In this document: one piece after another, positions 1 through 64,000 of the stretch
Layout: each line of letters begins with the position of its first letter
Numbering within the stretch: position 1 is the first letter of the stretch
Assembly (NCBI RefSeq): GCF_900109545.1
Contig: NZ_FOAP01000002.1
Location: forward strand, 248,001 to 312,000
DNA from: Stigmatella aurantiaca
Lineage (GTDB): Bacteria; Myxococcota; Myxococcia; Myxococcales; Myxococcaceae
Direction of reading: 5' to 3'
DNA: 64,000 nt
The notes under the pieces: model-generated
Told to the model about the DNA's origin: nothing
The model's input: the letters and a program-made list of their open reading frames with translations, nothing else
Database searches by the model: none
Made by a program: the position numbers and the translations under genes

Positions 1-552
1 CACCTGGGAGACGGCGGGCCGGGGCATGCCGCGCGCGTCGCACAGCGTGTTCAGCTCCAGCACCTGCCACGCCGCGAAGTTGGACACCCCCCAGTGCCGC
101 GCCTTCCCCGCGCGCAGCAGCCGCTCCACGGCCCCCAGCGTCTCTTCGAGGGGCACCGCCGGGTCCGGCTGGTGGAGGTAGAAGAGGTCCACGGCATCGG
201 TGCCCAGGCGCTCCAGGCTCTGCTCCAGCGCGCGCTCCACGGTGGCGGCGGCGAGCCCCTCGGGCTTTCCCTGCACCCGGGCCAGGCCCGCCTTGGTGGC
301 GATGCCCACCTGCGCCCGCCGGCCCTTCAAGGCCTGTCCCAGGATGCGCTCGGACTCGCCCGAGCCGTAGGCATTGGCCGTGTCGAACCAGAGGATGCCG
401 CGCTCCTGGGCCCGGTGGACGATGCGGTGGGCCTCGGGGGCCGGGGTGCGCGCGCCGAAGTTCATCGTCCCCAAGGACAGGACCGGGGGACGAGGGGCCC
501 CCTCGGGACGGGGGGCCAGCCAGGGGGCAAGGGGAGAATCCGCGAGGCGCAT
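1..552 (-). CDS. Aldo/keto reductase, N-terminal part (runs off the left edge)
   Basis: This is the first 184 codons of an NAD(P)H-dependent aldo/keto reductase; the C-terminus lies outside the window. The (beta/alpha)8-barrel catalytic tetrad is visible: Asp57 and Tyr62 in WFDTANAYGSGESE, Lys87 in IATKAG and His127 in DLFYLHQPDP, with the later strand motif WGVSNF present. The arrangement resembles the AKR11-13 type, which reduces aldehydes and ketones in the cytoplasm; the substrate cannot be told. The ATG at 552 is used; an in-frame GTG about 12 codons upstream is an alternative. It is divergent from the hydrolase gene at 653, with about 100 bp between them that must hold both promoters. 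Confidence 0.9.
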   Translation of the reverse strand, partial: MRLADSPLAPWLAPRPEGAPRPPVLSLGTMNFGARTPAPEAHRIVHRAQERGILWFDTANAYGSGESERILGQALKGRRAQVGIATKAGLARVQGKPEGLAAATVERALEQSLERLGTDAVDLFYLHQPDPAVPLEETLGAVERLLRAGKARHWGVSNFAAWQVLELNTLCDARGMPRPAVSQV

Positions 553-652
553 GGGCCCACTCTGGGTGGCCCGCGCCACGGCGTCCAGGGGGACGGCGGC
601 CCGGGATGAGCTTGCGCGCCTGGAGGGCATGCACCATGTATGGGGCGATCCC

Positions 653-1612
653 ATGTCCTACCGCCGCCTCACCCGCTTCGTCGTTGCCCCGGATGGGAGC
701 CGGATCGCCTACCACACGCACCACGGCAAGCTGCCCAGCGAGACCTTTCTGCAGGAGATGGCCGGCTGGCCGCCGGTTCTGTTGACCAACGGAATTGGTT
801 CCTCGGAGAACTTCTGGCGCCACATCGTGGCCAACCTGGAGCAAGACCACCGGGTGGTGCACTGGAACTACCGCGGCCACGGCGAGAGCGGCGACTCGCT
901 GAGCGGGGACTACGGCATCCCCACGCATGTGGAGGACCTGGAGCGGGTGACCGAGACCATGATGGCGGAGGGCAACGGCCGGGCGCCCCACCACATCGCC
1001 TTCTCCATGGGGGTGCGCGTCGTGCTGGAGCTGTACCGCCGGCGCCCCGAGCTCGTCCCCGCCATGACGCTCATCGCGGGGCCCGCGGGCGCCACCGGCG
1101 GGCAGGATGCGCGCTGGACCGGCCGGCTGGGGCAGGGGGCCCTGAAGCAGGTGCTGCGCGCGGCCACGCCCCTGGTGCCCCTGGCCTCCCCGGCCGTGCG
1201 GATGTTCCTGGGCAGCCCCCTGGCCTATTCCGTGGGCCGCCTCACCGGGGCCCTGCGGGCCCGGGCGCCCCGGGAGGACATCCAGGAGCTCTTCGTCGCG
1301 GTGCGCCAGATGAACCCCACCGCCTACTGGAGGACGCTCCAGGGGCTATTGGAGGGAGACGCCTGGGATGTGCTGTCCACGGTGAAAGTGCCCGTGCAGC
1401 TCATCGCGGCGGCCAATGATCAGCTCGTCCCCCTGCGCGAGATGCAGCGCATGCGGCGGCAGTTGCCCCACGCGCACTGGCTGCTGGTGGAGGACGCGGG
1501 CCACGCGGGGCTCGTGGAGGCCGGGGACGAGATCGCCGACGCGGTCCGGACCTTTCTTGTGGACCACTGTTTGGAACCCTCCGCTGGACCCGCCCGGCCA
1601 GACGCGCCATAA
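653..1612 (+). CDS. Alpha/beta-fold hydrolase
   Basis: Predicted cytoplasmic alpha/beta hydrolase of about 320 residues. The oxyanion region is followed by the nucleophile elbow in AFSMGV (Ser, with Ala in place of the first Gly of GxSxG), the acidic residue is in AANDQLVP and the catalytic His in EDAGHAGL. The block HWNYRGHGESGDS is typical of the fold. The ester, lactone or other substrate is not predictable. Start is uncertain: ATG 653 has GGGGCG about 5 nt upstream, while ATG 629 has GGAGGG too close (1-2 nt) to work well; the frame is open further upstream but without coding character. The stop lies 14 bp before the acyltransferase gene, so the two are probably co-transcribed. Confidence 0.85.
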   Translation: MSYRRLTRFVVAPDGSRIAYHTHHGKLPSETFLQEMAGWPPVLLTNGIGSSENFWRHIVANLEQDHRVVHWNYRGHGESGDSLSGDYGIPTHVEDLERVTETMMAEGNGRAPHHIAFSMGVRVVLELYRRRPELVPAMTLIAGPAGATGGQDARWTGRLGQGALKQVLRAATPLVPLASPAVRMFLGSPLAYSVGRLTGALRARAPREDIQELFVAVRQMNPTAYWRTLQGLLEGDAWDVLSTVKVPVQLIAAANDQLVPLREMQRMRRQLPHAHWLLVEDAGHAGLVEAGDEIADAVRTFLVDHCLEPSAGPARPDAP

Positions 1613-1626
1613 GGCACGCGGCTCCC

Positions 1627-2394
1627 ATGAACACCCTTCTTTCCGTCTGGACGTGGTTCGAAATCGGGCTGGTGACGCTGCTGGGGTTCATCCTCCAGGT
1701 GGCGCTGGCCCTCGTGACGTGGCCGTTCGACCGGCGCCGGTACGTCACGGGACGGTGCTTGCGGCTCACGGGGTGTATGGCCGCGAAGCTGACCCCCTTC
1801 TGGCGCTTCGGCGTCCATGGCCCGGTGCCCAAGCAGCTCTCCCCGCGCACCGTGGTGGTGAGCAACCACGAGTCCAACGCCGATCCGTTCCTCATCTCCC
1901 ACCTGCCGTGGGAGATGAAGTGGCTGAGCAAGGCGAGCCTCTTCAAGATTCCCGTGGTGGGCTGGGGCATGTGGCTCGCCGGGGACATTCCGGTGACGCG
2001 CGGGGACCAGGGGTCCGCCAAGGGCGCCATGGCCCGGTGCGCCCAGTGGCTTGGCCGGGGCATGCCGGTGATGATCTTCCCCGAGGGCACGCGCTCGAAG
2101 ACGGAGGAGTTGCTGCCCTTCAAGGATGGGGCGTTCCGGCTGGCCATCGAGCAGGGCGCGGACATCCTGCCCCTGGCGGTGAGCGGCACGCACCGGGCCC
2201 TGCCCAAGCACTCCTGGCGGTTCGCCACCTCGCGGGGGCTGGTAACGGTGGGCACCCCCATCTCCACGAAAGGCATGACGCTGGCGGACGTGGAGCGGCT
2301 CAAGGGCCTGGCCCGCGAGCAGATCCTCGCCCTGCGGAGCACCCTGGCGCCGCTCACGGCCGTGGGCGGGGACCCAGCGCTGCGCGCCCCCTGA
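1627..2394 (+). CDS. 1-acyl-sn-glycerol-3-phosphate acyltransferase family (PlsC-like)
   Basis: PlsC-family lysophospholipid acyltransferase, 255 aa. An N-terminal membrane helix (about residues 8-33) is followed by acyltransferase motif I NHESNADP (the H-x4-D catalytic pair), the motif II region around GDIPVTRGD, and motif III FPEGTRSK that contacts the glycerophosphate. The family transfers an acyl chain from acyl-ACP or acyl-CoA to lysophosphatidate at the inner membrane. Length matches the family. It follows the hydrolase gene by 14 bp, which suggests a shared transcript and possibly a lipid or ester role for that hydrolase (inference). It is convergent with the universal stress protein gene, with only 15 bp between the stops. 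Confidence 0.9.
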   Translation: MNTLLSVWTWFEIGLVTLLGFILQVALALVTWPFDRRRYVTGRCLRLTGCMAAKLTPFWRFGVHGPVPKQLSPRTVVVSNHESNADPFLISHLPWEMKWLSKASLFKIPVVGWGMWLAGDIPVTRGDQGSAKGAMARCAQWLGRGMPVMIFPEGTRSKTEELLPFKDGAFRLAIEQGADILPLAVSGTHRALPKHSWRFATSRGLVTVGTPISTKGMTLADVERLKGLAREQILALRSTLAPLTAVGGDPALRAP

Positions 2395-2409
2395 GCCCGG
2401 AGCGGGGCG

Positions 2410-2874
2410 CTACTTCGTGTGCTCGTAGAGGTGGACGGTGAGCACGGGGCAGTGGGCCCGGGCGACCACCTTCTGCGCCACGCTGCCCATCAGCAGGCGG
2501 GGCAGGCCCCGGCGGCCATGGGTGCCCAGGATGATGAGGCCGTGCTTGCCCTCCTCGGCGGCACGCAGAATGGCCGTGGCCGTTTCCCCCACCACCACCC
2601 GGTACTGGAGCGCGCCGGGGGGCTGGCTCACCTGTTCCGCCAGCGCCACCAGGCGCTTGTGGGCGGTGTCGACGGCCACCTTCTCCAGGGATTGGGAGTC
2701 CCACCCCGGCGCGGCCACGAGCAGATCCGGCGCCACGTATTGTGGGGGCTCCCAGACGTGGATCAGCTCCAGCGGGGCACTGAACGCCTGAGCGTAATGG
2801 AGGGCGTACTGCACGAGCGCCAGCGCCTCTTCCGAGAGATCCACGGGAACCAGGATGCGAGACAAAAAGGGCAT
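2410..2874 (-). CDS. Universal stress protein, UspA family
   Basis: Single-domain universal stress protein of 154 aa. The N-terminus (RILVPVDLSEEAL) is the standard first beta-strand and loop, and the C-terminal nucleotide-binding motif GTHGRRGLPRLLMGSVA matches G-2x-G-9x-G(S/T), so this copy is of the ATP-binding type. The strand-final VLTVHLYEH closes the fold. Cytoplasmic; the precise stress is not evident from sequence. The start is well supported by AAGGAGG about 8 nt upstream (minus strand, near 2883-2889). It appears to be transcribed alone. Confidence 0.93.
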   Translation of the reverse strand: MPFLSRILVPVDLSEEALALVQYALHYAQAFSAPLELIHVWEPPQYVAPDLLVAAPGWDSQSLEKVAVDTAHKRLVALAEQVSQPPGALQYRVVVGETATAILRAAEEGKHGLIILGTHGRRGLPRLLMGSVAQKVVARAHCPVLTVHLYEHTK

Positions 2875-3079
2875 GGGCTTTTCCTCCTTAAGAGGAAGGT
2901 GCGCAGCTTCACTGCAAGCTCACAGCCCCCACTCACGGGGTGTTGAATGAGTCCCAGCGCCCGTGTTCTTGCCTGCTCAGCAGGGAGGGCAGGGCCATGC
3001 GAGGACCGAGGGCGGGGGTTTAGCTTTGGGGGCCCCAGGGCCCAGGCCGGGCGGGCCCCCATTGGCTTCGGAGGAGCGC

Positions 3080-3932
3080 ATGCGTCCCCCCATCGACTTT
3101 GGAACCATCTTGATCACCGGAGCCTGCTCGGGTCTGGGCCGGGAGCTTGCCCGCCAGCTCGCCCACCGGGCGAGGACGCTGGTGCTGGTGTGCCCTCATG
3201 CCGAGCGGCTCGGCGCGCTCTCCGAGGAGCTGCAAGCCCACAACCCCACGCTGGGGATGGTCCTTCTGCCTGCGGACCTGTCGCGGCCCGGCGAGGTGGA
3301 CCGGGTCATGGCGGAGCTGTCCCAGCACTACATCACCCCCGGGGTGCTGGTGAATGCGGCTGCAGCGGGGACCCAGGCCTCCTTCACCCAGCAATCCTGG
3401 GAGGACATCGAGCAGACCCTCCAGGCGCACCTGGTGGCCCCGCTTCGGCTCGCGCACCGGCTGCTGCCGGCGATGATCGCGCGCAAGAGCGGGGGCATCC
3501 TCCACGTGGGCTCGGGCCTGTCCCAGTTGTTCACGCCCGGCCTCGCGGCGGCAGGGGCGGCCCACCGGGGGCTGGACGGCTTCTTCGAGTCGTTGCGCCT
3601 GGAAGTGGAGGGCTCGGGCGTCGTCATCACCTACGCGGCCCCGGGCCCCCTCCAGGCCCTGTCCGAGGGCACGGACGCCACCGAGGCCGCCGCCCCCTTC
3701 TTCCGCATCTCTGTCCAGCGGTGCGCGCGCGAGCTGCTCGCGGAGTTCGGCCGGGGAGCGCCCCTGGTGTACCCGGGCACCGGACACGCGTGGGTGATGG
3801 GGCTCCTGCCCTGGCTCCCCCGGGCCCTTCGCAGGGCCCTGGGGCGGTTCGCCGCGGGCCCCCGGCCGGGGAAGGAGCCCCAGCTGGAGGCCCCCCCGGA
3901 GCAGCTCTTGCTCGCCCCGGGGTGGGCGGGAC

Positions 3933-3943
<11 letters not shown>
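3080..3943 (+). CDS. SDR-family protein with degenerate active site
   Basis: Short-chain dehydrogenase/reductase fold of 287 aa. The cofactor motif TGxxxGxG is present (ILITGACSGLGREL) and the NNAG equivalent reads VNAAAAG. The active-site helix reads AAAGAAHRGLDGFFESL: aligned on the conserved LDGFFESLR segment, the catalytic YxxxK has Ala in place of Tyr and His in place of Lys. It therefore probably binds NAD(P) but may not perform classical SDR chemistry. ATG 3080 is preceded by GAGGAG at 3071-3076, so the longer upstream reading frame is not used. The 3' end overlaps the convergent FAD oxidoreductase gene by 11 bp. Confidence 0.82.
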
Positions 3944-5416
<1,473 letters not shown>

Positions 5417-5420
<4 letters not shown>

Positions 5421-6760
5421 GACAGACCTCCAATGAGGGCCTCGGCGGCCCGGGCGCCCGAAGCGGCCGCCTCCTGGGCACTGCCGCCGCCGGTGATGTC
5501 TCCGGCCACGAAGACCTTCGGGGAGGCCGTGCGGCCATCCGCCTGCGCCTCCACCACGAAGAGGCCCCGCTCCGGGTCGAACCGCACGTGCGCGCCGCCC
5601 TGCCGCGCCAGCTCGAAGCTGGGGCTGACGGGAATGGAGACGAGCACCGCCTCGCAGCTCACCTTCTCCCGCCGGCCCTCGCGGGTGAAGCTGAAGGCGC
5701 CCACCTGCTGGAGGCCATGCGCCTTGGGCTCCGAGCCCACGCACGCCCCGGCGGGGGCCCCGGCGGGCACCGGGCCCCGGAGATCCACCAGCGCCACCAC
5801 CCGGGTGCCCCGGGATTCGAGCAGCCGCGCCAGGGCGTAGAGCTCCTCGCCCCAGCCCACCAGCGCCGCCCGCGCGGGAGCGACATCATGCTCGCGCAGG
5901 AGCTGGCTGGCGGCGCGCCCCGCGTAGACGCCGGGCAGATCATTGTTCTCGAAGGGGAGGAACGGCGGGTGCCCTCCGGTCGCCAGCAGGAAGCGCTCGG
6001 CGTACACCTTGGAGAGCTGCAGCCCCTCCGGCCCCTGCAAGCCCACCACCAGGAAGGGCCCCTCCTCGTCATCGAAGAGGCCCAGCGCCTGCGCCCGGGT
6101 GAGGACACTCCCAGACGGGAAGGACGCGGCATCGGCGGCGGCAGGGTCCCCCGCCTGCGGGGCGCCCCGGACGAGCCGTCCGCCCAGGCGGGCCTCGCGC
6201 TCGATCAGGAGGAATGGGGTGCCCTGGGTGGCCAGCACGCGGGCCGCCGCGAGTCCCGCCGCGCCTCCGCCCACCACCGCGACCTGGACGCGGACGGTGC
6301 GGGGCGGGGGCCGGGCCGGGGCCTCGCGATCCGGCAGCAGGCCCAGCCCCGCGAGCTGCCGGGCGACCTTGGCCATCACCTGCTCGGCGATGGGCACGCC
6401 CGCGAACATCTCGTGGTGATCCAACCCTCCGGGGAAGAACCAGTCGATGGTGGCGAAGACGTCCACCTTGGTGGAGGGGAAGGCGTTCTGGCGCTCCAGC
6501 TTCATGCCGTCCCGCGCGGGGGTGCGGCAGGTGTAGACGTTGGGCTGGCCGTCCACGCGCATCAAACAGTGCGAGCAGGCGGCGGCGAAGCAGTAGGCCC
6601 CACGGGGGCGGTGGTACTTGATGGAGCGGGCAAACATGGCCTCGCCCGCGGCAATGAGGGAACAAGCCACCGGTTCGCCCTCGATGGCGGGGATGGTTTC
6701 GCCCTCGAGGTCCACGGTGATGGCCTTACCGCGGGGGGAGGCATCAGGGAGGCGTCGCAT
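5417..6760 (-). CDS. Fused [2Fe-2S]/FAD-NAD oxidoreductase subunit (SoxA/HcnAB-like)
   Basis: 447-aa partner subunit. The N-terminus resembles the sarcosine oxidase alpha N-terminal domain (SIKYHRPRGAYC) but, unlike SoxA, keeps four cysteines, C57-x4-C62-x2-C65-x12-C78, as expected for a plant-type [2Fe-2S] cluster (HcnA-like). From about residue 158 there is a pyridine-nucleotide-disulfide-oxidoreductase domain with GGGAAG, a second Rossmann region (AALVGWGEELYALARLL) and a final FVAGDITGGGSAQEAA FAD motif. So HcnA- and HcnB-type functions are fused. It should pass electrons between the catalytic subunit's flavin and an acceptor. ATG 6760 lacks a clear ribosome-binding site. It is the first gene of a two-gene operon. 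Confidence 0.83.
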
Positions 6761-6796
6761 GGATGCGGCGCAACTTGGCCCAACTGCCTCGAACGG

Positions 6797-8239
6797 TCAA
6801 AGGGTGGAGTGCGGCGAGTACGGCTCGGGCATGCTCCGGGTCCTGCTGCCGAACCGGGTGCGGATGACCGCCCCGAAGGCCACGAGCACCGCCAAGGCCA
6901 TCACCAGCCAGCCGAGCACCGGAATGGCCCCCACGCCCAGCAGCACGAGCAATCCCAGTGCCAGCACGGCCGCCTGCGTCTTCCGGCCGCGCAGGAAGGG
7001 CAGCCGCAGTCCAATCTCGCTGGCCACGGCCGCCAGGCCCAGGGCCGCGGCCAGGGGGATGACGAGCCACATCAACACCAGCACCGGGATGCCCACCAGG
7101 GTGATGGCCAGAATCACGGAGATGGGGATGAGGGCCACGGCGCCCAGGAGCCCCGTCAGGCCACTGTTGACGGGCTGCGCCTTGATTTCCGCCGCCAGTT
7201 CCTTCATGCGCGTGGGGAAGAGGAGCTGTCCCAGGAACCCCAGCCCGAAGAGCGCCGCGAACTTGAGGAGGAAGGCCGGGAAGCCGCCGCCCGAGTCGTC
7301 ATCCTCCCCGGTGGCCTCGGACCGCTCCGAGTCCGCCTCTTCCGAGCGCTTGAACTCCTTCTGGAGGCTGTCCTTGACCTCTCCGAGCACCATGCTGCCC
7401 AGGGACGTGCCCTCCATGGACTCGATGTCGCCCTCGACATGGGCGCCCTCGGCCTGGACGACCTGCCCGCCGATGGCCGAGGCCTCGCCTTCCACCCGGG
7501 CGCCCGGGTGCAGGGTGACGGTGCCCCCGAAGGCATGGACGTCCCCATCCACCGAGCCGAAGACGTCCAGGTTGCCGCCGAAGACGACCGCGTCCTTCTC
7601 GACGTGCCCCCGCACCACCATGTTGCCGCCGTAGACGACGGCGTTGTCCACGCTCTCGCCCTCTTTGACTTCGAGGGACTGGCCCCGGGCCACCACGTCC
7701 TGGTCGCCGCGGGAGCGGCGCTGGGCCTTGCGCATCTCGTCCCGGATCCGCTTGCGGATCTCCCGGGGCGACGGCCCCTCGGACGGCGCCTCGGGGAGCG
7801 CGGGCGGAGAGACGGCCGCGACGGGCGGCGCGGGAACCGGCAGGGGAGCGGTGTCCCCGGTGGCCTCCTCCAGCTCCTCGGCCTCCTCGGCGGCGCGCCG
7901 CTCCGCGTCCGTCATGGGCCGCAGGGTGTAGATGGAGTTGTCCTGGCGCAGGCGCAGCGAGTAGGTCCGCGCGATGGTCTTCAGGGCCTGGTCGGCGGTG
8001 ATGCCCCGGAGGTGGACCTCCACGGCGGTGTCCAGGTTGCCCGTGGCGACCACGTTGAGCCCGCCCTGCTCGGCGATCTGCTTGAGCGCATCGCGGAGCG
8101 TGCCGCGGAAGTTCACGTCAATGGGCTTGGAGGCGGGCGCCTGGGCCGCGGGGGCGGCATCCGGCGCGGCCAGGGCCAGGGGGGCACCGAGCAGCAGGGA
8201 GGGCAGCAGCAGGTGGGAAGCGATCTTCATGGGGGACAC
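6797..8239 (-). CDS. Exported STN-domain / polymer-forming (bactofilin-like) membrane protein
   Basis: 480-aa envelope protein of unusual architecture. A signal peptide (to about residue 25, ...LALAAPDA) is followed by an STN-type domain (residues ~38-107: VNFRGTLRDALKQIAEQ... YTLRP) as found in secretins and TonB receptors. A Pro-rich linker and a charged segment come next, then a right-handed beta-helix-like repeat of G/V/A turns (NAVVYGGNMVVRG, DAVVFGGNLDVFG, VHAFGGTV) like bactofilin-type polymer-forming domains. An acidic linker and about four hydrophobic helices (residues ~325-460) end the protein. Start is GTG 8239, immediately after the anti-sigma gene's TGA; MKI at 8230 is an alternative. 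Third gene of the ECF operon, so a probable envelope-stress effector or structural target (inference). Confidence 0.78.
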   Translation of the reverse strand: MSPMKIASHLLLPSLLLGAPLALAAPDAAPAAQAPASKPIDVNFRGTLRDALKQIAEQGGLNVVATGNLDTAVEVHLRGITADQALKTIARTYSLRLRQDNSIYTLRPMTDAERRAAEEAEELEEATGDTAPLPVPAPPVAAVSPPALPEAPSEGPSPREIRKRIRDEMRKAQRRSRGDQDVVARGQSLEVKEGESVDNAVVYGGNMVVRGHVEKDAVVFGGNLDVFGSVDGDVHAFGGTVTLHPGARVEGEASAIGGQVVQAEGAHVEGDIESMEGTSLGSMVLGEVKDSLQKEFKRSEEADSERSEATGEDDDSGGGFPAFLLKFAALFGLGFLGQLLFPTRMKELAAEIKAQPVNSGLTGLLGAVALIPISVILAITLVGIPVLVLMWLVIPLAAALGLAAVASEIGLRLPFLRGRKTQAAVLALGLLVLLGVGAIPVLGWLVMALAVLVAFGAVIRTRFGSRTRSMPEPYSPHSTL

Positions 8240-8746
8240 TCACGCTTCGGTCAGGGAGGGAGGGGGGCCCGCGAGCCGCTTGAGCCCGAACAGGCAGACA
8301 GAGAGCACCACGAGGAGGATGGCGGTGATGGGGCCCGCCGCGATGTTCCAAAGCGCGCTTCCACCATTGGCAAGATCCAAGGCGAGCGCCTTTCCATCCG
8401 AGACCAGGGACGCCAGGGCGAGGCCCAGCCGCGACAGGGCCCGGTCATTGGAGATCAACAACCCCAGCCCCACCGAGAGCGAGACGGCCAGGATGCTCAC
8501 CCCCGCCCAGAGCTCGCGCCGCAGGGGAGGGGGCGCGGTGGCCACCCGGGCCATCACGTTGACGACCAGAGAGGGGGGCGGCAGCGGGTCCGCCAGCCGG
8601 TAGAGATCCTTCTCGAGCTGGCGGTGCTCCTCCAGCACGGCGCTGCACAGGGCACAGGCGGCGGCATGCTCCAGCGAGGGCCCTTCGCCGAGCTCCAGCT
8701 CGGTGAACAGCACTTCCAACTCAGGGCACTGAGACGTGGGAGTCAT
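8240..8746 (-). CDS. Zinc-finger anti-sigma factor, membrane bound
   Basis: 168-aa probable anti-sigma factor for the adjacent ECF sigma. The N-terminal cytoplasmic part carries an H-x3-C-x2-C zinc motif (LEHAAACALC), the hallmark of zinc-binding anti-sigma proteins. Two hydrophobic stretches follow (residues ~80-100 and ~138-155). The ATG overlaps the sigma factor stop by 4 nt (ATGA), implying translational coupling and matched stoichiometry. By family analogy it holds the sigma factor inactive at the inner membrane until an envelope signal relieves it. The downstream STN/bactofilin-like gene starts directly after this stop. Confidence 0.82.
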   Translation of the reverse strand: MTPTSQCPELEVLFTELELGEGPSLEHAAACALCSAVLEEHRQLEKDLYRLADPLPPPSLVVNVMARVATAPPPLRRELWAGVSILAVSLSVGLGLLISNDRALSRLGLALASLVSDGKALALDLANGGSALWNIAAGPITAILLVVLSVCLFGLKRLAGPPPSLTEA

Positions 8747-9309
8747 GTGAGCGCCTCCGTGGGCATCCGCTTGCGCAGCTTCTCCCGCGCCCGGAACAGG
8801 CGCGCCATGATGGTACCGGGAGCACAGCCCATGATCTGGGCGATCTCCTTCGTGGTGCGCTTCTGGACGTAGTAGAGCGCGAGCACCTCCCGGTCCTCCA
8901 CGGACAGGGTGGCCATCGCCTCCTCGAGCGACTGACGCTCCTGGCGCGCGATGGCCCCCTCTTCCAGGGAGGCCTCCCCGCTGGGGAGCACTTCCTTCAT
9001 GGGCTCCAGCTCCTCGGTGCGCACCTTGGTGCGCCGCCGGAGCAGATCCAGGCAGAGGTTGCGGGTGATGGCCATCACCCACACATCGAACGGGCGGGAG
9101 TCGTCGTAGCGGTGCAGGTTCTGGTAGGCGCGCAGGAAGGCCTCCTGCGCCACCTCGGCGGCCTCGGCCTCGCTGTTGAGCAGGCGCAGCGCCAGGCCGT
9201 ACACGGCGCGCTGAACGCCGCGCACCAGGGCCTCGAAGGCGTTGGGGTCCCCCCGGCGGGCGGCCTGCACGTCCGCCTTCCAGGGGAGCGCAGGGGCCTC
9301 CTCAGCCAT
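8743..9309 (-). CDS. ECF RNA polymerase sigma factor
   Basis: 188-aa extracytoplasmic-function sigma factor. Region 2 is clear (AVYGLALRLLNSEAEAAEVA, then AFLRAYQNLHRYDD and FDVWVMAITRNLCLDLLRRR), and region 4 is the DNA-binding helix-turn-helix (LSVEDREVLALYYVQKRTT followed by KEIAQIMGCAPGTIMARLFR). No extra C-terminal domain is present. The start at 9309 (MAEEAPAL) is chosen because domain similarity begins just after it; the frame stays open upstream and a GTG 18-19 codons earlier is possible. First gene of sigma - anti-sigma - envelope protein operon; autoregulation is usual in such systems. Confidence 0.92.
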   Translation of the reverse strand: MAEEAPALPWKADVQAARRGDPNAFEALVRGVQRAVYGLALRLLNSEAEAAEVAQEAFLRAYQNLHRYDDSRPFDVWVMAITRNLCLDLLRRRTKVRTEELEPMKEVLPSGEASLEEGAIARQERQSLEEAMATLSVEDREVLALYYVQKRTTKEIAQIMGCAPGTIMARLFRAREKLRKRMPTEALT

Positions 9310-9414
9310 CAGGGAACCGATGGCCAGGGGGATGTCGCCGAAGGGATGCAGAGCGTAAGCGGTCACGCCCTGTTCTACGTGGCCCGGAGAACCCCATTGC
9401 ACCCCCACTCCGCA

Positions 9415-10929
9415 CTACTTTTTCTTTTGTGATTTCGGGGCCTTGGCGGCCGACTCCGCCCGTGCGCGGACCTTGTTGTCCTTCTTGAGCCGCTGCCTCT
9501 CGCGGAAACCGGGGGAAGGCTCGGGCGCCGGCTCGGGCGGGCGGGCGGGCGCCTCCACGACAGGCTCCGCGCGCCGGGAGGAGGCCCGGGCACGCCCGGG
9601 GGCCGCGCGCTCGGAGGACGGGCGGGACGGCGGCTCGCGCTCGGCGGACACCCGGGAGCGCGAGGAGGGGACCCGGGGGCCTTCCTGGGCTTCCTGGGCC
9701 TCGATCTCGGTGAGCCGGGGGCGCTGGGAGGCGCGGATGTCCGCGGGGCTGTCCTCGCGCCAGGAGAAGTGGAACAGGCGCTTGACGACGAGGGTGGCGT
9801 AGGCGCCCGGGGGCAGGGTGAAGGCGACGTTGCTCTTGATGGACCCGCGGTTGAGCTCGTCCCGCTGCGGGCGGCCCAGCACCAGCTTGTGCGGGAAGAC
9901 GAGCACGGGCCGCTCCTCGCTCTTGAAGAAGAGCAGCCGGGGCGACTCCTCGATGCGCAGGTCCTTCAGCGCGAGCTTCTCGCGGCCCAGCACCCACTGG
10001 ACGGCCTCCTCCACCTGGGGATCCTTGAAGGTGGAGTCCGGCCCCAGCAGCGGGAACGAGGCCTCGCGCAGCTTGCTGAGCACCGCCGGGCTGGCGTCCC
10101 GGTGGAACAGCAGCGTGCCGGCCTGGTAGCGCAGGGGAAAGAGGTGCTCGCGCGGCAGCAGGAGCTGGAGGTAGCGCCGCACCCCCTCGTTCCACAGGTA
10201 GCTCTGGTAGGTGAACAGCAGCATCGCGCGGTAGTCCGCGTCGATCTGCAGGAAGGCCCGCACGTAGTCGCCGGGGTAGTCCCGGAGCGAGCGCAGGATG
10301 CGGTGGTATTTCCTCGAGCCCTCGAAGGGCACGCGCGCGTCCCACCGGCCCCAGTTCTCCCGCCAGAACTGCTTCACCTTGGCGTCCTCGGTCCGGTCCA
10401 GCTCCGAGGGCTTGGCGAAGTAGTTGCGCAGGGCCGCTTCGAAGTCTCCGCGGATGAGATCCTTGGCGATGAAGCCCTGGCCGTGCTTAAGCGAGCCGAA
10501 GCGCTGGCTGTCGAAGTAGTTCACCACCCCCAGCCGGTTCACCTCCGCGGCGGCGCCGTTGAGCGGCCCCAGCACGGACTCGTCCAGCGAGCGCACGGTG
10601 ACGGCGAAGCGGTTGGAGGTGATGTTGGCGGCCGACAGGGGCTTGCCCGCGCGGCCCAGGTACTTCAGGCGCAGGTTGGGCTCCTGCACGTCCACATCCG
10701 AGCCCTCCACGGCGATGATCTGCTCGGTGCGCCCCTGCTTGTCCTTGAGGCCGCAGAAGCTGATGGCGCCGGGCTTGAGCCCGAAGGCATCGCGGATGCG
10801 GTCCACTGCCTCGAAGGTGGACAGCTTCTGCTTGTCCATCAGGTAGACGCGGTAGAGACCGCCGGGCACTTCGTCGAAGCGGTAGGACTCCTTGACGGAG
10901 AAGTCCTCGGGCCTTTGCTTGATTCGCAC
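9415..10929 (-). CDS. truD: tRNA pseudouridine(13) synthase TruD, with long basic C-terminal tail
   Basis: TruD converts U13 of tRNA to pseudouridine. The N-terminal RNA-binding motif ends in FCGLKDKQGRTEQ, which contains the family catalytic Asp (Asp63 here), and the NYFDSQRFG motif is the TruD signature. Similarity fits residues 1 to about 385. The remaining ~120 residues are a low-complexity, Arg/Pro/Ser-rich then Lys-rich tail ending in QKKK; E. coli TruD is about 350 aa, so this tail is an addition that could contact RNA or ribosomes (inference). Start ATG 10929. Monocistronic by spacing; 199 bp separate it from the divergent cyclase gene. Confidence 0.93.
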   Translation of the reverse strand: MRIKQRPEDFSVKESYRFDEVPGGLYRVYLMDKQKLSTFEAVDRIRDAFGLKPGAISFCGLKDKQGRTEQIIAVEGSDVDVQEPNLRLKYLGRAGKPLSAANITSNRFAVTVRSLDESVLGPLNGAAAEVNRLGVVNYFDSQRFGSLKHGQGFIAKDLIRGDFEAALRNYFAKPSELDRTEDAKVKQFWRENWGRWDARVPFEGSRKYHRILRSLRDYPGDYVRAFLQIDADYRAMLLFTYQSYLWNEGVRRYLQLLLPREHLFPLRYQAGTLLFHRDASPAVLSKLREASFPLLGPDSTFKDPQVEEAVQWVLGREKLALKDLRIEESPRLLFFKSEERPVLVFPHKLVLGRPQRDELNRGSIKSNVAFTLPPGAYATLVVKRLFHFSWREDSPADIRASQRPRLTEIEAQEAQEGPRVPSSRSRVSAEREPPSRPSSERAAPGRARASSRRAEPVVEAPARPPEPAPEPSPGFRERQRLKKDNKVRARAESAAKAPKSQKKK

Positions 10930-11128
10930 CGCGCTCCCTTAGCAGCGCGAGCGCTCGGAGTGAAAGAGTTCCGTCCCTGCCGGCGCGCGGGCCCTGGAAA
11001 CCGGAAATCCCAGGCCCGGCGGCTGCTCGGCCGTGCAGGCATCCGCAGGGGGGCCTCTCATGGGGTGCGTCCAGGCGTTCCCCCCGCCCAAGGGGCTCTG
11101 GTAAGGTCGCTCCGGTGAGGTCTGCCGA

Positions 11129-12775
11129 GTGACCCAAGTTTCTGCTTCTCCTTCCCCGCCCAAGTCCCTGAAGGGGCCGCGCCTGTCCGGCATGTTCGCC
11201 GACGGCTCGCTCGGGGAGTTCCCGCTCAGCGCCAAGACGACGCTGGGACGGCATCCGGCCAACACCCTGCGCTTGGTGGACCGGGAAGTCTCCAAGGAGC
11301 ACGCCGTCATCGAGCAGCACGGCCGGGACTTCATCGTCCGGGACCTGGACTCCTCCAACGGCACCTTCGTGAACGGCCGCCGCATCAAGGAGATGCGGCT
11401 GAAGGACGGGGACGAAATCACCCTGGGGGGCTCCAAGTTCACCTTCCACGGGGGCGATGCGCCCTCCTCCATCCCTTCGGCGCCCGCGGGCGTCACCGTG
11501 GTGGCCAACCCGCGCTCCATCCCCGCGTTCCTGGCGCAGATGGACCAGGGGCCGCAGAACTTCCGCCCCGCGGACGAGCTGGGCGACATGGAGGCGCTGC
11601 GCCGGGACTACGAGAAGCTGCGCATCGCGCACGAGTTCCACCGCCAGGTGAGCCTGGCGGGCACCCAGCAGGAGCTGTTCGATCAGATCATCCGCGTGGC
11701 CTTCCAGCTCTTGCCCGCGGACAACGGCGTCATCCTCACCCCGGGCGCGGACGGCGAGTTCACGGCCGTCACGGTGCACCACCGGCAGGGCAAGGTGATG
11801 AACGTGATGGTGTCCGACACGGTGCTGCGCCGGGTGGTGGAGACGGGCAAGGCGGTGCTCACGGCGGATGCCATCATCGACGAGCGCTTCTCGGCCGCCG
11901 AGAGCATCGTCGCCCAGGGCATCCGCTCCGCCATGGCGGTGCCACTCACCATCAACGGCACCGTCAAGGCGGTGCTGTTCCTGGACAGCCGCCAGCGCAT
12001 CAACGCCTTCTCCGAGAACGACCTGGCCATCCTGTCGGGCATCGCCGCCCAGGCGGGCATCGCCCTGGAGAACGCGGCGCTGGCCGAGCAGATCCGCACC
12101 GAGGCCGTCACCCGCGCCGAGCTCAGCCGCTTCCTGTCCAAGGCGGTGGCCGACGCGGTGATCAAGGGCGAGACGGAGGACCTGGGCCAGAGCCGGCTCA
12201 CCGAGGTGTCGTGCCTGTTCGCCGACATCCGGGGCTTCACCACGCTGGCGGAGAATGACTCGCCGCAGGAAATCGTGGAGATGCTCAACGAGTTCTTCAC
12301 CGCCATGGCCAACGTGGTGTTCCGCCACGAGGGCAACCTGGACAAGTTCATCGGCGACTGCGTGATGGCGGTCTGGGGGCCCCCCTTGTCTCATCCGGAT
12401 GATCCGGCGCGCGCGCTGCAGGCCGCCCTGGAGATGCAGGACGCGGTGGACGACCTGAACGAGCAGCGCAAGGCCAAGGGCCGCCAGCCCATCCAGGTGG
12501 GCATCGGCGTGAACACCGGCCAGGCCGTCGTGGGCTACATGGGGAGCCTGGAGCGCCACGAGTTCACCGCCATCGGCGACACCGTCAACACGGCCTCGCG
12601 GCTGTGTGGCCTGGCGCGGGGCGGCGAGGTGCTCGCCACGGAGACGACGGTGAGCAAGGCGGGCCAGGGCTTCTTCGCGGAGGCGCTGCCCGTCGCGCAG
12701 GTGAAGGGCAAGGAGAAGGGCGTCCCGACCTTCCGGGTCACCGGTTCCGAGCGCACGATCGTCCGCGACACATGA
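11129..12775 (+). CDS. FHA-GAF class III adenylate cyclase
   Basis: 548-aa signalling protein. FHA domain at residues ~20-105 (TTLGRHPANTLRLVD, SKEHAVIEQHGRD, DLDSSNGTFVNGRRI) should bind phosphothreonine. A GAF domain spans ~170-330. The class III cyclase domain is at ~355-545. It has metal-binding Asp366 (FADIRGFTT) and Asp410 (KFIGDCVMAVWG), adenine-specifying Lys406 and Asp484 (AIGDTVNTASRL), and transition-state Asn488/Arg491 region, so adenylate cyclase activity is expected. No membrane segment. Start is GTG 11129 with GAGG about 9 nt upstream. Its stop overlaps the kinase gene by 4 nt, so the FHA may read that kinase's phosphorylation (inference). Confidence 0.92.
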   Translation: MTQVSASPSPPKSLKGPRLSGMFADGSLGEFPLSAKTTLGRHPANTLRLVDREVSKEHAVIEQHGRDFIVRDLDSSNGTFVNGRRIKEMRLKDGDEITLGGSKFTFHGGDAPSSIPSAPAGVTVVANPRSIPAFLAQMDQGPQNFRPADELGDMEALRRDYEKLRIAHEFHRQVSLAGTQQELFDQIIRVAFQLLPADNGVILTPGADGEFTAVTVHHRQGKVMNVMVSDTVLRRVVETGKAVLTADAIIDERFSAAESIVAQGIRSAMAVPLTINGTVKAVLFLDSRQRINAFSENDLAILSGIAAQAGIALENAALAEQIRTEAVTRAELSRFLSKAVADAVIKGETEDLGQSRLTEVSCLFADIRGFTTLAENDSPQEIVEMLNEFFTAMANVVFRHEGNLDKFIGDCVMAVWGPPLSHPDDPARALQAALEMQDAVDDLNEQRKAKGRQPIQVGIGVNTGQAVVGYMGSLERHEFTAIGDTVNTASRLCGLARGGEVLATETTVSKAGQGFFAEALPVAQVKGKEKGVPTFRVTGSERTIVRDT

Positions 12776-14853
12776 TTGCCCAGCCCTGTCCCAACTGTGG
12801 CCGCACGCATGACGTCGGCGTGTACGTGACGGGCCAGCGCATGCTGTGCCAGTGCGGCATCCGCTTCGACGTACGCCGCGGGGATGCCGTTGCCGCCGCC
12901 GCGGCCGCCGCCATGCCCTACGAGGCCCGGGGAGGGGACACCACCGTGGGACCGCCCCGGCGCGGCGTGGCCTCCCAGGCCCAGCAGCCGGTGGCCGCGG
13001 ACATGGTGGGGGCCACGGTGCTGCGCGGCTCCCACCCGGACTCCGGGCGCGGCGAGGCCCCCTTGCCTCCGGCCGGCCCCCACGCCGAGCACCCGGTGGA
13101 GCTGCCGGGCTTCGAGCTGCTGCGGGTGATTGGCCGGGGGGGCATGGGCGAGGTGTGGCTCGCCCAGCAGCAGTCGCTCAAGCGCACGGTGGCGGTGAAG
13201 CTCCTGCCGCCCCGGCTGGCCAAGGACGCGGAGTTCGTCTCCCGGTTCGAGAAGGAGGCCACGGCGCTCGCGGCCCTCAGCCACCCGAACATCATCCAGA
13301 TCTTCGACCGGGGCGTGGCCGGGGAGCACTACTACTTCGTGATGGAGTACGTGGAGGGCCGCTCCCTGCGCGATGCGCTGGGGCTGAGCCGGCTGCCCTT
13401 CCAGCAGAGCCTGCGCATCATCCGCCAGGTGGCGAGCGCCATCGAGTACGCGCACGACCAGGGCATCATCCACCGCGACCTGAAGCCCGAGAACATCCTC
13501 CTGGATGCGCGCGGGCACGTGAAGGTGGCGGACTTTGGCCTCGCGGGCATCCGGCGCCCCGGCTCCGAGCAGCACCTCACGGCGACCTCCGTGGCCATGG
13601 GGACGCTCAACTACATGGCCCCCGAGCAGCGCCGGGACGCGAAGAACGTGGACCGGCGCGCGGACCTGTTCTCGCTGGGGGTGATGTTCTACGAGCTGCT
13701 CACCGGCGATGTGCCCGTGGGGCGCTTCCGGCTGCCCTCCGAGCGGATCGAGGAGCTGGACCCGCGCGTGGACGCGGTGGTGGAGCGGCTGCTGGAGAAC
13801 GAGCCCGAGGCGCGCTACGCCACCGCCGGCGAGGTGTGCGCCGCGCTGGATCCGCTGATCGACTCCTCCTCGGGCACCACGCCCCTTCCGGGCAACACGC
13901 CCGTGCCCTTCCGGTCCTCGCGCACCACACGTCCCACCCGTGGGAGCCTCCTGTCGCAGCGGCTCGACGCGGGCTGGACCAAGGTACGCAAGGGCGTGTC
14001 CGTGGTGGGCAGCCTCATGCTCCTGGGCTACGCGGTGCGCGCCTTCGTCGGGCCGGTGGACCTGCAAGTGGGCGACGTCACCATCGGTACCTCGGGCATC
14101 ACCTTGAAGCCGGACCCGAAGCCGTGGCCCGCGAACACCGATGACGAGCTGTTCGTCTCCTCCAAGCTGGAGCTGCTGGAGCTGCCCGGGAGCCTCTCGC
14201 GCCTGTCGATGGACTTCGTGCCGGGCACGGAGGAGCTGAACGCCTGGTCGGGCCAGTGGAAGCTGAAGGACGGAAGGCTGGAGGTGCTCCAGGGCGGCAG
14301 CGACATGGGGATCAGCGACCGCTTCCGGCCCCGCACGTACGTGGCGCAGCGCTACTTCTCCAGCAACGACTTCTCGGCCGAAGTCGACATGTCGGTGATG
14401 CCCCTGGGCCCCGAGTACCCGGACGAGCCCGATGCGCAACACTTCGGCGAGCTGACGTTCCGCATCAAGGATCTCCAGGTGTCCGCGTTCGCCATCCCCG
14501 GGGTGGGCATGCGCCTGTCCTGGCGCTACCTGCTGGAGGACGGCCAGGAGATCGTCGGCAACAGCGCCCAGGACCTGGAGAACCTCACCGCCGATGAGAT
14601 GCCCGTGCCCGCCCTGGGCTCGTTCCGCGTGCGCCTGACGATGAAGCGGCGCAAGAACGGGGTGATGGTGGAGGGCTTCGTCAACAACCGGCGCTTCGCC
14701 TACAAGATGCTGCCGGGACTGGAAGACCGGGTGGGCAAGGTGGCCCTGGGCTGCCGCAACCTGGCCTGTACCTTCGACAAGCTCTCCGTGCAGGGGCTCC
14801 TGGTGGAACGGCCGAGGAACCGGCCCCAGCAAGCCGTTGGCGCCCAGGAGTGA
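12772..14853 (+). CDS. Membrane-anchored Ser/Thr protein kinase with zinc ribbon and extracytoplasmic domain
   Basis: 693-aa Hanks-type kinase. Residues 1-30 form a zinc-ribbon-like motif (CPNCGRTHD ... CQCG). The kinase domain (~115-375) has IGRGGMGEVW, Lys143 (VAVKLL), catalytic Asp236 (HRDLKPEN), Asp254 of DFG (VADFGLAG) and the GTLNYMAPEQ activation segment, so it should be active. A single membrane helix lies near residues 409-427. About 265 residues follow it, rich in beta-strands with the look of a jelly-roll/concanavalin-type domain (WSGQWKLKDGRLEVLQGG, FRVRLTMKRRKNGV), predicted on the outer face. The ATG overlaps the cyclase stop by 4 nt. Ligand unknown. Confidence 0.92.
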   Translation: MIAQPCPNCGRTHDVGVYVTGQRMLCQCGIRFDVRRGDAVAAAAAAAMPYEARGGDTTVGPPRRGVASQAQQPVAADMVGATVLRGSHPDSGRGEAPLPPAGPHAEHPVELPGFELLRVIGRGGMGEVWLAQQQSLKRTVAVKLLPPRLAKDAEFVSRFEKEATALAALSHPNIIQIFDRGVAGEHYYFVMEYVEGRSLRDALGLSRLPFQQSLRIIRQVASAIEYAHDQGIIHRDLKPENILLDARGHVKVADFGLAGIRRPGSEQHLTATSVAMGTLNYMAPEQRRDAKNVDRRADLFSLGVMFYELLTGDVPVGRFRLPSERIEELDPRVDAVVERLLENEPEARYATAGEVCAALDPLIDSSSGTTPLPGNTPVPFRSSRTTRPTRGSLLSQRLDAGWTKVRKGVSVVGSLMLLGYAVRAFVGPVDLQVGDVTIGTSGITLKPDPKPWPANTDDELFVSSKLELLELPGSLSRLSMDFVPGTEELNAWSGQWKLKDGRLEVLQGGSDMGISDRFRPRTYVAQRYFSSNDFSAEVDMSVMPLGPEYPDEPDAQHFGELTFRIKDLQVSAFAIPGVGMRLSWRYLLEDGQEIVGNSAQDLENLTADEMPVPALGSFRVRLTMKRRKNGVMVEGFVNNRRFAYKMLPGLEDRVGKVALGCRNLACTFDKLSVQGLLVERPRNRPQQAVGAQE

Positions 14854-14875
14854 ACGGCCGTCCGTTCCTGAACGG
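14852..14875. repeat. Short dyad downstream of the kinase gene
   Basis: GAACGG (14852-14857) and CCGTTC (14862-14867) form an inverted repeat around the kinase stop codon, and GAACGG occurs again at 14870-14875. There is no T-run, so it is not a standard intrinsic terminator. It could be a small mRNA hairpin or protein site in the 148-bp gap before the next gene; function unknown. Confidence 0.25.
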
Positions 14876-15001
14876 TCCACTCCTCGACGCACGCCTGCTG
14901 GCCGCTTCGCGCAAGCCCTTGCATGGCCATTGCAGCATCCCCACCCTCGTGGTGCTCGACGTGAGCCTGAGGCCCACGTTCCATCAGCGGCGGGGGAAGG
15001 G

Positions 15002-15904
15002 ATGGATGTGCGGATGTTGCTGGCGCCGGTGTACGCGGCAGCCCTGAGTGCGCTGGTCGTGGCGGCCTTCTCTTTCGGGAGGAAGGACGCGCAGGCGTTC
15101 ATGCCTCGCTGGCCGCTCATGTGGTTCGGCCTGCTGGCCACCGTGTGCCTGCTGTTGCTGACGGACACCGTGCCCTCAGTGGCGTTCCTGTCCGGGGCCG
15201 CGGTCAGCCAGGGCCTGGGGTTCGTCCTGCTGGCCGGGGCGGCGGCGCTCGCCCTGCTGGGCTCCCGGGCCCGGCTGCGCGCCGACACCCTCCGGGGCAC
15301 CGCGCCCAAGAGCCTGGATGAGGCCATCCAGGAGCTTCGGGCCGGCGGCTCGCCGGGTTGGGGCGTCTACCGGGGCCGCCTGGGGGCAAGCGAGCAAGTG
15401 ACGTCCCCCAGCGGCGTGGTGTGCGCCTTCTACGATGCCGAGCTCCGCTCGGTGGGCGACCAGGGCCGCAAGGGGGCACTGATTTCCCAGGATCGCGGCT
15501 ATGCCCTCGTCATCACCCTGCGCGGGGAGCGCTCGGAGGCGGCGGTGAGCTTCGCCCCATCCACGACGATGGCCCCGGTGCGCGTGCTGCGCTGCCAGAC
15601 GGATCCCCGGCTGGTGGAGCCCGAGGCGGGGGAGCTGGCCCAGGGGCAGCCCGTGGAGGAGGTGCTCTCCTACGAGCGCGTGGGGAAGCTCGGCGAGACG
15701 TGCCTGGTGGTGGGAGAGCTGCAGCGGGGCCCGTCGCCCGGCTCCTACGTGCTGCGCGGCCGGCAGGGCGGGCCCGCCATGCTGGTGCTGGGCAACGAGA
15801 CCCAGGGCACGGGCCATGAGCTGGCGCGCAAGGCCTGGAGCTTCTTCGCGGCAGCGGGGGCCGTGTCGGTGGCGGCGGCTTTCGTTCTCTCTCGCACCTT
15901 ATAA
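15002..15904 (+). CDS. Membrane protein with GIDE/BAM-like domain
   Basis: 300-aa membrane protein. Three hydrophobic helices occupy residues ~5-85, then a soluble beta-rich domain, then a terminal helix near residues 278-297. The soluble part has the pattern of the GIDE/MUL1 beside-a-membrane domain: a GVYRGRLG strand, SPSGVVCAFYDAEL, then GETCLVVGELQRG and VLRGRQGGPAMLV before the last helix. In mitochondrial MUL1 this domain precedes a RING finger; none is present here. The family resemblance is my reading of the pattern and is not certain. Start ATG 15002 follows a G-rich AAGGG site. It lies on the kinase strand 148 bp downstream. Confidence 0.7.
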   Translation: MDVRMLLAPVYAAALSALVVAAFSFGRKDAQAFMPRWPLMWFGLLATVCLLLLTDTVPSVAFLSGAAVSQGLGFVLLAGAAALALLGSRARLRADTLRGTAPKSLDEAIQELRAGGSPGWGVYRGRLGASEQVTSPSGVVCAFYDAELRSVGDQGRKGALISQDRGYALVITLRGERSEAAVSFAPSTTMAPVRVLRCQTDPRLVEPEAGELAQGQPVEEVLSYERVGKLGETCLVVGELQRGPSPGSYVLRGRQGGPAMLVLGNETQGTGHELARKAWSFFAAAGAVSVAAAFVLSRTL

Positions 15905-15965
15905 GGGGCCAGCCTCTCTCTGGAATTGATGGTGGGAAAGGGCGGGGCTAAGTCATCCCCCTCCC

Positions 15966-17069
15966 ATGACCGACACATCCGGATTCGACTTGGCCAAGTT
16001 CCAGGAGCTGGTCGCTCAGCTCCGCCAGGAGGCGCAGCGTCCCGCGGCAAACCCCGTGGCGGACCTGCCCGCGCTCGCTGCCTCCGAGTTTCAGTCCATG
16101 CCCACCCCGGGCAGTGCACTCCATGCCGAGTGTGTCCGGCTGGGCGAGGAAGCCCTGCGGCGGGGAGAAATCGCCTCCATCATCCTGGTGGGCGGCGCGG
16201 CCACCCGCTTTGGCGGGGCGGTCAAGGCGCTGGTGCCGCTGCTCGATGAGCACACCATCCTGGACCTGCGGCTGGAGGACATCCGCCAGGTGGGCGCGCG
16301 CTGTGGCAAGCCCGTCCCCGTGGCGCTGATGACCTCGCCCATGACGCACAAGGAGATCTCCGCCTACGTCTCGCAGAAGGGGCTCGAGCGGGACGTCCTC
16401 CTGTTCCAGCAGCGGATGCTGCCCCGGCTGACGCCGGGCTGGGAGCTGTTCCGGGGCGCCGATGGCCAGCTGTCCGAGGCGCCATCGGGCCACGGGGACT
16501 TCTTCCGCGCCCTGCGCGAGAGCGGGGTGGGGGAGCAGCTGCGCCAGCGCGGCGTGCGCCACGTGTTCTTCTCCAACATCGACAACATGGGGGCCACGTT
16601 GGATCCGGTGGTCGTCGGGCTCCACGTGAAGCTCGGCAAGGCGATGACGGTGGAGGTCACCCCGCGCCTCAACCCCAGCGGGGCGCTGGACACGGGCGCC
16701 GCGCCGGTGCGCATCGGAGACCACCTCCAGCTCATCGAGCACGTGGACTCCAAGAAGCACCCGCTCATCTCCACCAACAACATCGCCTTCGAGCTCGGCG
16801 CCATCCTCGACAAGGAGATCCCGGTGCCCTACCGGATCGCCCGCAAGAAGGTGGAGGGCCAGGAGGTGCTCCAGATCGAGCAGATCACCGGCGAGGCCAG
16901 CACCCTGGTGGCGCCCGGCGGGGGCCCCCTGCTGCCCGTGGCCTTCATCGAGGTGCCCCGGAAGGATGCGCTCACCTCGCGGTTCGAGCCCCTCAAGGCC
17001 CCCGAGGACATGAACTACGTCGTTCCCCGTCTCCGCGAGCGGCTCCAGGCCCGAAAGAACACCCCATGA
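15966..17069 (+). CDS. UTP--sugar-1-phosphate uridylyltransferase (UDPGP family)
   Basis: 367-aa nucleotidyltransferase of the UDP-glucose / UDP-N-acetylhexosamine pyrophosphorylase family. The nucleotide-binding loop reads [17 protein letters not shown], the [13 protein letters not shown] block and the [17 protein letters not shown] metal-site region are characteristic, and TPRLNPSG and STNNIAFEL follow. It should make a UDP-sugar plus PPi from UTP and a sugar-1-phosphate, in the cytoplasm. Whether glucose, galactose or GlcNAc is used cannot be settled; closeness to galactokinase makes a Leloir-pathway role attractive. ATG 15966. The stop overlaps the next gene's ATG by 4 nt. Confidence 0.85.
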
Positions 17070-18160
17070 GCACCGTCAACGCTTCCGAACTCGACGTGAA
17101 ACTGGCCCGCGTCCGGGCCCTGCTGGCCCAGAAGGGGCTGGGCGCGGTGCGCCTGCGCGGGGTGGACTGGTTCGCCTGGGCCACCTGCGGCGGCTCGAAC
17201 GTGGTGCTGCTCACCACCGACACGGGCGTGGCGGAGGTGCTCATCACCCGCACGGGCGCCTGGGTGCTGACGGACGCCATCGAGGCGGCCCGGCTCGAAG
17301 AGGAAGAGGTCCCGAAGGGGCTACCCATCTGGTCGGCCCCCTGGGCGGACAAGACCCGCCGCGAGGCCTTCGTCGAGACCCAGCGCGAGGGGGCCCCGGT
17401 GGCCTCCGACCGGCCCACGGGCAACGAGGTGCCGCTGCCCACCGAGCTGGTGCAGTCGCGCTGGGCGCTGCTGCCGCAGGAGCTGGAGCGGTACCGGGCG
17501 CTGGGCCGCGAGTCGGCCGAGGCGATGACCGAGGTGCTGCAGGCGGCGCGCCCGGAGTGGACCGGGTGGCAGCTCGCGGGCGCAGGGGCCGAGGCGCTCT
17601 GGGCCCGGGGCATTCACCCCGCGCTGACGCTGGTGGGCGAGGAGCGCCGCCTGCCGGTGCACCGGCACGCCACGGCGAGCCACGAGAAGCTGGGCGCGCG
17701 CGCCATGCTCGTCTTCTGCGCCCGCCGGCACGGCCTGTTCGCCAACCTCACCCGGTTCGTCTACTTCCGGGAGCCCACGGCCGCCGAGCGCAAGCTCGCC
17801 ACGGACGTGGCCCACGTGGAGGCGGCGGCCTTCCGGGCCTCCCGGCCGGGCGCGTCCCTGGGCAAGGTGTACACGGCCCTCGTCGAGGCCTACGCGGCCC
17901 AGGGGCACCCGGGCGCCGAGGCCTTCCACCACCAGGGTGGCTCCTGTGGCTACCTCTCGCGGGATCTCGTCGCCCTGCCGGGCATGGAGGCGGTGCTCCA
18001 GCCGGGCAACGCGGTGGCGTGGAACCCCTCGCTGCCCGGCGCGAAGATCGAGGACACCGTCGTGACGAGCGACGGCGGCCTGGAGATCCTCACGGCCGAC
18101 CCGCGCTGGCCCACCGTCCAGGTGGACGGCCGGGCGCGGCCGGATCTGCTGGTGCGTTAG
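17066..18160 (+). CDS. M24 (aminopeptidase P/pita-bread) family protein with degenerate metal site
   Basis: 364-aa protein with the two-domain layout of Xaa-Pro aminopeptidases: creatinase-like N-domain to about residue 140, pita-bread domain after. The dinuclear metal ligands are largely lost. The segment usually written DxG...YxxDxTRT here reads [15 protein letters not shown] (no Asp at either ligand site), and the His-containing HxxGHxxG loop reads HHQGGSCGY; only the IEDTVV segment keeps its Glu. A classical metallopeptidase activity is therefore doubtful and a binding or altered role is likely. Its start overlaps the uridylyltransferase stop (ATGA), and its TAG shares TTAG with the convergent galK stop. 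Confidence 0.8.
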
Positions 18161-19275
18161 GCCTGCGGGGAGGCAGGGGCCTGGGGCACCAGGATGGCCG
18201 GGCGCTGGCCGGACTGGTCCGCGTAGCGTCCGGCGATCCGCGCGGCCACGGCCGACCCGGTGCCCTCGCGGGCCAGCATGACCACGGAGCCGCCGAAGCC
18301 GCCGCCCGTGAGGCGCGCGCCGTAGACGTCCGGATCGGCGCGCCCCAGGTCCACGAGCAGATCGATCTCGGGCACGGAGACCTCGTAGTCGAGGCGCTGC
18401 GAGTCGTGCGAGGCGTAGAACAGCTCGCCCAGCTTCGGCAGATCCGCCTTGCGGAGCGCCTCCACGGTGGCGAGCACGCGGGCATTCTCCGTGACGACAT
18501 GCCGCACGCGGCGGCCGAGCGGATCCGGCAGCTTCTCGGCCCGGGGCAGGTCCGCCTCGGTCAAGTCCCGGAGCATCTTCACGCCCAGCAGCTCCGCGGC
18601 GCGCTCACACTCCGCGCGGCGCACCCGGTAGTCGCCGGCCGAGTGGTTGTGCGCGACGCCCGAGTTGATGACGATGGGGTCCACGCCCGGGGGCAGGGGA
18701 ACCCGCTCGTAGCGCATCTCCCGCGTGTCGAGGAACAGGGCGACGCCCACGGTGGCGATGCTGGTGGCCATCGGATCCATCACGCCCACGGGCGCGCCCA
18801 CGAAGTCCACCTCGACCTGCTGGCCCAGGAGGGCGATCTGGACGTCATCCAGCTTCAGCGAGAACAGCTGGCGCAGGCCCTTGAGGAGGGCCACGTCCAG
18901 CGAGGCGCTGGAGGACAGCCCGCTGCCCAGCGGCACCTCGGAGGAGATGCGGACCTCGAACCCCGACAGGGTGTGCCCCGCGCGCCGCAGCACGGAGGTG
19001 ACACCCTGGAGGTAGTCGATCCAGCCCTTGCGCCGCTCTTCCTTGCCCAGCTCGTACTCGGCGATCTCGCCCGCCTGGCCCGTGTTGAGGCTGTAGGCCC
19101 GGACACGCGAGTCCTGCCGCCGCCGCAGCTCGACGTGGGTCTGCTGCGGGATGGCCATCGGCAGCACGAAGCCGCCGTTGTAGTCGGTGTGTTCGCCGAT
19201 GAGATTCACCCGGCCCGGAGCGTGAACAACGGCCTCCGGGGGGTGGCCATAGAGAGCTTGGAAGGAAGAGTTCAC
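18157..19275 (-). CDS. galK: Galactokinase
   Basis: 372-aa GHMP-family galactokinase that phosphorylates galactose at C1. The galactokinase signature GRVNLIGEHTDYNGGF, the ATP-binding LGSGLSSSASLDVAL and the third GHMP motif TGGGFGGSVV are all present, and length matches the family. It starts at GTG 19275, since the open frame continues upstream with no ATG in frame and no homology. The start lies 14 bp after the stop of the GH43 lipoprotein gene, so the hydrolase and the kinase form one transcript; this ties galactokinase to polysaccharide breakdown rather than to a general Leloir cluster. Confidence 0.96.
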   Translation of the reverse strand: MNSSFQALYGHPPEAVVHAPGRVNLIGEHTDYNGGFVLPMAIPQQTHVELRRRQDSRVRAYSLNTGQAGEIAEYELGKEERRKGWIDYLQGVTSVLRRAGHTLSGFEVRISSEVPLGSGLSSSASLDVALLKGLRQLFSLKLDDVQIALLGQQVEVDFVGAPVGVMDPMATSIATVGVALFLDTREMRYERVPLPPGVDPIVINSGVAHNHSAGDYRVRRAECERAAELLGVKMLRDLTEADLPRAEKLPDPLGRRVRHVVTENARVLATVEALRKADLPKLGELFYASHDSQRLDYEVSVPEIDLLVDLGRADPDVYGARLTGGGFGGSVVMLAREGTGSAVAARIAGRYADQSGQRPAILVPQAPASPQA

Positions 19276-19289
19276 GGCGGGTTCATCCC

Positions 19290-20906
19290 CTATTCGGGGG
19301 TGATTCGCAACGAATCGAACCGGGCGGATGCTCCCGGAGCCCCGCCCACCGTGAGCGCCACCCGCACCCCCCGGTCCCAGGGGGGGAGGTAGTCGCCCTC
19401 CAGTTCGCCGCCCACGTTCGTCCAGGTGGCGCCATCCCCGCTCACGGCGAACCGGTAGCGGTGGCCCTCCTGGGCCGTCATGCGCAGGTGGAGCTTCCCG
19501 TTGGCCACGGGCGCGGTCACGGCGGTGCTGGCGTCCACCTCGTGCTTGTTGCCCTGGCGCTTCCACAGCGCCACCTGGCCCGCGTGGAGCGCGATACCCA
19601 GGGCGTTCTCCGGATCGCCCGAGGCCGCCAGCCCCGCGGAGAGCTCCTGCGGGAGCCCCGTCACGTCGAGCACCGCCTCGGCCGTGTAGTGGCCGCTGTT
19701 GGTGGAGCGGGCCAGCGTCGCCCCGAGGACGTCCCCCGCCTGAGCGGCGGGAGGCGAGAGCGTCAGCACGCCTCCGGAGAGCGCGACGCCCGGAGCGCGG
19801 CTCTTCGGCCACTGCCAGCCCTGGGTGAGGGTCTCGGTGGTGAAGTCATCGAAGAAGGCGACGGGCTTGCTCAGCACCTTGCCCCCCACGCCACGGCGCG
19901 AGTTGATGGTGGGCCACTCGTTCTCTCCCCACTCGATGACGTCCAGCACGCCCTGACGGCCGACGTAGACGGAATCCTTGGTGCTGTAAGCATGGTAGAG
20001 CAGGTAGTCCCGGCCCTCGGGCCCCGTCACCACGCTGCCGTGTCCCGGGCACTTCCAGGACTCGTTGTTCTTCACGATGGGGTTGAGGGGATCCTTCTCC
20101 CAGCCGGACAGCAGGTTCTTCGAGCGGGCCACGCCCACCCCGTAGTTGCAGGCCTTCCCGCAGCACCCGGCGCCGGCGTAGAAGAGGTAGAACCAGCCAT
20201 TGCGCTTGATGAAGTGGGGACCCTCGACGAGCTGGCCCTCCCACGGCACGTCATTGAGCAGGATCTGCTTCTTCTCCCCGATAAGCTGGGTGCCATCCTC
20301 GGACAGGGGCTGGGCCCAGAACGGGGTGGGCAGGCCCTGGCTGTTACCGTCCTCCTTCCACACCAGGTAGAGCGCGTTGTTCTCGTCGCGGATCAGCGCC
20401 CCGTCGATGGACCCCAGCTCCTGGCAGACGAGCGGGCCGCGGTCGGTGTACGGCCCGGAGACCTGCGTGGCGGTCGCGACCGCGACACACAGGGGGCCGC
20501 CCTTCTTGCGGGCCGTGTAGAAGACGAAGTAGCGGCCGTTGTCCGTGGCGAGCTCCGGCGCCCAGTAGTTGCCCTCGGCCCAGGTGGGCTCGCTCTCGAA
20601 GATGGGGCCCACCAGTTCCCAGCGGAGCAGGTCCGTCGAGCGCAGCAGCGGGAAGTGGGGCGCCCACTCGGAGGACGTCGTGGCGGCCCAGTACGTATCC
20701 CCCACGCGCAGAATCGAAGGATCCGCATAGTCGCCGGACAGGACCGGGTTGACGATGTCCAATGCGGGCGGAGGCGGCGGCGGCGGATTCTCCGGTGGGT
20801 TCTGCGGCGGCTTGGGCTCGTCCGAGGAGCAGCTCGGGGTTGCCAGCGCGGCCAGGACGGTCAGGGAGAGCAGGGCTGCGGAAAGAAATACACCGCGAGA
20901 ACGCAT
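19290..20906 (-). CDS. GH43-type glycoside hydrolase lipoprotein
   Basis: About 538-aa exported glycosidase. A signal peptide with a lipobox-like ATPSC and a Pro-rich tether precedes a five-bladed GH43 propeller (residues ~48-340). The general base Asp is in SGDYADPSILR, the pKa-modulating Asp in GSIDGALIRD and the general acid Glu in VEGPHFIKR. Residues ~350-538 form a concanavalin-like C-terminal domain (FFDDFTTETLTQGWQWP, FAVSGDGATWTNVGG). GH43 enzymes release arabinofuranose, xylose or galactofuranose; the partner galactokinase gene 14 bp downstream favours a galactose-type product (inference). Likely outer-membrane anchored. The start could be TTG 20918, but ATG 20906 suits the signal peptide. 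Confidence 0.9.
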   Translation of the reverse strand: MRSRGVFLSAALLSLTVLAALATPSCSSDEPKPPQNPPENPPPPPPPALDIVNPVLSGDYADPSILRVGDTYWAATTSSEWAPHFPLLRSTDLLRWELVGPIFESEPTWAEGNYWAPELATDNGRYFVFYTARKKGGPLCVAVATATQVSGPYTDRGPLVCQELGSIDGALIRDENNALYLVWKEDGNSQGLPTPFWAQPLSEDGTQLIGEKKQILLNDVPWEGQLVEGPHFIKRNGWFYLFYAGAGCCGKACNYGVGVARSKNLLSGWEKDPLNPIVKNNESWKCPGHGSVVTGPEGRDYLLYHAYSTKDSVYVGRQGVLDVIEWGENEWPTINSRRGVGGKVLSKPVAFFDDFTTETLTQGWQWPKSRAPGVALSGGVLTLSPPAAQAGDVLGATLARSTNSGHYTAEAVLDVTGLPQELSAGLAASGDPENALGIALHAGQVALWKRQGNKHEVDASTAVTAPVANGKLHLRMTAQEGHRYRFAVSGDGATWTNVGGELEGDYLPPWDRGVRVALTVGGAPGASARFDSLRITPE

Positions 20907-21070
20907 GAGCAGGACCAAAACCTTGCGTGAGGGAAGGGGGGCGGCAGGCTACGCAGGGCGGATCCACCGGTCAATCGAAGCGAGATGTGTCATTGATTCA
21001 ACACATGCTCTGACTTGTCGCGTTAAACATTGCGCCGCAGGCCGTCATGAACGCCGTCCTTGACACGTTG

Positions 21071-21080
21071 CAGACGTCTG
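21071..21080. promoter_or_regulatory. Palindrome in the divergent GH43 intergenic region
   Basis: CAGACGTCTG is a perfect 10-bp palindrome about 90 bp before the plus-strand GH43 start, 6 bp after a TTGACA hexamer (21060-21065) that could be a -35 element; no good -10 follows. The 265-bp region between the two divergent operons (20907-21171) must hold their promoters. This site is a candidate operator for a shared regulator, but no regulator gene lies next to it. Confidence 0.3.
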
Positions 21081-21171
21081 TCATGAGATGCCCGGCCACT
21101 TGCAGGGCGCCTGGTGCGGGGGAAAACCCGGGTGCCGCAAGCCGTTTCATCTCTCAAAGGGGAAGTGGAAA

Positions 21172-23031
21172 ATGCGGAGACGTCCGTCCTCATCACGAGG
21201 CTGGAGCCGGATGGGACTGTGGCTGACGGTGTTCGCGGTGCTGAGCGCCACGGCCTGCTCGGAGGATGAAACGCCTCCCACGCCACCGCCGCCTCCTCCC
21301 ACCGAGAACACCAAGAGTTACACCAATCCCTTACGGGCCGTGATTCCCAGCGGGGGCACGGTCGACAATTGCCCGGATCCCACCATCATCCGCGGCCAGC
21401 AAGAGGGCGACACGGCCTGGTACGTCTACTGCACCATGGACCCGCTGAATGCGCAGGACACGGACAGCGCGGGCAAACTCAAACACCACCTGATTCCCAT
21501 GCTGAAGTCCACGGACCTCGTCGCGTGGACTTATGCCGGGGATGCCTTCACGGCCCCGCCGGACTGGGCTCAGCCCACCACGGATCTCTGGGCCCCTGAA
21601 GTCGAATACTTCGGTGGAAAGTATCACCTGTATTATTCGGTGACCGACTCGAAGTCGGGCGGCAACGCGATCGGCGTGGCCACCAGTGACGGCCCCCTGG
21701 GCCCCTGGACCCATACGGCCCAGCCCGTCGTCGAGCCGCACGAGGCGCCCTGCTGTGGTGACGAGCGCCGCCGGTGGACCATCGATCCCGAGGTCATCAC
21801 CACCGAGGACGGCGCCCGGTACATCTACTACGGCAGCTATTTCGGCGGCATCTCCGTGCGGCGGCTGTCCGAGGATGGCCTGACGTCGGATCCGTACACC
21901 CAGGTGGAGGTCACCGTCGCCAACCGCTACGAGGCCGCCACCATCATTCCCCGCGACGGGTATTACTACCTGCTGGCCTCGGCCACGGACTGCTGCGTGG
22001 GCCCGCTCACGGGCTACAGCGTCTTCGCCGGGCGCTCCCGCAGCCCCTATGGCCCCTTCGTGGACCGCGAGGGCATCCGCCTCACCGAGGCCCGCGTGGG
22101 CGGCACGCCCGTGCTGGGGCTCAATGGCAACCGCTGGGTGGGCACCGGCCACACCACCGTCCTGACGGACACGGGCGGCCAGCAGTGGATGCTGTACCAC
22201 GCCGTGGACCGGGATCACCCCTACCTGGGCACGGAGCCCGGCCAGCAGCGCTTCACCCAGCGCTTCCTGCTGATGGATGCGCTGGACTGGGTGGATGGAT
22301 GGCCCACCGTGCGCGGGGGCCAGTGGGCCTCCGACACGGAGCAGCCCGCGCCCGCCGCCCAGGCCAACGAGGTCAGCCGCTACACGAGGGTGCCCGCGAA
22401 GGAGGCCGAGCCCGGAGCGCTCATCGCCTCGGACGAGTTCGACGCGCCCGCGTTGAGCGGCCAGTGGACCTGGATCCGCCCGCCCGCGGCGGACAGCTTC
22501 GGGTTGGAGCAGGGCAGCTTCTGGATGAACACCCAGGCCGCGGACCTCCATGGCGGCAGCAACTCGGCCGCGGTGCTCACCCAGCCCGTGCCCAGCGGGG
22601 ACTACCTCGTCGAGACGAAGCTGACGCTGAACCTGCCCCCGGCGAGCTGCTGCCACAACTTCGTCCAGGCGGGCCTCGTCATCCACGGGGATGACGACCA
22701 CTACGTGAAGCTGGTCCACGTCTCGTTCTGGGAGACCCGGCAGATCGCCTTCGCCAAGGAGTACCCGTCCCCGGGCCCGGACCTGCCCTTCTACGGGGAG
22801 ACCTCGGGTGGGCCCGCCGCCGAGACCGTCTGGTTCAGAATCGTCCGGCGCTCCCAGGGCAGCCAGGAATTGTACACCGCCTATTCCAGCATCAATGGTA
22901 CGGCCTGGACCCGGGCGGGGACGTGGGCGCACCAGCTGGGGCCCAATGCCCGAATCGGGCTGGTGTCGATGTCGAATCCGGGCTTTACCGCCCGCTTTGA
23001 TTACGTCCGTGTCTACGGACTGAAGGAATAA
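21172..23031 (+). CDS. GH43-type glycoside hydrolase lipoprotein with C-terminal carbohydrate-binding-like domain
   Basis: 619-aa exported hydrolase. The signal peptide ends at a lipobox-like SATAC, followed by a Pro-rich tether. The GH43 propeller (residues ~50-400) shows the base Asp in DNCPDPTIIRG, the second Asp in WTIDPEVITT and the acid Glu in NRYEAATIIPR; the layout is nearest arabinanase/galactofuranosidase-type subfamilies. Residues ~425-617 are a concanavalin-like module (ASDEFDAPALSGQWTWIRPP to ARFDYVRVYGLKE). It starts with ATG 21172 after AAGGGGAAG. It is 12 bp from ytfQ, so the enzyme and importer are co-transcribed. Product sugar not proven. Confidence 0.92.
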   Translation: MRRRPSSSRGWSRMGLWLTVFAVLSATACSEDETPPTPPPPPPTENTKSYTNPLRAVIPSGGTVDNCPDPTIIRGQQEGDTAWYVYCTMDPLNAQDTDSAGKLKHHLIPMLKSTDLVAWTYAGDAFTAPPDWAQPTTDLWAPEVEYFGGKYHLYYSVTDSKSGGNAIGVATSDGPLGPWTHTAQPVVEPHEAPCCGDERRRWTIDPEVITTEDGARYIYYGSYFGGISVRRLSEDGLTSDPYTQVEVTVANRYEAATIIPRDGYYYLLASATDCCVGPLTGYSVFAGRSRSPYGPFVDREGIRLTEARVGGTPVLGLNGNRWVGTGHTTVLTDTGGQQWMLYHAVDRDHPYLGTEPGQQRFTQRFLLMDALDWVDGWPTVRGGQWASDTEQPAPAAQANEVSRYTRVPAKEAEPGALIASDEFDAPALSGQWTWIRPPAADSFGLEQGSFWMNTQAADLHGGSNSAAVLTQPVPSGDYLVETKLTLNLPPASCCHNFVQAGLVIHGDDDHYVKLVHVSFWETRQIAFAKEYPSPGPDLPFYGETSGGPAAETVWFRIVRRSQGSQELYTAYSSINGTAWTRAGTWAHQLGPNARIGLVSMSNPGFTARFDYVRVYGLKE

Positions 23032-23043
23032 GGAGACCAACGC

Positions 23044-24024
23044 ATGAGATGGATGATCGCGATTGCCCTCATGGCCCTGGTGGGCTGCAAGCAGCAGTCC
23101 CAGGAGACGGCCACGCCGGCCCCCGGCGGCGCCACCCCTCCCGCCGCGCAGAAGAAGCTCTCCGTGGGCTTCTCGCAGGTGGGCGCCGAGAGCGCCTGGC
23201 GCACGGCGGAGACGAAGTCCATCCGCGGCGAGGCCGAGAAGCGCGGCGTGGACCTCAAGTTCGCGGACGCCCAGGGCAAGCAGGCCAGCCAGATCCAGGC
23301 GCTCACGTCCTTCATCGCCCAGAAGGTGGACGTCATCGTCCTGGCGCCCGTCGTGGAAACGGGCTGGGAAGTGGTCCTCACCCAGGCCAAGGAGGCCAAG
23401 ATTCCGGTCATCCTGGTCGACCGTGGCATCAAGGTGAGCGACGAGAGCCTCTACACCACGCTCATCGCCAGCGACTTCGTGGAGGAGGGCCGCATGGCGG
23501 CCGAGTGGCTCGCCAAGCAGACCAACGGCAAGGCCAACATCTATGAGCTCCAGGGCTCCACGGGCGCCGCCCCGGCCATCGACCGGAAGAAGGGCTTCGA
23601 GGAGGCCCTCCAGAAGTTCCCGGACATGAAGATCGTCAAGAGCCAGAGCGCCGACTTCACCCGCGCCAAGGGCAAGGAAGTCATGGAGGCCTTCATCAAG
23701 TCGGACCGCGACCAGATCCAGGCCGTCTACGCCCACAACGACGACATGGCCCTGGGCGCCATCCAGGCGCTGGACGAGGCCGGCATGAACCCGGGCAAGA
23801 ACGTCACCCTCATCTCCATCGACGGGGTGAAGGGCGCCTTCGAGGCCATGGTGGCCGGCAAGCTCAACGCCACCGTCGAGTGCAACCCGCTGCTCGGGCC
23901 CCTGGTGTTCGACACCATCAACAAGGTGCGCGCGGGCGAGTCCGTGCCGAAGTTCATCAAGAGCCAGGACCAGCTCTTCGAGCAGGCGACCGCCGCGCAG
24001 GTCATCAGCACCCGTGAGTACTGA
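23044..24024 (+). CDS. ytfQ: Sugar ABC transporter substrate-binding lipoprotein, YtfQ-like
   Basis: 326-aa periplasmic-binding-protein-like 1 family member, with extended similarity to E. coli YtfQ, the galactofuranose-binding protein: LSVGFSQVGAESAWRTAET, GFEEALQKFPDMKIVKSQS, ADFTRAKGKEVMEAFIK and VYAHNDDMALGAIQAL are near-identical blocks. Unlike E. coli YtfQ it is a lipoprotein (lipobox ALVGC, then a Ala/Pro tether). It should capture a furanose released by the upstream GH43 enzyme and hand it to the YtfT/YjfF permease. It overlaps ytfR by 11 nt. Ligand assignment is by homology only; arabinose is the main alternative. Confidence 0.9.
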   Translation: MRWMIAIALMALVGCKQQSQETATPAPGGATPPAAQKKLSVGFSQVGAESAWRTAETKSIRGEAEKRGVDLKFADAQGKQASQIQALTSFIAQKVDVIVLAPVVETGWEVVLTQAKEAKIPVILVDRGIKVSDESLYTTLIASDFVEEGRMAAEWLAKQTNGKANIYELQGSTGAAPAIDRKKGFEEALQKFPDMKIVKSQSADFTRAKGKEVMEAFIKSDRDQIQAVYAHNDDMALGAIQALDEAGMNPGKNVTLISIDGVKGAFEAMVAGKLNATVECNPLLGPLVFDTINKVRAGESVPKFIKSQDQLFEQATAAQVISTREY

Positions 24025-25501
24025 GCCCATTCTCGCCGCCAAGGGTGTCGAGAAGCGCTTCCCCGGAGTTCACGCCCTCGCGGGCGTGAACTTCGAGGTG
24101 AGGGCGGGCGAGGTGCACGCCCTCATGGGGCAGAATGGCGCCGGCAAGTCGACGCTCATCAAGATCCTCACCGGAGTCTATGCCCGCGACGGTGGCACCA
24201 TCACCTTCGAGGGCCGCGACTTCCGTCCCACCTCACCGGGAGACGCCCAGCGGCAGGGCATCAGCACCACCTATCAGGAACTCAGCCTCATCCCGACGCT
24301 GACGGTCGCCGAGAACCTCTGTCTGGGCCGGGCGCCGCGCCGCTGGTACGGCATCGACTGGCGCGCCATGCGGCGCAAGGCCGAGGAGACGCTGGCGACC
24401 TTCGATCTGCGGATCGACGTCACCCAGCCGCTGGGGACGCTGTCGGCCGCCGTGCAGCAGCTCGTGGCCATCGCCCGCGCGGTTCAGACGGAGGCCCGGG
24501 TCATCATCCTGGACGAGCCGACCTCGAGCCTCGACGCCCATGAGACGGAGCTGCTCTTGGGCATCATCGGCCGGCTCAAGGCCCGGGGGCTGGGCATTGT
24601 CTTCGTCACGCACTTTCTCGACCAGGTCTACCGCGTCAGCGACCGCATCACCGTGCTGCGCAACGGCACGTTCGTGGGCACGTACGAGGCCTCGCAGCTC
24701 TCGCGCCTGGACCTGGTCTCCCACATGCTGGGCAAGGTCCCCGAGGAGCTGGAGCCCGCGCTTCACGAGCACCCGGAGCACCAGGGCACCCCGGTCCTCA
24801 CCGCCCAGGGGCTGGAGCGCCGGGGGTTCGAGGCGTTCGATCTGACGATTCACGAGGGCGAGGTGCTCGGCTTCGCGGGCCTGCTCGGCTCGGGCCGGAC
24901 CGAGGCGGCCCGGCTGCTGTTCGGGGCCGATCACGCCCGGAGCGGCACGGTCAACGGCGCGGTGCCCAAGAGCCCGCGCCACGCCATCGCGCAGGGCATG
25001 GCGTTCCTGCCCGAGGACCGCAAGGCGGAGGGCATCTTCCCCGACCTGTCGGTGCGCGAGAACATCGCCATCGTCGTGCAGCGCAAGCTGGGCTTCACCG
25101 TGTCGCGCGCCCAGCAGGACGCGCTGGCCCAGGAGTTCGTGACCAAGCTGGGCATCAAGACGCCGCACATCGAACAGCCCATCCGGCTGCTCAGCGGCGG
25201 CAACCAGCAGAAGGTCATCCTCGCCCGGTGGCTCGCGTATGAGCCGCGGCTGTTCATCCTGGATGAGCCCACCCGCGGCATCGACGTAGGGGCCAAGGGG
25301 GAGATCGAACGCCTCATCCACCAGCTCTCCCAGAAGGGGCTCTCGGTCCTCTTCATCTCGGCCGCGCTGGAGGAGGTGCTCCGGCTGTCGCACCGCATCG
25401 CCGTGTTCCGGGACCGGAAGAAGGTCCGGGAGCTGACGCGGACGACGCTGCCCGAGGTCATGGAAGTCATCGCCGGAGAGGAGCCCCCTCATGCGCCATA
25501 G
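24014..25501 (+). CDS. ytfR: Sugar ABC transporter ATP-binding protein, YtfR-like
   Basis: 495-aa tandem ATPase of the ribose/galactofuranose importer type. The first half is complete: Walker A GQNGAGKST, signature region LSAAVQQLVAIARA and Walker B VIILDEPTSSLD. The second half has the usual degenerate Walker A (GLLGSGRTEAARLLFG) but an intact LSGGNQQKVILARWL and LFILDEPTRGIDVG. It energises the YtfT/YjfF permease at the inner membrane. Start GTG 24014 lies inside the end of ytfQ; the 3' end overlaps ytfT by 11 nt, so the operon is translationally coupled. Confidence 0.93.
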   Translation: MSTEPILAAKGVEKRFPGVHALAGVNFEVRAGEVHALMGQNGAGKSTLIKILTGVYARDGGTITFEGRDFRPTSPGDAQRQGISTTYQELSLIPTLTVAENLCLGRAPRRWYGIDWRAMRRKAEETLATFDLRIDVTQPLGTLSAAVQQLVAIARAVQTEARVIILDEPTSSLDAHETELLLGIIGRLKARGLGIVFVTHFLDQVYRVSDRITVLRNGTFVGTYEASQLSRLDLVSHMLGKVPEELEPALHEHPEHQGTPVLTAQGLERRGFEAFDLTIHEGEVLGFAGLLGSGRTEAARLLFGADHARSGTVNGAVPKSPRHAIAQGMAFLPEDRKAEGIFPDLSVRENIAIVVQRKLGFTVSRAQQDALAQEFVTKLGIKTPHIEQPIRLLSGGNQQKVILARWLAYEPRLFILDEPTRGIDVGAKGEIERLIHQLSQKGLSVLFISAALEEVLRLSHRIAVFRDRKKVRELTRTTLPEVMEVIAGEEPPHAP

Positions 25502-26471
25502 GAATTTCTGGCCGCTGGTGGCACTGGCGGCGCTGCTGGTCTTCAACCTGATCTTCACCACGGGCTTTGCCCGCGTCGAGTTCCGGGACGGGCGGCTGTT
25601 CGGCACGCTCGTGGACATCTTCCAGAACGGTGCCCCCGTCATGCTCCTGGCCGTGGGGATGACGCTGGTCATCGCCCTGGGGGGCATCGACCTGTCCGTG
25701 GGCTCGGTGATGGCGCTGTCCGGCGCGGTCGCCGCGCTGCTGATGACCGAGCATGGGCAGTCCGTGCCGGTGGGCGTGCTCGCCGCGCTGGGCGTGGCCC
25801 TGCTCGTGGGGGCCATCAATGGCGCCCTCGTCAGCTATGCCAGCGTCCAGCCCATCATCGTCACCCTCGTCACCCTGGTGATGGGGCGGGGGCTGGCCCA
25901 GGCGCTCACGCAGGACCAGAAGATCCGTTTCGAGATTCCGGCCTTCGAGTTCATCGGCAACGGGACGGTGCTGGGCCTGCCGTTCCCGGTTCTCCTGGTG
26001 GCCGCGGTGGCCGTGGCGGTCAGCGTGCTGCTGCGGCGGACCGCCACGGGCCTCTACATCGAGGCCATGGGCGGCAACCCGCAGGCGGCGCGGCTGTGCG
26101 GCCTGCGCGTGCACGTCATCCGGCTGATGGCGTTCATGGCGTGCGCGCTGTGCGCGGGGCTCGCGGGGCTCATCGCCGCCGCGGACATCAAGGAAGCGGA
26201 CGTCGCCAACGCCGGGCTCTACCTGGAGCTGGATGCCATCCTGGCCGTCGTGCTCGGGGGCACCAGCCTGACGGGCGGCCGGGCCAACCTCGTGGGCTCG
26301 CTCATCGGGGCCACCTTCATCCAGACGCTCACCATCATGCTCCAGATGCGCGGGGTCATCACCGAGCACACGCTCATCATCAAGGCCATCGTGGCGCTGA
26401 GCGTGTGCTACATGCAGACCCCCTCGTTCGAGCGCATGGTGCGGCGCTTGCGGCCCGCGGAGGGCGCGTGA
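25491..26471 (+). CDS. ytfT: Sugar ABC transporter permease, YtfT-like
   Basis: 326-aa inner-membrane permease of the BPD_transp_2 (RbsC) family, with about eight to ten hydrophobic helices. Typical segments are AVGMTLVIALGGIDLSVGSV, the EAA-like loop YIEAMGGNPQAARLCGL that docks on the ATPase, and AVVLGGTSLTGGRANLVGSL near the end. It pairs with YjfF to form the translocation pore. It starts inside ytfR and its TGA overlaps the GTG of yjfF (GTGA), as expected for a subunit needed in equal amounts. Confidence 0.92.
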   Translation: MRHRNFWPLVALAALLVFNLIFTTGFARVEFRDGRLFGTLVDIFQNGAPVMLLAVGMTLVIALGGIDLSVGSVMALSGAVAALLMTEHGQSVPVGVLAALGVALLVGAINGALVSYASVQPIIVTLVTLVMGRGLAQALTQDQKIRFEIPAFEFIGNGTVLGLPFPVLLVAAVAVAVSVLLRRTATGLYIEAMGGNPQAARLCGLRVHVIRLMAFMACALCAGLAGLIAAADIKEADVANAGLYLELDAILAVVLGGTSLTGGRANLVGSLIGATFIQTLTIMLQMRGVITEHTLIIKAIVALSVCYMQTPSFERMVRRLRPAEGA

Positions 26472-27430
26472 GCTTCCTGCGCAAGCACATCACCGTCCTG
26501 GCGGGGCTGCTGGCCTACCTCGTGCTCTACGCCATCGCGGCGGCACGGTACGACGGCTTCCTGTCGCTGCCCGTCTTCATCAACTTCCTGTCCAACAACG
26601 CGGTGCTCGGCATCGTCGCGGTGGGCATGACGTTCGTCATCCTCTCTGGCGGAATCGATCTGTCCGTCGGGGCGGTGATGTCCTTCTCCAGCGTGCTCAT
26701 TGGCGTCCTCATCATGGACCACCAGTGGAACGTGTATGCAGCGGTGGGCGCCTCGCTCGTCTGCGGCACCGCGCTGGGGGCGGCGATGGGGGCCATCATT
26801 CACAGGACGGGCATCAAGCCCTTCATCGTCACGCTCGCGGGCATGTTCTTCGTGCGCGGGCTGGCGTTCATCATCCACCTGGAGTCGATCGCCATCGCGG
26901 CGCCCCAGCACACCTCCATCGCCATCATGCGCGTGGGCCCGCTGCCGGTGACGGCGGTGCTGTTCCTCACGTTCGTAGCCGTGGCCTGGTACGTCGCGGT
27001 GCTCACCCCCTTCGGCCGCAATGTCTACGCGCTCGGAGGAGGGGAGGAGGCCGCGATGCTCATGGGGCTTCCCGTGCAGCGCACCCGGATTGCCGTGTAC
27101 GCGGTGAGCGGGTTCTGCGCCTCCTTCGCCGGGGCCGCGCTCACGTTCTACCTCTCCAGCGGCAGCCACCTGGAGGGCGTCGGCATGGAGCTGGATGCGA
27201 TCGCCACCGTGGTCATCGGCGGCACGCTGCTGGCCGGTGGGGTGGGCTCGGTGTTCGGCACGCTCGTGGGCGTGCTGATGCTGGGCCTCATCCTCACCTC
27301 CATCACCACGTACGAGGGCATGATGAGCTCGGGGCTCACGCGTGTGGCTATCGGCGCGCTCCTGCTCTCCTTCGTGATGCTGCAGAAGCTGCTGACGCGG
27401 CGGATCGCGGGCGCGGGCCGGGCCACCTGA
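26468..27430 (+). CDS. yjfF: Sugar ABC transporter permease, YjfF-like
   Basis: 320-aa second permease of the same importer, BPD_transp_2 family. It has the helix AVGMTFVILSGGIDLSVGAV, the cytoplasmic docking loop NVYALGGGEEAAMLMGLPV and ATVVIGGTLLAGGVGSVFGT. GTG 26468 overlaps the ytfT stop by 4 nt; the longer frame upstream is a shadow of ytfT. Last gene of the GH43-ytfQRT-yjfF operon; its stop is 13 bp from the convergent sigma54 activator gene, with no obvious terminator hairpin between. Confidence 0.92.
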   Translation: MSFLRKHITVLAGLLAYLVLYAIAAARYDGFLSLPVFINFLSNNAVLGIVAVGMTFVILSGGIDLSVGAVMSFSSVLIGVLIMDHQWNVYAAVGASLVCGTALGAAMGAIIHRTGIKPFIVTLAGMFFVRGLAFIIHLESIAIAAPQHTSIAIMRVGPLPVTAVLFLTFVAVAWYVAVLTPFGRNVYALGGGEEAAMLMGLPVQRTRIAVYAVSGFCASFAGAALTFYLSSGSHLEGVGMELDAIATVVIGGTLLAGGVGSVFGTLVGVLMLGLILTSITTYEGMMSSGLTRVAIGALLLSFVMLQKLLTRRIAGAGRAT

Positions 27431-27443
27431 GCCGGACGGCGCC

Positions 27444-29020
<1,577 letters not shown>

Positions 29021-29024
<4 letters not shown>

Positions 29025-29860
29025 GCCGTCACGGTGGAGCCCAGGACAATGCGCTTTCCCTCCCGGGCGGGCTCGCTGGCGGCGAAGTGGGAACGCGCTT
29101 CCTCGGCCATGTTCTCCAGCACGTCGTCGTTGTGCGCCGGATCATGGTGAAACAGCATCAGCCGCCGCGCGCCCACCGCCTGGGCGACCTGCGCGGCATC
29201 CACCATGGTGGAGTGTCCCCAGCCCTTCTTGGGGATGCCTCCCGTGCCCGCGTACTCGCTGGGGGTATATTGCGCGTCGAGGACGAGCGCATCCGCGCCC
29301 TCCAGGTAGCGGCCCACCGCTGGGGTGAGGCTATCGCGCGACAGCTCCACGTCCGTGGCGTAGACGAAGGTGTGGCCATCGGCCTCGACACGGTACGCCA
29401 GGCAGCCCTGGGGATGCGGCACGTCCACGGGGGTGACGCGGAACGGGCCCACTTCCACGGGGCGGCCATGCAGAGCCGAATCGAACGTCATCCGCGAGCG
29501 CATGATGGCCATGGGCACGGGGAAGTTCGGCGGCTCCATCTGCTGGGTCAGCACGCTGCGCAGGGCCTGGGCTCCGTTGGCGCCGGGCCCGTAGAGGCTC
29601 AGCTCGGTGGTGCCCAGGTAGGCGGGGGTGAAGAAGGGGAAGCCCTGCACGTGGTCCCAGTGCAGGTGCGAGAAGAAGAGGGCCGCCTTCTGGGGGGCGC
29701 TCTCGCGCATCAGCTGCTCGCCCAGCGTGCGGATGCCTGTTCCCGCGTCGAAGATGAGGCGGTGGCCCTGGCTGGTCACCTCCACGCAGGCGGTGTTGCC
29801 GCCGATGCGCGAGCCTGAAACCGAGATGCTGCCCCGAACGCCGAAGAACCGGATTTCCAT
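29021..29860 (-). CDS. MBL-fold metallohydrolase (RNase Z/phosphodiesterase-like)
   Basis: 279-aa metallo-beta-lactamase-fold enzyme. The zinc motif HxHxDH is SHLHWDHVQGFPFF, with a further Asp ligand in FVYATDVELS and a C-terminal His in the GWGHSTMVDA / LMLFHHDPAHNDD region. N-terminal FFGVRGSISVSG is typical of the Lactamase_B_2 subgroup near RNase Z and cyclic-nucleotide phosphodiesterases. Substrate unknown; a second-messenger or nucleotide substrate would suit its pairing with a GAF activator (inference). First gene of the operon, preceded by a sigma54-like promoter about 60 bp upstream; a purine-rich GGAAGAGCACC leads the ATG. Confidence 0.88.
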
Positions 29861-29918
29861 GGTGCTCTTCCTTCCGATGGTGGCGGCTGGGTGTGGCCGC
29901 GTTCACAAGCGGAAGGAC

Positions 29919-29937
29919 AAAGCAGGGATGATGCCAA
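29919..29937 (-). promoter_or_regulatory. Candidate sigma54 (-24/-12) promoter
   Basis: On the minus strand the sequence is TTGGCATCATCCCTGCTTT. It has the invariant GG and GC separated by exactly 10 nt and matches TGGCAC-N5-TTGC with one mismatch in each half. The predicted start of transcription would lie near 29910, giving a 5' leader of about 50 nt before the MBL ATG. Since the second gene of the operon is itself a sigma54 activator, autoregulation is plausible. Confidence 0.5.
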
Positions 29938-29943
29938 CGGATA

Positions 29944-29964
29944 ACCCCTAGAACTCACAGGGGT
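29944..29964. promoter_or_regulatory. Inverted repeat upstream of the sigma54 promoter
   Basis: ACCCCT (29944-29949) and AGGGGT (29959-29964) form a dyad with a 9-nt spacer, just upstream of the -24 element. This is close for an enhancer-binding site but could be one half of an activator or repressor site. A second small hairpin, GCACC-AAAAT-GGTGC, lies at 29989-30003. The rest of the 29861-30077 gap holds no gene. Confidence 0.3.
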
Positions 29965-30077
29965 AGGTCCATTTCAGACAAGGGCCTTGCACCAAAATGG
30001 TGCGGCCTGGATCAGGGCGATCTGGCCGATCTGGATCATCTGGGCTCGCCTGGAAGACCTGTTTCCAGTCGAGGGGC

Positions 30078-31757
30078 TCAGGGCACTGGCACTCTACGGA
30101 GGATGGTGTTCCGGCTGCCCACGACCCACACTTCGTGCGGTCCTACACCGCCCAGTCCTTTGGGGGTTCCGAAATCCCGGGTATCGATGCGCCAAGTGTT
30201 GCCGTCGAACCATCTCACGGTCTCATCGCTGACAGCGACGTACACAGCCGTGCGGCTGTAAGCGGTCAGACCTAGGACATCGGGGGGGTTGGTTCCTTCT
30301 TGGGTCAGACGGGGTAACTCGGTCCACTTTCCTTCCGCTCGCATGAGCACCACTCCGCCTTCTCCTGCGGCAAACGCCAGTCCATCGTGAACCACATGGA
30401 CGCTGGTCAGTTTGGGAATCGAGCCCGCCGGGAGAGCCTCCTCGACCCATGTGCTGCCTCCCTCGGTCGAGCGAAGGATTTTCGGAGTATCCCCGTCGTA
30501 CCCCACGGCCAGCATGTTCGAGACCTTCGTGCCATGAATGGCGCGCAGGTTGATGCCGGCTTTGATGCCGGTATTGACGGGCTCGCTCGGCTGGTTCGGG
30601 TAGTCCCAGCGGTAGATGCGCCCCCCACTGTCCGCGACAAAGAGTTTCGTGGAATTTCCCTCCACGAACCCCACCAAGCCACTGATCCGCGACGTGAAGC
30701 CGGAGGTTGTCTGTCCACAGTCTGGCTGTCCCGGCACATAGGCGCCGAGTTTGCCCCCCTCGGCGCCGAGGAATACACGGCCCTCCGTGGGATGCGCCCA
30801 CGCGGAAATCCAGTCTCCCTTGCAGTGCGTGTACGGCTTGATGTCGTTGTTGCCCTTCACATGGACTACTTTGTTCCCATCGCCCACAACCCACGCATGG
30901 CCTTCTCGATAGACGGCCACCGCGTTCCACCGGCTTTCTGGGTCGTCGAATGAGGAGGGAACAGCTTTCCAGGAGACCGTGCCACATCCGATCTCATCCA
31001 CCTGTCCATTGCAGTTGTTGTCCACCCGGTCGCAGCGCTCCTCGGCGTTCGTGGAGGCGAAGGGTGAGTCGTCGTTATCGCAATCCTGCCGGGGGGTGAC
31101 CGCTCCCTCCACGGGCGGCTTGCAATCGTCCCCCACGGGCGTGCCCGCCTGACCATCCCCGTCCACATCCGTATACCAAGTGGTGACCGGCTGAGTGCTC
31201 ACGCATGCGGTCGCGACACCCGCAGCCGTGCAGGAGAAGGTGCCCACGCACTCATCCGTCGTGGTGCAAGCGAGGTCCGTCGCTCCGGGCTTCACCTCAG
31301 GCTTGGCGTCGTTGCAATCCGTTCCACCCTCGACCGCGAGCACGAAGTCGTCGTCGTCCAGATCCGTGGCCCGTAGGTCCAGCCGCACCACCGCGATGCC
31401 CTCTTCGGGCACTTGCGCGTCCACGCTCTGGGTGGCCACGAGCTTTTTGTCCTCCACCGCACAGTCCCTCTCGAACGCTTCGGCGGTCACGACGAGGTCA
31501 CGGCTCCAGGTGTCCTGGCGGTAGACGGCCACCGTCAGCTCCCGGCTGCGCGGGGGTCTGCCATCCGCGGTCTCCGGAGCGCTGAGCACCTCCACCGTGG
31601 ACCGGGAGGGGTCCGCCTTGTCGCTCGCCGTCAAGGTGAGGCAGCCCGGGCGGAACGTCGCGTAGGAGAGGTCCACGCGGATAGCCCCCTCCCGGCGATC
31701 TTCGCTCTTGCATGCCGCGAGGGTCACAAACCACAAGCCGAACAGGAATAAACGCAT
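30078..31757 (-). CDS. Lipoprotein with MopE-type metal-binding motif and C-terminal propeller
   Basis: 559-aa predicted lipoprotein (lipobox TLAAC). Residues ~20-135 are a beta-rich domain of unknown type. Residues ~135-260 are Cys- and Asp-rich and contain the MopE-like putative metal-binding pattern (GGTDCNDAKPEVKPGA, DVDGDGQAG, EERCDRVDNNCNGQVDE). Residues ~265-559 carry repeated WxVG / S-x-D-G blade-like segments (AWVVGDGNKVVHV, LFVADSGGRIYRW, FAAGEGGVVLMR, VWVVGSRNTILRR), suggesting a YCF48/sialidase-like beta-propeller. This combination is common among myxobacterial surface proteins of unknown function. Base composition is visibly less G+C-rich than its neighbours. Confidence 0.8.
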   Translation of the reverse strand: MRLFLFGLWFVTLAACKSEDRREGAIRVDLSYATFRPGCLTLTASDKADPSRSTVEVLSAPETADGRPPRSRELTVAVYRQDTWSRDLVVTAEAFERDCAVEDKKLVATQSVDAQVPEEGIAVVRLDLRATDLDDDDFVLAVEGGTDCNDAKPEVKPGATDLACTTTDECVGTFSCTAAGVATACVSTQPVTTWYTDVDGDGQAGTPVGDDCKPPVEGAVTPRQDCDNDDSPFASTNAEERCDRVDNNCNGQVDEIGCGTVSWKAVPSSFDDPESRWNAVAVYREGHAWVVGDGNKVVHVKGNNDIKPYTHCKGDWISAWAHPTEGRVFLGAEGGKLGAYVPGQPDCGQTTSGFTSRISGLVGFVEGNSTKLFVADSGGRIYRWDYPNQPSEPVNTGIKAGINLRAIHGTKVSNMLAVGYDGDTPKILRSTEGGSTWVEEALPAGSIPKLTSVHVVHDGLAFAAGEGGVVLMRAEGKWTELPRLTQEGTNPPDVLGLTAYSRTAVYVAVSDETVRWFDGNTWRIDTRDFGTPKGLGGVGPHEVWVVGSRNTILRRVPVP

Positions 31758-31959
31758 GCCCAGTGCATTCCCGGGCGGTTCAGCGCCCGTCTGGAGGCCT
31801 CATTCCCATGGAAATGGGGCCCGGAGAACTCATCGTCCATAATCTGCTGAGCCGGTCACCGTCCAGCCACCTTCAAAGTCCGTGGCCCTGACCTCCTGGC
31901 TCCGCTATTTTCTGGCGCTTCGCGTCGCACCCGGGGCTGTAGACATCTCTCGTGTTCTC

Positions 31960-33297
31960 ATGGTTATCGCGCGTCTCCTCCTGGCATCCCTCAGTTCCTG
32001 GCTCCTGATGGCCGTTCCAGAGGCCCACGCGCAGGCCCCGGAACCAGCAGCGGACGCCGAGCCGCTCACCCTGGAGCGGGCCATTCAGCTGGCGGCCGAG
32101 CGGAACGAAGCTCCCCTGGCCGCCCAGCAGCGCTCGGAAGCCGCTGAGGCCCGCGTGGCCCGGGCCCGGGCCTTCTTCTTTCCGGAGTTGAGCCTGACCG
32201 GCACGTACACCCGCCGCCTCCGGGAGTCCGTCCGGCAGGTGGGCGGAGAAACCACGGTCATCCAGCGCTACAACGCCCTGGGCGCCTCGGCCACGGCCCG
32301 GATGACGCTCTTCGACGCGCGGGGCTTTCCCCTGTACCGCGCGGCCAAGCTGGAGGGAGATGCGGCCCGGCTGGATGCCCGGGAGGCCCGGCGGCTGGTG
32401 GCTTTCGAGGCGGCGGATGCCTTCCTGGCCACGCTGGGCGCCCAGCAGGTGTACGAGGCGGCGGTGCGCCGGCTGGACTTCGCGCGCCAGAGCCTCCAGG
32501 ACGCGCAGGCGCGGGCCGAGGCGGGCCTGGCCAGCACCAATGACGTGACGCGCGCGGAGCTCGAGGCGGCCAGCGCCGAGGTGCAGCTCGCCTCCTCCCG
32601 GGGCGAGGCTCAGACAAGCCGCATCGAGCTGGGCTACCTGCTCGTGGCGCCCCCCATCGAAGCCCCCCTGGCCCTCCCCGAGGGGCTGCTGGCCGAGGCC
32701 GCCCGGACCCCACCGGCGCGGGCTTCCCTGGCCGAGGGGGCCGTGAACCGCCGCCTGGACATCCTCTCCGCGCAGCTCAAGGTGAAGGCCCAGGAGTCCT
32801 CCGCGAGGGAGCCCCTGGCGCGGCTGCTGCCCGTGCTGGGCGTGTCCGGCCAGTACCGCTTCACGAACGAGCAGGGGCTCGCGGGCAACAGCGGGGATGG
32901 CGCCTTGCAGGTGGACCTCACGTGGACCCTCTTCGACGGGGGCGAGCGCTACGCGGAGCGGGACGAGCGGGTGGCCCTGGCCCGGGCCGCAGCCCTGGAC
33001 GCCACCGCCCTCACGCGCCGGGTGGATGTCGACATCCAGCGCGCCCAGGTGGCGCTCGACAATGCCCAGGCCTCCTTGAAGCAGAGTGAGCTGGCCGCGC
33101 AGCAAGCGCGCAAGAACGCGGAAGAGACGGGGATTCTGTACCGGCAGGGGCTCTCCACCGCGTTGACGGTGGCGGATGCCTCCCTGCGCCTCTTCGAGGC
33201 GGAGGTGGCCCAGGTTCGCACCCGCTATGCCCTGGGGCTGGCGCTGTTGGATCTCCGGGCTGCCGTGGGACTCGACCCGTTCGGGAAGGAACCGTGA
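31960..33297 (+). CDS. TolC-family outer membrane efflux protein
   Basis: 445-aa outer-membrane channel of a tripartite pump. After a signal peptide (cleavage around AHAQA) come two repeated OEP units of long alpha-hairpins and beta-strands: LTLERAIQLAAERNEAPLAA to the mid-protein, then VNRRLDILSAQLKVKAQESS with SGQYRF and DLTWTLFDGGERYAERDE. The C-terminal YALGLALLDLRAAVG is typical of the family. The frame is open to 31882, but ATG 31960 begins the signal peptide. First gene of the efflux operon; its TGA overlaps the adaptor's GTG by 4 nt. Confidence 0.93.
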   Translation: MVIARLLLASLSSWLLMAVPEAHAQAPEPAADAEPLTLERAIQLAAERNEAPLAAQQRSEAAEARVARARAFFFPELSLTGTYTRRLRESVRQVGGETTVIQRYNALGASATARMTLFDARGFPLYRAAKLEGDAARLDAREARRLVAFEAADAFLATLGAQQVYEAAVRRLDFARQSLQDAQARAEAGLASTNDVTRAELEAASAEVQLASSRGEAQTSRIELGYLLVAPPIEAPLALPEGLLAEAARTPPARASLAEGAVNRRLDILSAQLKVKAQESSAREPLARLLPVLGVSGQYRFTNEQGLAGNSGDGALQVDLTWTLFDGGERYAERDERVALARAAALDATALTRRVDVDIQRAQVALDNAQASLKQSELAAQQARKNAEETGILYRQGLSTALTVADASLRLFEAEVAQVRTRYALGLALLDLRAAVGLDPFGKEP

Positions 33298-34496
33298 CCG
33301 AGATGCGAGCAAGAGCACGGGTGGCCCTGGCCGCCTTGACCCTGGCCCTGGGGGCTGGGTGCGGAGCGAAGGGCGAGGAGACGCCGGGCAAGGCGGGAGG
33401 CGGTGGCGGGCGGGGCGGCGGCCGGGGGGCCATCCAGTTCCCCGTGGAAACCGCGCCCGTGGAGGCGCGCGACGTGCAGTACACCGTCTCCGCCGTGGGC
33501 GCCGTGGAGGCCTTCGAGCGCGTGCAGATCACCGCCCGGGTGGCCGGGGTGCTGGATCGCGTGGACTTCGCCGAGGGGCAGGAGGTGAAGAAGGGCCAGG
33601 TGCTCGCGGAGATCGAGCCCACCCGCTACAGCCTCGCGGTGAACCAGGCCCGCGCCGCGCGGGAGAAGGCCGTGGCCACCGCCGAGGAGGCCCAGGCGGG
33701 GGCCCAGCGCCGGGCCACCGTGAACGAGCAGCGTCCGGGCCTGCTGCCCGCCGAGGAGCTGGAGAGCTTCCAGACACGGGCACGCGCCGCGGTGGCCGAG
33801 GTCGGCGCGGCGAAGGCGGCGCTGGACAAGGCGGAGCTGGACCTGCGCGATGCCTACGTCCGGGCCCCCATGGAGGGGGTGCTGCAGACGCGCACCGTGC
33901 AGACGGGGCAGTACGTCCAGCCCGGCACGGTGCTCGCCACGCTGCTGCGCCGGGAGCCGCTGCTCTTACGCTTCCGCGTTCCGGAAGGAGAGGCCGGGCG
34001 GCTCAAGCCTGGCATGGGGGCGCGCTTCACCGTCCGCTCGGATGGGCGGACCTATGACTCGAAGATCACCTACGTGGCGGCCTCGGCGGACGACCAGAGC
34101 CGGATGGTGGTGGTGACGGCGGAGGTGACGGGCGAGGAGTCCAAGGCCCTGCGGCCGGGAGCCTTCGCCTCCGTGTCGGTGCCCGTGGACACCGCCCGGG
34201 ACGCGCCCGTCATTCCCCAGGCAGCGGTGCGCCCCAGCGAGCGGGGCTTCCTGGCCTTCGTGGTGGAAGGGGACAAGGCGCGCGAGCGGGTGCTGGAGCT
34301 GGGCCTGCGCACGCCGGATGGGCTCGTCGAGGTGCGCCAGGGGCTCCGCCCGGGTGAGCAGTTGGTGGTGCGTGGCGCGGAGGCCCTGAAGGAGGGCGCG
34401 GCCGTGCGCGTGGCGCAAGGGGCCAAGCCCTCCGCCACGGGGGAATCCCGTCTCCCCGCGGAGGCGGGCGGACTCAACGGAGGCTCAGGGCGATGA
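33294..34496 (+). CDS. RND efflux periplasmic adaptor (membrane fusion protein)
   Basis: 400-aa HlyD/AcrA-type adaptor and lipoprotein (signal to GAGC). A Gly/Arg linker precedes the biotinyl-lipoyl-like half-motifs around VSAVGAVEAFERVQITARVA and MEGVLQTRTVQTGQYVQPGT. Between them lies a coiled-coil hairpin that contacts the TolC channel (residues ~105-185). Beta-barrel and membrane-proximal domains follow (MVVVTAEVTGEE, VVEGDKARERVLELGLR). It starts at GTG 33294 and overlaps both neighbours by 4 nt. It joins the RND pump to the outer-membrane channel across the periplasm. Confidence 0.94.
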   Translation: MTEMRARARVALAALTLALGAGCGAKGEETPGKAGGGGGRGGGRGAIQFPVETAPVEARDVQYTVSAVGAVEAFERVQITARVAGVLDRVDFAEGQEVKKGQVLAEIEPTRYSLAVNQARAAREKAVATAEEAQAGAQRRATVNEQRPGLLPAEELESFQTRARAAVAEVGAAKAALDKAELDLRDAYVRAPMEGVLQTRTVQTGQYVQPGTVLATLLRREPLLLRFRVPEGEAGRLKPGMGARFTVRSDGRTYDSKITYVAASADDQSRMVVVTAEVTGEESKALRPGAFASVSVPVDTARDAPVIPQAAVRPSERGFLAFVVEGDKARERVLELGLRTPDGLVEVRQGLRPGEQLVVRGAEALKEGAAVRVAQGAKPSATGESRLPAEAGGLNGGSGR

Positions 34497-37400
34497 ACAT
34501 CACCGAGGTCTGCATCCGGAAGCCCGTCCTCGCGTGGATGTTGATGGCCGCCACCATCGTCTTCGGGCTGGTGGCCGCGCAGCGCATCGGCATCAGCCAG
34601 TTTCCGGACGTGGACTTTCCCACCATCAACGTCTCGGTGACGTGGGAGGGCGCCTCGCCGGAGGCCGTGGAGAGCGATCTCATCGAGCCGCTGGAAGAGG
34701 CGGTGATGCAGGTGGAGGGCGTGAAGACCATCACCTCCACCGCGCGCCAGGGCAGCGCCTCCATCACCGTGGAGCTGGACCTGTCGCGCAACGTGGACCT
34801 GGCGCTCCAGGACGTGCAGACCAAGGTGAGCCAGGCCCAGCGCCGGCTGCCGGAGGACGTGGATCCGCCCGTCACCTCCAAGACGAACCCCGAGGACCAG
34901 CCCATCATGTGGTTGGGCGTGGCGGGCCCCTTCTCGCAGCAGGTGGTGAGCGACTACGCGCGCTACCGGCTCCGGGAGAAGCTGCAGACGGTGCCCGGGG
35001 TGGGCGAGGTGACACTGGGCGGCTCGCTGGAGCGCAACGTGCGCATCTGGGCGGACTCCCAGAAGATGGATGCCCAAGGGCTCACCGTCGCCGACGTCAT
35101 CGCCGCCCTGCAGCGTGAGCACGTGGAGCTGCCCGCGGGCCGCATCGAGACGGAGGGGCGCGAGGTCAACGTCCGCGTCATGGGCGAGGCGCTGGATTTG
35201 ACGGCCCTGCGCAACATCGTCGTGCGCCAGCAGGACGGGGCGACGGTGTACCTGTCGGACGTGGCGCTGGTGGAGGACGGCTTCGAGGACACGCGGCGCA
35301 TGTCGCGCGTCAACGGCAACCCCGCCCAGGGCCTGGGCATCCGCAAGCAGCGCGGCGCCAACGCCGTCGCCGTGGCCCAGGGCGTTCACGCGGTGCTCGC
35401 GGAGCTGCGCAAGGACCTGCCCGAGGGGATGGAGATCGGCGTGAACTTCGACTCGACGAAGTTCATCGAGGAGAGCGTTCACGAGATCGAGTTCGAGCTG
35501 CTGCTGGCCTGCATCCTGACGGCGCTGGTGTGCTGGATCTTCCTGGGCTCGCTGTCGAGCACGCTCAACGTCATCCTGGCCATTCCCATGTCGCTGCTGG
35601 GCACGGTGGCGGTCATCTACTTCCTGGGCTTCACGCTCAACACCTTCACGCTCCTGGGGTTGGCGCTGGCGGTGGGCATCGTGGTGGACGACGCCATCAT
35701 GGTGCTGGAGAACATCTACCGGCATGCGGAGATGGGCAAGGAGCGCGTCCGCGCGGCGCGCGAGGGCACCTCCGAGATCACCTTCGCGGCGCTGGCGGCC
35801 ACGCTGGCGGTGGTGGCCATCTTCATCCCCGTCGTCTTCATGAAGGGGGTCATCGGCCGGTTCTTCCTCCAGTTCGGCGTCACCCTGTGCGTGGCGGTGC
35901 TGCTCTCCTATGTCGAGGCCATCACCCTGGCACCCGCACGGTGCGCGCAGCTCCTGAAGACTTCACGCGAGCACCGCGGGCGGGTCGGGCAGTTCGTGGA
36001 CCGCGGCTTCGTGAAGCTCGAGGGGTTGTACGCGCGCGTGCTGGACCGGGTCCTGGCGCGGCCCCTCTGGGTGCTGGGCGGGGCGGTGGTGCTGCTGGGG
36101 GCCTCCGTGTTCGTCTTCCAGGCGCTGCCCAGCGAGTTCGTCCCCTCACAGGATCAGAGCCGCTTGACGGTGCGCCTGCAGACGGCGGTGGGCAGCAACC
36201 TCCAGGAGACGGACCGGCTGTTCCAGCAGGCGGAGGCGGTGGTCAACCAGCGGCCGGAAGTCGTCCGTGTCTTCTCGACGGTGGGCGGCATGGGCGGCTC
36301 GGGGGTGAACTCGGGCCAGCTCATGTTGACGCTGCTGCCGCCGGATCAGCGCATGTCCCAGGCCGAGTTCCAGCAGGTGCTGCGCAAGGAGCTCAATGCC
36401 ATCCCGGGCCTGCGCGCCGTGGTGCAAGACTTGTCCCAGAGCGGCTTCACCGCGCAGCGCGGCTTTCCGGTGGAGTTCAGCGTGCGCGGCTCGGACTGGG
36501 AGCAGCTCGTGGTGGCCAGCGGGCAGATGCGCGAGACGCTCCAGGCCAGCGGCAAGGTGGTGGACGTGGACACGGACTACCAGCTCGGCATGCCGGAGCT
36601 TCGCCTCATCCCGGACCGGGCCCGCGCCGCCGACATGGGCATCTCCATCGAGTCGGTGGCCTCCACCATCAACTCCCTGGTGGGCGGGGTGCGCGTGGGC
36701 AAGTACAGCACGGGGGGCCGCCGCATCGACGTGCGGCTCCGGCTGCTGGCCGATCAGCGCGCGCGGCCCGAGGACCTGGGCGGGCTCAAGGTGCGCGCCG
36801 CCAACGGGGAGCTGGTGCCGCTCTCGGCGCTGGTCCAGCAGGAGGAGCGCCCGGCGCTCCAGGCCATCACCCGGCGGGACCGGGAGCGCGCCATCAGCAT
36901 CTTCGCCAACGTGGCCCCGTCCTCGAACCAGGAAGAGGCGCTCGCCCTGGTGGAGCAGGCCGCCAAGCAGCTGCCGGCGGGCACCCGCGTGGTGCTGGGC
37001 GGCGCGAGCGTGGCCTTCCGTGAGTCCATGGGCAGCCTCCTCTTCGCGCTCTTCCTGGGGATTGGCGTGGCGTACATGGTGCTCGCCTCGCAGTTCAACT
37101 CGTTCCTCCACCCGGTGACGGTGCTCACCATCCTCCCGCTGTCGGTGGCCGGGGCCGCCTTCGCGCTGGGGCTGGCCGGCATGACGCTGAACATCTTCAG
37201 CATGATCGGCCTGCTCCTGCTGATGGGCATCGTGAAGAAGAACTCCATCATCCTCATGGACTACGCGCTCCAGCAGCGCGAGGAGGGCGTGGACGCGCGC
37301 GAGGCCATGCGGCGCGCGGGCCCCGTGCGCCTGCGGCCCATCCTCATGACGTCCCTGGCCACGATGATGGCGGCCATCCCCGCCGCGCTGGCGCTGGGCG

Positions 37401-37597
37401 CCGGCAGCGAGACCCGGGCCCCCATGTCCATCGCCGTGCTCGGTGGCCTGTCCGTGTCCACCGTGCTCAGCCTGCTGGTGGTGCCCGCCTTCTATGTGGT
37501 GGCGGACCGGCTGAAGGCACGGCTCGGCCGGCGCACCGGACAGGACGAGCAGCCGCCCCACGAGCCTCCCGTGCGGCCGGTCCAGCCCTCGCCCTGA
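34493..37597 (+). CDS. RND multidrug efflux permease (AcrB/MdtB type)
   Basis: 1034-aa proton-driven HAE1-family transporter of full length. It has N-terminal helix 1 (KPVLAWMLMAATIVFGLVAA), the first periplasmic pore/docking region, the helix 4 proton-relay Asp pair D399/D400 in GIVVDDAIMVLEN, a second large periplasmic domain and GIVKKNSIILMDYAL near helix 10. The C-terminus is a short hydrophilic tail. It exports hydrophobic or amphiphilic compounds through the adaptor and TolC partner encoded just upstream (ATGA overlap). No regulator gene is adjacent, so control of the operon is not evident. Substrates not predictable. Confidence 0.95.
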   Translation: MNITEVCIRKPVLAWMLMAATIVFGLVAAQRIGISQFPDVDFPTINVSVTWEGASPEAVESDLIEPLEEAVMQVEGVKTITSTARQGSASITVELDLSRNVDLALQDVQTKVSQAQRRLPEDVDPPVTSKTNPEDQPIMWLGVAGPFSQQVVSDYARYRLREKLQTVPGVGEVTLGGSLERNVRIWADSQKMDAQGLTVADVIAALQREHVELPAGRIETEGREVNVRVMGEALDLTALRNIVVRQQDGATVYLSDVALVEDGFEDTRRMSRVNGNPAQGLGIRKQRGANAVAVAQGVHAVLAELRKDLPEGMEIGVNFDSTKFIEESVHEIEFELLLACILTALVCWIFLGSLSSTLNVILAIPMSLLGTVAVIYFLGFTLNTFTLLGLALAVGIVVDDAIMVLENIYRHAEMGKERVRAAREGTSEITFAALAATLAVVAIFIPVVFMKGVIGRFFLQFGVTLCVAVLLSYVEAITLAPARCAQLLKTSREHRGRVGQFVDRGFVKLEGLYARVLDRVLARPLWVLGGAVVLLGASVFVFQALPSEFVPSQDQSRLTVRLQTAVGSNLQETDRLFQQAEAVVNQRPEVVRVFSTVGGMGGSGVNSGQLMLTLLPPDQRMSQAEFQQVLRKELNAIPGLRAVVQDLSQSGFTAQRGFPVEFSVRGSDWEQLVVASGQMRETLQASGKVVDVDTDYQLGMPELRLIPDRARAADMGISIESVASTINSLVGGVRVGKYSTGGRRIDVRLRLLADQRARPEDLGGLKVRAANGELVPLSALVQQEERPALQAITRRDRERAISIFANVAPSSNQEEALALVEQAAKQLPAGTRVVLGGASVAFRESMGSLLFALFLGIGVAYMVLASQFNSFLHPVTVLTILPLSVAGAAFALGLAGMTLNIFSMIGLLLLMGIVKKNSIILMDYALQQREEGVDAREAMRRAGPVRLRPILMTSLATMMAAIPAALALGAGSETRAPMSIAVLGGLSVSTVLSLLVVPAFYVVADRLKARLGRRTGQDEQPPHEPPVRPVQPSP

Positions 37598-37617
37598 CGC
37601 AGGGCGGGGCAGGGGGC

Positions 37618-38229
37618 TTACTGGGAGGGCTGGCTCAGCACGGGCCGGATGCGCGCCTTCAGCTCATCCGGATCGGCTAACATGACGGTGACGCCCGGGT
37701 GGGTACCCTCGCCGTGGGCCAGGGTGATGTGGACCACCGTGGCCTCGTGCTCGACGGTGGCGCGGGCGAAGTCCAGGCAGAGCGACAGCAGCACCTTCTC
37801 CTGGATGCGCAACACCTTGTCGGTGGCGATGAAGAGGCGGCCCTGCGTCAGCTCCCGGTCATGAAAGCACTGGAGCTGCTCGGGGCTGGAGAAGTGCAGC
37901 TCGAAGGTGGGGTTGCCCGTGTGCACCAGGTCCGCCACCACCTCGCCCGGGTAGAGGAAGCGCACGCCGAAGCCGTCCTGCTCCTCGTCCCGGAGCTCCG
38001 GGGGGACCAGCCGGTGGCGCTGCACCACGGCCTCGAACATCACGAAGTTCTTCGGATCCAGGTGCACCTGGACGTGGATGCGCGTATCGAGCGGTACCAG
38101 GTGGTTCGTGACGATGAAGGCACCGCCCTTGGAGATGTCCCCGGTGAAACCGGACTCCGAGAGGTCCTCCGTACCGAAACGAACCGTGTACTGCTGCTTG
38201 AACCTCCGGTATCTCCGCTTCTCCACCAT
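37618..38229 (-). CDS. PilZ domain protein
   Basis: 203-aa protein with an N-terminal PilZ domain, the c-di-GMP receptor fold. RRYRRFKQQYTVRFG supplies the RxxxR motif and TGDISKGGAFIVT the (D/N)xSxxG motif, so c-di-GMP binding is expected. The second half (residues ~110-200) is a further beta-rich region that looks like a divergent PilZ repeat seen in myxobacterial paralogues. No membrane segment; likely a cytoplasmic effector for motility or exopolysaccharide control. Start ATG 38229 (MVEKRR) is used because upstream residues lack similarity. It is convergent with the RND gene. Confidence 0.88.
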   Translation of the reverse strand: MVEKRRYRRFKQQYTVRFGTEDLSESGFTGDISKGGAFIVTNHLVPLDTRIHVQVHLDPKNFVMFEAVVQRHRLVPPELRDEEQDGFGVRFLYPGEVVADLVHTGNPTFELHFSSPEQLQCFHDRELTQGRLFIATDKVLRIQEKVLLSLCLDFARATVEHEATVVHITLAHGEGTHPGVTVMLADPDELKARIRPVLSQPSQ

Positions 38230-38338
38230 CGGGCGTCTCCTGAGAGCCTCGCCTGGATTTGCCGCACCCGGCCCGCAGTGTGCCACGAGTCGTGCCGTTC
38301 CGGCTGTATCAGCTTGCTCGGTGCTAAGAACGAAAATC

Positions 38339-38362
38339 AGGGGGCTTCCTGGAATCCCCCCT
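38339..38362. repeat. G-C hairpin in the 38230-38417 gap
   Basis: AGGGGG (38339-38344) pairs with CCCCCT (38357-38362) around a 12-nt loop, about 60 bp before the NYN protein start. No T-run follows. It could be a leader hairpin for the downstream gene or a site for a DNA-binding protein; nothing else stands out in this gap. Confidence 0.25.
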
Positions 38363-38417
38363 CGCGTTTCCGGGTTTCCCCTATCTGCCGCCCAGGCGGC
38401 CCTGCCTAGAGATTTCC

Positions 38418-39359
38418 TTGGATTCCAAAAACGAAAGCCGCATCGCCCTCTTCCTCGACTTCGAGAACCTCGTCACCAACACCGGCATCAGCTCCGCGGG
38501 GTTCGACCTGCAGCCCTCCATGGACCGGCTGCTGGAGAAGGGCAAGGTGGTCTTCCGCCGGGCCTACTGTGACTGGTCCCGCTTCGCGGACGCCAAGGGG
38601 CGGCTGCACGAGTACGGCGTGGAGCTGGTGGACGTGCCCCCCTCCACGCGGGCGGGCAAGAACGGGGCGGACATGCGCCTCGTCATCGACGCGCTGGAGC
38701 TGTGCTACGCGCGCGAACATATCGACACCTTCGTCATCGCCTCGGGCGACAGCGACTTCTGTCCGCTGGCGTACAAGCTGCGCGAGAACGGCCGCACCGT
38801 CATCGGTCTGGCGGTGAAGGAGTCCACCTCGCCCCTGTTCGTGAAGGCCTGTGACGAGTTCCTCTACCTGCGCCCGAAGCAGACCACGCCGCGCGGGGAG
38901 AAGGAGAAGCGCGGCGGCGAGGAGTCCCCCCGGGGCTCGCGCTCCGGCCGTCATGCGGAAGGCAAGGGGAGCAAGGCCGCCGAGAAGGAGGCCGCGGCCA
39001 AGGCCACCCCCAAGGTGCCGGACATCGCGCGCAAGGTGGTCCAGCGCCTGCTCGGCAGCGCCGCAGGCCCCATCAACCCCTCCCTCATCAAGGAGACCAT
39101 CGTCCGCAAGGAGCCCGACTTCGACGAGCGGGACCATGGCTTCCCCACCTTCGCCCGCCTGCTGGAGGCCATGGAGCAGGAGGGTATCCTCAAGCGGCAG
39201 CAGCAGGGACGGCAGTGGTACGTGGTGTCTCCGGAGACACCCGAGGCCCGGCCCAGCTCCTCGCGCCGCTCGCGGGAGGCCCGGGAGACCAAGCAGGAAG
39301 AGGAGGTCGAGGACGAGGAGCTGGAGTCCTATCCGGACCCCGAGGACAGCGAGGGCTGA
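38418..39359 (+). CDS. NYN-domain (LabA-like PIN) protein with C-terminal OST-HTH/LOTUS domain
   Basis: 313-aa predicted RNA-processing or RNA-binding protein. The NYN nuclease fold (residues ~8-150) shows the acidic cluster: ALFLDFENL, GADMRLVIDALEL and VIASGDSDFCPLAYKLRE. A charged low-complexity linker follows, then an OST-HTH/LOTUS-like domain (residues ~195-275: VVQRLLGSAAGPINPSLIKE, FPTFARLLEAMEQEGIL) and an acidic tail. This is the architecture of bacterial LabA/MARF1-like proteins; activity is not known. The start appears to be TTG 38418 because the first internal Met (residue 35) would cut the NYN core. Confidence 0.87.
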   Translation: MDSKNESRIALFLDFENLVTNTGISSAGFDLQPSMDRLLEKGKVVFRRAYCDWSRFADAKGRLHEYGVELVDVPPSTRAGKNGADMRLVIDALELCYAREHIDTFVIASGDSDFCPLAYKLRENGRTVIGLAVKESTSPLFVKACDEFLYLRPKQTTPRGEKEKRGGEESPRGSRSGRHAEGKGSKAAEKEAAAKATPKVPDIARKVVQRLLGSAAGPINPSLIKETIVRKEPDFDERDHGFPTFARLLEAMEQEGILKRQQQGRQWYVVSPETPEARPSSSRRSREARETKQEEEVEDEELESYPDPEDSEG

Positions 39360-39379
39360 GCCCCCGGGAAGGCCTCCGG

Positions 39380-40363
<984 letters not shown>

Positions 40364-40410
40364 GGGCGACAGGCTCCTGGGGCCCACGGGGAAAGACCCG
40401 TGCGCACAAT

Positions 40411-40430
40411 CCTGTAACGGTCAGTACAGG
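40411..40430. promoter_or_regulatory. Candidate operator (perfect dyad) upstream of the LLM oxidoreductase
   Basis: CCTGTA-acggtcag-TACAGG is a perfect 6-bp inverted repeat with an 8-bp spacer, 48 bp upstream of the minus-strand ATG at 40363. Size and spacing suit a dimeric TetR- or MarR-like repressor. No such regulator is encoded next to it. The rest of the 40364-40510 gap shows nothing else. Confidence 0.4.
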
Positions 40431-40510
40431 TTTGTGGTAACACGCGGGTTCAGCGCGGGCAAGCCAGCCGCACGCCCCCCGAGGGCTCGAGGCCTTCCTC
40501 GCCTGGAAGC

Positions 40511-41053
40511 CTAGTTCTTGCTGTCCTCGTCCTCGTCTTCGTCATCAAAGGACAGCTGGCAGCCCGAGTCCTCGTCGAGGGCGCCCTGAACGAAGCTCTG
40601 GATGAGATCCTTGCCGTTGAAGTCCATGTTGAAGTTCACCTTCTCCCCGCCGAGCGTGGCGCCCTCGTCCATCTGGAGCGTCCCCCCGAGCGCGATGAGA
40701 TCTCCCTGCACGTGCGCCTTCTTCCGCAGGCGGATGCCTCCGCCGATGGAGACGACCTTCCCCGTCACCACCGCGCCCGCCTCGATGGTGACCTTGCCCT
40801 GGATGGCCACCACGTCCTCCACCTCCGCGCCCTTGCGGATGATGATGTTCCCCTCGACGGCCACCGCGTCCTTCGCCTTCTCCCCGGCCTCCAGCACCAG
40901 GTCCGTGCCCTGCACGGCGCGGGAGCCCTCCTTGGATTGGATGGCGCACACCACGCGAGGGCTGGGGCCCTTGGGCGCTTCGGTATCCTCCGCGAAGGCG
41001 GGGAGGGCCAGCAGCGCTGAGAGGGCCAGGGGGGCAAGGGACAGGGGGCGCAT
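40511..41053 (-). CDS. Small exported polymer-forming (bactofilin-like) protein
   Basis: 180-aa secreted or periplasmic protein: signal peptide (LALSALLALPAFAED), then a beta-helix-like run of short V/I/A repeats (AVAVEGNIIIRKGAEVEDVV, AIQGKVTIEAGAVVTGKVV, IALGGTLQMDEGATLGGE) like the polymer-forming domain of the protein at 6797, then an extremely acidic tail (DDEDEDEDSKN). No STN domain or membrane helices, so it may be a soluble periplasmic scaffold. Function unknown. The ATG at 41053 starts the signal peptide. It lies 66 bp downstream of the histidine kinase gene on the same strand and may share its transcript. Confidence 0.75.
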   Translation of the reverse strand: MRPLSLAPLALSALLALPAFAEDTEAPKGPSPRVVCAIQSKEGSRAVQGTDLVLEAGEKAKDAVAVEGNIIIRKGAEVEDVVAIQGKVTIEAGAVVTGKVVSIGGGIRLRKKAHVQGDLIALGGTLQMDEGATLGGEKVNFNMDFNGKDLIQSFVQGALDEDSGCQLSFDDEDEDEDSKN

Positions 41054-41119
41054 GAACGAGGCTCCGCGAAGAGAGGACCCTCTGCCTACGCGGCGCCCCC
41101 ACGCCCATTGCACCGGGCC

Positions 41120-43252
41120 TCAGAGGGCCGGCAGCAACAGCGAGAAGGTGGTGCCCCGGCCCACCTGGCTCTCCACCCGCATGGAGCCCCCCATCTTCTG
41201 AATGATGGCGTGGCTGATGGACAGCCCCAGCCCGGTGCCGATCCCCGCCGGCTTGGTGGTGAAGAACGGATCGAAGATGCGCGGCAGCACCTCCGGGGGA
41301 ATGCCGTGGCCCGTGTCGGAGATGTCGATGCGCACCTGCCGGCCCTCTAGCCGCGAGCGGACGCACAGCACGTGCTCCGCCGGGGAGCCCGGCCGCATGG
41401 CGTGCACGGCGTTGATGATGAGGTTGAGGAACACCTGCCCGAGCCGCCCCTCGCTGCCGAGCACCATGGGCAGGTTGCGGGCGTAGTCCTGCTTCAGCCG
41501 CGCCGTGTGCTTCAGCTCGCCCTGGGCGATGTGCAGCACCGCATCCAGGCTCCGGTGGATGTCCACGGGGTTCAGCTCATCGCCCTGGCCCGTGTGAGAC
41601 AGCAGCCGCATGCCGCGGACGATGTCTCCGATGCGCAGGCTGCCCTCGATGCAGTCGGCGATGACCGCGCGGGCCTCGGCCATCCGCTCCAGCAACTCCT
41701 GCGGGAGCCCCACCAGCGCGGGCAGGTGCTGCTCCAGCTCATCCTCCCACTGCCGCAGCAGATCCAGGTTGGCGAGCATGTAGGAGATGGGGTTGTTGAT
41801 TTCATGGGCAATGCCCGCCGTCAGCACCCCCATGGCCGCCAGCCGGTCATTCTGGATGCTCTGCTGCTCCAGGCGCCGCTTCTCGGTGAGATCCTGCGCG
41901 ACGACGAGCTGGCGCCGGGCCTCGCCGGCCTCCTGGAGCGAGCCAATGAGCTGCACGGACAGGCGCTCGCCCTGGGCCGAAAGCAGCCCTTGTTCCTCCA
42001 GGCGCAGGGTGCCCCGGACGAGCAGCTCCGCCAGGGAATCGCGCAGCGAGGGGCGCTCGGCCTCGGGGGCCAGCGTGTCGAAGGGCACCCCCAGGAGCTG
42101 GGCGGCGGTGCGCCCCAGGAGCCGCTCCGCCACCGGGTTGAGCTCCAGCACGCACCCGCGCTCGTCGAGCACGAAGACGGCGTCCCGGGAGGCCTCCATG
42201 AGCCTTCGGACGCGCTCGGTGGCGGCCACCACCTGCGTCTCCAGCAGCGCGGCGTACTGCTTGACTTGCCAGAGGGCCTGCTGGAGCGCGGACTCCTGGC
42301 GCCGGCGCACGGTGATGTCCGCGAAGATGCCCAGGATGCTGTGCACCGCGCCGTCCGGAGCCCTCAAGGGGACCTTGCTGGTGAGCAGCCAGCGCTCCTC
42401 GCCGTGGAGCCGCTGGAAGGGCTCCTCGATGCCCACGCGGGCCTGGCCGCTCTCCATCACCGCGAGATCATCCCGCCGGTAGGCGGCGGCCAGCTCCGGG
42501 AGCACGCCCATCTCGAGGTCCGTGCGGCCCAGGAACTCCTGGGGCGATGAGATCCGGAAGCACTGCGCGAACGCGTCATTGCAGCCCCGGTACTTGCCGT
42601 CCCCATCCTTCCAGAACACCGCGAAGGGAATGTGCGCGAGCACCTGGGTCAGCAGCTCCCGGTGGGAGAGCAGCTCGCGCTGGATGTGCTGGCGCTGCCG
42701 CATCTCGGTCTGGAGGTTCTCGTTGAGGGCGTACAGGCGCGCCTGCGCCTCCTCCATCTGGGAGGCGCGGGCCTCGGCCTCCTGGAGCTGCTCGCGCAGG
42801 CGCAGCTGCGTCTGCACCTGGCGCCGCAGGTGCTCCAGCAGCCGGAGCTGCTGGGGGCTCAGCTTGCGGGGAACATGGTCGATGAGACACAGCGCGCCCA
42901 CCTGGCACCCGTCCGGGGTCATCAGGGGCAGGGATGCGTAGAAGCGCAGGGGAGACTCGCCCCGGACGAGCGGGTGGTGCTGGGTGCGGGTGTCCTCGCG
43001 GGCATCCTCGATGAGGCAGGGCTCCCCGGAGCCCTGGGGCGGGGAGAAGCCCACGAAGCGCACGGGGTCCGCCAGCGTCTCGAGGCCCACGCTGGCCTTG
43101 AGCCAGGGGCGCTCCAGGTCCGCGACGCGGATGAAGGCGATGGGGACCTCGCAAGACTCGGCCGCGAACCGGACGATGTCCTCGTACTCGGGCTCGGGGG
43201 AGCGATCGAAGAGTCCGGATGGGGAGCTTGCGAGCATTCGCCTCTCACTCAT
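41120..43252 (-). CDS. GAF/PAS sensor histidine kinase
   Basis: 710-aa cytoplasmic hybrid-free histidine kinase. An N-terminal GAF domain (~residues 15-170) is followed by a coiled coil, two PAS domains (~205-325 with LLTQVLAHIPFAVFWKDGDG; ~350-465 with LMEASRDAVFVLDERG), the HisKA box GVLTAGIAHEINNPISYMLA (phospho-acceptor His) and HATPase motifs DISDTGHGIPPEVLPRIFD, FFTTKPAGIGTGLGLS. No transmembrane helix, so the signal is probably internal. ATG 43252 follows AGGAG by 5 nt. No response regulator is adjacent: an orphan kinase, as is common in myxobacteria. Confidence 0.93.
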   Translation of the reverse strand: MSERRMLASSPSGLFDRSPEPEYEDIVRFAAESCEVPIAFIRVADLERPWLKASVGLETLADPVRFVGFSPPQGSGEPCLIEDAREDTRTQHHPLVRGESPLRFYASLPLMTPDGCQVGALCLIDHVPRKLSPQQLRLLEHLRRQVQTQLRLREQLQEAEARASQMEEAQARLYALNENLQTEMRQRQHIQRELLSHRELLTQVLAHIPFAVFWKDGDGKYRGCNDAFAQCFRISSPQEFLGRTDLEMGVLPELAAAYRRDDLAVMESGQARVGIEEPFQRLHGEERWLLTSKVPLRAPDGAVHSILGIFADITVRRRQESALQQALWQVKQYAALLETQVVAATERVRRLMEASRDAVFVLDERGCVLELNPVAERLLGRTAAQLLGVPFDTLAPEAERPSLRDSLAELLVRGTLRLEEQGLLSAQGERLSVQLIGSLQEAGEARRQLVVAQDLTEKRRLEQQSIQNDRLAAMGVLTAGIAHEINNPISYMLANLDLLRQWEDELEQHLPALVGLPQELLERMAEARAVIADCIEGSLRIGDIVRGMRLLSHTGQGDELNPVDIHRSLDAVLHIAQGELKHTARLKQDYARNLPMVLGSEGRLGQVFLNLIINAVHAMRPGSPAEHVLCVRSRLEGRQVRIDISDTGHGIPPEVLPRIFDPFFTTKPAGIGTGLGLSISHAIIQKMGGSMRVESQVGRGTTFSLLLPAL

Positions 43253-43421
43253 GGGCTCCTGCAGCCCCCCCCGTTGGAAGCATGGCTGAAGCATGGTTTT
43301 CGACTATCGGAGAGGGGATGGAAGGGATGCAAGACGCTCTCCATTGACACGTTCATCATTGGCGGTTTCGAGCCCGCCCCCCGCACGGAACATCCAGAAC
43401 AGGACGTCTCGCATCCCGTGA

Positions 43422-43460
43422 GAAAAAAAGAAGCCCGCTCGCCATGGAGGCCGAGCGGGC
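43422..43460 (-). terminator. Intrinsic terminator of the small lipoprotein gene
   Basis: On the minus strand a 9-bp GC-rich stem (GCCCGCTCG / CGAGCGGGC, 43433-43441 and 43452-43460) is followed by a run of seven T at 43423-43429. It sits 38 bp past the stop of the 43498-43725 gene and should end that transcript before the histidine kinase gene. Confidence 0.85.
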
Positions 43461-43497
43461 AGGAAGCGTCACCGGGCCCGAGGGCCCGGGAGGGGGA

Positions 43498-43725
43498 CTA
43501 CATCTCCACCGCCTTGGCCGTGCACCAGGTGCCGTCCGGCCGGGAGCTGTCCCAGTAACAGCCCGCGTAGGTGGGGCAGTACCGCTGGGTCTTGTAGCTG
43601 TTGCACCAGCTCTCGGGCGGGGCCTGCTGCTCGACCTGCTCGGAGCTGGCCGGAGCCTCCGCCTCGGTGGCGGGACCACAGCCGCTCAGCACACCCAGAA
43701 GACCAACGATCGCAACGAAACGCAT
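43498..43725 (-). CDS. Small Cys-containing lipoprotein
   Basis: 75-aa predicted lipoprotein with a canonical lipobox (LLGVLSGC). An Ala/Glu/Pro-rich stretch follows, then a C-terminal segment with four further cysteines (SWCNSYKTQRYCPTYAGCYW ... TWCTAKAV) likely to form two disulfides. No family recognised. Start ATG 43725 with GAGG about 8 nt upstream; the longer frame to 43761 would put charged residues before the signal peptide. It has its own terminator and is a single-gene unit. Confidence 0.75.
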   Translation of the reverse strand: MRFVAIVGLLGVLSGCGPATEAEAPASSEQVEQQAPPESWCNSYKTQRYCPTYAGCYWDSSRPDGTWCTAKAVEM

Positions 43726-43892
43726 GTGTGACCTCTTCCTGGAAAAGAAGGGAAGACGCATTGTCTCATCTTCGCAGAGAACGGGAAGAGGTTTTTCGGA
43801 ATGCTGTACCAGCTCTTGTTGCCCCCGGCTTCGGCTGCTTCAGGGATAGTTGAGCCGGACATTCCTGCTCGAATGCCACAAAGGAGGCAACA

Positions 43893-44276
43893 ATGAAGGC
43901 CCAGTTCGGATTGATTGCAGTGCTTGGATTGCTTGGCAGCCCTTCCGCCTTGGCAGGGGCGAAGTGGGCAACCGGAGTGGTCGTCACCAGCACCTACGCC
44001 TATGGCACGGTTGGGTACGCCCGCAGCTCACCCGATTCGGTTCAGCGCATTGGGTGCAAGACTTACTATGTCGCTGGATATGGCACGACCGGCGAATGCA
44101 AAGCCTACAACTCCGCTGGACAGAGTCTCTTTTGCTCCACCCAGAACCCCGAGATGATCGCGGTCATGCGGTCAATCACGAGCATCAGCTACATTGCCTT
44201 CACACGAAATAGTGCAGGCCAGTGCGTCGAGGTAGATGTCGATAACTCTTCCGAATACCCGCCGATGCAACCGTAG
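43893..44276 (+). CDS. Small secreted protein of unknown function
   Basis: 127-aa protein with a signal peptide (GLIAVLGLLGSPSALAGA). The mature part of about 105 residues has three or four cysteines and a C-terminal block YIAFTRNSAGQCVEVDVDN that I recognise only as occurring in short exported proteins of predatory proteobacteria; no function is known to me. AAAGGAGG lies 6-7 nt before the ATG, an unusually strong site for this window, and a strong terminator follows, so it may be well expressed. Base composition is less G+C-rich than neighbouring genes. Confidence 0.75.
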   Translation: MKAQFGLIAVLGLLGSPSALAGAKWATGVVVTSTYAYGTVGYARSSPDSVQRIGCKTYYVAGYGTTGECKAYNSAGQSLFCSTQNPEMIAVMRSITSISYIAFTRNSAGQCVEVDVDNSSEYPPMQP

Positions 44277-44301
44277 TTGAGGTGACCTGGGTTCGAGGAA
44301 G

Positions 44302-44336
44302 GCCCGTGGTCTACGAACAGACCACGGGCTTTTTTT
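44302..44336 (+). terminator. Intrinsic terminator after the small secreted protein gene
   Basis: An 11-bp stem GCCCGTGGTCT / AGACCACGGGC (44302-44312 and 44319-44329) with a 6-nt loop is followed by seven T (44330-44336). It lies 26 bp past the stop at 44276. The last T residues overlap the end of the convergent UbiB gene. Confidence 0.92.
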
Positions 44337-46047
44337 ACCGGCGCTTCTTGAGCCAGCGGCTCACGCTCACCTTCCGGACCCGGCCTCCGAACAGGTACCA
44401 GGTGAACACCGCGCTGAAGAACGCCGCCGACATGCCCACGCCGATGATACCCAGCACCGGCGTGTTGCCGTACATCCATGGCTTCTGCGCGAACGCGATG
44501 AACGTTCCCACGATGAAGCCGCACGCGCACAATCCCACGAACGCGATGACCGCCGCGCTGCGCAGGTTCTCGTTCAGCCGGTCGAACTGCTCGGCCCTCA
44601 CCGTCACGCTGAACTTGCCTGACTCCAGGTCGAGCAAGATTTGTGACAACTGCGTGGGCAGGTCCGTCGCCAGCGACTGGAAGCGCAAGAGCGTGCGCAT
44701 CAGCCCACCCTGGAGCTGGCTGGGGTCATACCGGCCCGCCAGCAGCTCCTTCGCGTAGGGCAGGGCGACCTCCAGGATGTTCATCTCCGGGTAGAGGCTC
44801 CGGAGCATCCCTTCCATCGAGATGGAGGCCCGGCTCAACAGCGCGTACTCCTTGGGAATCCGGATCCGGTACTTCACCGCCAGATCCAGCAGGTCCCGGA
44901 GCAGCGTCTGCGCGTCCACCTCGCCCAGCGTCGTGGGCAGGTGCTGTCCCAGGATGGCCTCGATGTCGTTGCGGAACCCCGCCAGGTTCGCCCGCGCGTC
45001 CGCCACGCCCACCCGGTAGAGCAGCCGCGCCACTGAGTCGCTGTCCTTCAGCGCCACCGCCAGGCACAGCATCACCAGCGTCTCCTGCATCGGCTTGGTG
45101 AGCCGTCCCACCACTCCAAAGTCCAGCAGTGCCAGCCGGTTGCCCTCCAGCACCAGGAGGTTTCCTGGGTGGGGGTCTCCGTGAAACAGGCCGTCCTCGA
45201 AGAGCTGGCGGAAGCTCCCATCCAGCAGGTGCCGGGCCAGCGTCTCCCGATCCTCCTTCGCCAGCTGTGCATGGCTGATCTTCACCCCGGAGATGAACTC
45301 CAGCGTCAGCACCCGGCGGCTGGACAGCTCCTCGTAGACCCGGGGAATCTTCAGGTACGGCCGCTCGGTGTGGTTGGCCAGGAAGGCCCGGATGTTCGAG
45401 GCCTCGTTGATGAAGTCCAGCTCCTCGTGGATGGCCCGGTCGAACTCGTCGACGATGCCCGTGGGCGTGTATACGCCCGTCTCCTCCACCACCGCCTCCA
45501 GCAGCCGCGCCAGCGAGCGCAGCACCGTCAAATCCGAGTCGATCCGCTCGGCGATGCCCGGCCGCTGCACTTTCACCGCCACCTCTTCGCCCGACAGCGT
45601 CACCGCCCGGTGCACCTGGGCGATCGACGCGGCCGCCAGGGGCACCGGTTCAATCTTCGCGAACAGCTCGTCCACCTCACGGCCCAGCGACTCGCGGATC
45701 TGCGCGTGCACCTGCTCCAGCGGGATGGGATCCACCTGGTCCTGGAGCATCGCCAGCTCCTCAATGACCTCAGCCGGCAGCAGGTCTCCGCGCGTGGAGA
45801 GGATCTGCCCCAGCTTGACGAAGGTGGGCCCCAAGTCGTTCAGCAGCATCCGGAAGCGCCGCGCCGTGGAGGCCCGCTGGGCTTCCGGGGAGACTTCCAC
45901 CTTCTCCTTGCGCCCCAGCATGCGCCACAGGCCCGCACGGTCGGTAAGCTCGCCAAAGCCGTGCCGGGCGGCGATGACCGCGATCTGACGCACTCGGTTG
46001 AGATCCTGGAGAATCACGCGCCGCGGACCTTCCCACGGCCGGGCCAC
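44335..46047 (-). CDS. ABC1/AarF/UbiB family kinase-like protein
   Basis: 570-aa atypical kinase-like protein of the UbiB/COQ8 family. The signature KxGQ helix is FVKLGQILSTRGDLLP, the Ala-rich nucleotide loop is PLAAASIAQVHRA, the Lys is in VAVKVQRPG, and the catalytic and metal motifs are FHGDPHPGNLLV and ALLDFGVVGRL. Two C-terminal helices (~505-528 and ~537-558) anchor it in the membrane. Family members act as ATPases supporting quinone/isoprenoid metabolism; the myxobacterial role is not proven. Start is GTG 46047; no strong ribosome-binding site. Confidence 0.92.
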   Translation of the reverse strand: MARPWEGPRRVILQDLNRVRQIAVIAARHGFGELTDRAGLWRMLGRKEKVEVSPEAQRASTARRFRMLLNDLGPTFVKLGQILSTRGDLLPAEVIEELAMLQDQVDPIPLEQVHAQIRESLGREVDELFAKIEPVPLAAASIAQVHRAVTLSGEEVAVKVQRPGIAERIDSDLTVLRSLARLLEAVVEETGVYTPTGIVDEFDRAIHEELDFINEASNIRAFLANHTERPYLKIPRVYEELSSRRVLTLEFISGVKISHAQLAKEDRETLARHLLDGSFRQLFEDGLFHGDPHPGNLLVLEGNRLALLDFGVVGRLTKPMQETLVMLCLAVALKDSDSVARLLYRVGVADARANLAGFRNDIEAILGQHLPTTLGEVDAQTLLRDLLDLAVKYRIRIPKEYALLSRASISMEGMLRSLYPEMNILEVALPYAKELLAGRYDPSQLQGGLMRTLLRFQSLATDLPTQLSQILLDLESGKFSVTVRAEQFDRLNENLRSAAVIAFVGLCACGFIVGTFIAFAQKPWMYGNTPVLGIIGVGMSAAFFSAVFTWYLFGGRVRKVSVSRWLKKRR

Positions 46048-46152
46048 GCCCGCAATGCAGTGAATTCCAGGGTGTTCAAACCGCTGGAGAGGACCGGCCT
46101 GTACGCTCCAGCAGGAGTGCTCCTACCGTCCTACACGCGTCTTGCCCGGCCT

Positions 46153-46168
46153 ATGCTCCTGCGAGCAT
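46153..46168 (+). promoter_or_regulatory. Hairpin overlapping the start codon of the lipoprotein gene
   Basis: ATGCTC-ctgc-GAGCAT forms a 6-bp stem whose 3' arm contains the first two bases of the ATG at 46167. Translation initiation would be hindered when it folds. A second small repeat, AGGAG-TG-CTCCT, lies about 50 bp upstream. Possible translational control; not tested. Confidence 0.3.
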
Positions 46169-46658
46169 GAACTCTGCAAATGTCCCCCTCGTTCCCTGGC
46201 TGTTGCTTCTCCTCGGGATTTTCACGGGGGGATGTTCAACGACGGCGCCTTCCACCGCACGCCGTACCCCGGCTTCGAGTTCTCCAACCTACGTGGCTCA
46301 AACCACTGCCTGTTGGAACACACTGAGCTGCTGCATCCAGAAAAATCCCCTCACTCCCGCTGCAAGCTGTGGGGCATCGGCCCAGGACATCGCAGAGGCG
46401 CTCACCGGCGCCAAGGCGCTCCATCAAGCGGCGAAGATGGAAGAGGCCGCCTCAGCAGACGCCACCAGTGAGCAGGAGGATGACTTCGCCAACAACGCCC
46501 ACTTGCCAGAATGGAAGCAGGAGTGCATCCGGAACTACGTGGCCTGCCAGAATGAAACCGACTGGCAGGGCCCTTGTTACGATTGCCTCAGGCGCTGCGA
46601 GGGTCAGCAAGACTGGCCCTTCGGAATGTGCTGGCCGCTTGGCAAGAAGGAGAAGTGA
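46167..46658 (+). CDS. Cys-rich lipoprotein, possibly myxobacterial TIGR02269-like
   Basis: 163-aa predicted lipoprotein (signal ends in GIFTGGC). After a Ser/Thr/Pro-rich tether there is a Cys-rich module with about nine cysteines: TTACWNTLSCCIQKNP, an Ala/Glu helix region, then CIRNYVACQNETDWQGPCYD and CLRRCEGQQDWPFGMCWP. The size, Cys pattern and the downstream DUSAM-like gene recall a lipoprotein family expanded in myxobacteria, but I am not certain of the assignment. The next gene begins 5 bp after its stop, so the two are co-transcribed. A toxin, immunity or adhesion role is possible; nothing in the sequence decides. Confidence 0.75.
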   Translation: MNSANVPLVPWLLLLLGIFTGGCSTTAPSTARRTPASSSPTYVAQTTACWNTLSCCIQKNPLTPAASCGASAQDIAEALTGAKALHQAAKMEEAASADATSEQEDDFANNAHLPEWKQECIRNYVACQNETDWQGPCYDCLRRCEGQQDWPFGMCWPLGKKEK

Positions 46659-46663
46659 GGCCG

Positions 46664-47041
46664 ATGGAGAAGAACCTGGAGGACGATTGGTATCCCATCC
46701 GGATGCTGGACAACCGGGTCCAGCAGGGAGAGCCACTCGTCCTCACGCCTGAGGTGCGCGGCCTCCTTCAACGGACCGCCCCCACGGTGGCGATCAGCGA
46801 GGCAGAAGCAGAAGCTGCCCTGGCGAGCCCAGAGCAGGCCACCGCGCTCCTCCAGGAAATGCGGCGCCGCATCACCGAGGGCTCTCGCCGGCTCTCCCGT
46901 GCGCTGAATCAGATGTACAGGCTACGGGATAGGCGGGACCTTGAGGGGGCACGTCAGCAGCTTCGAGACGTGCTCGCCGTGGAAGTCGTGCCTCACTACC
47001 GGAACATCGCCCAAGGGCAGTTGGAAAACCTCGGCGATTAG
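46664..47041 (+). CDS. DUSAM-like small cytoplasmic protein
   Basis: 125-aa soluble, mostly helical protein with no signal peptide. The blocks DDWYPIRMLDNRVQQGEPLV, ISEAEAEAALASPEQATALL, RRRITEGSRRLSRALNQMYR and GARQQLRDVLAVEVVPHYR match my memory of the DUSAM domain (a paralogous family found in Myxococcus and Stigmatella); function unknown. It starts 5 bp after the lipoprotein stop with GAGG just upstream. Its TAG shares TTAG with the convergent nhaA stop. The earlier ATG 46574 in frame overlaps the lipoprotein gene and is not used. Confidence 0.7.
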   Translation: MEKNLEDDWYPIRMLDNRVQQGEPLVLTPEVRGLLQRTAPTVAISEAEAEAALASPEQATALLQEMRRRITEGSRRLSRALNQMYRLRDRRDLEGARQQLRDVLAVEVVPHYRNIAQGQLENLGD

Positions 47042-48375
47042 CTGGTTGCTGGGACGGACGCTCCCCGGGGGCCGAAGCGCAGGAGCAGGTAGCCCACCAC
47101 CGCGGACAGCAGCGAGCCCAGCAGAATGCCCAGCTTGGCCTCCGTCAGCAGCTCTTCCTTCCCCACGAACGCCAGGTTCGCCACGAAGAGCGCCACCGTG
47201 AAGCCGATGCCGGCCACCACCGCCACGCCGTGGAGCTGCGACAGCGGCGCCCCTCCCGGCATCGGGGACAGCTTCCCCTTCACCGCCACCCAGGTGAACA
47301 GGAAGATGCCCAATTGCTTGCCCACGAACAGCCCCAGGATGATGCCCAGCGGCAGCGGCCTGCCCAGGTCCGCCAGCGACATGCCCGCCAGCGAGATGCC
47401 CGAGTTGGCCAGCGCGAACAGCGGGACGATGGCGTAGCCGATGTAGCCGTGCCACAGGTGGACGAAGCGGTTGAGCGGCGGCTCGATGTCCTCCAACTGC
47501 TCCTCGATGGCCAGGAGCTGGGCGCTGCGGACCGCCTCGTCCTCGGGCTCGTCCACGCACTTGGCCACGTAGGCGGCCAGTTGCCGGAGCACCTCCCGGC
47601 CCGGGCGGGTGGGGCGCGCCGGGATGAACAGGCCCAGCACCACGCCCGACAGGGTGGCGTGCACCCCGCCGTGGTGCATCGTGTACCAGAGCGCCGCGCC
47701 CAGCACCGCGTAGACCAGGCCATTGCGCACGTAGAAGCGGTTGCTCACACCCAGCAGCAGGGCCACCCCGCCCGCGGCCAGCAGCCACTCGGCATGAATG
47801 CCCGTCCCATAGAAGAAGGCGATGACGAGGATGCCGCCGATGTCATCGAAGATGGCCAGCGCCGTGAGGAACACCACCAGCGGGTGGGACACCCGGCCCT
47901 TGAGCAGCGTCAGGCACCCGATGGAGAACGCGATGTCCGTGGCCATGGGAATCGCCCAGCCCCCGGCCGCCGGTGTCCCCGCGTTGAAGGCCAGGTACAG
48001 GGCGGCGGGCACCACCATGCCGCCCAGCGCCGCCACCAGGGGCAGCAGCGCCCGGGCCGGGGTGCGCAGCTCGCCCGCCGCCATCTCGCGCTTGATCTCC
48101 ATCCCCACCAGGAAGAAGAAGAGCGTCATCAACCCGTCGTTGACGAACTCCTGAAAGGTGAAGGCCCCCCGAAACCCGGCTATCTCCAGGGCCAGGGGCG
48201 CCTCGAACAGGGCCGTGTAGAGCGGGGCCCACGGGGAGTTGGCCCACACCATGGCCACCCCGGCGCACAGGGCCAGCAGAATCCCGCTGCTGGCCTCCAG
48301 CCGGAAGAAGGCCTGGAGCGGGGCCAGCGCGGCCTTGAAGAGGGCGGGAAGGGGGGGTGGGGGACGGGGATCCAT
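47038..48375 (-). CDS. nhaA: Na+/H+ antiporter NhaA
   Basis: 445-aa inner-membrane sodium/proton antiporter. NhaA hallmarks are present: FFFLVGMEIKREMAAGEL, IPMATDIAFSIGCLTLLKGR and the ion-binding Asp pair in LAIFDDIGGILVIAFFY, plus GIGFTVALFVANLAF near the end. About twelve helices are expected. A long hydrophilic loop near residues 275-330 (EDEAVRSAQLLAIEEQLEDI) is larger than in E. coli NhaA (388 aa). ATG 48375 is chosen because upstream in-frame residues show no similarity. Role: export of Na+ in exchange for H+. Confidence 0.95.
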   Translation of the reverse strand: MDPRPPPPLPALFKAALAPLQAFFRLEASSGILLALCAGVAMVWANSPWAPLYTALFEAPLALEIAGFRGAFTFQEFVNDGLMTLFFFLVGMEIKREMAAGELRTPARALLPLVAALGGMVVPAALYLAFNAGTPAAGGWAIPMATDIAFSIGCLTLLKGRVSHPLVVFLTALAIFDDIGGILVIAFFYGTGIHAEWLLAAGGVALLLGVSNRFYVRNGLVYAVLGAALWYTMHHGGVHATLSGVVLGLFIPARPTRPGREVLRQLAAYVAKCVDEPEDEAVRSAQLLAIEEQLEDIEPPLNRFVHLWHGYIGYAIVPLFALANSGISLAGMSLADLGRPLPLGIILGLFVGKQLGIFLFTWVAVKGKLSPMPGGAPLSQLHGVAVVAGIGFTVALFVANLAFVGKEELLTEAKLGILLGSLLSAVVGYLLLRFGPRGASVPATS

Positions 48376-48536
48376 GGTGGGCGGCAGGTTGCCCTCCCGG
48401 GGGCCGGACGTGAATTGGTTTCGGCTCCAAGCAAGGCGGATTTCTCCAGGGACTGTTAGAGGAAGAATCCGGGTGACGTGGGGGGTAGGACGCCGGAACG
48501 TTGATCCGGCTGGGTGGGCGTGAGACAAGGGAGACA

Positions 48537-51281
48537 ATGGGCGTGACGCAGGCGAAGACCGTCAAAGATGTGGATTCAGAGGCCGTGGCCACGGCCAACC
48601 CAGCGGGTATGGAGGGAGGGAACGAGCCGGCCGGGGCCCGGGAGCTTGCCTCCCTGACCCCGATGATGCGGCAGTACCTGGAGACCAAGGCGCTCAATCC
48701 GGACGCCTTGCTCTTCTTCCGCCTGGGGGACTTCTACGAGCTGTTCTTCGAGGACGCCGTGAAGGCCTCGGAGCTCTTGCAAATCACCCTCACCGCGCGC
48801 TCCAAGAGCGGGGACCGCATCCCCATGTGTGGGGTGCCCTACCACTCGGCGCGGCGCTACATCGGCCGGCTCATCGAGCAGGGGCTCAAGGTGGCCATCT
48901 GCGATCAGATGGAGGCACCGGGCAACGGGCCCGGCATCGTCCGGCGCGAGGTGACGCGCATCATCACCCCCGGCATGGTGCTGGATGACGAGGTGCTGGA
49001 GCCCCGGTCCAGCAACTTCCTGGCCGCCGTGCACTGGGGCGAGCGGGGCTTCGGGGCCGCGCTGCTCGAGGCCTCCACCGGCGAGTTCTTCACCGTGGAG
49101 GCCCCCAGCGCGCAGGAGCTGGTGGAGGCCCTGTCCCGCGTGGAGCCCCGGGAGCTGCTGGTGCCCGAGGGGCTCACCGGCGCGACCGAGGTGGGCTTCC
49201 TCACCGCGCGGCTGGCCCGCGTGCCCGCCATCGCCGGGATGGACAAGGCCGCCTTCGAGCCTGCCCGGGCCACGGCCTACCTGCGCGCGCACTTCGCGGT
49301 GGCCTCGCTGGAGGCCTTTGGTCTGGTCGATGCGCCGCTGGCCACGGGCGCCGCAGGCGCGGCCCTGCGCTACCTCAAGGACACCCAGAAGACCTCCGCG
49401 GCGCACGTGGACCGGCTCAGCCGCATGGAGCGCGCTGGGCACATGCTCATGGACGAGTCCTCCCGGGCCAACCTGGAGGTGCTCAAGACGCTGCGCGATG
49501 GGGCCCGGAAGGGGAGCCTCCTGGGCGTGCTCGACCGGACCGCCACCTGCATGGGCGCCCGGAAGCTGGCCCGCTGGCTGGCCGCCCCCTTGTGTGCCCT
49601 GCCGGAGATTCACGCCCGGCTGGATGCCGTGGAGGAGCTGTCCCAGCGCAGCGTGTGGCGCGAGGAGCTGACCACGCTCCTCAAGGAGGTGGCCGACCTG
49701 GAGCGGCTGTGCGGCCGGCTCTCGCTGGGCGCGGGCAACGCGCGGGACTTGCGCGCCCTGGGGGTGTCGCTGGCGCTGCTCCCCAAGCTCTCCAGCGCGC
49801 TGTCCCGGTGCACGGCCCCGCTGCTCCAGTCCCTCGCCGGGCCGCTGGGGGCCCTGCCCGAGCTGGCGGAGCTGCTCCTGCGGGCTGTCGTGGACGAGCC
49901 GCCCCTCGTCATCAAGGAGGGCGGCCTCATCCGCCAGGGCTTCCACGCGGAGCTGGATGAGATCGTCGCCCTGTCCACCTCGGGCAAGGACAAGCTGCTG
50001 GAGATCGAAGCCCGCGAGCGCAAGCGCACGGGCATCGCCTCGCTGAAGGTTCGCTACAACAAGGTCTTCGGCTACTACCTGGAGGTGACGCGCAGCAACC
50101 TGGAGCTCGTCCCCAAGGACTACATCCGCAAGCAGACCACCGTGGGCGCCGAGCGCTTCATCACCCCCGAGCTCAAGGAGTTCGAGGAGAAGGTGCTCAC
50201 AGCGGAGGAGCGGCGGTGCGCGCTGGAGCTGCGCCTGTTCGAGGAGCTGCGGGCCCAGGTGGTGGCCGCGGCCCCCCGCATCCGCTCGGCGGCGGAGGCG
50301 GTGGCCACGTGTGATGCGCTGCTGTCCTTCGCGCGGTGCTCGGCGGAGTATGGCTACACGCGGCCGGTGGTGGATGACTCGGAGCTGTTCTCGCTCACCG
50401 GCGGGCGCCACCCGGTGGTGGAGCGGGTGCTGGCCGCGGGCGATGCGTTCGTCCCCAACGACGTCCGGTTGGACCCCAGCGACGCGCAGCTGCTCGTCAT
50501 CACCGGCCCCAACATGGCCGGCAAGAGCACGGTGATGCGGCAGGTGGCGCTCACGGTGCTGATGGCCCAGGCGGGCTGCTTCGTCCCGGCGCGGGCGGCG
50601 CACATCGGCCTGTGCGACCGGATCTTCACGCGCGTGGGCGCGGCCGACAACCTGGCGCGCGGCCAGTCCACCTTCATGGTGGAGATGACGGAGACGAGCC
50701 ACATCCTCCACCACGCCACGCGCCGCAGCCTCGTCATCCTGGATGAGATTGGCCGGGGCACCTCCACCTTCGATGGGCTCTCCATCGCCTGGGCGGTGGC
50801 CGAGCACCTGCACGACAAGATCGGCGCCCGGACGCTGTTCGCCACGCACTACCACGAGCTGGTGGACCTGGCGCGCGAGAAGCCCCGGGTGAAGAACCTG
50901 TGCGTCGCCGTGAAGGAGCAGGGCGGCAAGGTGCTCTTCCTGCGCAAGCTGGTGCCCGGTGGGGCCAACCGCTCCTACGGCATCGAGGTGGCACGGCTCG
51001 CGGGGCTTCCCCAGGAGGTGGTGGGCCGCGCGCGGGACATCCTCCAGAACCTGGAGTCCGGCGAGCTGGACGACGCGGGGCGGCCCCGGGTGGCGGTGCG
51101 CCGGAGCGCGAAGACCCCGGCGGGCCAGCTGGGGCTCTTCGCGGGCCCCGCGCCGGTGGCCCCGGCGGTTCCCGCCGCCCACCTGAAGGTGCTGGAGACG
51201 CTGCGCGACACCGCCCTGGACATCACCACGCCCCTGGAGGCGCTCAATCTCCTGGCCCGGCTTCAGAAGGAGCTAAAGTAG
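48537..51281 (+). CDS. mutS: DNA mismatch repair protein MutS
   Basis: 914-aa MutS that recognises mispaired bases. The mismatch-reading FxE motif is Phe66-Tyr-Glu68 (FRLGDFYELFFEDA). Connector, lever and clamp domains follow, and the C-terminal ATPase has Walker A GPNMAGKST at 657-665, STFMVEMTETSHIL, LVILDEIGRGTSTFDG and the family's ATHYHEL. It has a roughly 40-residue N-terminal extension and a C-terminal region that should mediate tetramer formation. ATG 48537 is preceded by AAGGGAG. It is divergent from nhaA with about 160 bp between. A normal, intact copy: no hypermutator signature. Confidence 0.96.
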   Translation: MGVTQAKTVKDVDSEAVATANPAGMEGGNEPAGARELASLTPMMRQYLETKALNPDALLFFRLGDFYELFFEDAVKASELLQITLTARSKSGDRIPMCGVPYHSARRYIGRLIEQGLKVAICDQMEAPGNGPGIVRREVTRIITPGMVLDDEVLEPRSSNFLAAVHWGERGFGAALLEASTGEFFTVEAPSAQELVEALSRVEPRELLVPEGLTGATEVGFLTARLARVPAIAGMDKAAFEPARATAYLRAHFAVASLEAFGLVDAPLATGAAGAALRYLKDTQKTSAAHVDRLSRMERAGHMLMDESSRANLEVLKTLRDGARKGSLLGVLDRTATCMGARKLARWLAAPLCALPEIHARLDAVEELSQRSVWREELTTLLKEVADLERLCGRLSLGAGNARDLRALGVSLALLPKLSSALSRCTAPLLQSLAGPLGALPELAELLLRAVVDEPPLVIKEGGLIRQGFHAELDEIVALSTSGKDKLLEIEARERKRTGIASLKVRYNKVFGYYLEVTRSNLELVPKDYIRKQTTVGAERFITPELKEFEEKVLTAEERRCALELRLFEELRAQVVAAAPRIRSAAEAVATCDALLSFARCSAEYGYTRPVVDDSELFSLTGGRHPVVERVLAAGDAFVPNDVRLDPSDAQLLVITGPNMAGKSTVMRQVALTVLMAQAGCFVPARAAHIGLCDRIFTRVGAADNLARGQSTFMVEMTETSHILHHATRRSLVILDEIGRGTSTFDGLSIAWAVAEHLHDKIGARTLFATHYHELVDLAREKPRVKNLCVAVKEQGGKVLFLRKLVPGGANRSYGIEVARLAGLPQEVVGRARDILQNLESGELDDAGRPRVAVRRSAKTPAGQLGLFAGPAPVAPAVPAAHLKVLETLRDTALDITTPLEALNLLARLQKELK

Positions 51282-51303
51282 GGCCGCAAGGAGCCCTCCC
51301 ACC

Positions 51304-52068
51304 GTGCAGTTCGCCATTCCCCACGCGCCCCGTCCCGTCCGGTTCTCCCAGGTTCCGGGGGCCCTGGGGCGGCTGCTGCGAACCGTGGCCCTGGGGGTGG
51401 GGCTCATGGCGGTGCTCGGCGGGGGGGCCTCCCTCGTGGGACGCTTCTTCCTCCAGGAGCGCGCCTTCCTCGGCCGGGCCCAGCCGGTGCGCGGCCTGAT
51501 CGCGGGCGTGCGGTTGCCGCCCAAGGCCGAGCGGGAGAATGCCGAGGCCACCCTGGAGGTGCTCTACAGCCACCAGGGCAAGCAGTACTCGGCGGGGGAG
51601 GTGCGCACCACCGCCGCGTATGCCGAGGGGCTGGGGCATGGGGCGGAGGTGACGCTGCTCGTGGATCCCGCGCAGCCGGACCGCCCCCGGGAGGCGGGGT
51701 TCGCCCGGTCCCGGGCCGGGGCGGTGAACCTGCTGCCCTGGGCCCTGGGGGCGGGCGCGCTGGGCGCCCTGGCCCTGTTCGTCCGGGAGCTGCGCCGCAC
51801 CCTGCGCGCGGAGGTGGAGCCCCTGCGGCTGGGCGCCCTGGTGTGGCTCACCCCGGAGGGGCCGCTTCCGGAGACCCGGAAGGAAGTCGTCTTCCCGGCC
51901 ACGTACTGGCGGCAGGACGTGAAACACACCGTCCAGGCCCGGGCCCGCCCGGGCCGTGCGCCCGTGCGCAACGGCGAGAAGGTGCTGGCCGCGGTGGTGC
52001 CCCGGCAGCCCCGCTGGGTTCGCGTGATTGACGAGGATCTGGCCCGGACGCTGGGGTGGATTCGCTGA
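51304..52068 (+). CDS. DUF3592-like membrane protein
   Basis: 254-aa protein with two hydrophobic helices (residues ~27-50 and ~142-163) flanking a short beta-rich domain (ENAEATLEVLYSHQGKQYSA, VTLLVDPAQPDRPREAG) of the DUF3592 type. The C-terminal half is soluble and basic. No function is known. Start GTG 51304 with AAGGAG about 12 nt upstream. It follows mutS by 22 bp and may be read through, but nothing links it to repair. Confidence 0.75.
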   Translation: MQFAIPHAPRPVRFSQVPGALGRLLRTVALGVGLMAVLGGGASLVGRFFLQERAFLGRAQPVRGLIAGVRLPPKAERENAEATLEVLYSHQGKQYSAGEVRTTAAYAEGLGHGAEVTLLVDPAQPDRPREAGFARSRAGAVNLLPWALGAGALGALALFVRELRRTLRAEVEPLRLGALVWLTPEGPLPETRKEVVFPATYWRQDVKHTVQARARPGRAPVRNGEKVLAAVVPRQPRWVRVIDEDLARTLGWIR

Positions 52069-52163
52069 TCCGGCAGCCGGGGCAGGGGGGCCGAAAAGTT
52101 GCGGGTGAGGTGGGCCCATGACACACGTCTGTAGCGGTTATTGCCTGTGTCTTCGGAGGCCTT

Positions 52164-53750
52164 ATGCGCACCCGGCTCGTTCTCTGCCTCCTGCTGCTGT
52201 CGAGCGTCGCCGCCGCGGCCAAGCGGGACGCGGCCGAAGAGGCCTATCAAGAGGCACGCACGGCCTATTACGCCCTGAAGGGGGATGCCGCCCGGCGCAA
52301 GCTGCGCCACCACTGGCTCAGCGTGGCCCGCCGCTTCGAGGCCGTGGCCAGCGAGCACCCGAAGAGCACGCGCGCGCCGGACGCCCTCTTCACCGCGGGC
52401 GAGCTGATGAACGAGCTCAGCCGCATCTCCTTCCTCGCCGAGGATCAGCACGCGGCCGTCACCGACTACTCCAAGCTGCTGGAGGCCCACCCCCGGCACC
52501 GGCTCGCCGATGACGCGGCATTCCTGCTGGCGCGCATCTACCTGGATCGCCAGGACCAGCCCGAGGCCGCCCGCCGCGTGCTGACCGAGAGCCTCGCCAT
52601 CACCTCCAAGGGCGACCGGAGCCGTGAAATCAAGGAGCTGCTCGCCTCGCTGCCCGCGGCCAAGGCGCCGCCCGCGCGCAAGCCCTCCGCCCCCGCCGTG
52701 GCCGAGGCGCCTCCTGCCCGGCACGAGCCCGCCGCGCCCTCCCTGGCGGAGGCCCTCTCCAAGGCGGGCCGCGAGGCCACGCACGCCAAGCCCTCGCCGG
52801 AGCCCGTGCCCGTGGTCGTCCCGGTGAAGCTGTCCGAGGCCCCGGCCACCGCCGCCGTCGCGCCGCCGCCCACGCCTGCCGCGGAGCTGCCCCCCGTGCT
52901 CGTTCTTCCTTCGCCCGCAATCGCCGTGGCGCAGCCGAAGGCCGAGGCCCTGCCCGCGCCCGTCACCGCGCCGGTGGATCAGCACGTGGCCGAGAGCCGC
53001 ATCAAGACGGCGGCGAAGATGTCGCGCCAGGCGCAGTTGACGCTCGTGGAGCAGCTGGGCCTCAAGGTGCGCCGGGTCGTCATCGACGCGGGGCACGGTG
53101 GCCATGACACGGGCGCCATCGGCCGGGGGAACACGCGCGAGAAGGACATCACGCTCGCCATCTCCCAGAAGCTCGCCGCCGAGCTGCGCGGGCGCGGCCT
53201 GGAGGTGATCCTCACGCGCGAGGACGACCGCTACCTCAAGCTGGAGGACCGGGCGGCCTTCGCCAACGAGGCGCGGGGCGACCTGTTCATCTCCATCCAC
53301 TGCAACTCCGCCACCAACCGCAAGCTGCGCGGCGTGGAGACCTACACGCTGAACCTCTCCTCGGACCGCTACTCCATCCGGCTGGCCGCCCGGGAGAACG
53401 CCTCCACCGAGAAGGGCATCAGCGACCTGCAGTTCATCCTCGCGGACCTGGCCACCAAGGCCAACACGGGCGAGTCCACGCGCCTGGCCACCCAGGTGCA
53501 GAAGAACCTCGTGAGCCACCTGTCCAAGGACTTCCCGGGCACGAGGGATCTCGGCACCAAGGAGGCCCTCTTCTACGTGCTCCTGGGCGCGAAGATGCCG
53601 GCCATCCTCGTCGAGACGGCCTTCCTGTCCCACCCCGACGACGAGAAGCGCCTGGGCACCGCCGAGTACCAGGACACCCTGGCCAAGTCGATCGCCCAGG
53701 GCGTGGAGGACTTCCTCAACGACCGGAACCGGCTGGCGAAGATCAACTGA
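52164..53750 (+). CDS. N-acetylmuramoyl-L-alanine amidase, AmiC/AmiB-like, with TPR-like N-domain
   Basis: 528-aa exported peptidoglycan hydrolase. Signal peptide to about residue 20 (LLLSSVAAAA), a helical TPR-like region (~22-150), a long Pro/Ala-rich linker (~165-275), and an Amidase_3 catalytic domain (~300-525). The zinc ligands are in VVIDAGHGGHDTGAIG (His), the Glu in NTREKDITL, FISIHCNSA (His) and the catalytic Glu in ILVETAFLSHPDDE. It cleaves the amide between muramic acid and L-Ala, acting in cell separation or remodelling. The N-domain replaces the AMIN domain of E. coli AmiC, so septal targeting is probably different. Overlaps the convergent VTT gene by 8 bp. Confidence 0.94.
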   Translation: MRTRLVLCLLLLSSVAAAAKRDAAEEAYQEARTAYYALKGDAARRKLRHHWLSVARRFEAVASEHPKSTRAPDALFTAGELMNELSRISFLAEDQHAAVTDYSKLLEAHPRHRLADDAAFLLARIYLDRQDQPEAARRVLTESLAITSKGDRSREIKELLASLPAAKAPPARKPSAPAVAEAPPARHEPAAPSLAEALSKAGREATHAKPSPEPVPVVVPVKLSEAPATAAVAPPPTPAAELPPVLVLPSPAIAVAQPKAEALPAPVTAPVDQHVAESRIKTAAKMSRQAQLTLVEQLGLKVRRVVIDAGHGGHDTGAIGRGNTREKDITLAISQKLAAELRGRGLEVILTREDDRYLKLEDRAAFANEARGDLFISIHCNSATNRKLRGVETYTLNLSSDRYSIRLAARENASTEKGISDLQFILADLATKANTGESTRLATQVQKNLVSHLSKDFPGTRDLGTKEALFYVLLGAKMPAILVETAFLSHPDDEKRLGTAEYQDTLAKSIAQGVEDFLNDRNRLAKIN

Positions 53751-54567
53751 CGGGCAGGGGAGGCCCCTCGACGCGCCCAGGAGGCTCTGGCGCGGGCGCC
53801 ACGGGCTCCGGGAGCTCTGGAGGCGCCTCGGAGATCTCCCGGTAGATGCGGCGGCCCAGCAGCCCCCCCAGGACAAGCGAGCCCACGAGCCCCGCCGCGG
53901 ACACCACCGTCATCCACGTGCGGCCCTGGGCCAGTCCACTGCCGAACTGAACCATGAGGAAAGTGCCCGGCAGGGTGCCCAGCAACATCCCTGCCACCGA
54001 GGGCCAGAAGCGCGCCCCCGAGGCCGCCGCGGCGATCAGCATCGGATCCGTGGGCAGCAGGGGGTTGAGGGTGGTGAGAAACGCGAATTGGAAATCGTGC
54101 TTTCGTGCCACCCGGACGAGGGCCCCATAGCGGGGGCCCGCCAGGCGGCGCAGCGGGCGCTGGCCCAGCTTCCGGGCCGGAAAGAAGAGCACCGCCGCCC
54201 CCAGGAAGCTGCCAAGCAGAGCGTACGCTGTGCCTGCCAGGGTACCGAAGAGCATGCCCCCCACGGCGGCGAACACGTGCCCGGGCAGCAGGAGGAGGGG
54301 CCGCAGCCCCAGTGCCAGCACGTACACCCAGGGGGCCGCCTTGCCCAGCGGGGCGATCCACCGCCGCAACTCCTGCTGATCCAGCGCATCTGGACCTAGC
54401 AGGCGAAGCGTGGCCAACCCGCCCAGGGAGAGCACCAGCGGGGCCAGCACCCGAAGCCACCCTTTGAACCTCTGCGACGTGAACATGCTCGGCCATTCCC
54501 CCTTGGGCGGCTGAAAGTGGGAGCGAAGGGAGGGAATCGGCAACGTGGGTTGGTGTGTTTTGGACAT
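53743..54567 (-). CDS. TVP38/TMEM64 (VTT-domain, DedA-like) membrane protein
   Basis: 274-aa inner-membrane protein with five or six helices. The VTT core is visible: LRPLLLLPGHVFAAVGGMLF, GTAYALLGSFLGAAVLFFPA, FLTTLNPLLPTDPMLIAAAA and the re-entrant GMLLGTLPGTFLM. DedA/TVP38 proteins are linked to lipid carrier flipping or envelope homeostasis; the substrate here is unknown. The C-terminus is a short Pro-rich tail. ATG 54567 is preceded by AGGA at about 8 nt; ATG 54486 is an alternative that removes a hydrophilic lead. Confidence 0.86.
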   Translation of the reverse strand: MSKTHQPTLPIPSLRSHFQPPKGEWPSMFTSQRFKGWLRVLAPLVLSLGGLATLRLLGPDALDQQELRRWIAPLGKAAPWVYVLALGLRPLLLLPGHVFAAVGGMLFGTLAGTAYALLGSFLGAAVLFFPARKLGQRPLRRLAGPRYGALVRVARKHDFQFAFLTTLNPLLPTDPMLIAAAASGARFWPSVAGMLLGTLPGTFLMVQFGSGLAQGRTWMTVVSAAGLVGSLVLGGLLGRRIYREISEAPPELPEPVAPAPEPPGRVEGPPLPVS

Positions 54568-54777
54568 GAAAGCATCCTGCCGGGCAGGCATTAGCCCGGC
54601 CCGGATGCCCAGCGGGCCTCTATAACGCCGCGTAATTATTGAAGTTGTAGGGCGGTATGTCGGGTTCGAACGGCTGGCGGTGTACGGAGCTTGCTTGCAT
54701 TGGGACGCTTCCATCCCAAGCTTTGAGGCACGGGGCACTAAGGCGGCGTCGGGGCAGCATTCGAGAGGAGACGGAAA

Positions 54778-55242
54778 ATGTCAGACAAGGACAACAAGGG
54801 CAGCATGACGGTGGCCGAGGCGGGACGGAAGGGTGGAGAGACCGTCCGCAATGAGCGCGGCCGCGAGTTCTACGAGACCATCGGCCGCAAGGGCGGTGCG
54901 ACCGTGAAGGCCGAGCGGGGCCGCTCCTTCTACGAGGAGATTGGCCGCAAGGGCGGCGAGACCGTGAAGGCTGAGCGCGGCGCGAAGTTCTACGAGGAGA
55001 TCGGCAAGAAGGGCGGCGATCGCGTGAAGGCCACGCGGGGGCCCAACTTCTACGAGGAGATTGGCCGCAAGGGTGGGCAGAAGGTGAAGAAGCTCATCGA
55101 AGAGGGCAAGCGCGCGGCCCGGGCGGCGATGGCCACGGCCGAGACTGCCGCGGGGCCGGAGACCGCGAGCAGCGCCCCTGCGGCCCCTGCGGCCCCGGTG
55201 GCCCCGGTGCCCACCGAGGGCCAGGAGCCCCAGCGCGAGTAG
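54778..55242 (+). CDS. KGG-repeat stress protein (con-10/GsiB-like)
   Basis: 154-aa hydrophilic protein made of four near-identical 20-residue repeats plus a partial fifth, each of the form G(R/K)KGGxxVKxxRGxxFYEEI, followed by an Ala/Pro-rich tail. This is the KGG stress-protein motif of GsiB and conidiation protein 10; such LEA-like proteins accumulate under desiccation, starvation or general stress. No catalytic residues and no signal peptide. GGAGA lies about 6 nt before the ATG. It stands alone after a 210-bp gap, which would fit a separately regulated stress gene. Confidence 0.88.
   Translation: MSDKDNKGSMTVAEAGRKGGETVRNERGREFYETIGRKGGATVKAERGRSFYEEIGRKGGETVKAERGAKFYEEIGKKGGDRVKATRGPNFYEEIGRKGGQKVKKLIEEGKRAARAAMATAETAAGPETASSAPAAPAAPVAPVPTEGQEPQRE
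54823..55092 (+). repeat. In-frame 60-bp tandem repeats in the KGG gene
   Basis: Four consecutive 60-bp units and a partial fifth encode the KGG repeats, each starting at GGCCGCAAGGGCGG or a close variant. DNA conservation is high, with most changes at third positions, so repeat number could vary between strains by slippage or recombination. Confidence 0.85.
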
Positions 55243-55278
55243 CGTGACGGGGAGGCGCGGACCCGCTAAGACGGGGCC

Positions 55279-55614
55279 GTGTTTCTCCTCATCACGATGC
55301 TCGAACAGGTGGAGCAGCTTGAGCGGGCCATCCGCCGGCTCCGGGATTTTGGCATCCCGGAGCCGTGGGTGGTGCGAGCCCGGAGCGCCGCGGCCGCGCT
55401 GTCGGCCGAGGTGCCCGTGTTCGCGGGGCTGCGCAGCCTGGCGCTCGGCGCGGATGAAGACCGGCTCGTGCTCTTGAGCCTGTTGCCTCAATCCGCCGAG
55501 GAGATTGAACGGTTGGTGAACCGGGTCCAGCTGGAGATGGACGCGGATGAGCCTCCCATGGGCCGGTTGATCGCCCTTCCGGTGATTTCCGCGCCCCCTT
55601 TCCGGCGGGAGTGA
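55279..55614 (+). CDS. Small protein upstream of antiporter genes, possibly PII-like
   Basis: 111-aa soluble protein of alternating alpha/beta pattern (FLLITMLEQVEQLERAIRRL, DRLVLLSLLPQSAEEIERLV) that could adopt a ferredoxin/PII-like fold; I do not recognise a family with certainty. It starts at GTG 55279 (ATG 55297 is the next candidate). It lies 33 bp before two cation/proton antiporter genes on the same strand, so it may be a regulatory partner of those transporters (inference from position). Confidence 0.6.
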   Translation: MFLLITMLEQVEQLERAIRRLRDFGIPEPWVVRARSAAAALSAEVPVFAGLRSLALGADEDRLVLLSLLPQSAEEIERLVNRVQLEMDADEPPMGRLIALPVISAPPFRRE

Positions 55615-55647
55615 CGAACCCCCCCTGGGCGGTGTAAGCACGGCACC

Positions 55648-56856
55648 GTGCAGGCGCTGCTTGTCGTCCTCGCCATCGCGGCGCTGTCCCTGCTGGCTTC
55701 GAGCCGGACGTTTCTGGACGCCGCACGTCTGCCGGGGCTGGCCCAGTTGGCCGCCAGCGGACTGCTCTTTCTGCTGTTCGGCGCCCTGGTGGGCCCCGGC
55801 CAGGCTGGGATTCTCACCAGCCCGAACCTGGAATCCCTGCGGCCCGTGCTGGCGCTGGGGCTGGGCACGGTGGGCGTCATCCTGGGCCTGAACCTGGATC
55901 CGCGGCTGTTGCGGCTCCTGCCGCGCGGGGTGTTCACGGCGGCCCTGGCGCACGCGGGGGTGGCCTTCCTGTTCGTGTCGGTGCCGCTGGCGGCGGTGCT
56001 GCTGCTCACCACCGGCCTGCCCCTGGCCACGGCCGTGGGCGGCGCGGCGCTCCTGGGCGCGGCGGCCAGCCTCTCCTCGGGCCATTTCGCGGTGCTGGGC
56101 TACCGCAGCGGGCGCATGGAGCGCGCGCGCGGGCTGGCGGTGGCGCTGCTCACCATCCTGGACGATGGCGTGGGGCTGATGGTGCTGGCGCTGGCGCTGG
56201 TGCTGGGCGCCTCGGCCAACCCCGCCGAGGGGCTGGGGCTGGTGAGCCTGGCCCTGTTGCTGGGGATGATGTGCGGGGCGCTGATTGCCTTCCTCACGTA
56301 TGGGCTGAAGGATCCCGCGGAGCTGATGGCCGTCACCCTGGGCGGCGTGGCGCTCGTGGGGGGCGCGGCGGCCTACCTGCGCGTGTCCGCGCTGCTCGCG
56401 GGCGTGGCGTGTGGGGCGACGCTGGCGCTGGTGGGCGGCCGGGCCGTGGAGCAGGTGGCGCGCTCCCTGGGGCGCTTCGAGCGGCCCGCGTACCTGGTGC
56501 TGGTGTTCCTGGTGGGCTGCCACCTGCAGGGCCGGGACGTGGATGCGTGGATGCTGCTGCCCGGGTATGTGACGCTGCGCTTCGTGGGGAAGATTCTCGG
56601 GGGGGCGCTCGCGCGGCGCTACGCGGCGAACGTGCTGGAGCTGCCCCCGCGCCTGGGCTACGCGCTCATCTCCCAGGGAGGCCTGGCGCTGTGCCTGGTG
56701 GCGGAGTACCTGCTGCTGGTGCCGGGCACGCTCTCCCAGCAAGTCTTCGACATCGTCGCCGTGGGGGCGGTCATCAACGAGGTGCTGGCCAGCCGGGCCT
56801 TCCGCCGGGTGCTGGAGCCGCCCGTGAAGCCGAAGGCCCCGGAGGGCGCGGCATGA
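55648..56856 (+). CDS. CPA2-family cation/proton antiporter (first of two)
   Basis: 402-aa membrane protein with about eleven to twelve hydrophobic helices, of the Na+/H+ exchanger CPA2 type. Examples are VLALGLGTVGVILGLNLDPR, the GGAALLGAAASLSSGHFAVL helix and LLTILDDGVGLMVLALALVL, which carries an Asp pair expected at the ion site; SRTFLDAARLPGLAQL leads the first. No cytoplasmic RCK/TrkA domain. Start GTG 55648. Its stop overlaps the second antiporter ATG by 4 nt. Confidence 0.83.
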   Translation: MQALLVVLAIAALSLLASSRTFLDAARLPGLAQLAASGLLFLLFGALVGPGQAGILTSPNLESLRPVLALGLGTVGVILGLNLDPRLLRLLPRGVFTAALAHAGVAFLFVSVPLAAVLLLTTGLPLATAVGGAALLGAAASLSSGHFAVLGYRSGRMERARGLAVALLTILDDGVGLMVLALALVLGASANPAEGLGLVSLALLLGMMCGALIAFLTYGLKDPAELMAVTLGGVALVGGAAAYLRVSALLAGVACGATLALVGGRAVEQVARSLGRFERPAYLVLVFLVGCHLQGRDVDAWMLLPGYVTLRFVGKILGGALARRYAANVLELPPRLGYALISQGGLALCLVAEYLLLVPGTLSQQVFDIVAVGAVINEVLASRAFRRVLEPPVKPKAPEGAA

Positions 56857-58151
56857 TCGGCGCCATCATCCGGCTGGTGCTGCTGGTGGTGTTGCTCGCG
56901 GGCATCTCCCGGGCCCAATTGTGGCGCGTGGACTCGGGCACGCCGGTGCTGCTGGCGGCCGGGGCGCTGCTGCTGTGCGGGCTGTTCGCGGGCAAGGTGG
57001 CCAAGGGGGTGGGGCTGCCGCGGTTGACGGGCTACCTGCTGGTGGGGGTGGCCGTGGGCCCGTATGCCATGGGCTTCATCCCGGGCGAGGGCGTGAAGGG
57101 GCTGGAGCTGGTGAAGGGGCTGGGGGTGAGCCTCATTGCCCTGGTGGCCGGCACGGAGCTGCACCTGGGGCTCATCCGCCGGGTGGGCGCCAAGGTGGCG
57201 GTGCTGTGCGTCACCGTGTGTGGAATCACCTTCGGGGTGTGCTTCGCGGCCATCTTCGCCCTGAAGCCACTCTTGCCCTTCCTGGCGCCCATGACGGTGC
57301 CCCAGGCGCTGGCCGTCAGCGCGCTGGTGTCCACGGTGGTGGTGTCCTTCTCGCCCACGGTGACGATCGCCATCGTGCAGGAGACCGCCGCGCGGGGCTC
57401 CTTCACCGAGTTCCTCATGGCGCTGGTCATCATCGGGGACCTGTTCGTGATGGTGGCCTTCGCGCTGGCCGCGGGCGTCACCCGCGCCAGCTTCGGCGGC
57501 GGCTTCGACATCGGGGGGCTGCTCAGCGGGGTGGGGTGGGAGCTGTTCGGCTCGGTGGCGGTGGGAGCCGTGCTGGCGCTGGGGATGCTCGTGTACATGC
57601 GGCGGGTGAACCGGGAGCTGCCCCTGTTCCTGGTGGGCATCTGCTTCGCGGCGGCCGAGGGAGGGGCGCAGCTGCACCTCTCCCCCCTGCTGGTGGCGCT
57701 GGCGGCCGGGGCGCTCATCGCCAACCTGGACGAGCGCCAGAGCCGCAACATCCACCACGCCATCCAGTTCGCGGGCCTGCCGGTGTTCGCGCTCTTCTTC
57801 GCGGCGGCCGGGGCGGGGCTGAAGCTGGACACGCTGGTGACGGTGGGGCCCGCGGCGCTGCTGCTGGTGGTGCTGCGCGCGGTGGCCATCCTCCTGGCGT
57901 GCCGCCGCTTCGCCCCCATGGAGGACCCCCGGCTGCGGCGCTACCTGTGGATGGGGCTCATCTCCCAGGCGGGCGTCACCTTCGGACTGGCGGCGCTGGT
58001 CTCCCGCACCTTCCCGGATTTTGGCCCCCAGGTGGAGGTGCTCATCGTGGCGATGATTACCACGCACGAGCTGGTGGGCCCGGTGCTCACCCGGCGCGCC
58101 CTGGAGCGCAGCGGCGAGACACGGGGAGACGAGCGCCCCAGGACAGCGTAA
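56853..58151 (+). CDS. CPA2-family cation/proton antiporter (second of two)
   Basis: 432-aa membrane protein, KefB-like core. Motifs are GKVAKGVGLPRLTGYLLVGV, VSLIALVAGTELHLGLI, SALVSTVVVSFSPTVTIAIV and MALVIIGDLFVMVAFALAAG with a helix Asp, then LPVFALFFAAAGAGLKLDTL typical of CPA2. No C-terminal nucleotide-binding domain; the tail ends in charged residues. ATGA overlap with the first antiporter. The two proteins are diverged, so they may form a heterodimer or carry different ions (inference); usual CPA2 antiporters are homodimers. Confidence 0.86.
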   Translation: MIGAIIRLVLLVVLLAGISRAQLWRVDSGTPVLLAAGALLLCGLFAGKVAKGVGLPRLTGYLLVGVAVGPYAMGFIPGEGVKGLELVKGLGVSLIALVAGTELHLGLIRRVGAKVAVLCVTVCGITFGVCFAAIFALKPLLPFLAPMTVPQALAVSALVSTVVVSFSPTVTIAIVQETAARGSFTEFLMALVIIGDLFVMVAFALAAGVTRASFGGGFDIGGLLSGVGWELFGSVAVGAVLALGMLVYMRRVNRELPLFLVGICFAAAEGGAQLHLSPLLVALAAGALIANLDERQSRNIHHAIQFAGLPVFALFFAAAGAGLKLDTLVTVGPAALLLVVLRAVAILLACRRFAPMEDPRLRRYLWMGLISQAGVTFGLAALVSRTFPDFGPQVEVLIVAMITTHELVGPVLTRRALERSGETRGDERPRTA

Positions 58152-58184
58152 GGAGGTAATCTCCGGGAGCCCAGGAGGCATGTG

Positions 58185-58709
58185 ATGGCGGCACCCATTC
58201 TTGAGGTCGATCTGGACAATCCCCAGCCGCGCCACGTGGCGCGGGCCGTGGAGGTGCTGTCCCGCGGGGGGCTCGTGGCCTACCCCACGGACACCTACTA
58301 CGGCCTGGGGTGTGACTTGCTGTCGAAGAAGGCCATCGAGCGGCTGTACCAGCTCAAGGCACGGGACAAGAAGAAGCCGCTGTCCTTCCTGTGCCCGGAC
58401 CTGTCGGACGTGGCCAAGTACGCGCACGTGAGCAACTTCGCCTACCGCACCATGAAGGGGCTGACGCCGGGGCCCTTCACCTTCATCCTCGAGGCCACGC
58501 GCATCGTGCCGGACATGATGATGACGCGGCAGAAGCAGGTGGGCATCCGCGTGCCGGACGCCCCGCTGGCGCGCGCGCTGGCCGCGGGCCTGGGCCATCC
58601 GCTCGTCACCACCTCCGCGAGCGACGGGGAGGACGAGCCGCTCATCGACGCGCGGGGCATCAAGGAGCAGCTGGGGCATGGGTTGGATCTCATCCTCGAT
58701 GGGGGGTGA
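58185..58709 (+). CDS. Sua5/YciO/YrdC-family threonylcarbamoyl-AMP synthase-like, interrupted by frameshift
   Basis: 174 aa in the frame as read. It has the YrdC fold: VEVLSRGGLVAYPTDTYYGLGCD, KKPLSFLCPDLSDVAKYAHV, LTPGPFTFILEAT and VGIRVPDAPLARALAAGLGH, most like the YciO branch; YrdC/Sua5 enzymes make threonylcarbamoyl-AMP for tRNA t6A. The frame stops in LILDGG at TGA 58707. The next frame encodes the missing family C-terminus (58710-58795). One G added to the G6 run at 58701-58706 would restore a 203-aa protein of normal length. So this is a sequencing error, a real mutation, or slippage-controlled expression. AGGAGG precedes ATG 58185 by 6 nt. Confidence 0.85.
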   Translation: MAAPILEVDLDNPQPRHVARAVEVLSRGGLVAYPTDTYYGLGCDLLSKKAIERLYQLKARDKKKPLSFLCPDLSDVAKYAHVSNFAYRTMKGLTPGPFTFILEATRIVPDMMMTRQKQVGIRVPDAPLARALAAGLGHPLVTTSASDGEDEPLIDARGIKEQLGHGLDLILDGG

Positions 58710-58795
58710 CGCTGATGGAGGCCTCCACGGTGGTGTCGCTCATCGGCGACTCGATCGAGATCCTCCGCCAGGGCAAGGGGCGGCTGGACACCTAG
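58710..58795 (+). pseudogene. Out-of-frame C-terminal tail of the YrdC/YciO gene
   Basis: In the +2 frame relative to the upstream gene this encodes VTLMEASTVVSLIGDSIEIL RQGKGRLDT and a TAG at 58793-58795. The STVV-L-GD-EILRQG pattern is the standard end of YciO/Sua5 proteins (STVVDL ... ILRxG), so it belongs to the same gene. It would join the 58185 reading frame with a seventh G at 58701-58706. Confidence 0.8.
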
Positions 58796-58808
58796 GGAAG
58801 GGGAGTTT

Positions 58809-59801
58809 GTGGGGACCGAGCACTCGCACGAGGTGGCACAGGACGCTCCGGGGCGGGTCCCCGGACCCCTGGCCTTGCTGTGGCTGCTCCTGTGGCGGCC
58901 GGTGGACCTGCACTACCGGCTGCACGGCGCGGGCATCCGCACGCCGGGCGGCCGCATCGGCCAGCTCTGGCGCCAGCAGGGGGAGGGCAACCGCGCCGCG
59001 GGGCTGTACGTGCGGCGGATGTTGTTGCTGCTGCTGGGCGTGTCGCCGGTGCTCACCTTCGCGCTGGGCCTGGGCCTGCATGCGCTGGGGATTCCGCTAG
59101 CGGCGGGCTGGGGCATGACGGCGGTGCTGTGCTCGGCGATGGGCCTGTTCCTGGCGCTCACCACGGGGCTGGCGGCCGGGATGCTCATGGGAATGCTGGC
59201 GAGCCTCGCCATGCTGGTGGGCCTGCACGTGGTGGTGGCGGAGTCCTTCGGGCCCCGGATGGGCGGCCTGGCCGGGGCCATCATGGGCGGCTGCCTGGGG
59301 CTGGTGGGCGGGATGTGCGCGGGGAGCATCGGCGGGCTCGCGCGGGGCCAGGGGCTGTCCGTCAACCGGGTGCAGGTGGGCGCCATCGTGCTGAGCCTCG
59401 TGCCGATGCTCGTGTGGGGCTCGGGCGGGGCGTGGCACGTGGGCGGGGCCGTGGCAGCGAGCTCGCTGGTCATGTACCTGGGGGCCGCGTTCCGCCTGTT
59501 CGTCTATCCCGTGGAGGTGCTGCTCCAGACGGTGGCCTTCGCGGTGGAGCGGTGGACGGGGCGGCCCACGCTGCGCTGGTCCCCGGTGCTCCACCACAAC
59601 CTGGGCTACCTGCGTTACCCCTTCCTGCGGGCGCATCTGGCGCTGGCGGCGCGCACCCGGCCCAAGGAGGTGCTGGACGTGGCCAACGCCTGCCTCAAGT
59701 CTCCGGGCAACTCCATGCTGGGGTGGCCCTGGGTGCTGGCGGCCCTGGCGCAGGCGGAGGCGGCCACGGAGGCGAGGAAGCGCGCGGAGGGCGAGCGGTG
59801 A
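58809..59801 (+). CDS. Polytopic membrane protein of unknown function
   Basis: 330-aa protein with about six to seven hydrophobic helices between residues ~68 and ~245, including Gly/Met-rich stretches (GLAAGMLMGMLASLAMLVGL, GPRMGGLAGAIMGGCLGLVG), flanked by a hydrophilic N-terminus and a ~85-residue cytoplasmic-looking C-terminus. I do not recognise the family. GTG 58809 is preceded by AAGGGGAG. Its TGA overlaps the xer GTG by 4 nt, so it is expressed with the recombinase; a functional link is unproven. Confidence 0.72.
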   Translation: MGTEHSHEVAQDAPGRVPGPLALLWLLLWRPVDLHYRLHGAGIRTPGGRIGQLWRQQGEGNRAAGLYVRRMLLLLLGVSPVLTFALGLGLHALGIPLAAGWGMTAVLCSAMGLFLALTTGLAAGMLMGMLASLAMLVGLHVVVAESFGPRMGGLAGAIMGGCLGLVGGMCAGSIGGLARGQGLSVNRVQVGAIVLSLVPMLVWGSGGAWHVGGAVAASSLVMYLGAAFRLFVYPVEVLLQTVAFAVERWTGRPTLRWSPVLHHNLGYLRYPFLRAHLALAARTRPKEVLDVANACLKSPGNSMLGWPWVLAALAQAEAATEARKRAEGER

Positions 59802-60742
59802 GTGGAGGGCTGGAAGGGTACCTGGACGCGTTCATCGCCTTCATCCGCGCGGAGCGGGGGCTGTCCGGCAAGACGGTGGACGCCTACGCGGCGGACCTCA
59901 CGGCCTACTTCGAGGATCTGCGCGCGCGAGGGGTGCTGGACGCGGCGCGGGCGAAGCAGGAGGACGTGACGGCGCACCTGATGCAGTTGGGGGCGAAGGG
60001 CCTGTCCAAGCGAAGCCAGGCGCGGCACCTGGCGGCCGTGCGCGGCTTTCACCGCTTCCTCATCGCCGAGAAGCACGCGGAGAAGGACCCCACCGAGGAC
60101 CTGGACACCCCGCGCGCGGCGCGAAAGCTGCCGAGCTTCCTCACGCTGGAGGAGGTGGAGCAACTGCTAGCCGCCCCGGACGAGCGTCACCCCACGGGCA
60201 TGCGGGACAAGGCGATGCTGGAGCTGCTGTACGCCACGGGCCTGCGCGTGAGCGAGCTGTGCTCGCTCGGCATCAACGACGTGCAGTTGGGCGCGGGCTA
60301 CCTGATAGCGAAAGGGAAGGGGAGCAAGGAGCGCATCGTCCCGGTGGGCAGCATCGCGTCGGAGAAGGTGCAGGCCTACTTAGGCGGGCCCCGTCAGCAC
60401 CTGCTGGGCAAGCGCCAGTCGCGCTCGCTCTTCATCACGCCCCGGGGCGGGGCCTTCACACGACAAGGCTTCTGGAAGCTGCTGAAGCGCTATGCGCTCA
60501 AGGCGGGTATCCGCAAGCCCATCTCCCCGCACAAGCTGCGCCACTCCTTCGCCACCCATTTGGTGGAGCGGGGGGCGGACCTGCGCGCCGTCCAGGCCAT
60601 GTTGGGCCACGCGGACCTGGCCACTACGCAGATCTACACCCACGTCAACAGCGCCCGGCTGCGCGCCGTCTACGACGAGCACCACCCCCGCAGCGAGACC
60701 GCCGCCCCCCCACGCCCCAAGCGGCGCAAGCCTGGGGCGTAG
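59798..60742 (+). CDS. Tyrosine recombinase XerC/XerD
   Basis: 314-aa site-specific recombinase. A SAM-like N-terminal core-binding domain (residues ~5-95) precedes the catalytic domain. The full active site is present: Arg150 (GLRVSEL), Lys in KGKGSKERIVP, His245 and Arg248 (HKLRHSFATHL), His271 (LGHADL) and nucleophile Tyr280 (TTQIYTHV). It resolves chromosome dimers at dif in most bacteria; which of XerC or XerD it is cannot be assigned. GTG 59798 overlaps the upstream stop. The C-terminal 20-odd codons are duplicated in diverged form at 61476-61552. Confidence 0.95.
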   Translation: MSGGLEGYLDAFIAFIRAERGLSGKTVDAYAADLTAYFEDLRARGVLDAARAKQEDVTAHLMQLGAKGLSKRSQARHLAAVRGFHRFLIAEKHAEKDPTEDLDTPRAARKLPSFLTLEEVEQLLAAPDERHPTGMRDKAMLELLYATGLRVSELCSLGINDVQLGAGYLIAKGKGSKERIVPVGSIASEKVQAYLGGPRQHLLGKRQSRSLFITPRGGAFTRQGFWKLLKRYALKAGIRKPISPHKLRHSFATHLVERGADLRAVQAMLGHADLATTQIYTHVNSARLRAVYDEHHPRSETAAPPRPKRRKPGA

Positions 60743-60797
60743 ATGCACGTGTAAGACCGAGCAAGGGGTTGGCTGAGCCATCTATTGAAACACGTTC

Positions 60798-61262
60798 TTA
60801 ATAAACGGCTCCCACCGTTACGCCTGAGTAGCTACAGTTGGCCTGGAGACCAATCCACCATGTCCCTGGAGACGGGTTGCTGATAGAGATAAATTCAGCG
60901 TTTGTCCCGGCAGTGGCAGAGCTTCCATGGTAGGAACCACCCGACGGCCTGAAGCCCCATGCAAGAAAAAGATCCGCACCATATGAGGCGCCCACCGTGC
61001 CATACTGGGAATACACTAAGAGTGCAGGAGTATTTTCTGGCACAGAGATCGGAAAGTATTGCCACGATCCACATGTAGATGAAGACCGGTTTACCCATTC
61101 GTAGGCGCCCTGGGTTTGAACTCCTCCGCTCTTGACTACTTGCGCAGGGGTTTCAAGCACCACCTCCTGGGGAATGTCCTGAGCCTCAGACTGCTGCACC
61201 TCGTCAGCAGGTCCGCAAGCCCAAGCCCCAATCGACAAAAGACAAAACACAAACTTCTTCAT
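60798..61262 (-). CDS. Lipoprotein with solitary PPC-type domain
   Basis: 154-aa predicted lipoprotein (signal to AWAC, an imperfect lipobox). A linker (~25-55) leads to a beta-sandwich that looks like a bacterial pre-peptidase C-terminal domain: GADLFLAWGFRPSGGSYHGS, NAEFISISNPSPGTWWIGLQ and YSGVTVGAVY match the PPC pattern of DLY-x-GxxP, GxxE and GtwyI-YSGV. PPC domains normally sit at the end of secreted proteases; here it stands alone. Codon use and G+C are clearly lower than in the xer gene, suggesting transfer. GGAGGG lies 6 nt before ATG 61262. Confidence 0.8.
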   Translation of the reverse strand: MKKFVFCLLSIGAWACGPADEVQQSEAQDIPQEVVLETPAQVVKSGGVQTQGAYEWVNRSSSTCGSWQYFPISVPENTPALLVYSQYGTVGASYGADLFLAWGFRPSGGSYHGSSATAGTNAEFISISNPSPGTWWIGLQANCSYSGVTVGAVY

Positions 61263-61270
61263 TGGTCCCT

Positions 61271-61291
61271 CCAACGTTGGTTGGCACTATA
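61271..61291 (-). promoter_or_regulatory. -10 element and palindrome upstream of the PPC lipoprotein
   Basis: On the minus strand TATAGT (61286-61291) is one mismatch from TATAAT, with a predicted start near 61279 and a 17-nt leader; no good -35 is visible. CCAACGTTGG (61271-61280) is a perfect palindrome overlapping that start and may be an operator. Confidence 0.35.
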
Positions 61292-61438
61292 TTGCCAGAG
61301 CTTCCACTCAGAGACAGTTAGTGTTCACTTATCGTGACCGATTCTCGGTGCCATGTAAAGCTTTGGCGTCCCTAGGTATGAAGCTGAAACGGACCTTTGC
61401 TGCAAAAAAAGACGATCTCCTCTCTAAGACACGTGCGG

Positions 61439-61463
61439 CTGTCCGCTACTTCACGGCGGACAG
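61439..61463. repeat. Inverted repeat beside the xer remnant
   Basis: CTGTCCGC (61439-61446) and GCGGACAG (61456-61463) form an 8-bp dyad with a 9-nt spacer, 13 bp before the duplicated xer 3' end. It lacks a T-run on either side. It could be a recombinase site, a regulatory dyad, or a relic of an insertion boundary. The remaining parts of 61263-61475 hold no gene and are A+T-rich for this genome. Confidence 0.35.
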
Positions 61464-61475
61464 TACTGCTGGTGG

Positions 61476-61552
61476 CCGTCTCATATAAGTACCACCCGCG
61501 CAGCGAGACTGCCGTTCCTCCATACCCCCAGCGGCGCAAGGGAATTCAGTAA
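61476..61552 (+). pseudogene. Diverged duplicate of the xer 3' end
   Basis: The sequence at 61491-61540 aligns without gaps to 60681-60730, the end of the xer gene, with 8 mismatches in 50 bp; weaker codon-level similarity extends back to 61476. In frame it encodes YHPRSETAVPPYPQRRKGIQ then TAA, against HHPRSETAAPPRPKRRKPGA then TAG. Changes are often at third positions or conservative, as for a once-coding paralogue. The final bases overlap the stop of the convergent Cys-rich gene. Probably a remnant of a displaced or related xer copy, 810 bp from its match. Confidence 0.75.
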
Positions 61553-62460
61553 GCCATTGTTTCATCCCAATAGATAGGTTGGCATGAGAATGGCCGGTCC
61601 TCCCCGCGGCGGCTACAATGATATCCCTCACCGCATACTTGAGGACCCTGCGGCTCACAAGCCGTCAGGCAATGCCAGCCATCACATACCTTTCTGGCGC
61701 CGCAGGGAGGCAGATTTTCGCCGCACGGCTCGACACATTCCATCCACACCTTGTCTGGATACGGCGGAGCATAATTCACGTCGCACTTGCGGCCATCGGT
61801 ACAGGGGGTCTGGAGGCAGTGAGGGCCATACACCTGTGCGCACACAGAAACGCCTTCGTCGAAACGAATGCACTGCTGGCCCGCAGGACAGCCTCGTGCC
61901 TCACACGTGGGTAAGCACAGCGGTCGAGGAATGGTGTCCGCACAGAAGAAGCCCTCGGAGCACCCTCGGGTATCTCCCAAGCGGCAGGGCCGTGCGCACC
62001 ATCCCTCCGTACGGCCACCGCACACCAAGCCAGGGGCGCAGGCGTTCGCTTTGTCCCGGGGGAGCGGAACACACCCCTCTCCCTCTTGGCGTGGGCCCAG
62101 GGGGACACACACGCGCACCAAAGGCCCATCTCCCCAAGTAGCAACGCCCTGGCAACTCTGGCCTTCTGGACACTGGTCATCCCCCCAGCACTGGCTGTCT
62201 GAGCAGGTTGATCGTGCGTACCGGACATCGAACAAGCAGCCCAGTGGCGGCTCACAGGCTTTGCCGGGCCCGCACGCGCGGCCGTATGTAACCAGGCGCA
62301 GGCGCTGCTCGGCGGTGAGCATGGGACTGACTCGTTCCCCGGGGGGAGCACTCACCGGCACATCCAGCTTCAACAGCCCCCCGAGCAGCAGCACGAGCGG
62401 GAGTGGTAACAGCACACCCGCGCAGGCAACCACGGCTTTGCGCCAGTTCAACCGCTGCAC
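61546..62460 (-). CDS. Membrane-anchored Cys-rich (Dickkopf-like repeat) protein
   Basis: 304-aa protein with one N-terminal hydrophobic helix (residues ~8-30), then a region with about thirty cysteines arranged in repeated CxxGxxC-type knots: CGPGKACEPPLGCLFD, WGDDQCPEGQSCQ, ACAPGLVCGG, GCSEGFFCADTI, GCPAGQQCIRFDEG and CGEGYHCSRRGED. These resemble the Dickkopf N-terminal Cys-rich modules common in myxobacterial exported proteins. Probably surface or periplasmic and disulfide-bonded. Function unknown. GTG 62460 follows directly on the TGA of the upstream lipoprotein gene, so the two are one operon. Confidence 0.75.
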   Translation of the reverse strand: MQRLNWRKAVVACAGVLLPLPLVLLLGGLLKLDVPVSAPPGERVSPMLTAEQRLRLVTYGRACGPGKACEPPLGCLFDVRYARSTCSDSQCWGDDQCPEGQSCQGVATWGDGPLVRVCVPLGPRQEGEGCVPLPRDKANACAPGLVCGGRTEGWCARPCRLGDTRGCSEGFFCADTIPRPLCLPTCEARGCPAGQQCIRFDEGVSVCAQVYGPHCLQTPCTDGRKCDVNYAPPYPDKVWMECVEPCGENLPPCGARKVCDGWHCLTACEPQGPQVCGEGYHCSRRGEDRPFSCQPIYWDETMAY

Positions 62461-62676
62461 TCACGGACCTCCGCACGCGCGGCACTCGTCCGAATGCTCC
62501 TTGCCCGGCGAGCAAACTCTCCTGCGTTCCCAGTCCGCACAGCGCTTGAGGATGAGCTGTTCCTGCGTGTCTTTGCGAACCGCCTTGGAAACACGGCCCT
62601 CCTTCCCGAATTCAGAGGGGCAGCCGGTCGTTGCTACGACTGAAAGGACTACCACCGTGGCGCGGACTCCTAGCAT
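62461..62676 (-). CDS. Small lipoprotein upstream of the Cys-rich gene
   Basis: 71-aa predicted lipoprotein with lipobox ATTGC. The mature part is about 52 residues, charged, with a C-terminal pair of Cys motifs (LILKRCADWERRRVCSPG, ECRACGG). No family recognised. Start ATG 62676; the longer frame to 62712 lacks a signal-like start. Its TGA is directly followed by the GTG of the Cys-rich gene. The two may form a surface pair. Confidence 0.65.
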   Translation of the reverse strand: MLGVRATVVVLSVVATTGCPSEFGKEGRVSKAVRKDTQEQLILKRCADWERRRVCSPGKEHSDECRACGGP

Positions 62677-62732
62677 CGGCCCCCTCCCATCAAGAGCGGT
62701 GGATGCTATCAACGAAGCCCCTCCTGTTCACG

Positions 62733-64000
62733 CTATACCCTCGCCACGGGCGCCACGCGAGGCAGCGCCAGGGTGAAAACGGTTCCCTTGCCCAGTTCGC
62801 TCTCCACGTCGATGTGGCCTCCATGGGCCCGGACAATTCCATACGCCACGGAGAGCCCCAGCCCCACGCCCTCCCCGGGGGGCTTGGTGGTGAAGAACGG
62901 CTCGAACAGCCGCCGCTTCGTCTCCTCGGACATGCCCGCCCCGGTGTCCCGCACCGCCACGAGCACCTGCTCGCCCTCGCGGCGCGTGGTGATGCGCACC
63001 CGTCCGCCGGGGGCAGTGGCTTGCCCCGCGTTGACCATGAGGTTCACCAGCACCTGGACGATCTGCCGCGGATGGCCCACGACCCGGCCCACCTCGCCCA
63101 GCTCCTTCTCCACCTGGACATGGCCGAGCTGCACCTGCGCGAGGCGCAGTCCCATCTCCACCTCGGCGTTGAAGTCGTAGTCCATATTGCGGTCGACCCC
63201 TCCGCCCGAAAAGCGGCGCAGGTCCGCAACGATGGAATTCACCCGCCGGATGCCATCCAGCGTGGCCGGCAGCACATCGTCCACGTACTCGCGCATCACC
63301 TCCGGCAGCGCCTTCTCTTCCTTCAAGTCCCGGAGCAGCGAGCCGACATTGCTCGTCACGAAGCTCATCGGGTTGTTGATTTCATGCGCCACCCCCGCCG
63401 CGAGCAGCCCCAGGCTGGAGAGGTGCTCCTGCTTGAGCGCCCGTTCGTGCATCCGCCGCATTTCATGGTGGGCGTTCTCAAGCTGCACCATCGCCCCGCG
63501 CAACATCTCGACGCGGCGCTCGGACACCACGTAGCCGATGGCGCCAATCAGGGAGAAGGCCAGCGCTATGGAGAAGCTGGCCCCCGTGAGCAGTGCCACC
63601 GTGTTCACCACTCCCAGGTAGAGCACCATGCGCAACCGGATCCACCGGCCGACACCGAAGGACCAGAACATGTTGTAGGGAACGAAGACCCAGAGCAGGA
63701 CGTGCCACTGGGTGGCGATGCCCACGATGCACACTCCTATCGCGTTGGCCCCCATCCGCACCGCGTCCACCCCGAGAGACGAGAGCCTCCTGGACAGCCA
63801 ATCGACGGCAAGGGTGTTGAACAGGGTGAGCACCAGGCCGACCGACACGATGATGGGGACCACGCGCCACTGCCCCCAGAACGCGCAGGCCAAGGACACG
63901 TTGACGGCACACGCACCCATCCCCGCCACTCGCTGAACGGCGCGCCGGGCTTGCTCCGAATCCGCCAGCGCGGTGGCTCCGCCAGGAGCGAGCAGCTCAT
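62733..64000 (-). CDS. Sensor histidine kinase (N-terminus outside the window)
   Basis: C-terminal 422 codons of a histidine kinase; the frame stays open past the right edge, so the start is not seen. Five or six membrane helices (to about position 63520) form the sensor module. The HisKA phospho-acceptor box is GLLAAGVAHEINNPMSFVTS, and the ATPase has VRDTGAGMSEETKRRLFEPF, FFTTKPPGEGVGLGLSVAYG and GKGTVFTLALP. A membrane-bound sensor with no large extracytoplasmic domain is expected. It shares the kinase-core layout of the enzyme at 41120 but is not a recent duplicate. No cognate regulator is visible. GTG 63929 is a possible internal start but coding character continues upstream. Confidence 0.9.
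   Translation of the reverse strand, partial: ELLAPGGATALADSEQARRAVQRVAGMGACAVNVSLACAFWGQWRVVPIIVSVGLVLTLFNTLAVDWLSRRLSSLGVDAVRMGANAIGVCIVGIATQWHVLLWVFVPYNMFWSFGVGRWIRLRMVLYLGVVNTVALLTGASFSIALAFSLIGAIGYVVSERRVEMLRGAMVQLENAHHEMRRMHERALKQEHLSSLGLLAAGVAHEINNPMSFVTSNVGSLLRDLKEEKALPEVMREYVDDVLPATLDGIRRVNSIVADLRRFSGGGVDRNMDYDFNAEVEMGLRLAQVQLGHVQVEKELGEVGRVVGHPRQIVQVLVNLMVNAGQATAPGGRVRITTRREGEQVLVAVRDTGAGMSEETKRRLFEPFFTTKPPGEGVGLGLSVAYGIVRAHGGHIDVESELGKGTVFTLALPRVAPVARV

Follow-up and report, generated by a model that had tools for sequence, protein, structure and literature searches.

How could a signal from outside the cell reach cAMP synthesis, and does a membrane kinase encoded beside an adenylate cyclase take part in it? 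This question is raised by two genes of Stigmatella aurantiaca, found in a window of 64,000 nucleotides (the whole stretch of DNA analysed, positions 248001-312000 of contig NZ_FOAP01000002.1). The genome measures 9.37 Mb, and Hyalangium versicolor is among its nearest relatives. Myxobacteria have very many kinases, FHA proteins and cyclases, and few of these have been matched to a partner. Here inheritance singles out one kinase and its effector, conserved widely enough for a core regulator, and the locus offers a direct entry to whether Ser/Thr phosphorylation controls bacterial cAMP.

Two overlapping genes and their products

The first gene (11129..12775, forward strand, as all features given below) encodes an FHA-GAF-class III adenylate cyclase of 548 amino acids without transmembrane helix; its GTG start is backed by an ATG at the identical site (MTQ...) in sister genomes. 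The second (12772..14853) encodes a membrane Ser/Thr kinase of 693 amino acids. Read from the sequence, the stop of the former and the start of the latter overlap in ATGA (12772..12775), and both reading frames lie where a first-pass annotation of this DNA had placed them. The list of open reading frames starts the kinase at a GTG at 12604, which we rejected as a mechanical upstream start, the true start being 12772.

The cyclase protein carries an FHA domain (11237..11428, residues 37-100; Pfam PF00498, 1.7e-20), a GAF domain (11669..12067, residues 181-313; PF01590, 1.5e-17) and a class III catalytic domain (12194..12718, residues 356-530; PF00211, 6e-28). We aligned 63 cyclase orthologues of the order, reaching down to about 43% identity. 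The GR, SxxH and N positions that define FHA domains (G40, R41, S55, H58 and N77, all but the glycine contacting phosphothreonine) are invariant in 63/63. The catalytic domain has the full residue set of a class III adenylate cyclase, namely the metal-binding D366 and D410, the adenine-binding K406 and T480 and the transition-state residues N487 and R491; all are found in every orthologue apart from R491, which is in 62 of the 63, and the set is also kept in 14/14 cyclases from other classes. The K406/T480 pair points to ATP as substrate, and the closest solved structures to the catalytic part are adenylate cyclases, among them CyaB (3r5g). No NKFDE motif, which would mark the GAF domain as a cyclic-nucleotide sensor, was seen on reading its sequence. 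The description of this product as an FHA domain joined to a complete adenylate cyclase is therefore borne out.

Concerning the kinase, its Hanks-type domain (13111..13866; Pfam Pkinase residues 114-317) has the residues of an active Ser/Thr kinase: K143 (in VAVK), HRDLKPEN, DFG and APE are intact, and D236, N241, D254 and E285 are conserved. The nearest solved relative of the catalytic part is mycobacterial PknB, and two activation-loop threonines, T270 (13579-13581) and T272 (13585-13587), align with the TxT of PknB, which we take to be T171 and T173 in PknB numbering. T270 is present in 53/53 aligned rows, with T or S at position 272 in 50. Given these conserved catalytic and phosphothreonine-contact residues, both enzymes and the FHA domain look functional, and we rejected the possibility that they are pseudo-enzymes. 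The first 32 residues of the kinase hold a zinc ribbon (CPNC...CQCGIRF, 12787..12867, residues 6-32) absent from the earlier annotation; the motif occurs in 52/54 paired kinases scanned, and it is N-terminal also in paired kinases of other classes.

A single transmembrane helix (13993..14049, residues 408-426) is predicted from hydropathy and positive-inside bias. Among long kinase forms, 40/41 have one such predicted helix, with the cytoplasmic side more positive on average. The domain beyond it (14047..14850) was modelled by AF2 at pLDDT 90.8 as all-beta, and in the model it is a jelly-roll beta-sandwich of the concanavalin-like or CBM66 type. VIA-align matched it to mouse galactocerebrosidase (Z 16.0, the highest value, 172 residues, rmsd 2.9), a GH16 glucanase (Z 15.7, 171 residues, rmsd 2.9) and CBM66 (Z 15.5, 153 residues, rmsd 2.8); overall the structural matches cover 153-177 residues at rmsd 2.8-3.3 and 7-12% identity. 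A Pfam search with this domain matched no family. Near its end stands an invariant C-x4-C (C661/C666), which most of the long paired kinases from other classes have as well; the positive-inside bias of the helix together with this C-terminal cysteine pair is compatible with an exported domain. The active-looking membrane kinase with a beta-rich outer domain that had been proposed is thus confirmed as far as motifs, one predicted helix and a confident model can do so, and the locus indicates an uncatalogued extracytoplasmic sensor domain.

Two familiar assignments were tried and rejected. The PASTA kinase model (PknB/Stk1; NCBIfam NF033483) gives 281.9 bits, from the kinase domain only, against a cut-off of 450 bits, and the outside domain is a beta-sandwich whereas PASTA kinases have extracellular repeats. 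A GH16 glycoside hydrolase was likewise set aside, as ExDx(x)E is absent in 35/36 outside domains, that of S. aurantiaca included. With a concanavalin-like fold lacking the GH16 motif, the ligand may reasonably be guessed to be a sugar or an envelope component, though this is a guess only.

Conservation and co-inheritance of the pair

The first-pass annotation made its proposal depend in part on whether the two genes stay together in relatives. We searched 145 genomes of the order and found orthologues of both. The kinase gene lies directly downstream of the cyclase gene on the same strand in 90 of the 95 family genomes having the cyclase; in the other five, the cyclase is at a contig edge (two) or the kinase has been lost (three). 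The pair is also present in most of the order's other families that were sampled (f2, f6 and f7 among them), the exceptions being f5, with the two genes on separate contigs, and f4 and one f6 genome, with a kinase not adjoining the cyclase, as in G040.

A scan of named genomes with exact peptide seeds gave five loci only. A phylum-wide profile search followed by inspection of the flanks revealed 14 further loci, outside these families, with a cyclase immediately followed by a kinase. Almost all belong to different classes of the phylum (one, L156 of f10, is of the same class and another order). Their kinases are 43-62% identical in the kinase domain, and 12 of their cyclases carry FHA, while by Pfam it is absent from the two others, L182 and L183, of another class. 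An FHA effector with an adjacent kinase is therefore a conserved linkage, inside the family and at the outer loci, and chance adjacency can be rejected.

In 42/50 pairs the kinase starts at most 60 bp from the cyclase stop, and in 19 the genes overlap, as measured by anchoring on the kinase zinc ribbon; big intergenic gaps in some genera turned out to be mostly an artefact of a missed variable kinase N-terminus. The divergent neighbour truD is still beside the cyclase gene in many families of the order, which calls for caution in arguing from synteny. At the outer loci it is not found except at L156. Since these loci keep the kinase mostly without truD, the association with the kinase has for the most part survived where the surrounding gene order has changed, and retained synteny alone was rejected as an explanation.

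The two proteins also appear to be inherited together. In quick trees built without bootstrap, all paired kinases, from the order and from the outer families, form one clade (SH-aLRT support 100) and all paired cyclases another (support 87). Of 23 kinases sampled from the S. aurantiaca genome itself, 22 fall outside the kinase clade, the sole unpaired paralogue inside it being L184; the cyclase clade leaves out the genome's own FHA-GAF-cyclase paralogues and takes in seven unpaired cyclases from other classes. Subgroups correspond between the two trees. As judged from gene order and trees, evolution gives unusually strong evidence that this kinase and this cyclase are specific partners.

It could nevertheless be proposed that the FHA domain is a general phosphothreonine reader serving many kinases, with the operon providing only co-expression and no direct relay. 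The genome has about 154 kinase, 50 FHA and 20 cyclase matches, and the FHA residues are invariant where the adjacent kinase was lost (L079, L092, L093), which indicates that the domain has another use or another kinase; any of the 154 could be a source of phosphothreonine. The absence of FHA from two paired cyclases agrees with this as well. However, a general reader would not readily account for a partner kinase drawn from the same clade across classes, nor for a link that mostly survives changes in the flanking genes, and we consider this explanation improbable. The intact FHA domains without a kinase, the two paired cyclases without FHA and the many other kinases do count against exclusivity of a relay.

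The genome also places the pair in a wider setting. Of its 20 cyclases, nine have a kinase domain no more than 2 kb away, where 1.24 would be expected; several of these are kinase-cyclase fusions, and two further loci place an FHA-GAF-cyclase after a kinase-receiver-cyclase (L176) or before a kinase (L177). Kinase-cyclase coupling is a theme of myxobacteria, which supports a relay and at the same time lowers the singularity of this one.

A proposed route from an outside signal to cAMP

Since the pairing is strongly conserved in relatives, a shared function is well supported, and cyclase and kinase very probably form one signalling unit. With FHA on the cyclase and the sensor on the kinase, the natural direction is from kinase to cyclase, and outside signal, kinase, FHA and cyclase would be the most economical order of events. 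Pairing alone gives no direction, and soluble kinase forms without sensor exist; one could thus imagine the kinase under the control of cAMP or of the cyclase, with other proteins as its phosphorylation targets. The same placement of FHA and sensor speaks against such feedback, which we regard as very improbable.

On balance we lean towards a relay from a receptor kinase to an FHA-cyclase, the two proteins making up a receptor module that has been kept widely in Myxococcota. It builds on observations (the genes and their domains, active sites that are intact, a coupling conserved in relatives and joint inheritance) and on a predicted topology and fold; from these we infer that the kinase senses a ligand and phosphorylates itself, that the FHA domain docks and the cyclase becomes phosphorylated, and the sign of the effect. 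The kinase would span the cytoplasmic membrane, with the lectin-like beta-sandwich on the outer side and the kinase domain on the inner. Binding of a signal would lead to self-association of the kinase and to phosphorylation of T270 and T272 in its activation loop, as for T171 and T173 of PknB. The FHA domain of the soluble cyclase would then recognise a phosphothreonine on the active kinase and dock there, the docked cyclase would probably be phosphorylated itself, and cAMP output would be altered through the coiled helix that leads from GAF to the cyclase domain.

A candidate site for the phosphorylation of the cyclase is T123 (11495-11497), in the GVTVVA motif (11489..11506) of the disordered FHA-GAF linker, where it might serve as phosphosite or FHA ligand. 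The linker, of about 50 residues, is variable in sequence and length, and yet a hydrophobic-T-hydrophobic-hydrophobic motif is found in it throughout the phylum, with T in 61/77 cyclases. In L182 and L183, which have lost FHA, the site is A or S (Fisher P 0.04, although the two are sister sequences and represent at most one or two events). Both observations would fit a different mechanism, in which the kinase phosphorylates T123 and pT123 is bound not by docking on the kinase but by the FHA domain of the same or the partner chain. By analogy with GarA/OdhI, such a switch in cis would lock or release the cyclase dimer. It would also account for lineages that keep FHA although the kinase is gone, provided that other kinases step in. 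However, T123 is missing in several FHA-bearing lineages (f2, g23 and one in f10), the linker is modelled at low confidence and the motif may be a structural strand, so that both the switch in cis and its action on the dimer seem rather unlikely. T123 itself is a weakly supported candidate phospho-switch, held with low confidence, and the first site to examine.

Returning to docking on the kinase, its parts are not equally retained. Short paired kinases keep the transmembrane helix without the outside domain (f2, g23) and others have no transmembrane helix (f6, f17); together with the two cyclases without FHA, they indicate that neither sensor nor FHA is indispensable to the pairing. The outside-signal relay of the first-pass annotation therefore stands as regards conserved pairing and shared function, while its sensor and its FHA domain are dispensable in some pairs. 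Somewhat more speculative, though possible, is that the ancestral Myxococcota receptor already joined a lectin-like domain, a kinase and an FHA-cyclase with the linker threonine as switch. If true, bacteria would have a route from a receptor kinase to cAMP that differs from both two-component systems and receptor cyclases.

Comparison with known systems

The gene of the kinase PknF adjoins that of Rv1747. For the FHA effectors Rv1747 and EmbR of M. tuberculosis, FHA-mediated phosphorylation by their membrane Ser/Thr kinases, PknF and PknH respectively, is reported (work cited in PMC6213207). These pairs and ours are alike in an FHA effector and a Hanks-type kinase with intact activation loop; they differ because the effector of S. 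aurantiaca is an adenylate cyclase, its kinase combines a zinc ribbon with an outside domain of concanavalin-like fold, and genes of its type overlap or nearly so across many lineages. The cyanobacterial Cya1 of Synechocystis also combines an FHA domain with a class III cyclase, and for FHA-containing cyanobacterial cyclases we know of no kinase pair of the S. aurantiaca kind. In the threonine phosphorylation pathway of type VI secretion, the kinase PpkA acts on Fha1, an FHA protein belonging to its own system (PMC6213207), and the output is a secretion machine, while for our pair it is predicted to be cAMP.

Fusions of kinase and cyclase were noted in 2005 for Pkn2 of Myxococcus xanthus, when the clustering of FHA genes with kinases was also pointed out (PMC1262709). 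Pkn2 and the TOMM kinase/cyclase (TIGR03903) share with our locus a Ser/Thr kinase tied to a cyclase domain, but they are single-chain fusions, whereas S. aurantiaca has two proteins and an FHA domain; at the specificity site the Pkn2 cyclase has Glu (PMC1262709) and that of S. aurantiaca Lys. Membership of the TOMM family was rejected, since the two separate proteins give 137.9 and 31.5 bits against a TIGR03903 cut-off of 705.75.

The claim that a relay in this form is new is plausible: in the open-access literature searched, no paper describes a pair of an FHA-cyclase and a kinase. However, fusions and FHA-effector/kinase pairs were already known, and the novelty would lie in a pair of this kind spread across a phylum. 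CyaA and CyaB of M. xanthus are likewise myxobacterial adenylyl cyclases in cAMP signalling, linked to osmosensing (PMC7643160). However, they are themselves of the receptor type, while the S. aurantiaca cyclase is soluble and leaves the sensor to the kinase.

The pair in one other family

In f11, one of the families of Myxococcota outside the Myxococcaceae, the pair formed by the FHA-GAF-class III adenylate cyclase gene and the membrane Ser/Thr kinase gene was found at seven loci (L161, L163, L164, L165, L170, L182 and L183). The FHA domain is present in five of the seven cyclases, in most of which an N-terminal zinc ribbon precedes it; the cyclases of L182 and L183 have lost FHA and kept the pairing with the kinase. 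At five of the seven loci, the cyclase is flanked on its other side by a second, divergent Ser/Thr kinase.

Related genes in the same genome and apparently broken kinase genes

The genome of the window contains a second kinase/FHA-cyclase neighbourhood (L176:1922-5743; G000:C4, about 258.4-262.2 kb), where a gene for a kinase-receiver-cyclase fusion of 722 aa is followed, 3 bp after its end, by that of an FHA-GAF-cyclase of 551 aa. A third FHA-GAF-cyclase (704 aa; L177:2383-7435, G000:C20) adjoins a Ser/Thr kinase of 963 aa. An unpaired paralogue of the window kinase, with no adjoining cyclase, lies at L184 (G000:C9:228355-229134; 54% in the kinase domain). Its product has a TM-like segment, and the C-terminal domain ends with a Cys pair (GCIEGTC) that resembles the one in the window kinase, while the zinc ribbon was not found in it. 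Paralogues of this type are the second match in many genomes of the family.

Two kinase genes appear to be broken, L087 (G100) being split over two frames and that of G070 carrying an in-frame TAG; these breaks may reflect sequencing error or decay.

Other genes in the window

A gene at 6797-8239 (minus strand), close to an ECF sigma factor gene (8743-9408), encodes a single chain that gives weak matches of two kinds, STN (secretin/TonB N-terminus) and bactofilin-like. Downstream of the kinase, a membrane protein gene (15002-15904) adjoins it across much of the family; the product has no Pfam match, and its sequence may resemble GIDE-like membrane proteins.

Follow-up and report, generated by a model that had tools for sequence, protein, structure and literature searches.

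A probable remnant of a second xerD copy within a gene-turnover gap of Stigmatella aurantiaca

The repeated xerD 3' end that lies downstream of the intact xerD gene of Stigmatella aurantiaca is probably what erosion has left of a second xerD copy, namely the end of that gene, situated in a gap where genes turn over, with local duplication favoured over import as the source of that copy. The window analysed here, a stretch of 64,000 nucleotides (G000:C2:248001-312000), comes from an assembly of 9.37 Mb in 61 contigs (G000) and was examined within a collection of 96 genomes of the family Myxococcaceae, 7 of which, G000 included, belong to the same genus. The genome nearest to G000 is G003 (~96.7% identical in the upstream DNA), followed by G002 and G001 at ~90%. 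The left border of the variable site is formed by xerD itself (59801-60742, forward strand), an intact tyrosine recombinase gene of 313 aa, the product of which scores 361 bits against the XerD profile TIGR02225 (cut-off 329.6) and falls under the cut-off of the XerC model. Both this orthologue and its upstream neighbour are conserved in the family comparison.

Window positions 61475-61540 match the xerD 3' end (60665-60730) at 52 of 66 bases without gaps, forming the core of a remnant on the forward strand (61475-61552) that extends leftward to 61468 with weaker similarity (73 bp at 77%) and remains open in frame to a TAA at 61550-61552, overlapping the stop of the convergent gene for a 304-aa protein. 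The 50-bp copy of the xer end that the initial annotation placed 810 bp away is therefore real, with 42 of the final 50 bp identical (84%), no gaps, and a frame ending in TAA. The accompanying statement that the copies differ at third codon positions survives as a weak tendency and fails as a rule, with 6 third-, 5 first-, and 3 second-position mismatches among the 14 over 66 bp, and 4, 2, and 2 respectively over the last 50 bp. A hairpin-forming inverted repeat, with 11-nt arms and a 7-nt loop, lies over the end of the intact xerD (60712-60740, forward strand); around the insert, short repeats, promoters, and terminators were not found above chance except for the xerD repeat, and no RNA element was found. 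The copy is equidistant from the xerD genes of G000 to G003, matching each of the four at 52 of 66 bases, and among 30 xerD genes inspected only these four carry the tail motif SETAAPPRPKRRK. The notion that the repeat merely reflects chance similarity of GC-rich coding DNA has the high GC content in its favour and nothing further, and is refuted by shuffling to the point of being negligible: the repeat reaches a best ungapped score of 62, compared with 27 at most in 200 dinucleotide shuffles, and a second, mid-gene piece in G003 scores 51 against 34.

The G003 genome carries this mid-xerD piece (nt 352-384 of the gene, 30 of 33 bases, L063 4781-4813) before the same Cys-rich gene, with a tail piece (xerD nt 901-930, 26 of 30 bases, L063 4825-4854) located 11 bp past it. 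Gene order and strand are kept between the two pieces, with ~515 bp of the gene absent between them, and we infer that they were once one gene. A 101-bp query spanning this stretch of G003, searched against 59 whole genomes, matches the xerD of G000, G001, G003, G004, and G005, with one additional weak match in G083 (E 6e-4). With the pieces summed, the xerD genes of G000 and G003 each match 108 of 129 bases, that of G001 106, and that of G002 104, compared with 88 of 129 for the xerD of the next-best genome. The junction following the tail, G[GC]AATTCAGTAAGCCATT, is common to G000 and G003, and the remnant is therefore older than the split between these two genomes; since G003 has the remnant independently, an assembly error is also unlikely. 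The surviving xerD sequence amounts to 66 bp in G000, where the mid-gene piece is missing, and 63 bp in G003, so that the full length of the lost copy is our deduction from these short pieces.

Islands that encode tyrosine integrases typically integrate at the 3' end of a gene and restore that end. The initial annotation raised an old insertion of this sort as one possibility; on that reading, a mobile element would have entered at the end of xerD, its own copy of the end restoring the gene, and the displaced original would now be at 61475-61540. The site resembles such islands in that an A+T-rich, genome-specific accessory segment is bounded distally by a second copy of the gene's 3' end, terminated by a stop. 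It differs in several respects, with the repeat being only 77-79% identical rather than near-identical, mid-gene sequence (nt 352-384) present in the same remnant in G003 rather than the repeat being confined to the gene end, and no recurrence at other variable gaps. In a comparison of each xerD with its own downstream gap in 57 genomes (E<=1e-3), matches were obtained in G000 (E 7e-11) and G003 (E 2e-7 and 9e-5), with single weak matches in G042, G008, G057, G022, and G025 (E 1e-4 to 6e-4), none of them to the 3' end, which we take for chance matches between GC-rich coding sequences. Copies of the xerD tail are thus found in 2 of 57 gaps, many of which are large. Furthermore, six-frame peptides of the 57 gaps contain no match at E<=0.01 to a family Xer profile, a profile that could miss a distant phage-type integrase, and Pfam reveals no integrase or transposase among nine gap proteins of G000, G002, and G003, in which a sub-threshold match to a Tn5 dimerisation domain lies inside an RCC1 protein. 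The segment holds a single gene, and a divergence of 21% is high for a crossover site. Integration at the xerD 3' end is accordingly very unlikely, and an attachment-site repeat was set aside on account of the mid-gene piece of G003, the 55 other gaps without end copies, and the lack of Xer-like genes in the gaps.

The DNA between xerD and the remnant (60743-61474) is confined to G000 and has a GC content of 0.526, compared with 0.694 for the window, whilst 60743-61516 matches no DNA of the genus's 6 other genomes. It contains, on the reverse strand, a gene for a probable lipoprotein of 154 aa as counted from an ATG (60798-61262; alternative TTG start at 61274), with a PPC domain that lies just above the cut-off of PF04151 (27.0 bits against 25.9). 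This lipoprotein is found at full length in G000 only (1 of 92 genomes), with the PPC domain alone, at ~27-42% identity, seen elsewhere. The description of an A+T-richer stretch with a PPC lipoprotein behind xer is thereby borne out, as is the accessory nature of the segment, given that the gene content behind xer also differs in every close relative. A plasmid or phage origin of the insert was considered and dropped, with a single weak match of the PPC domain to a plasmid protein (35% identity), no phage match, and no viral relative.

Beyond the remnant lie three genes on the reverse strand. The first (61546-62460) encodes a protein of 304 aa with 33 Cys residues, is convergent with the remnant, and overlaps its end; the second (62461-62712) encodes a small protein of 83 aa with 5 Cys residues, in agreement with the two Cys-rich genes first noted behind the repeat, and export of both proteins is plausible from their N-termini. 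The third, a sensor histidine kinase gene (437 aa), occupies 62733-64000 and extends beyond the window to 64046. The 304-aa protein belongs to a dispersed multi-copy family, with 8-22 matches per genome in the genus and members in 55 of the 96 genomes of the family; the 83-aa protein is a frequent partner (loci L264-L272), its gene standing beside several copies of the larger one. Nothing reaches the Pfam cut-off for the 304-aa family, and it has no NCBIfam, PHROG, or PADLOC match; these Cys-rich proteins constitute a large uncharacterised family.

In G003, xerD is followed by a gene of 324 aa, a histidine kinase fragment, and then the Cys-rich block. The A+T-rich 324-aa gene directly behind xerD (L063 3529-4503) matches PADLOC PDC-S64 (E 9e-42), which makes its product a candidate anti-phage defence protein by sequence similarity. 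The kinase gene is duplicated and fragmented in G003, where three versions (2 fragments and 1 full) occur within 6 kb (L223, about 2640-8290), which again points to duplication and decay here. G002 has 907 bp with one gene, for an M17 N-domain protein, between xerD and the next shared gene, which in the comparison of G001 and G002 is a glycosyl hydrolase 3 gene with F5/8 domains. G001 has 3.3 kb in the same place, holding an endonuclease-like gene, the M17-type gene seen in G002, and genes for an OAA-family lectin and for a protein named glyoxalase-like from a reading of its sequence. The initial annotation had predicted that relatives would show an empty site missing just 60743-61490, and no such site was seen: G005 has 9 bp from xer to the next conserved gene, the block is missing entirely from G001 and G002, and in G003 different genes occupy the position of the lipoprotein gene.

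Across the family, xerD and a downstream DUF4388 gene are found on one contig in 61 of 96 genomes, convergent with each other, and the gap between them ranges from 9 to 35,558 bp (median 1,639), exceeding 2 kb in 30 of the 61. The distances on either side are short, at 2-1,063 bp from xerD to its upstream neighbour (n=49) and 113-1,491 bp from the DUF4388 gene to scpA (n=57); in 23 genomes outside this set of 57, xerD and scpA are separated by 1.07-2.23 kb in 22 and by 5.4 kb in one. Variability is thus confined to the gap behind xerD, and gene content varies widely there between fixed core genes. The convergent orientation of the borders is a likely cause of this tolerance to insertion, because DNA inserted between convergent genes breaks no promoter or operon. 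Among 106 predicted cargo proteins from 13 genomes, the most frequent Pfam families are those of phosphoesterase domains (5), followed by amidase, lantibiotic-type synthesis, and secretion-adaptor domains (3 each), with no integrase or transposase among the best 25 of 118 families. PADLOC and PHROG scans of the cargo give scattered matches, and overall the cargo ranges over hydrolases, a lectin, lantibiotic-type biosynthesis genes, and defence candidates. No description of the xerD-DUF4388 site was found in openly licensed PMC papers.

Another possible reading is that elements enter the gap by exploiting XerC/XerD at a dif-like sequence. The family dif was located by GC-skew and the switch in GGGNAGGG polarity, with its motif recovered in 83 of 96 genomes. 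The location of xerD near the terminus agrees with capture through dif, with dif lying 47-338 kb downstream in 32 genomes with both on one contig. However, the family dif is normally single in a genome and lies outside the gap, and across 47 gaps no dif-arm score exceeds 14 of 22, the mean being 12.0 compared with 12.4 for shuffled sequences. Capture of elements by XerC/XerD at this gap is consequently highly improbable, and was rejected for want of a dif in the gap and for arm scores at shuffle level. The family dif itself, GTCTGATAANNNNNNTTATGTAAACT, occurs at G000:C2:381166-381191 and at equivalent positions, nearly always once per genome, and is consistent with the published M. xanthus dif (PMC2731167), the M. 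xanthus motif also being in print in PMC3778016. Second dif-like sites, with 2 mismatches, occur on second contigs of two genomes (G009:C2:17134-17159 and G068:C2:56887-56912), which may be plasmids that resolve their dimers through XerC/D.

The other border gene is also copied into the gap. A matching comparison of the DUF4388 gene with the gap beside it, made for 47 genomes, gave clear partial copies in two, G031 and G022, both of another genus than G000 and both as direct copies inside the gap. The G031 copy (G031:C3:923540-923965) aligns over 406 bp at 95% and is nearest to the DUF4388 gene of its own genome, at 95.1%, whereas none of 25 further genes exceeds 91.4%, and was therefore copied locally. 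In G022 the copy consists of three collinear pieces (nt 14-51, 95-269, and 514-688) with internal deletion, ~7.0-7.3 kb after xerD, and these are equally near to several species and hence uninformative on origin. Decayed copies of a border gene are thereby present in the gap in four genomes, of xerD in G000 and G003 and of DUF4388 in G022 and G031. Duplicated, decaying border genes recur at this gap, and their occurrence in four genomes favours local partial duplication as the origin of the xerD remnant.

The second xerD may instead have been imported: DNA from another strain or a genus relative, including the donor's xerD and Cys-rich block, would have been inserted next to the resident gene by a route homologous on one side and illegitimate on the other, after which the imported xerD decayed. 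Import shares the decayed second copy with local duplication and differs in the source of that copy; we regard it as somewhat unlikely. Between G000 and G003 the dS of the block (0.21-0.30) exceeds that of the flanks (0.11-0.12), which counts against local duplication and fits either import or faster decay, and the equal distance of the tail copy from the four xerD genes also agrees with import. No donor was found, however, the G031 DUF4388 piece points to local copying in that genome, and there is no sign of an exchanged xerD. The dS of xerD between G000 and G003 is raised, at 0.206, which prompted the idea of a recent exchange within xerD in one lineage; the private sites are symmetric (16 in G000 and 21 in G003) and do not support it. 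A broader proposal, that the gap, close to the replication terminus, is a family-wide exchange site working through recombination in the border genes, with the scraps as footprints of failed or one-sided events, is tentative and appears rather unlikely.

Local duplication followed by decay thus remains the preferred origin of the remnant. The second xerD would have arrived beside the Cys-rich, small-protein, and kinase block in the common ancestor of G000 and G003, and would then have decayed through internal deletion and the insertion of unrelated genes, namely the lipoprotein gene in G000 and the candidate defence gene and kinase fragment in G003. In a tandem duplication, the upstream xerD would keep its partner, a 330-aa gene at 2-bp spacing, leaving the downstream copy free to decay. 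The setting would be a permissive gap between convergent xerD and DUF4388, in which accessory genes turn over without a recognised integrase and into which either border gene may occasionally be duplicated in part and then decay. The remnant resembles a decayed tandem duplicate, or pseudogene remnant, in its collinear pieces, internal deletion, and position in the gene's own neighbourhood, with two same-strand pieces in G003, one in G000, and an intact parent nearby without an open full-length second copy. It departs from a typical remnant of this kind in that a mere 63-66 bp of xerD are left and unrelated genes stand between the intact gene and the remnant. No intact tandem xerD pair was found, and 57 gaps contain no second xerD-like frame, as expected if the decay is old. 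Of the two readings offered in the initial annotation, the branch of a replaced or extra xer gene is therefore the one that gains from the mid-xer piece of G003, in the form of an extra copy.

In its gene turnover, the site also fits the description of integrase-free hotspots in Oliveira et al. 2017 (PMC5635113). As in those hotspots, genes come and go between two fixed core genes with no recognised integrase, and new genes stand at operon edges. Raised homologous recombination of the flanking core genes is a further part of that description, and on this point xerD has a raised dS together with symmetric private-site counts. The cases differ in that species of a family are compared here and strains of one species there, and the present site additionally contains decayed border-gene copies. 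The site is unusually well bounded, and the process is ordinary.

A suspected attachment scar thus becomes evidence for duplication and decay of border genes. For the Myxococcaceae, this defines a sharply bounded turnover site, with a gap of 9 bp to 35.6 kb, short neighbouring gaps on both sides, and copies of both border genes inside, and it makes gene gain at integrase-free hotspots testable genome by genome at the xerD-DUF4388 gap. If the gap were indeed an exchange site working through its border genes, the scraps of xerD and DUF4388 would show how blocks of genes enter without an integrase.
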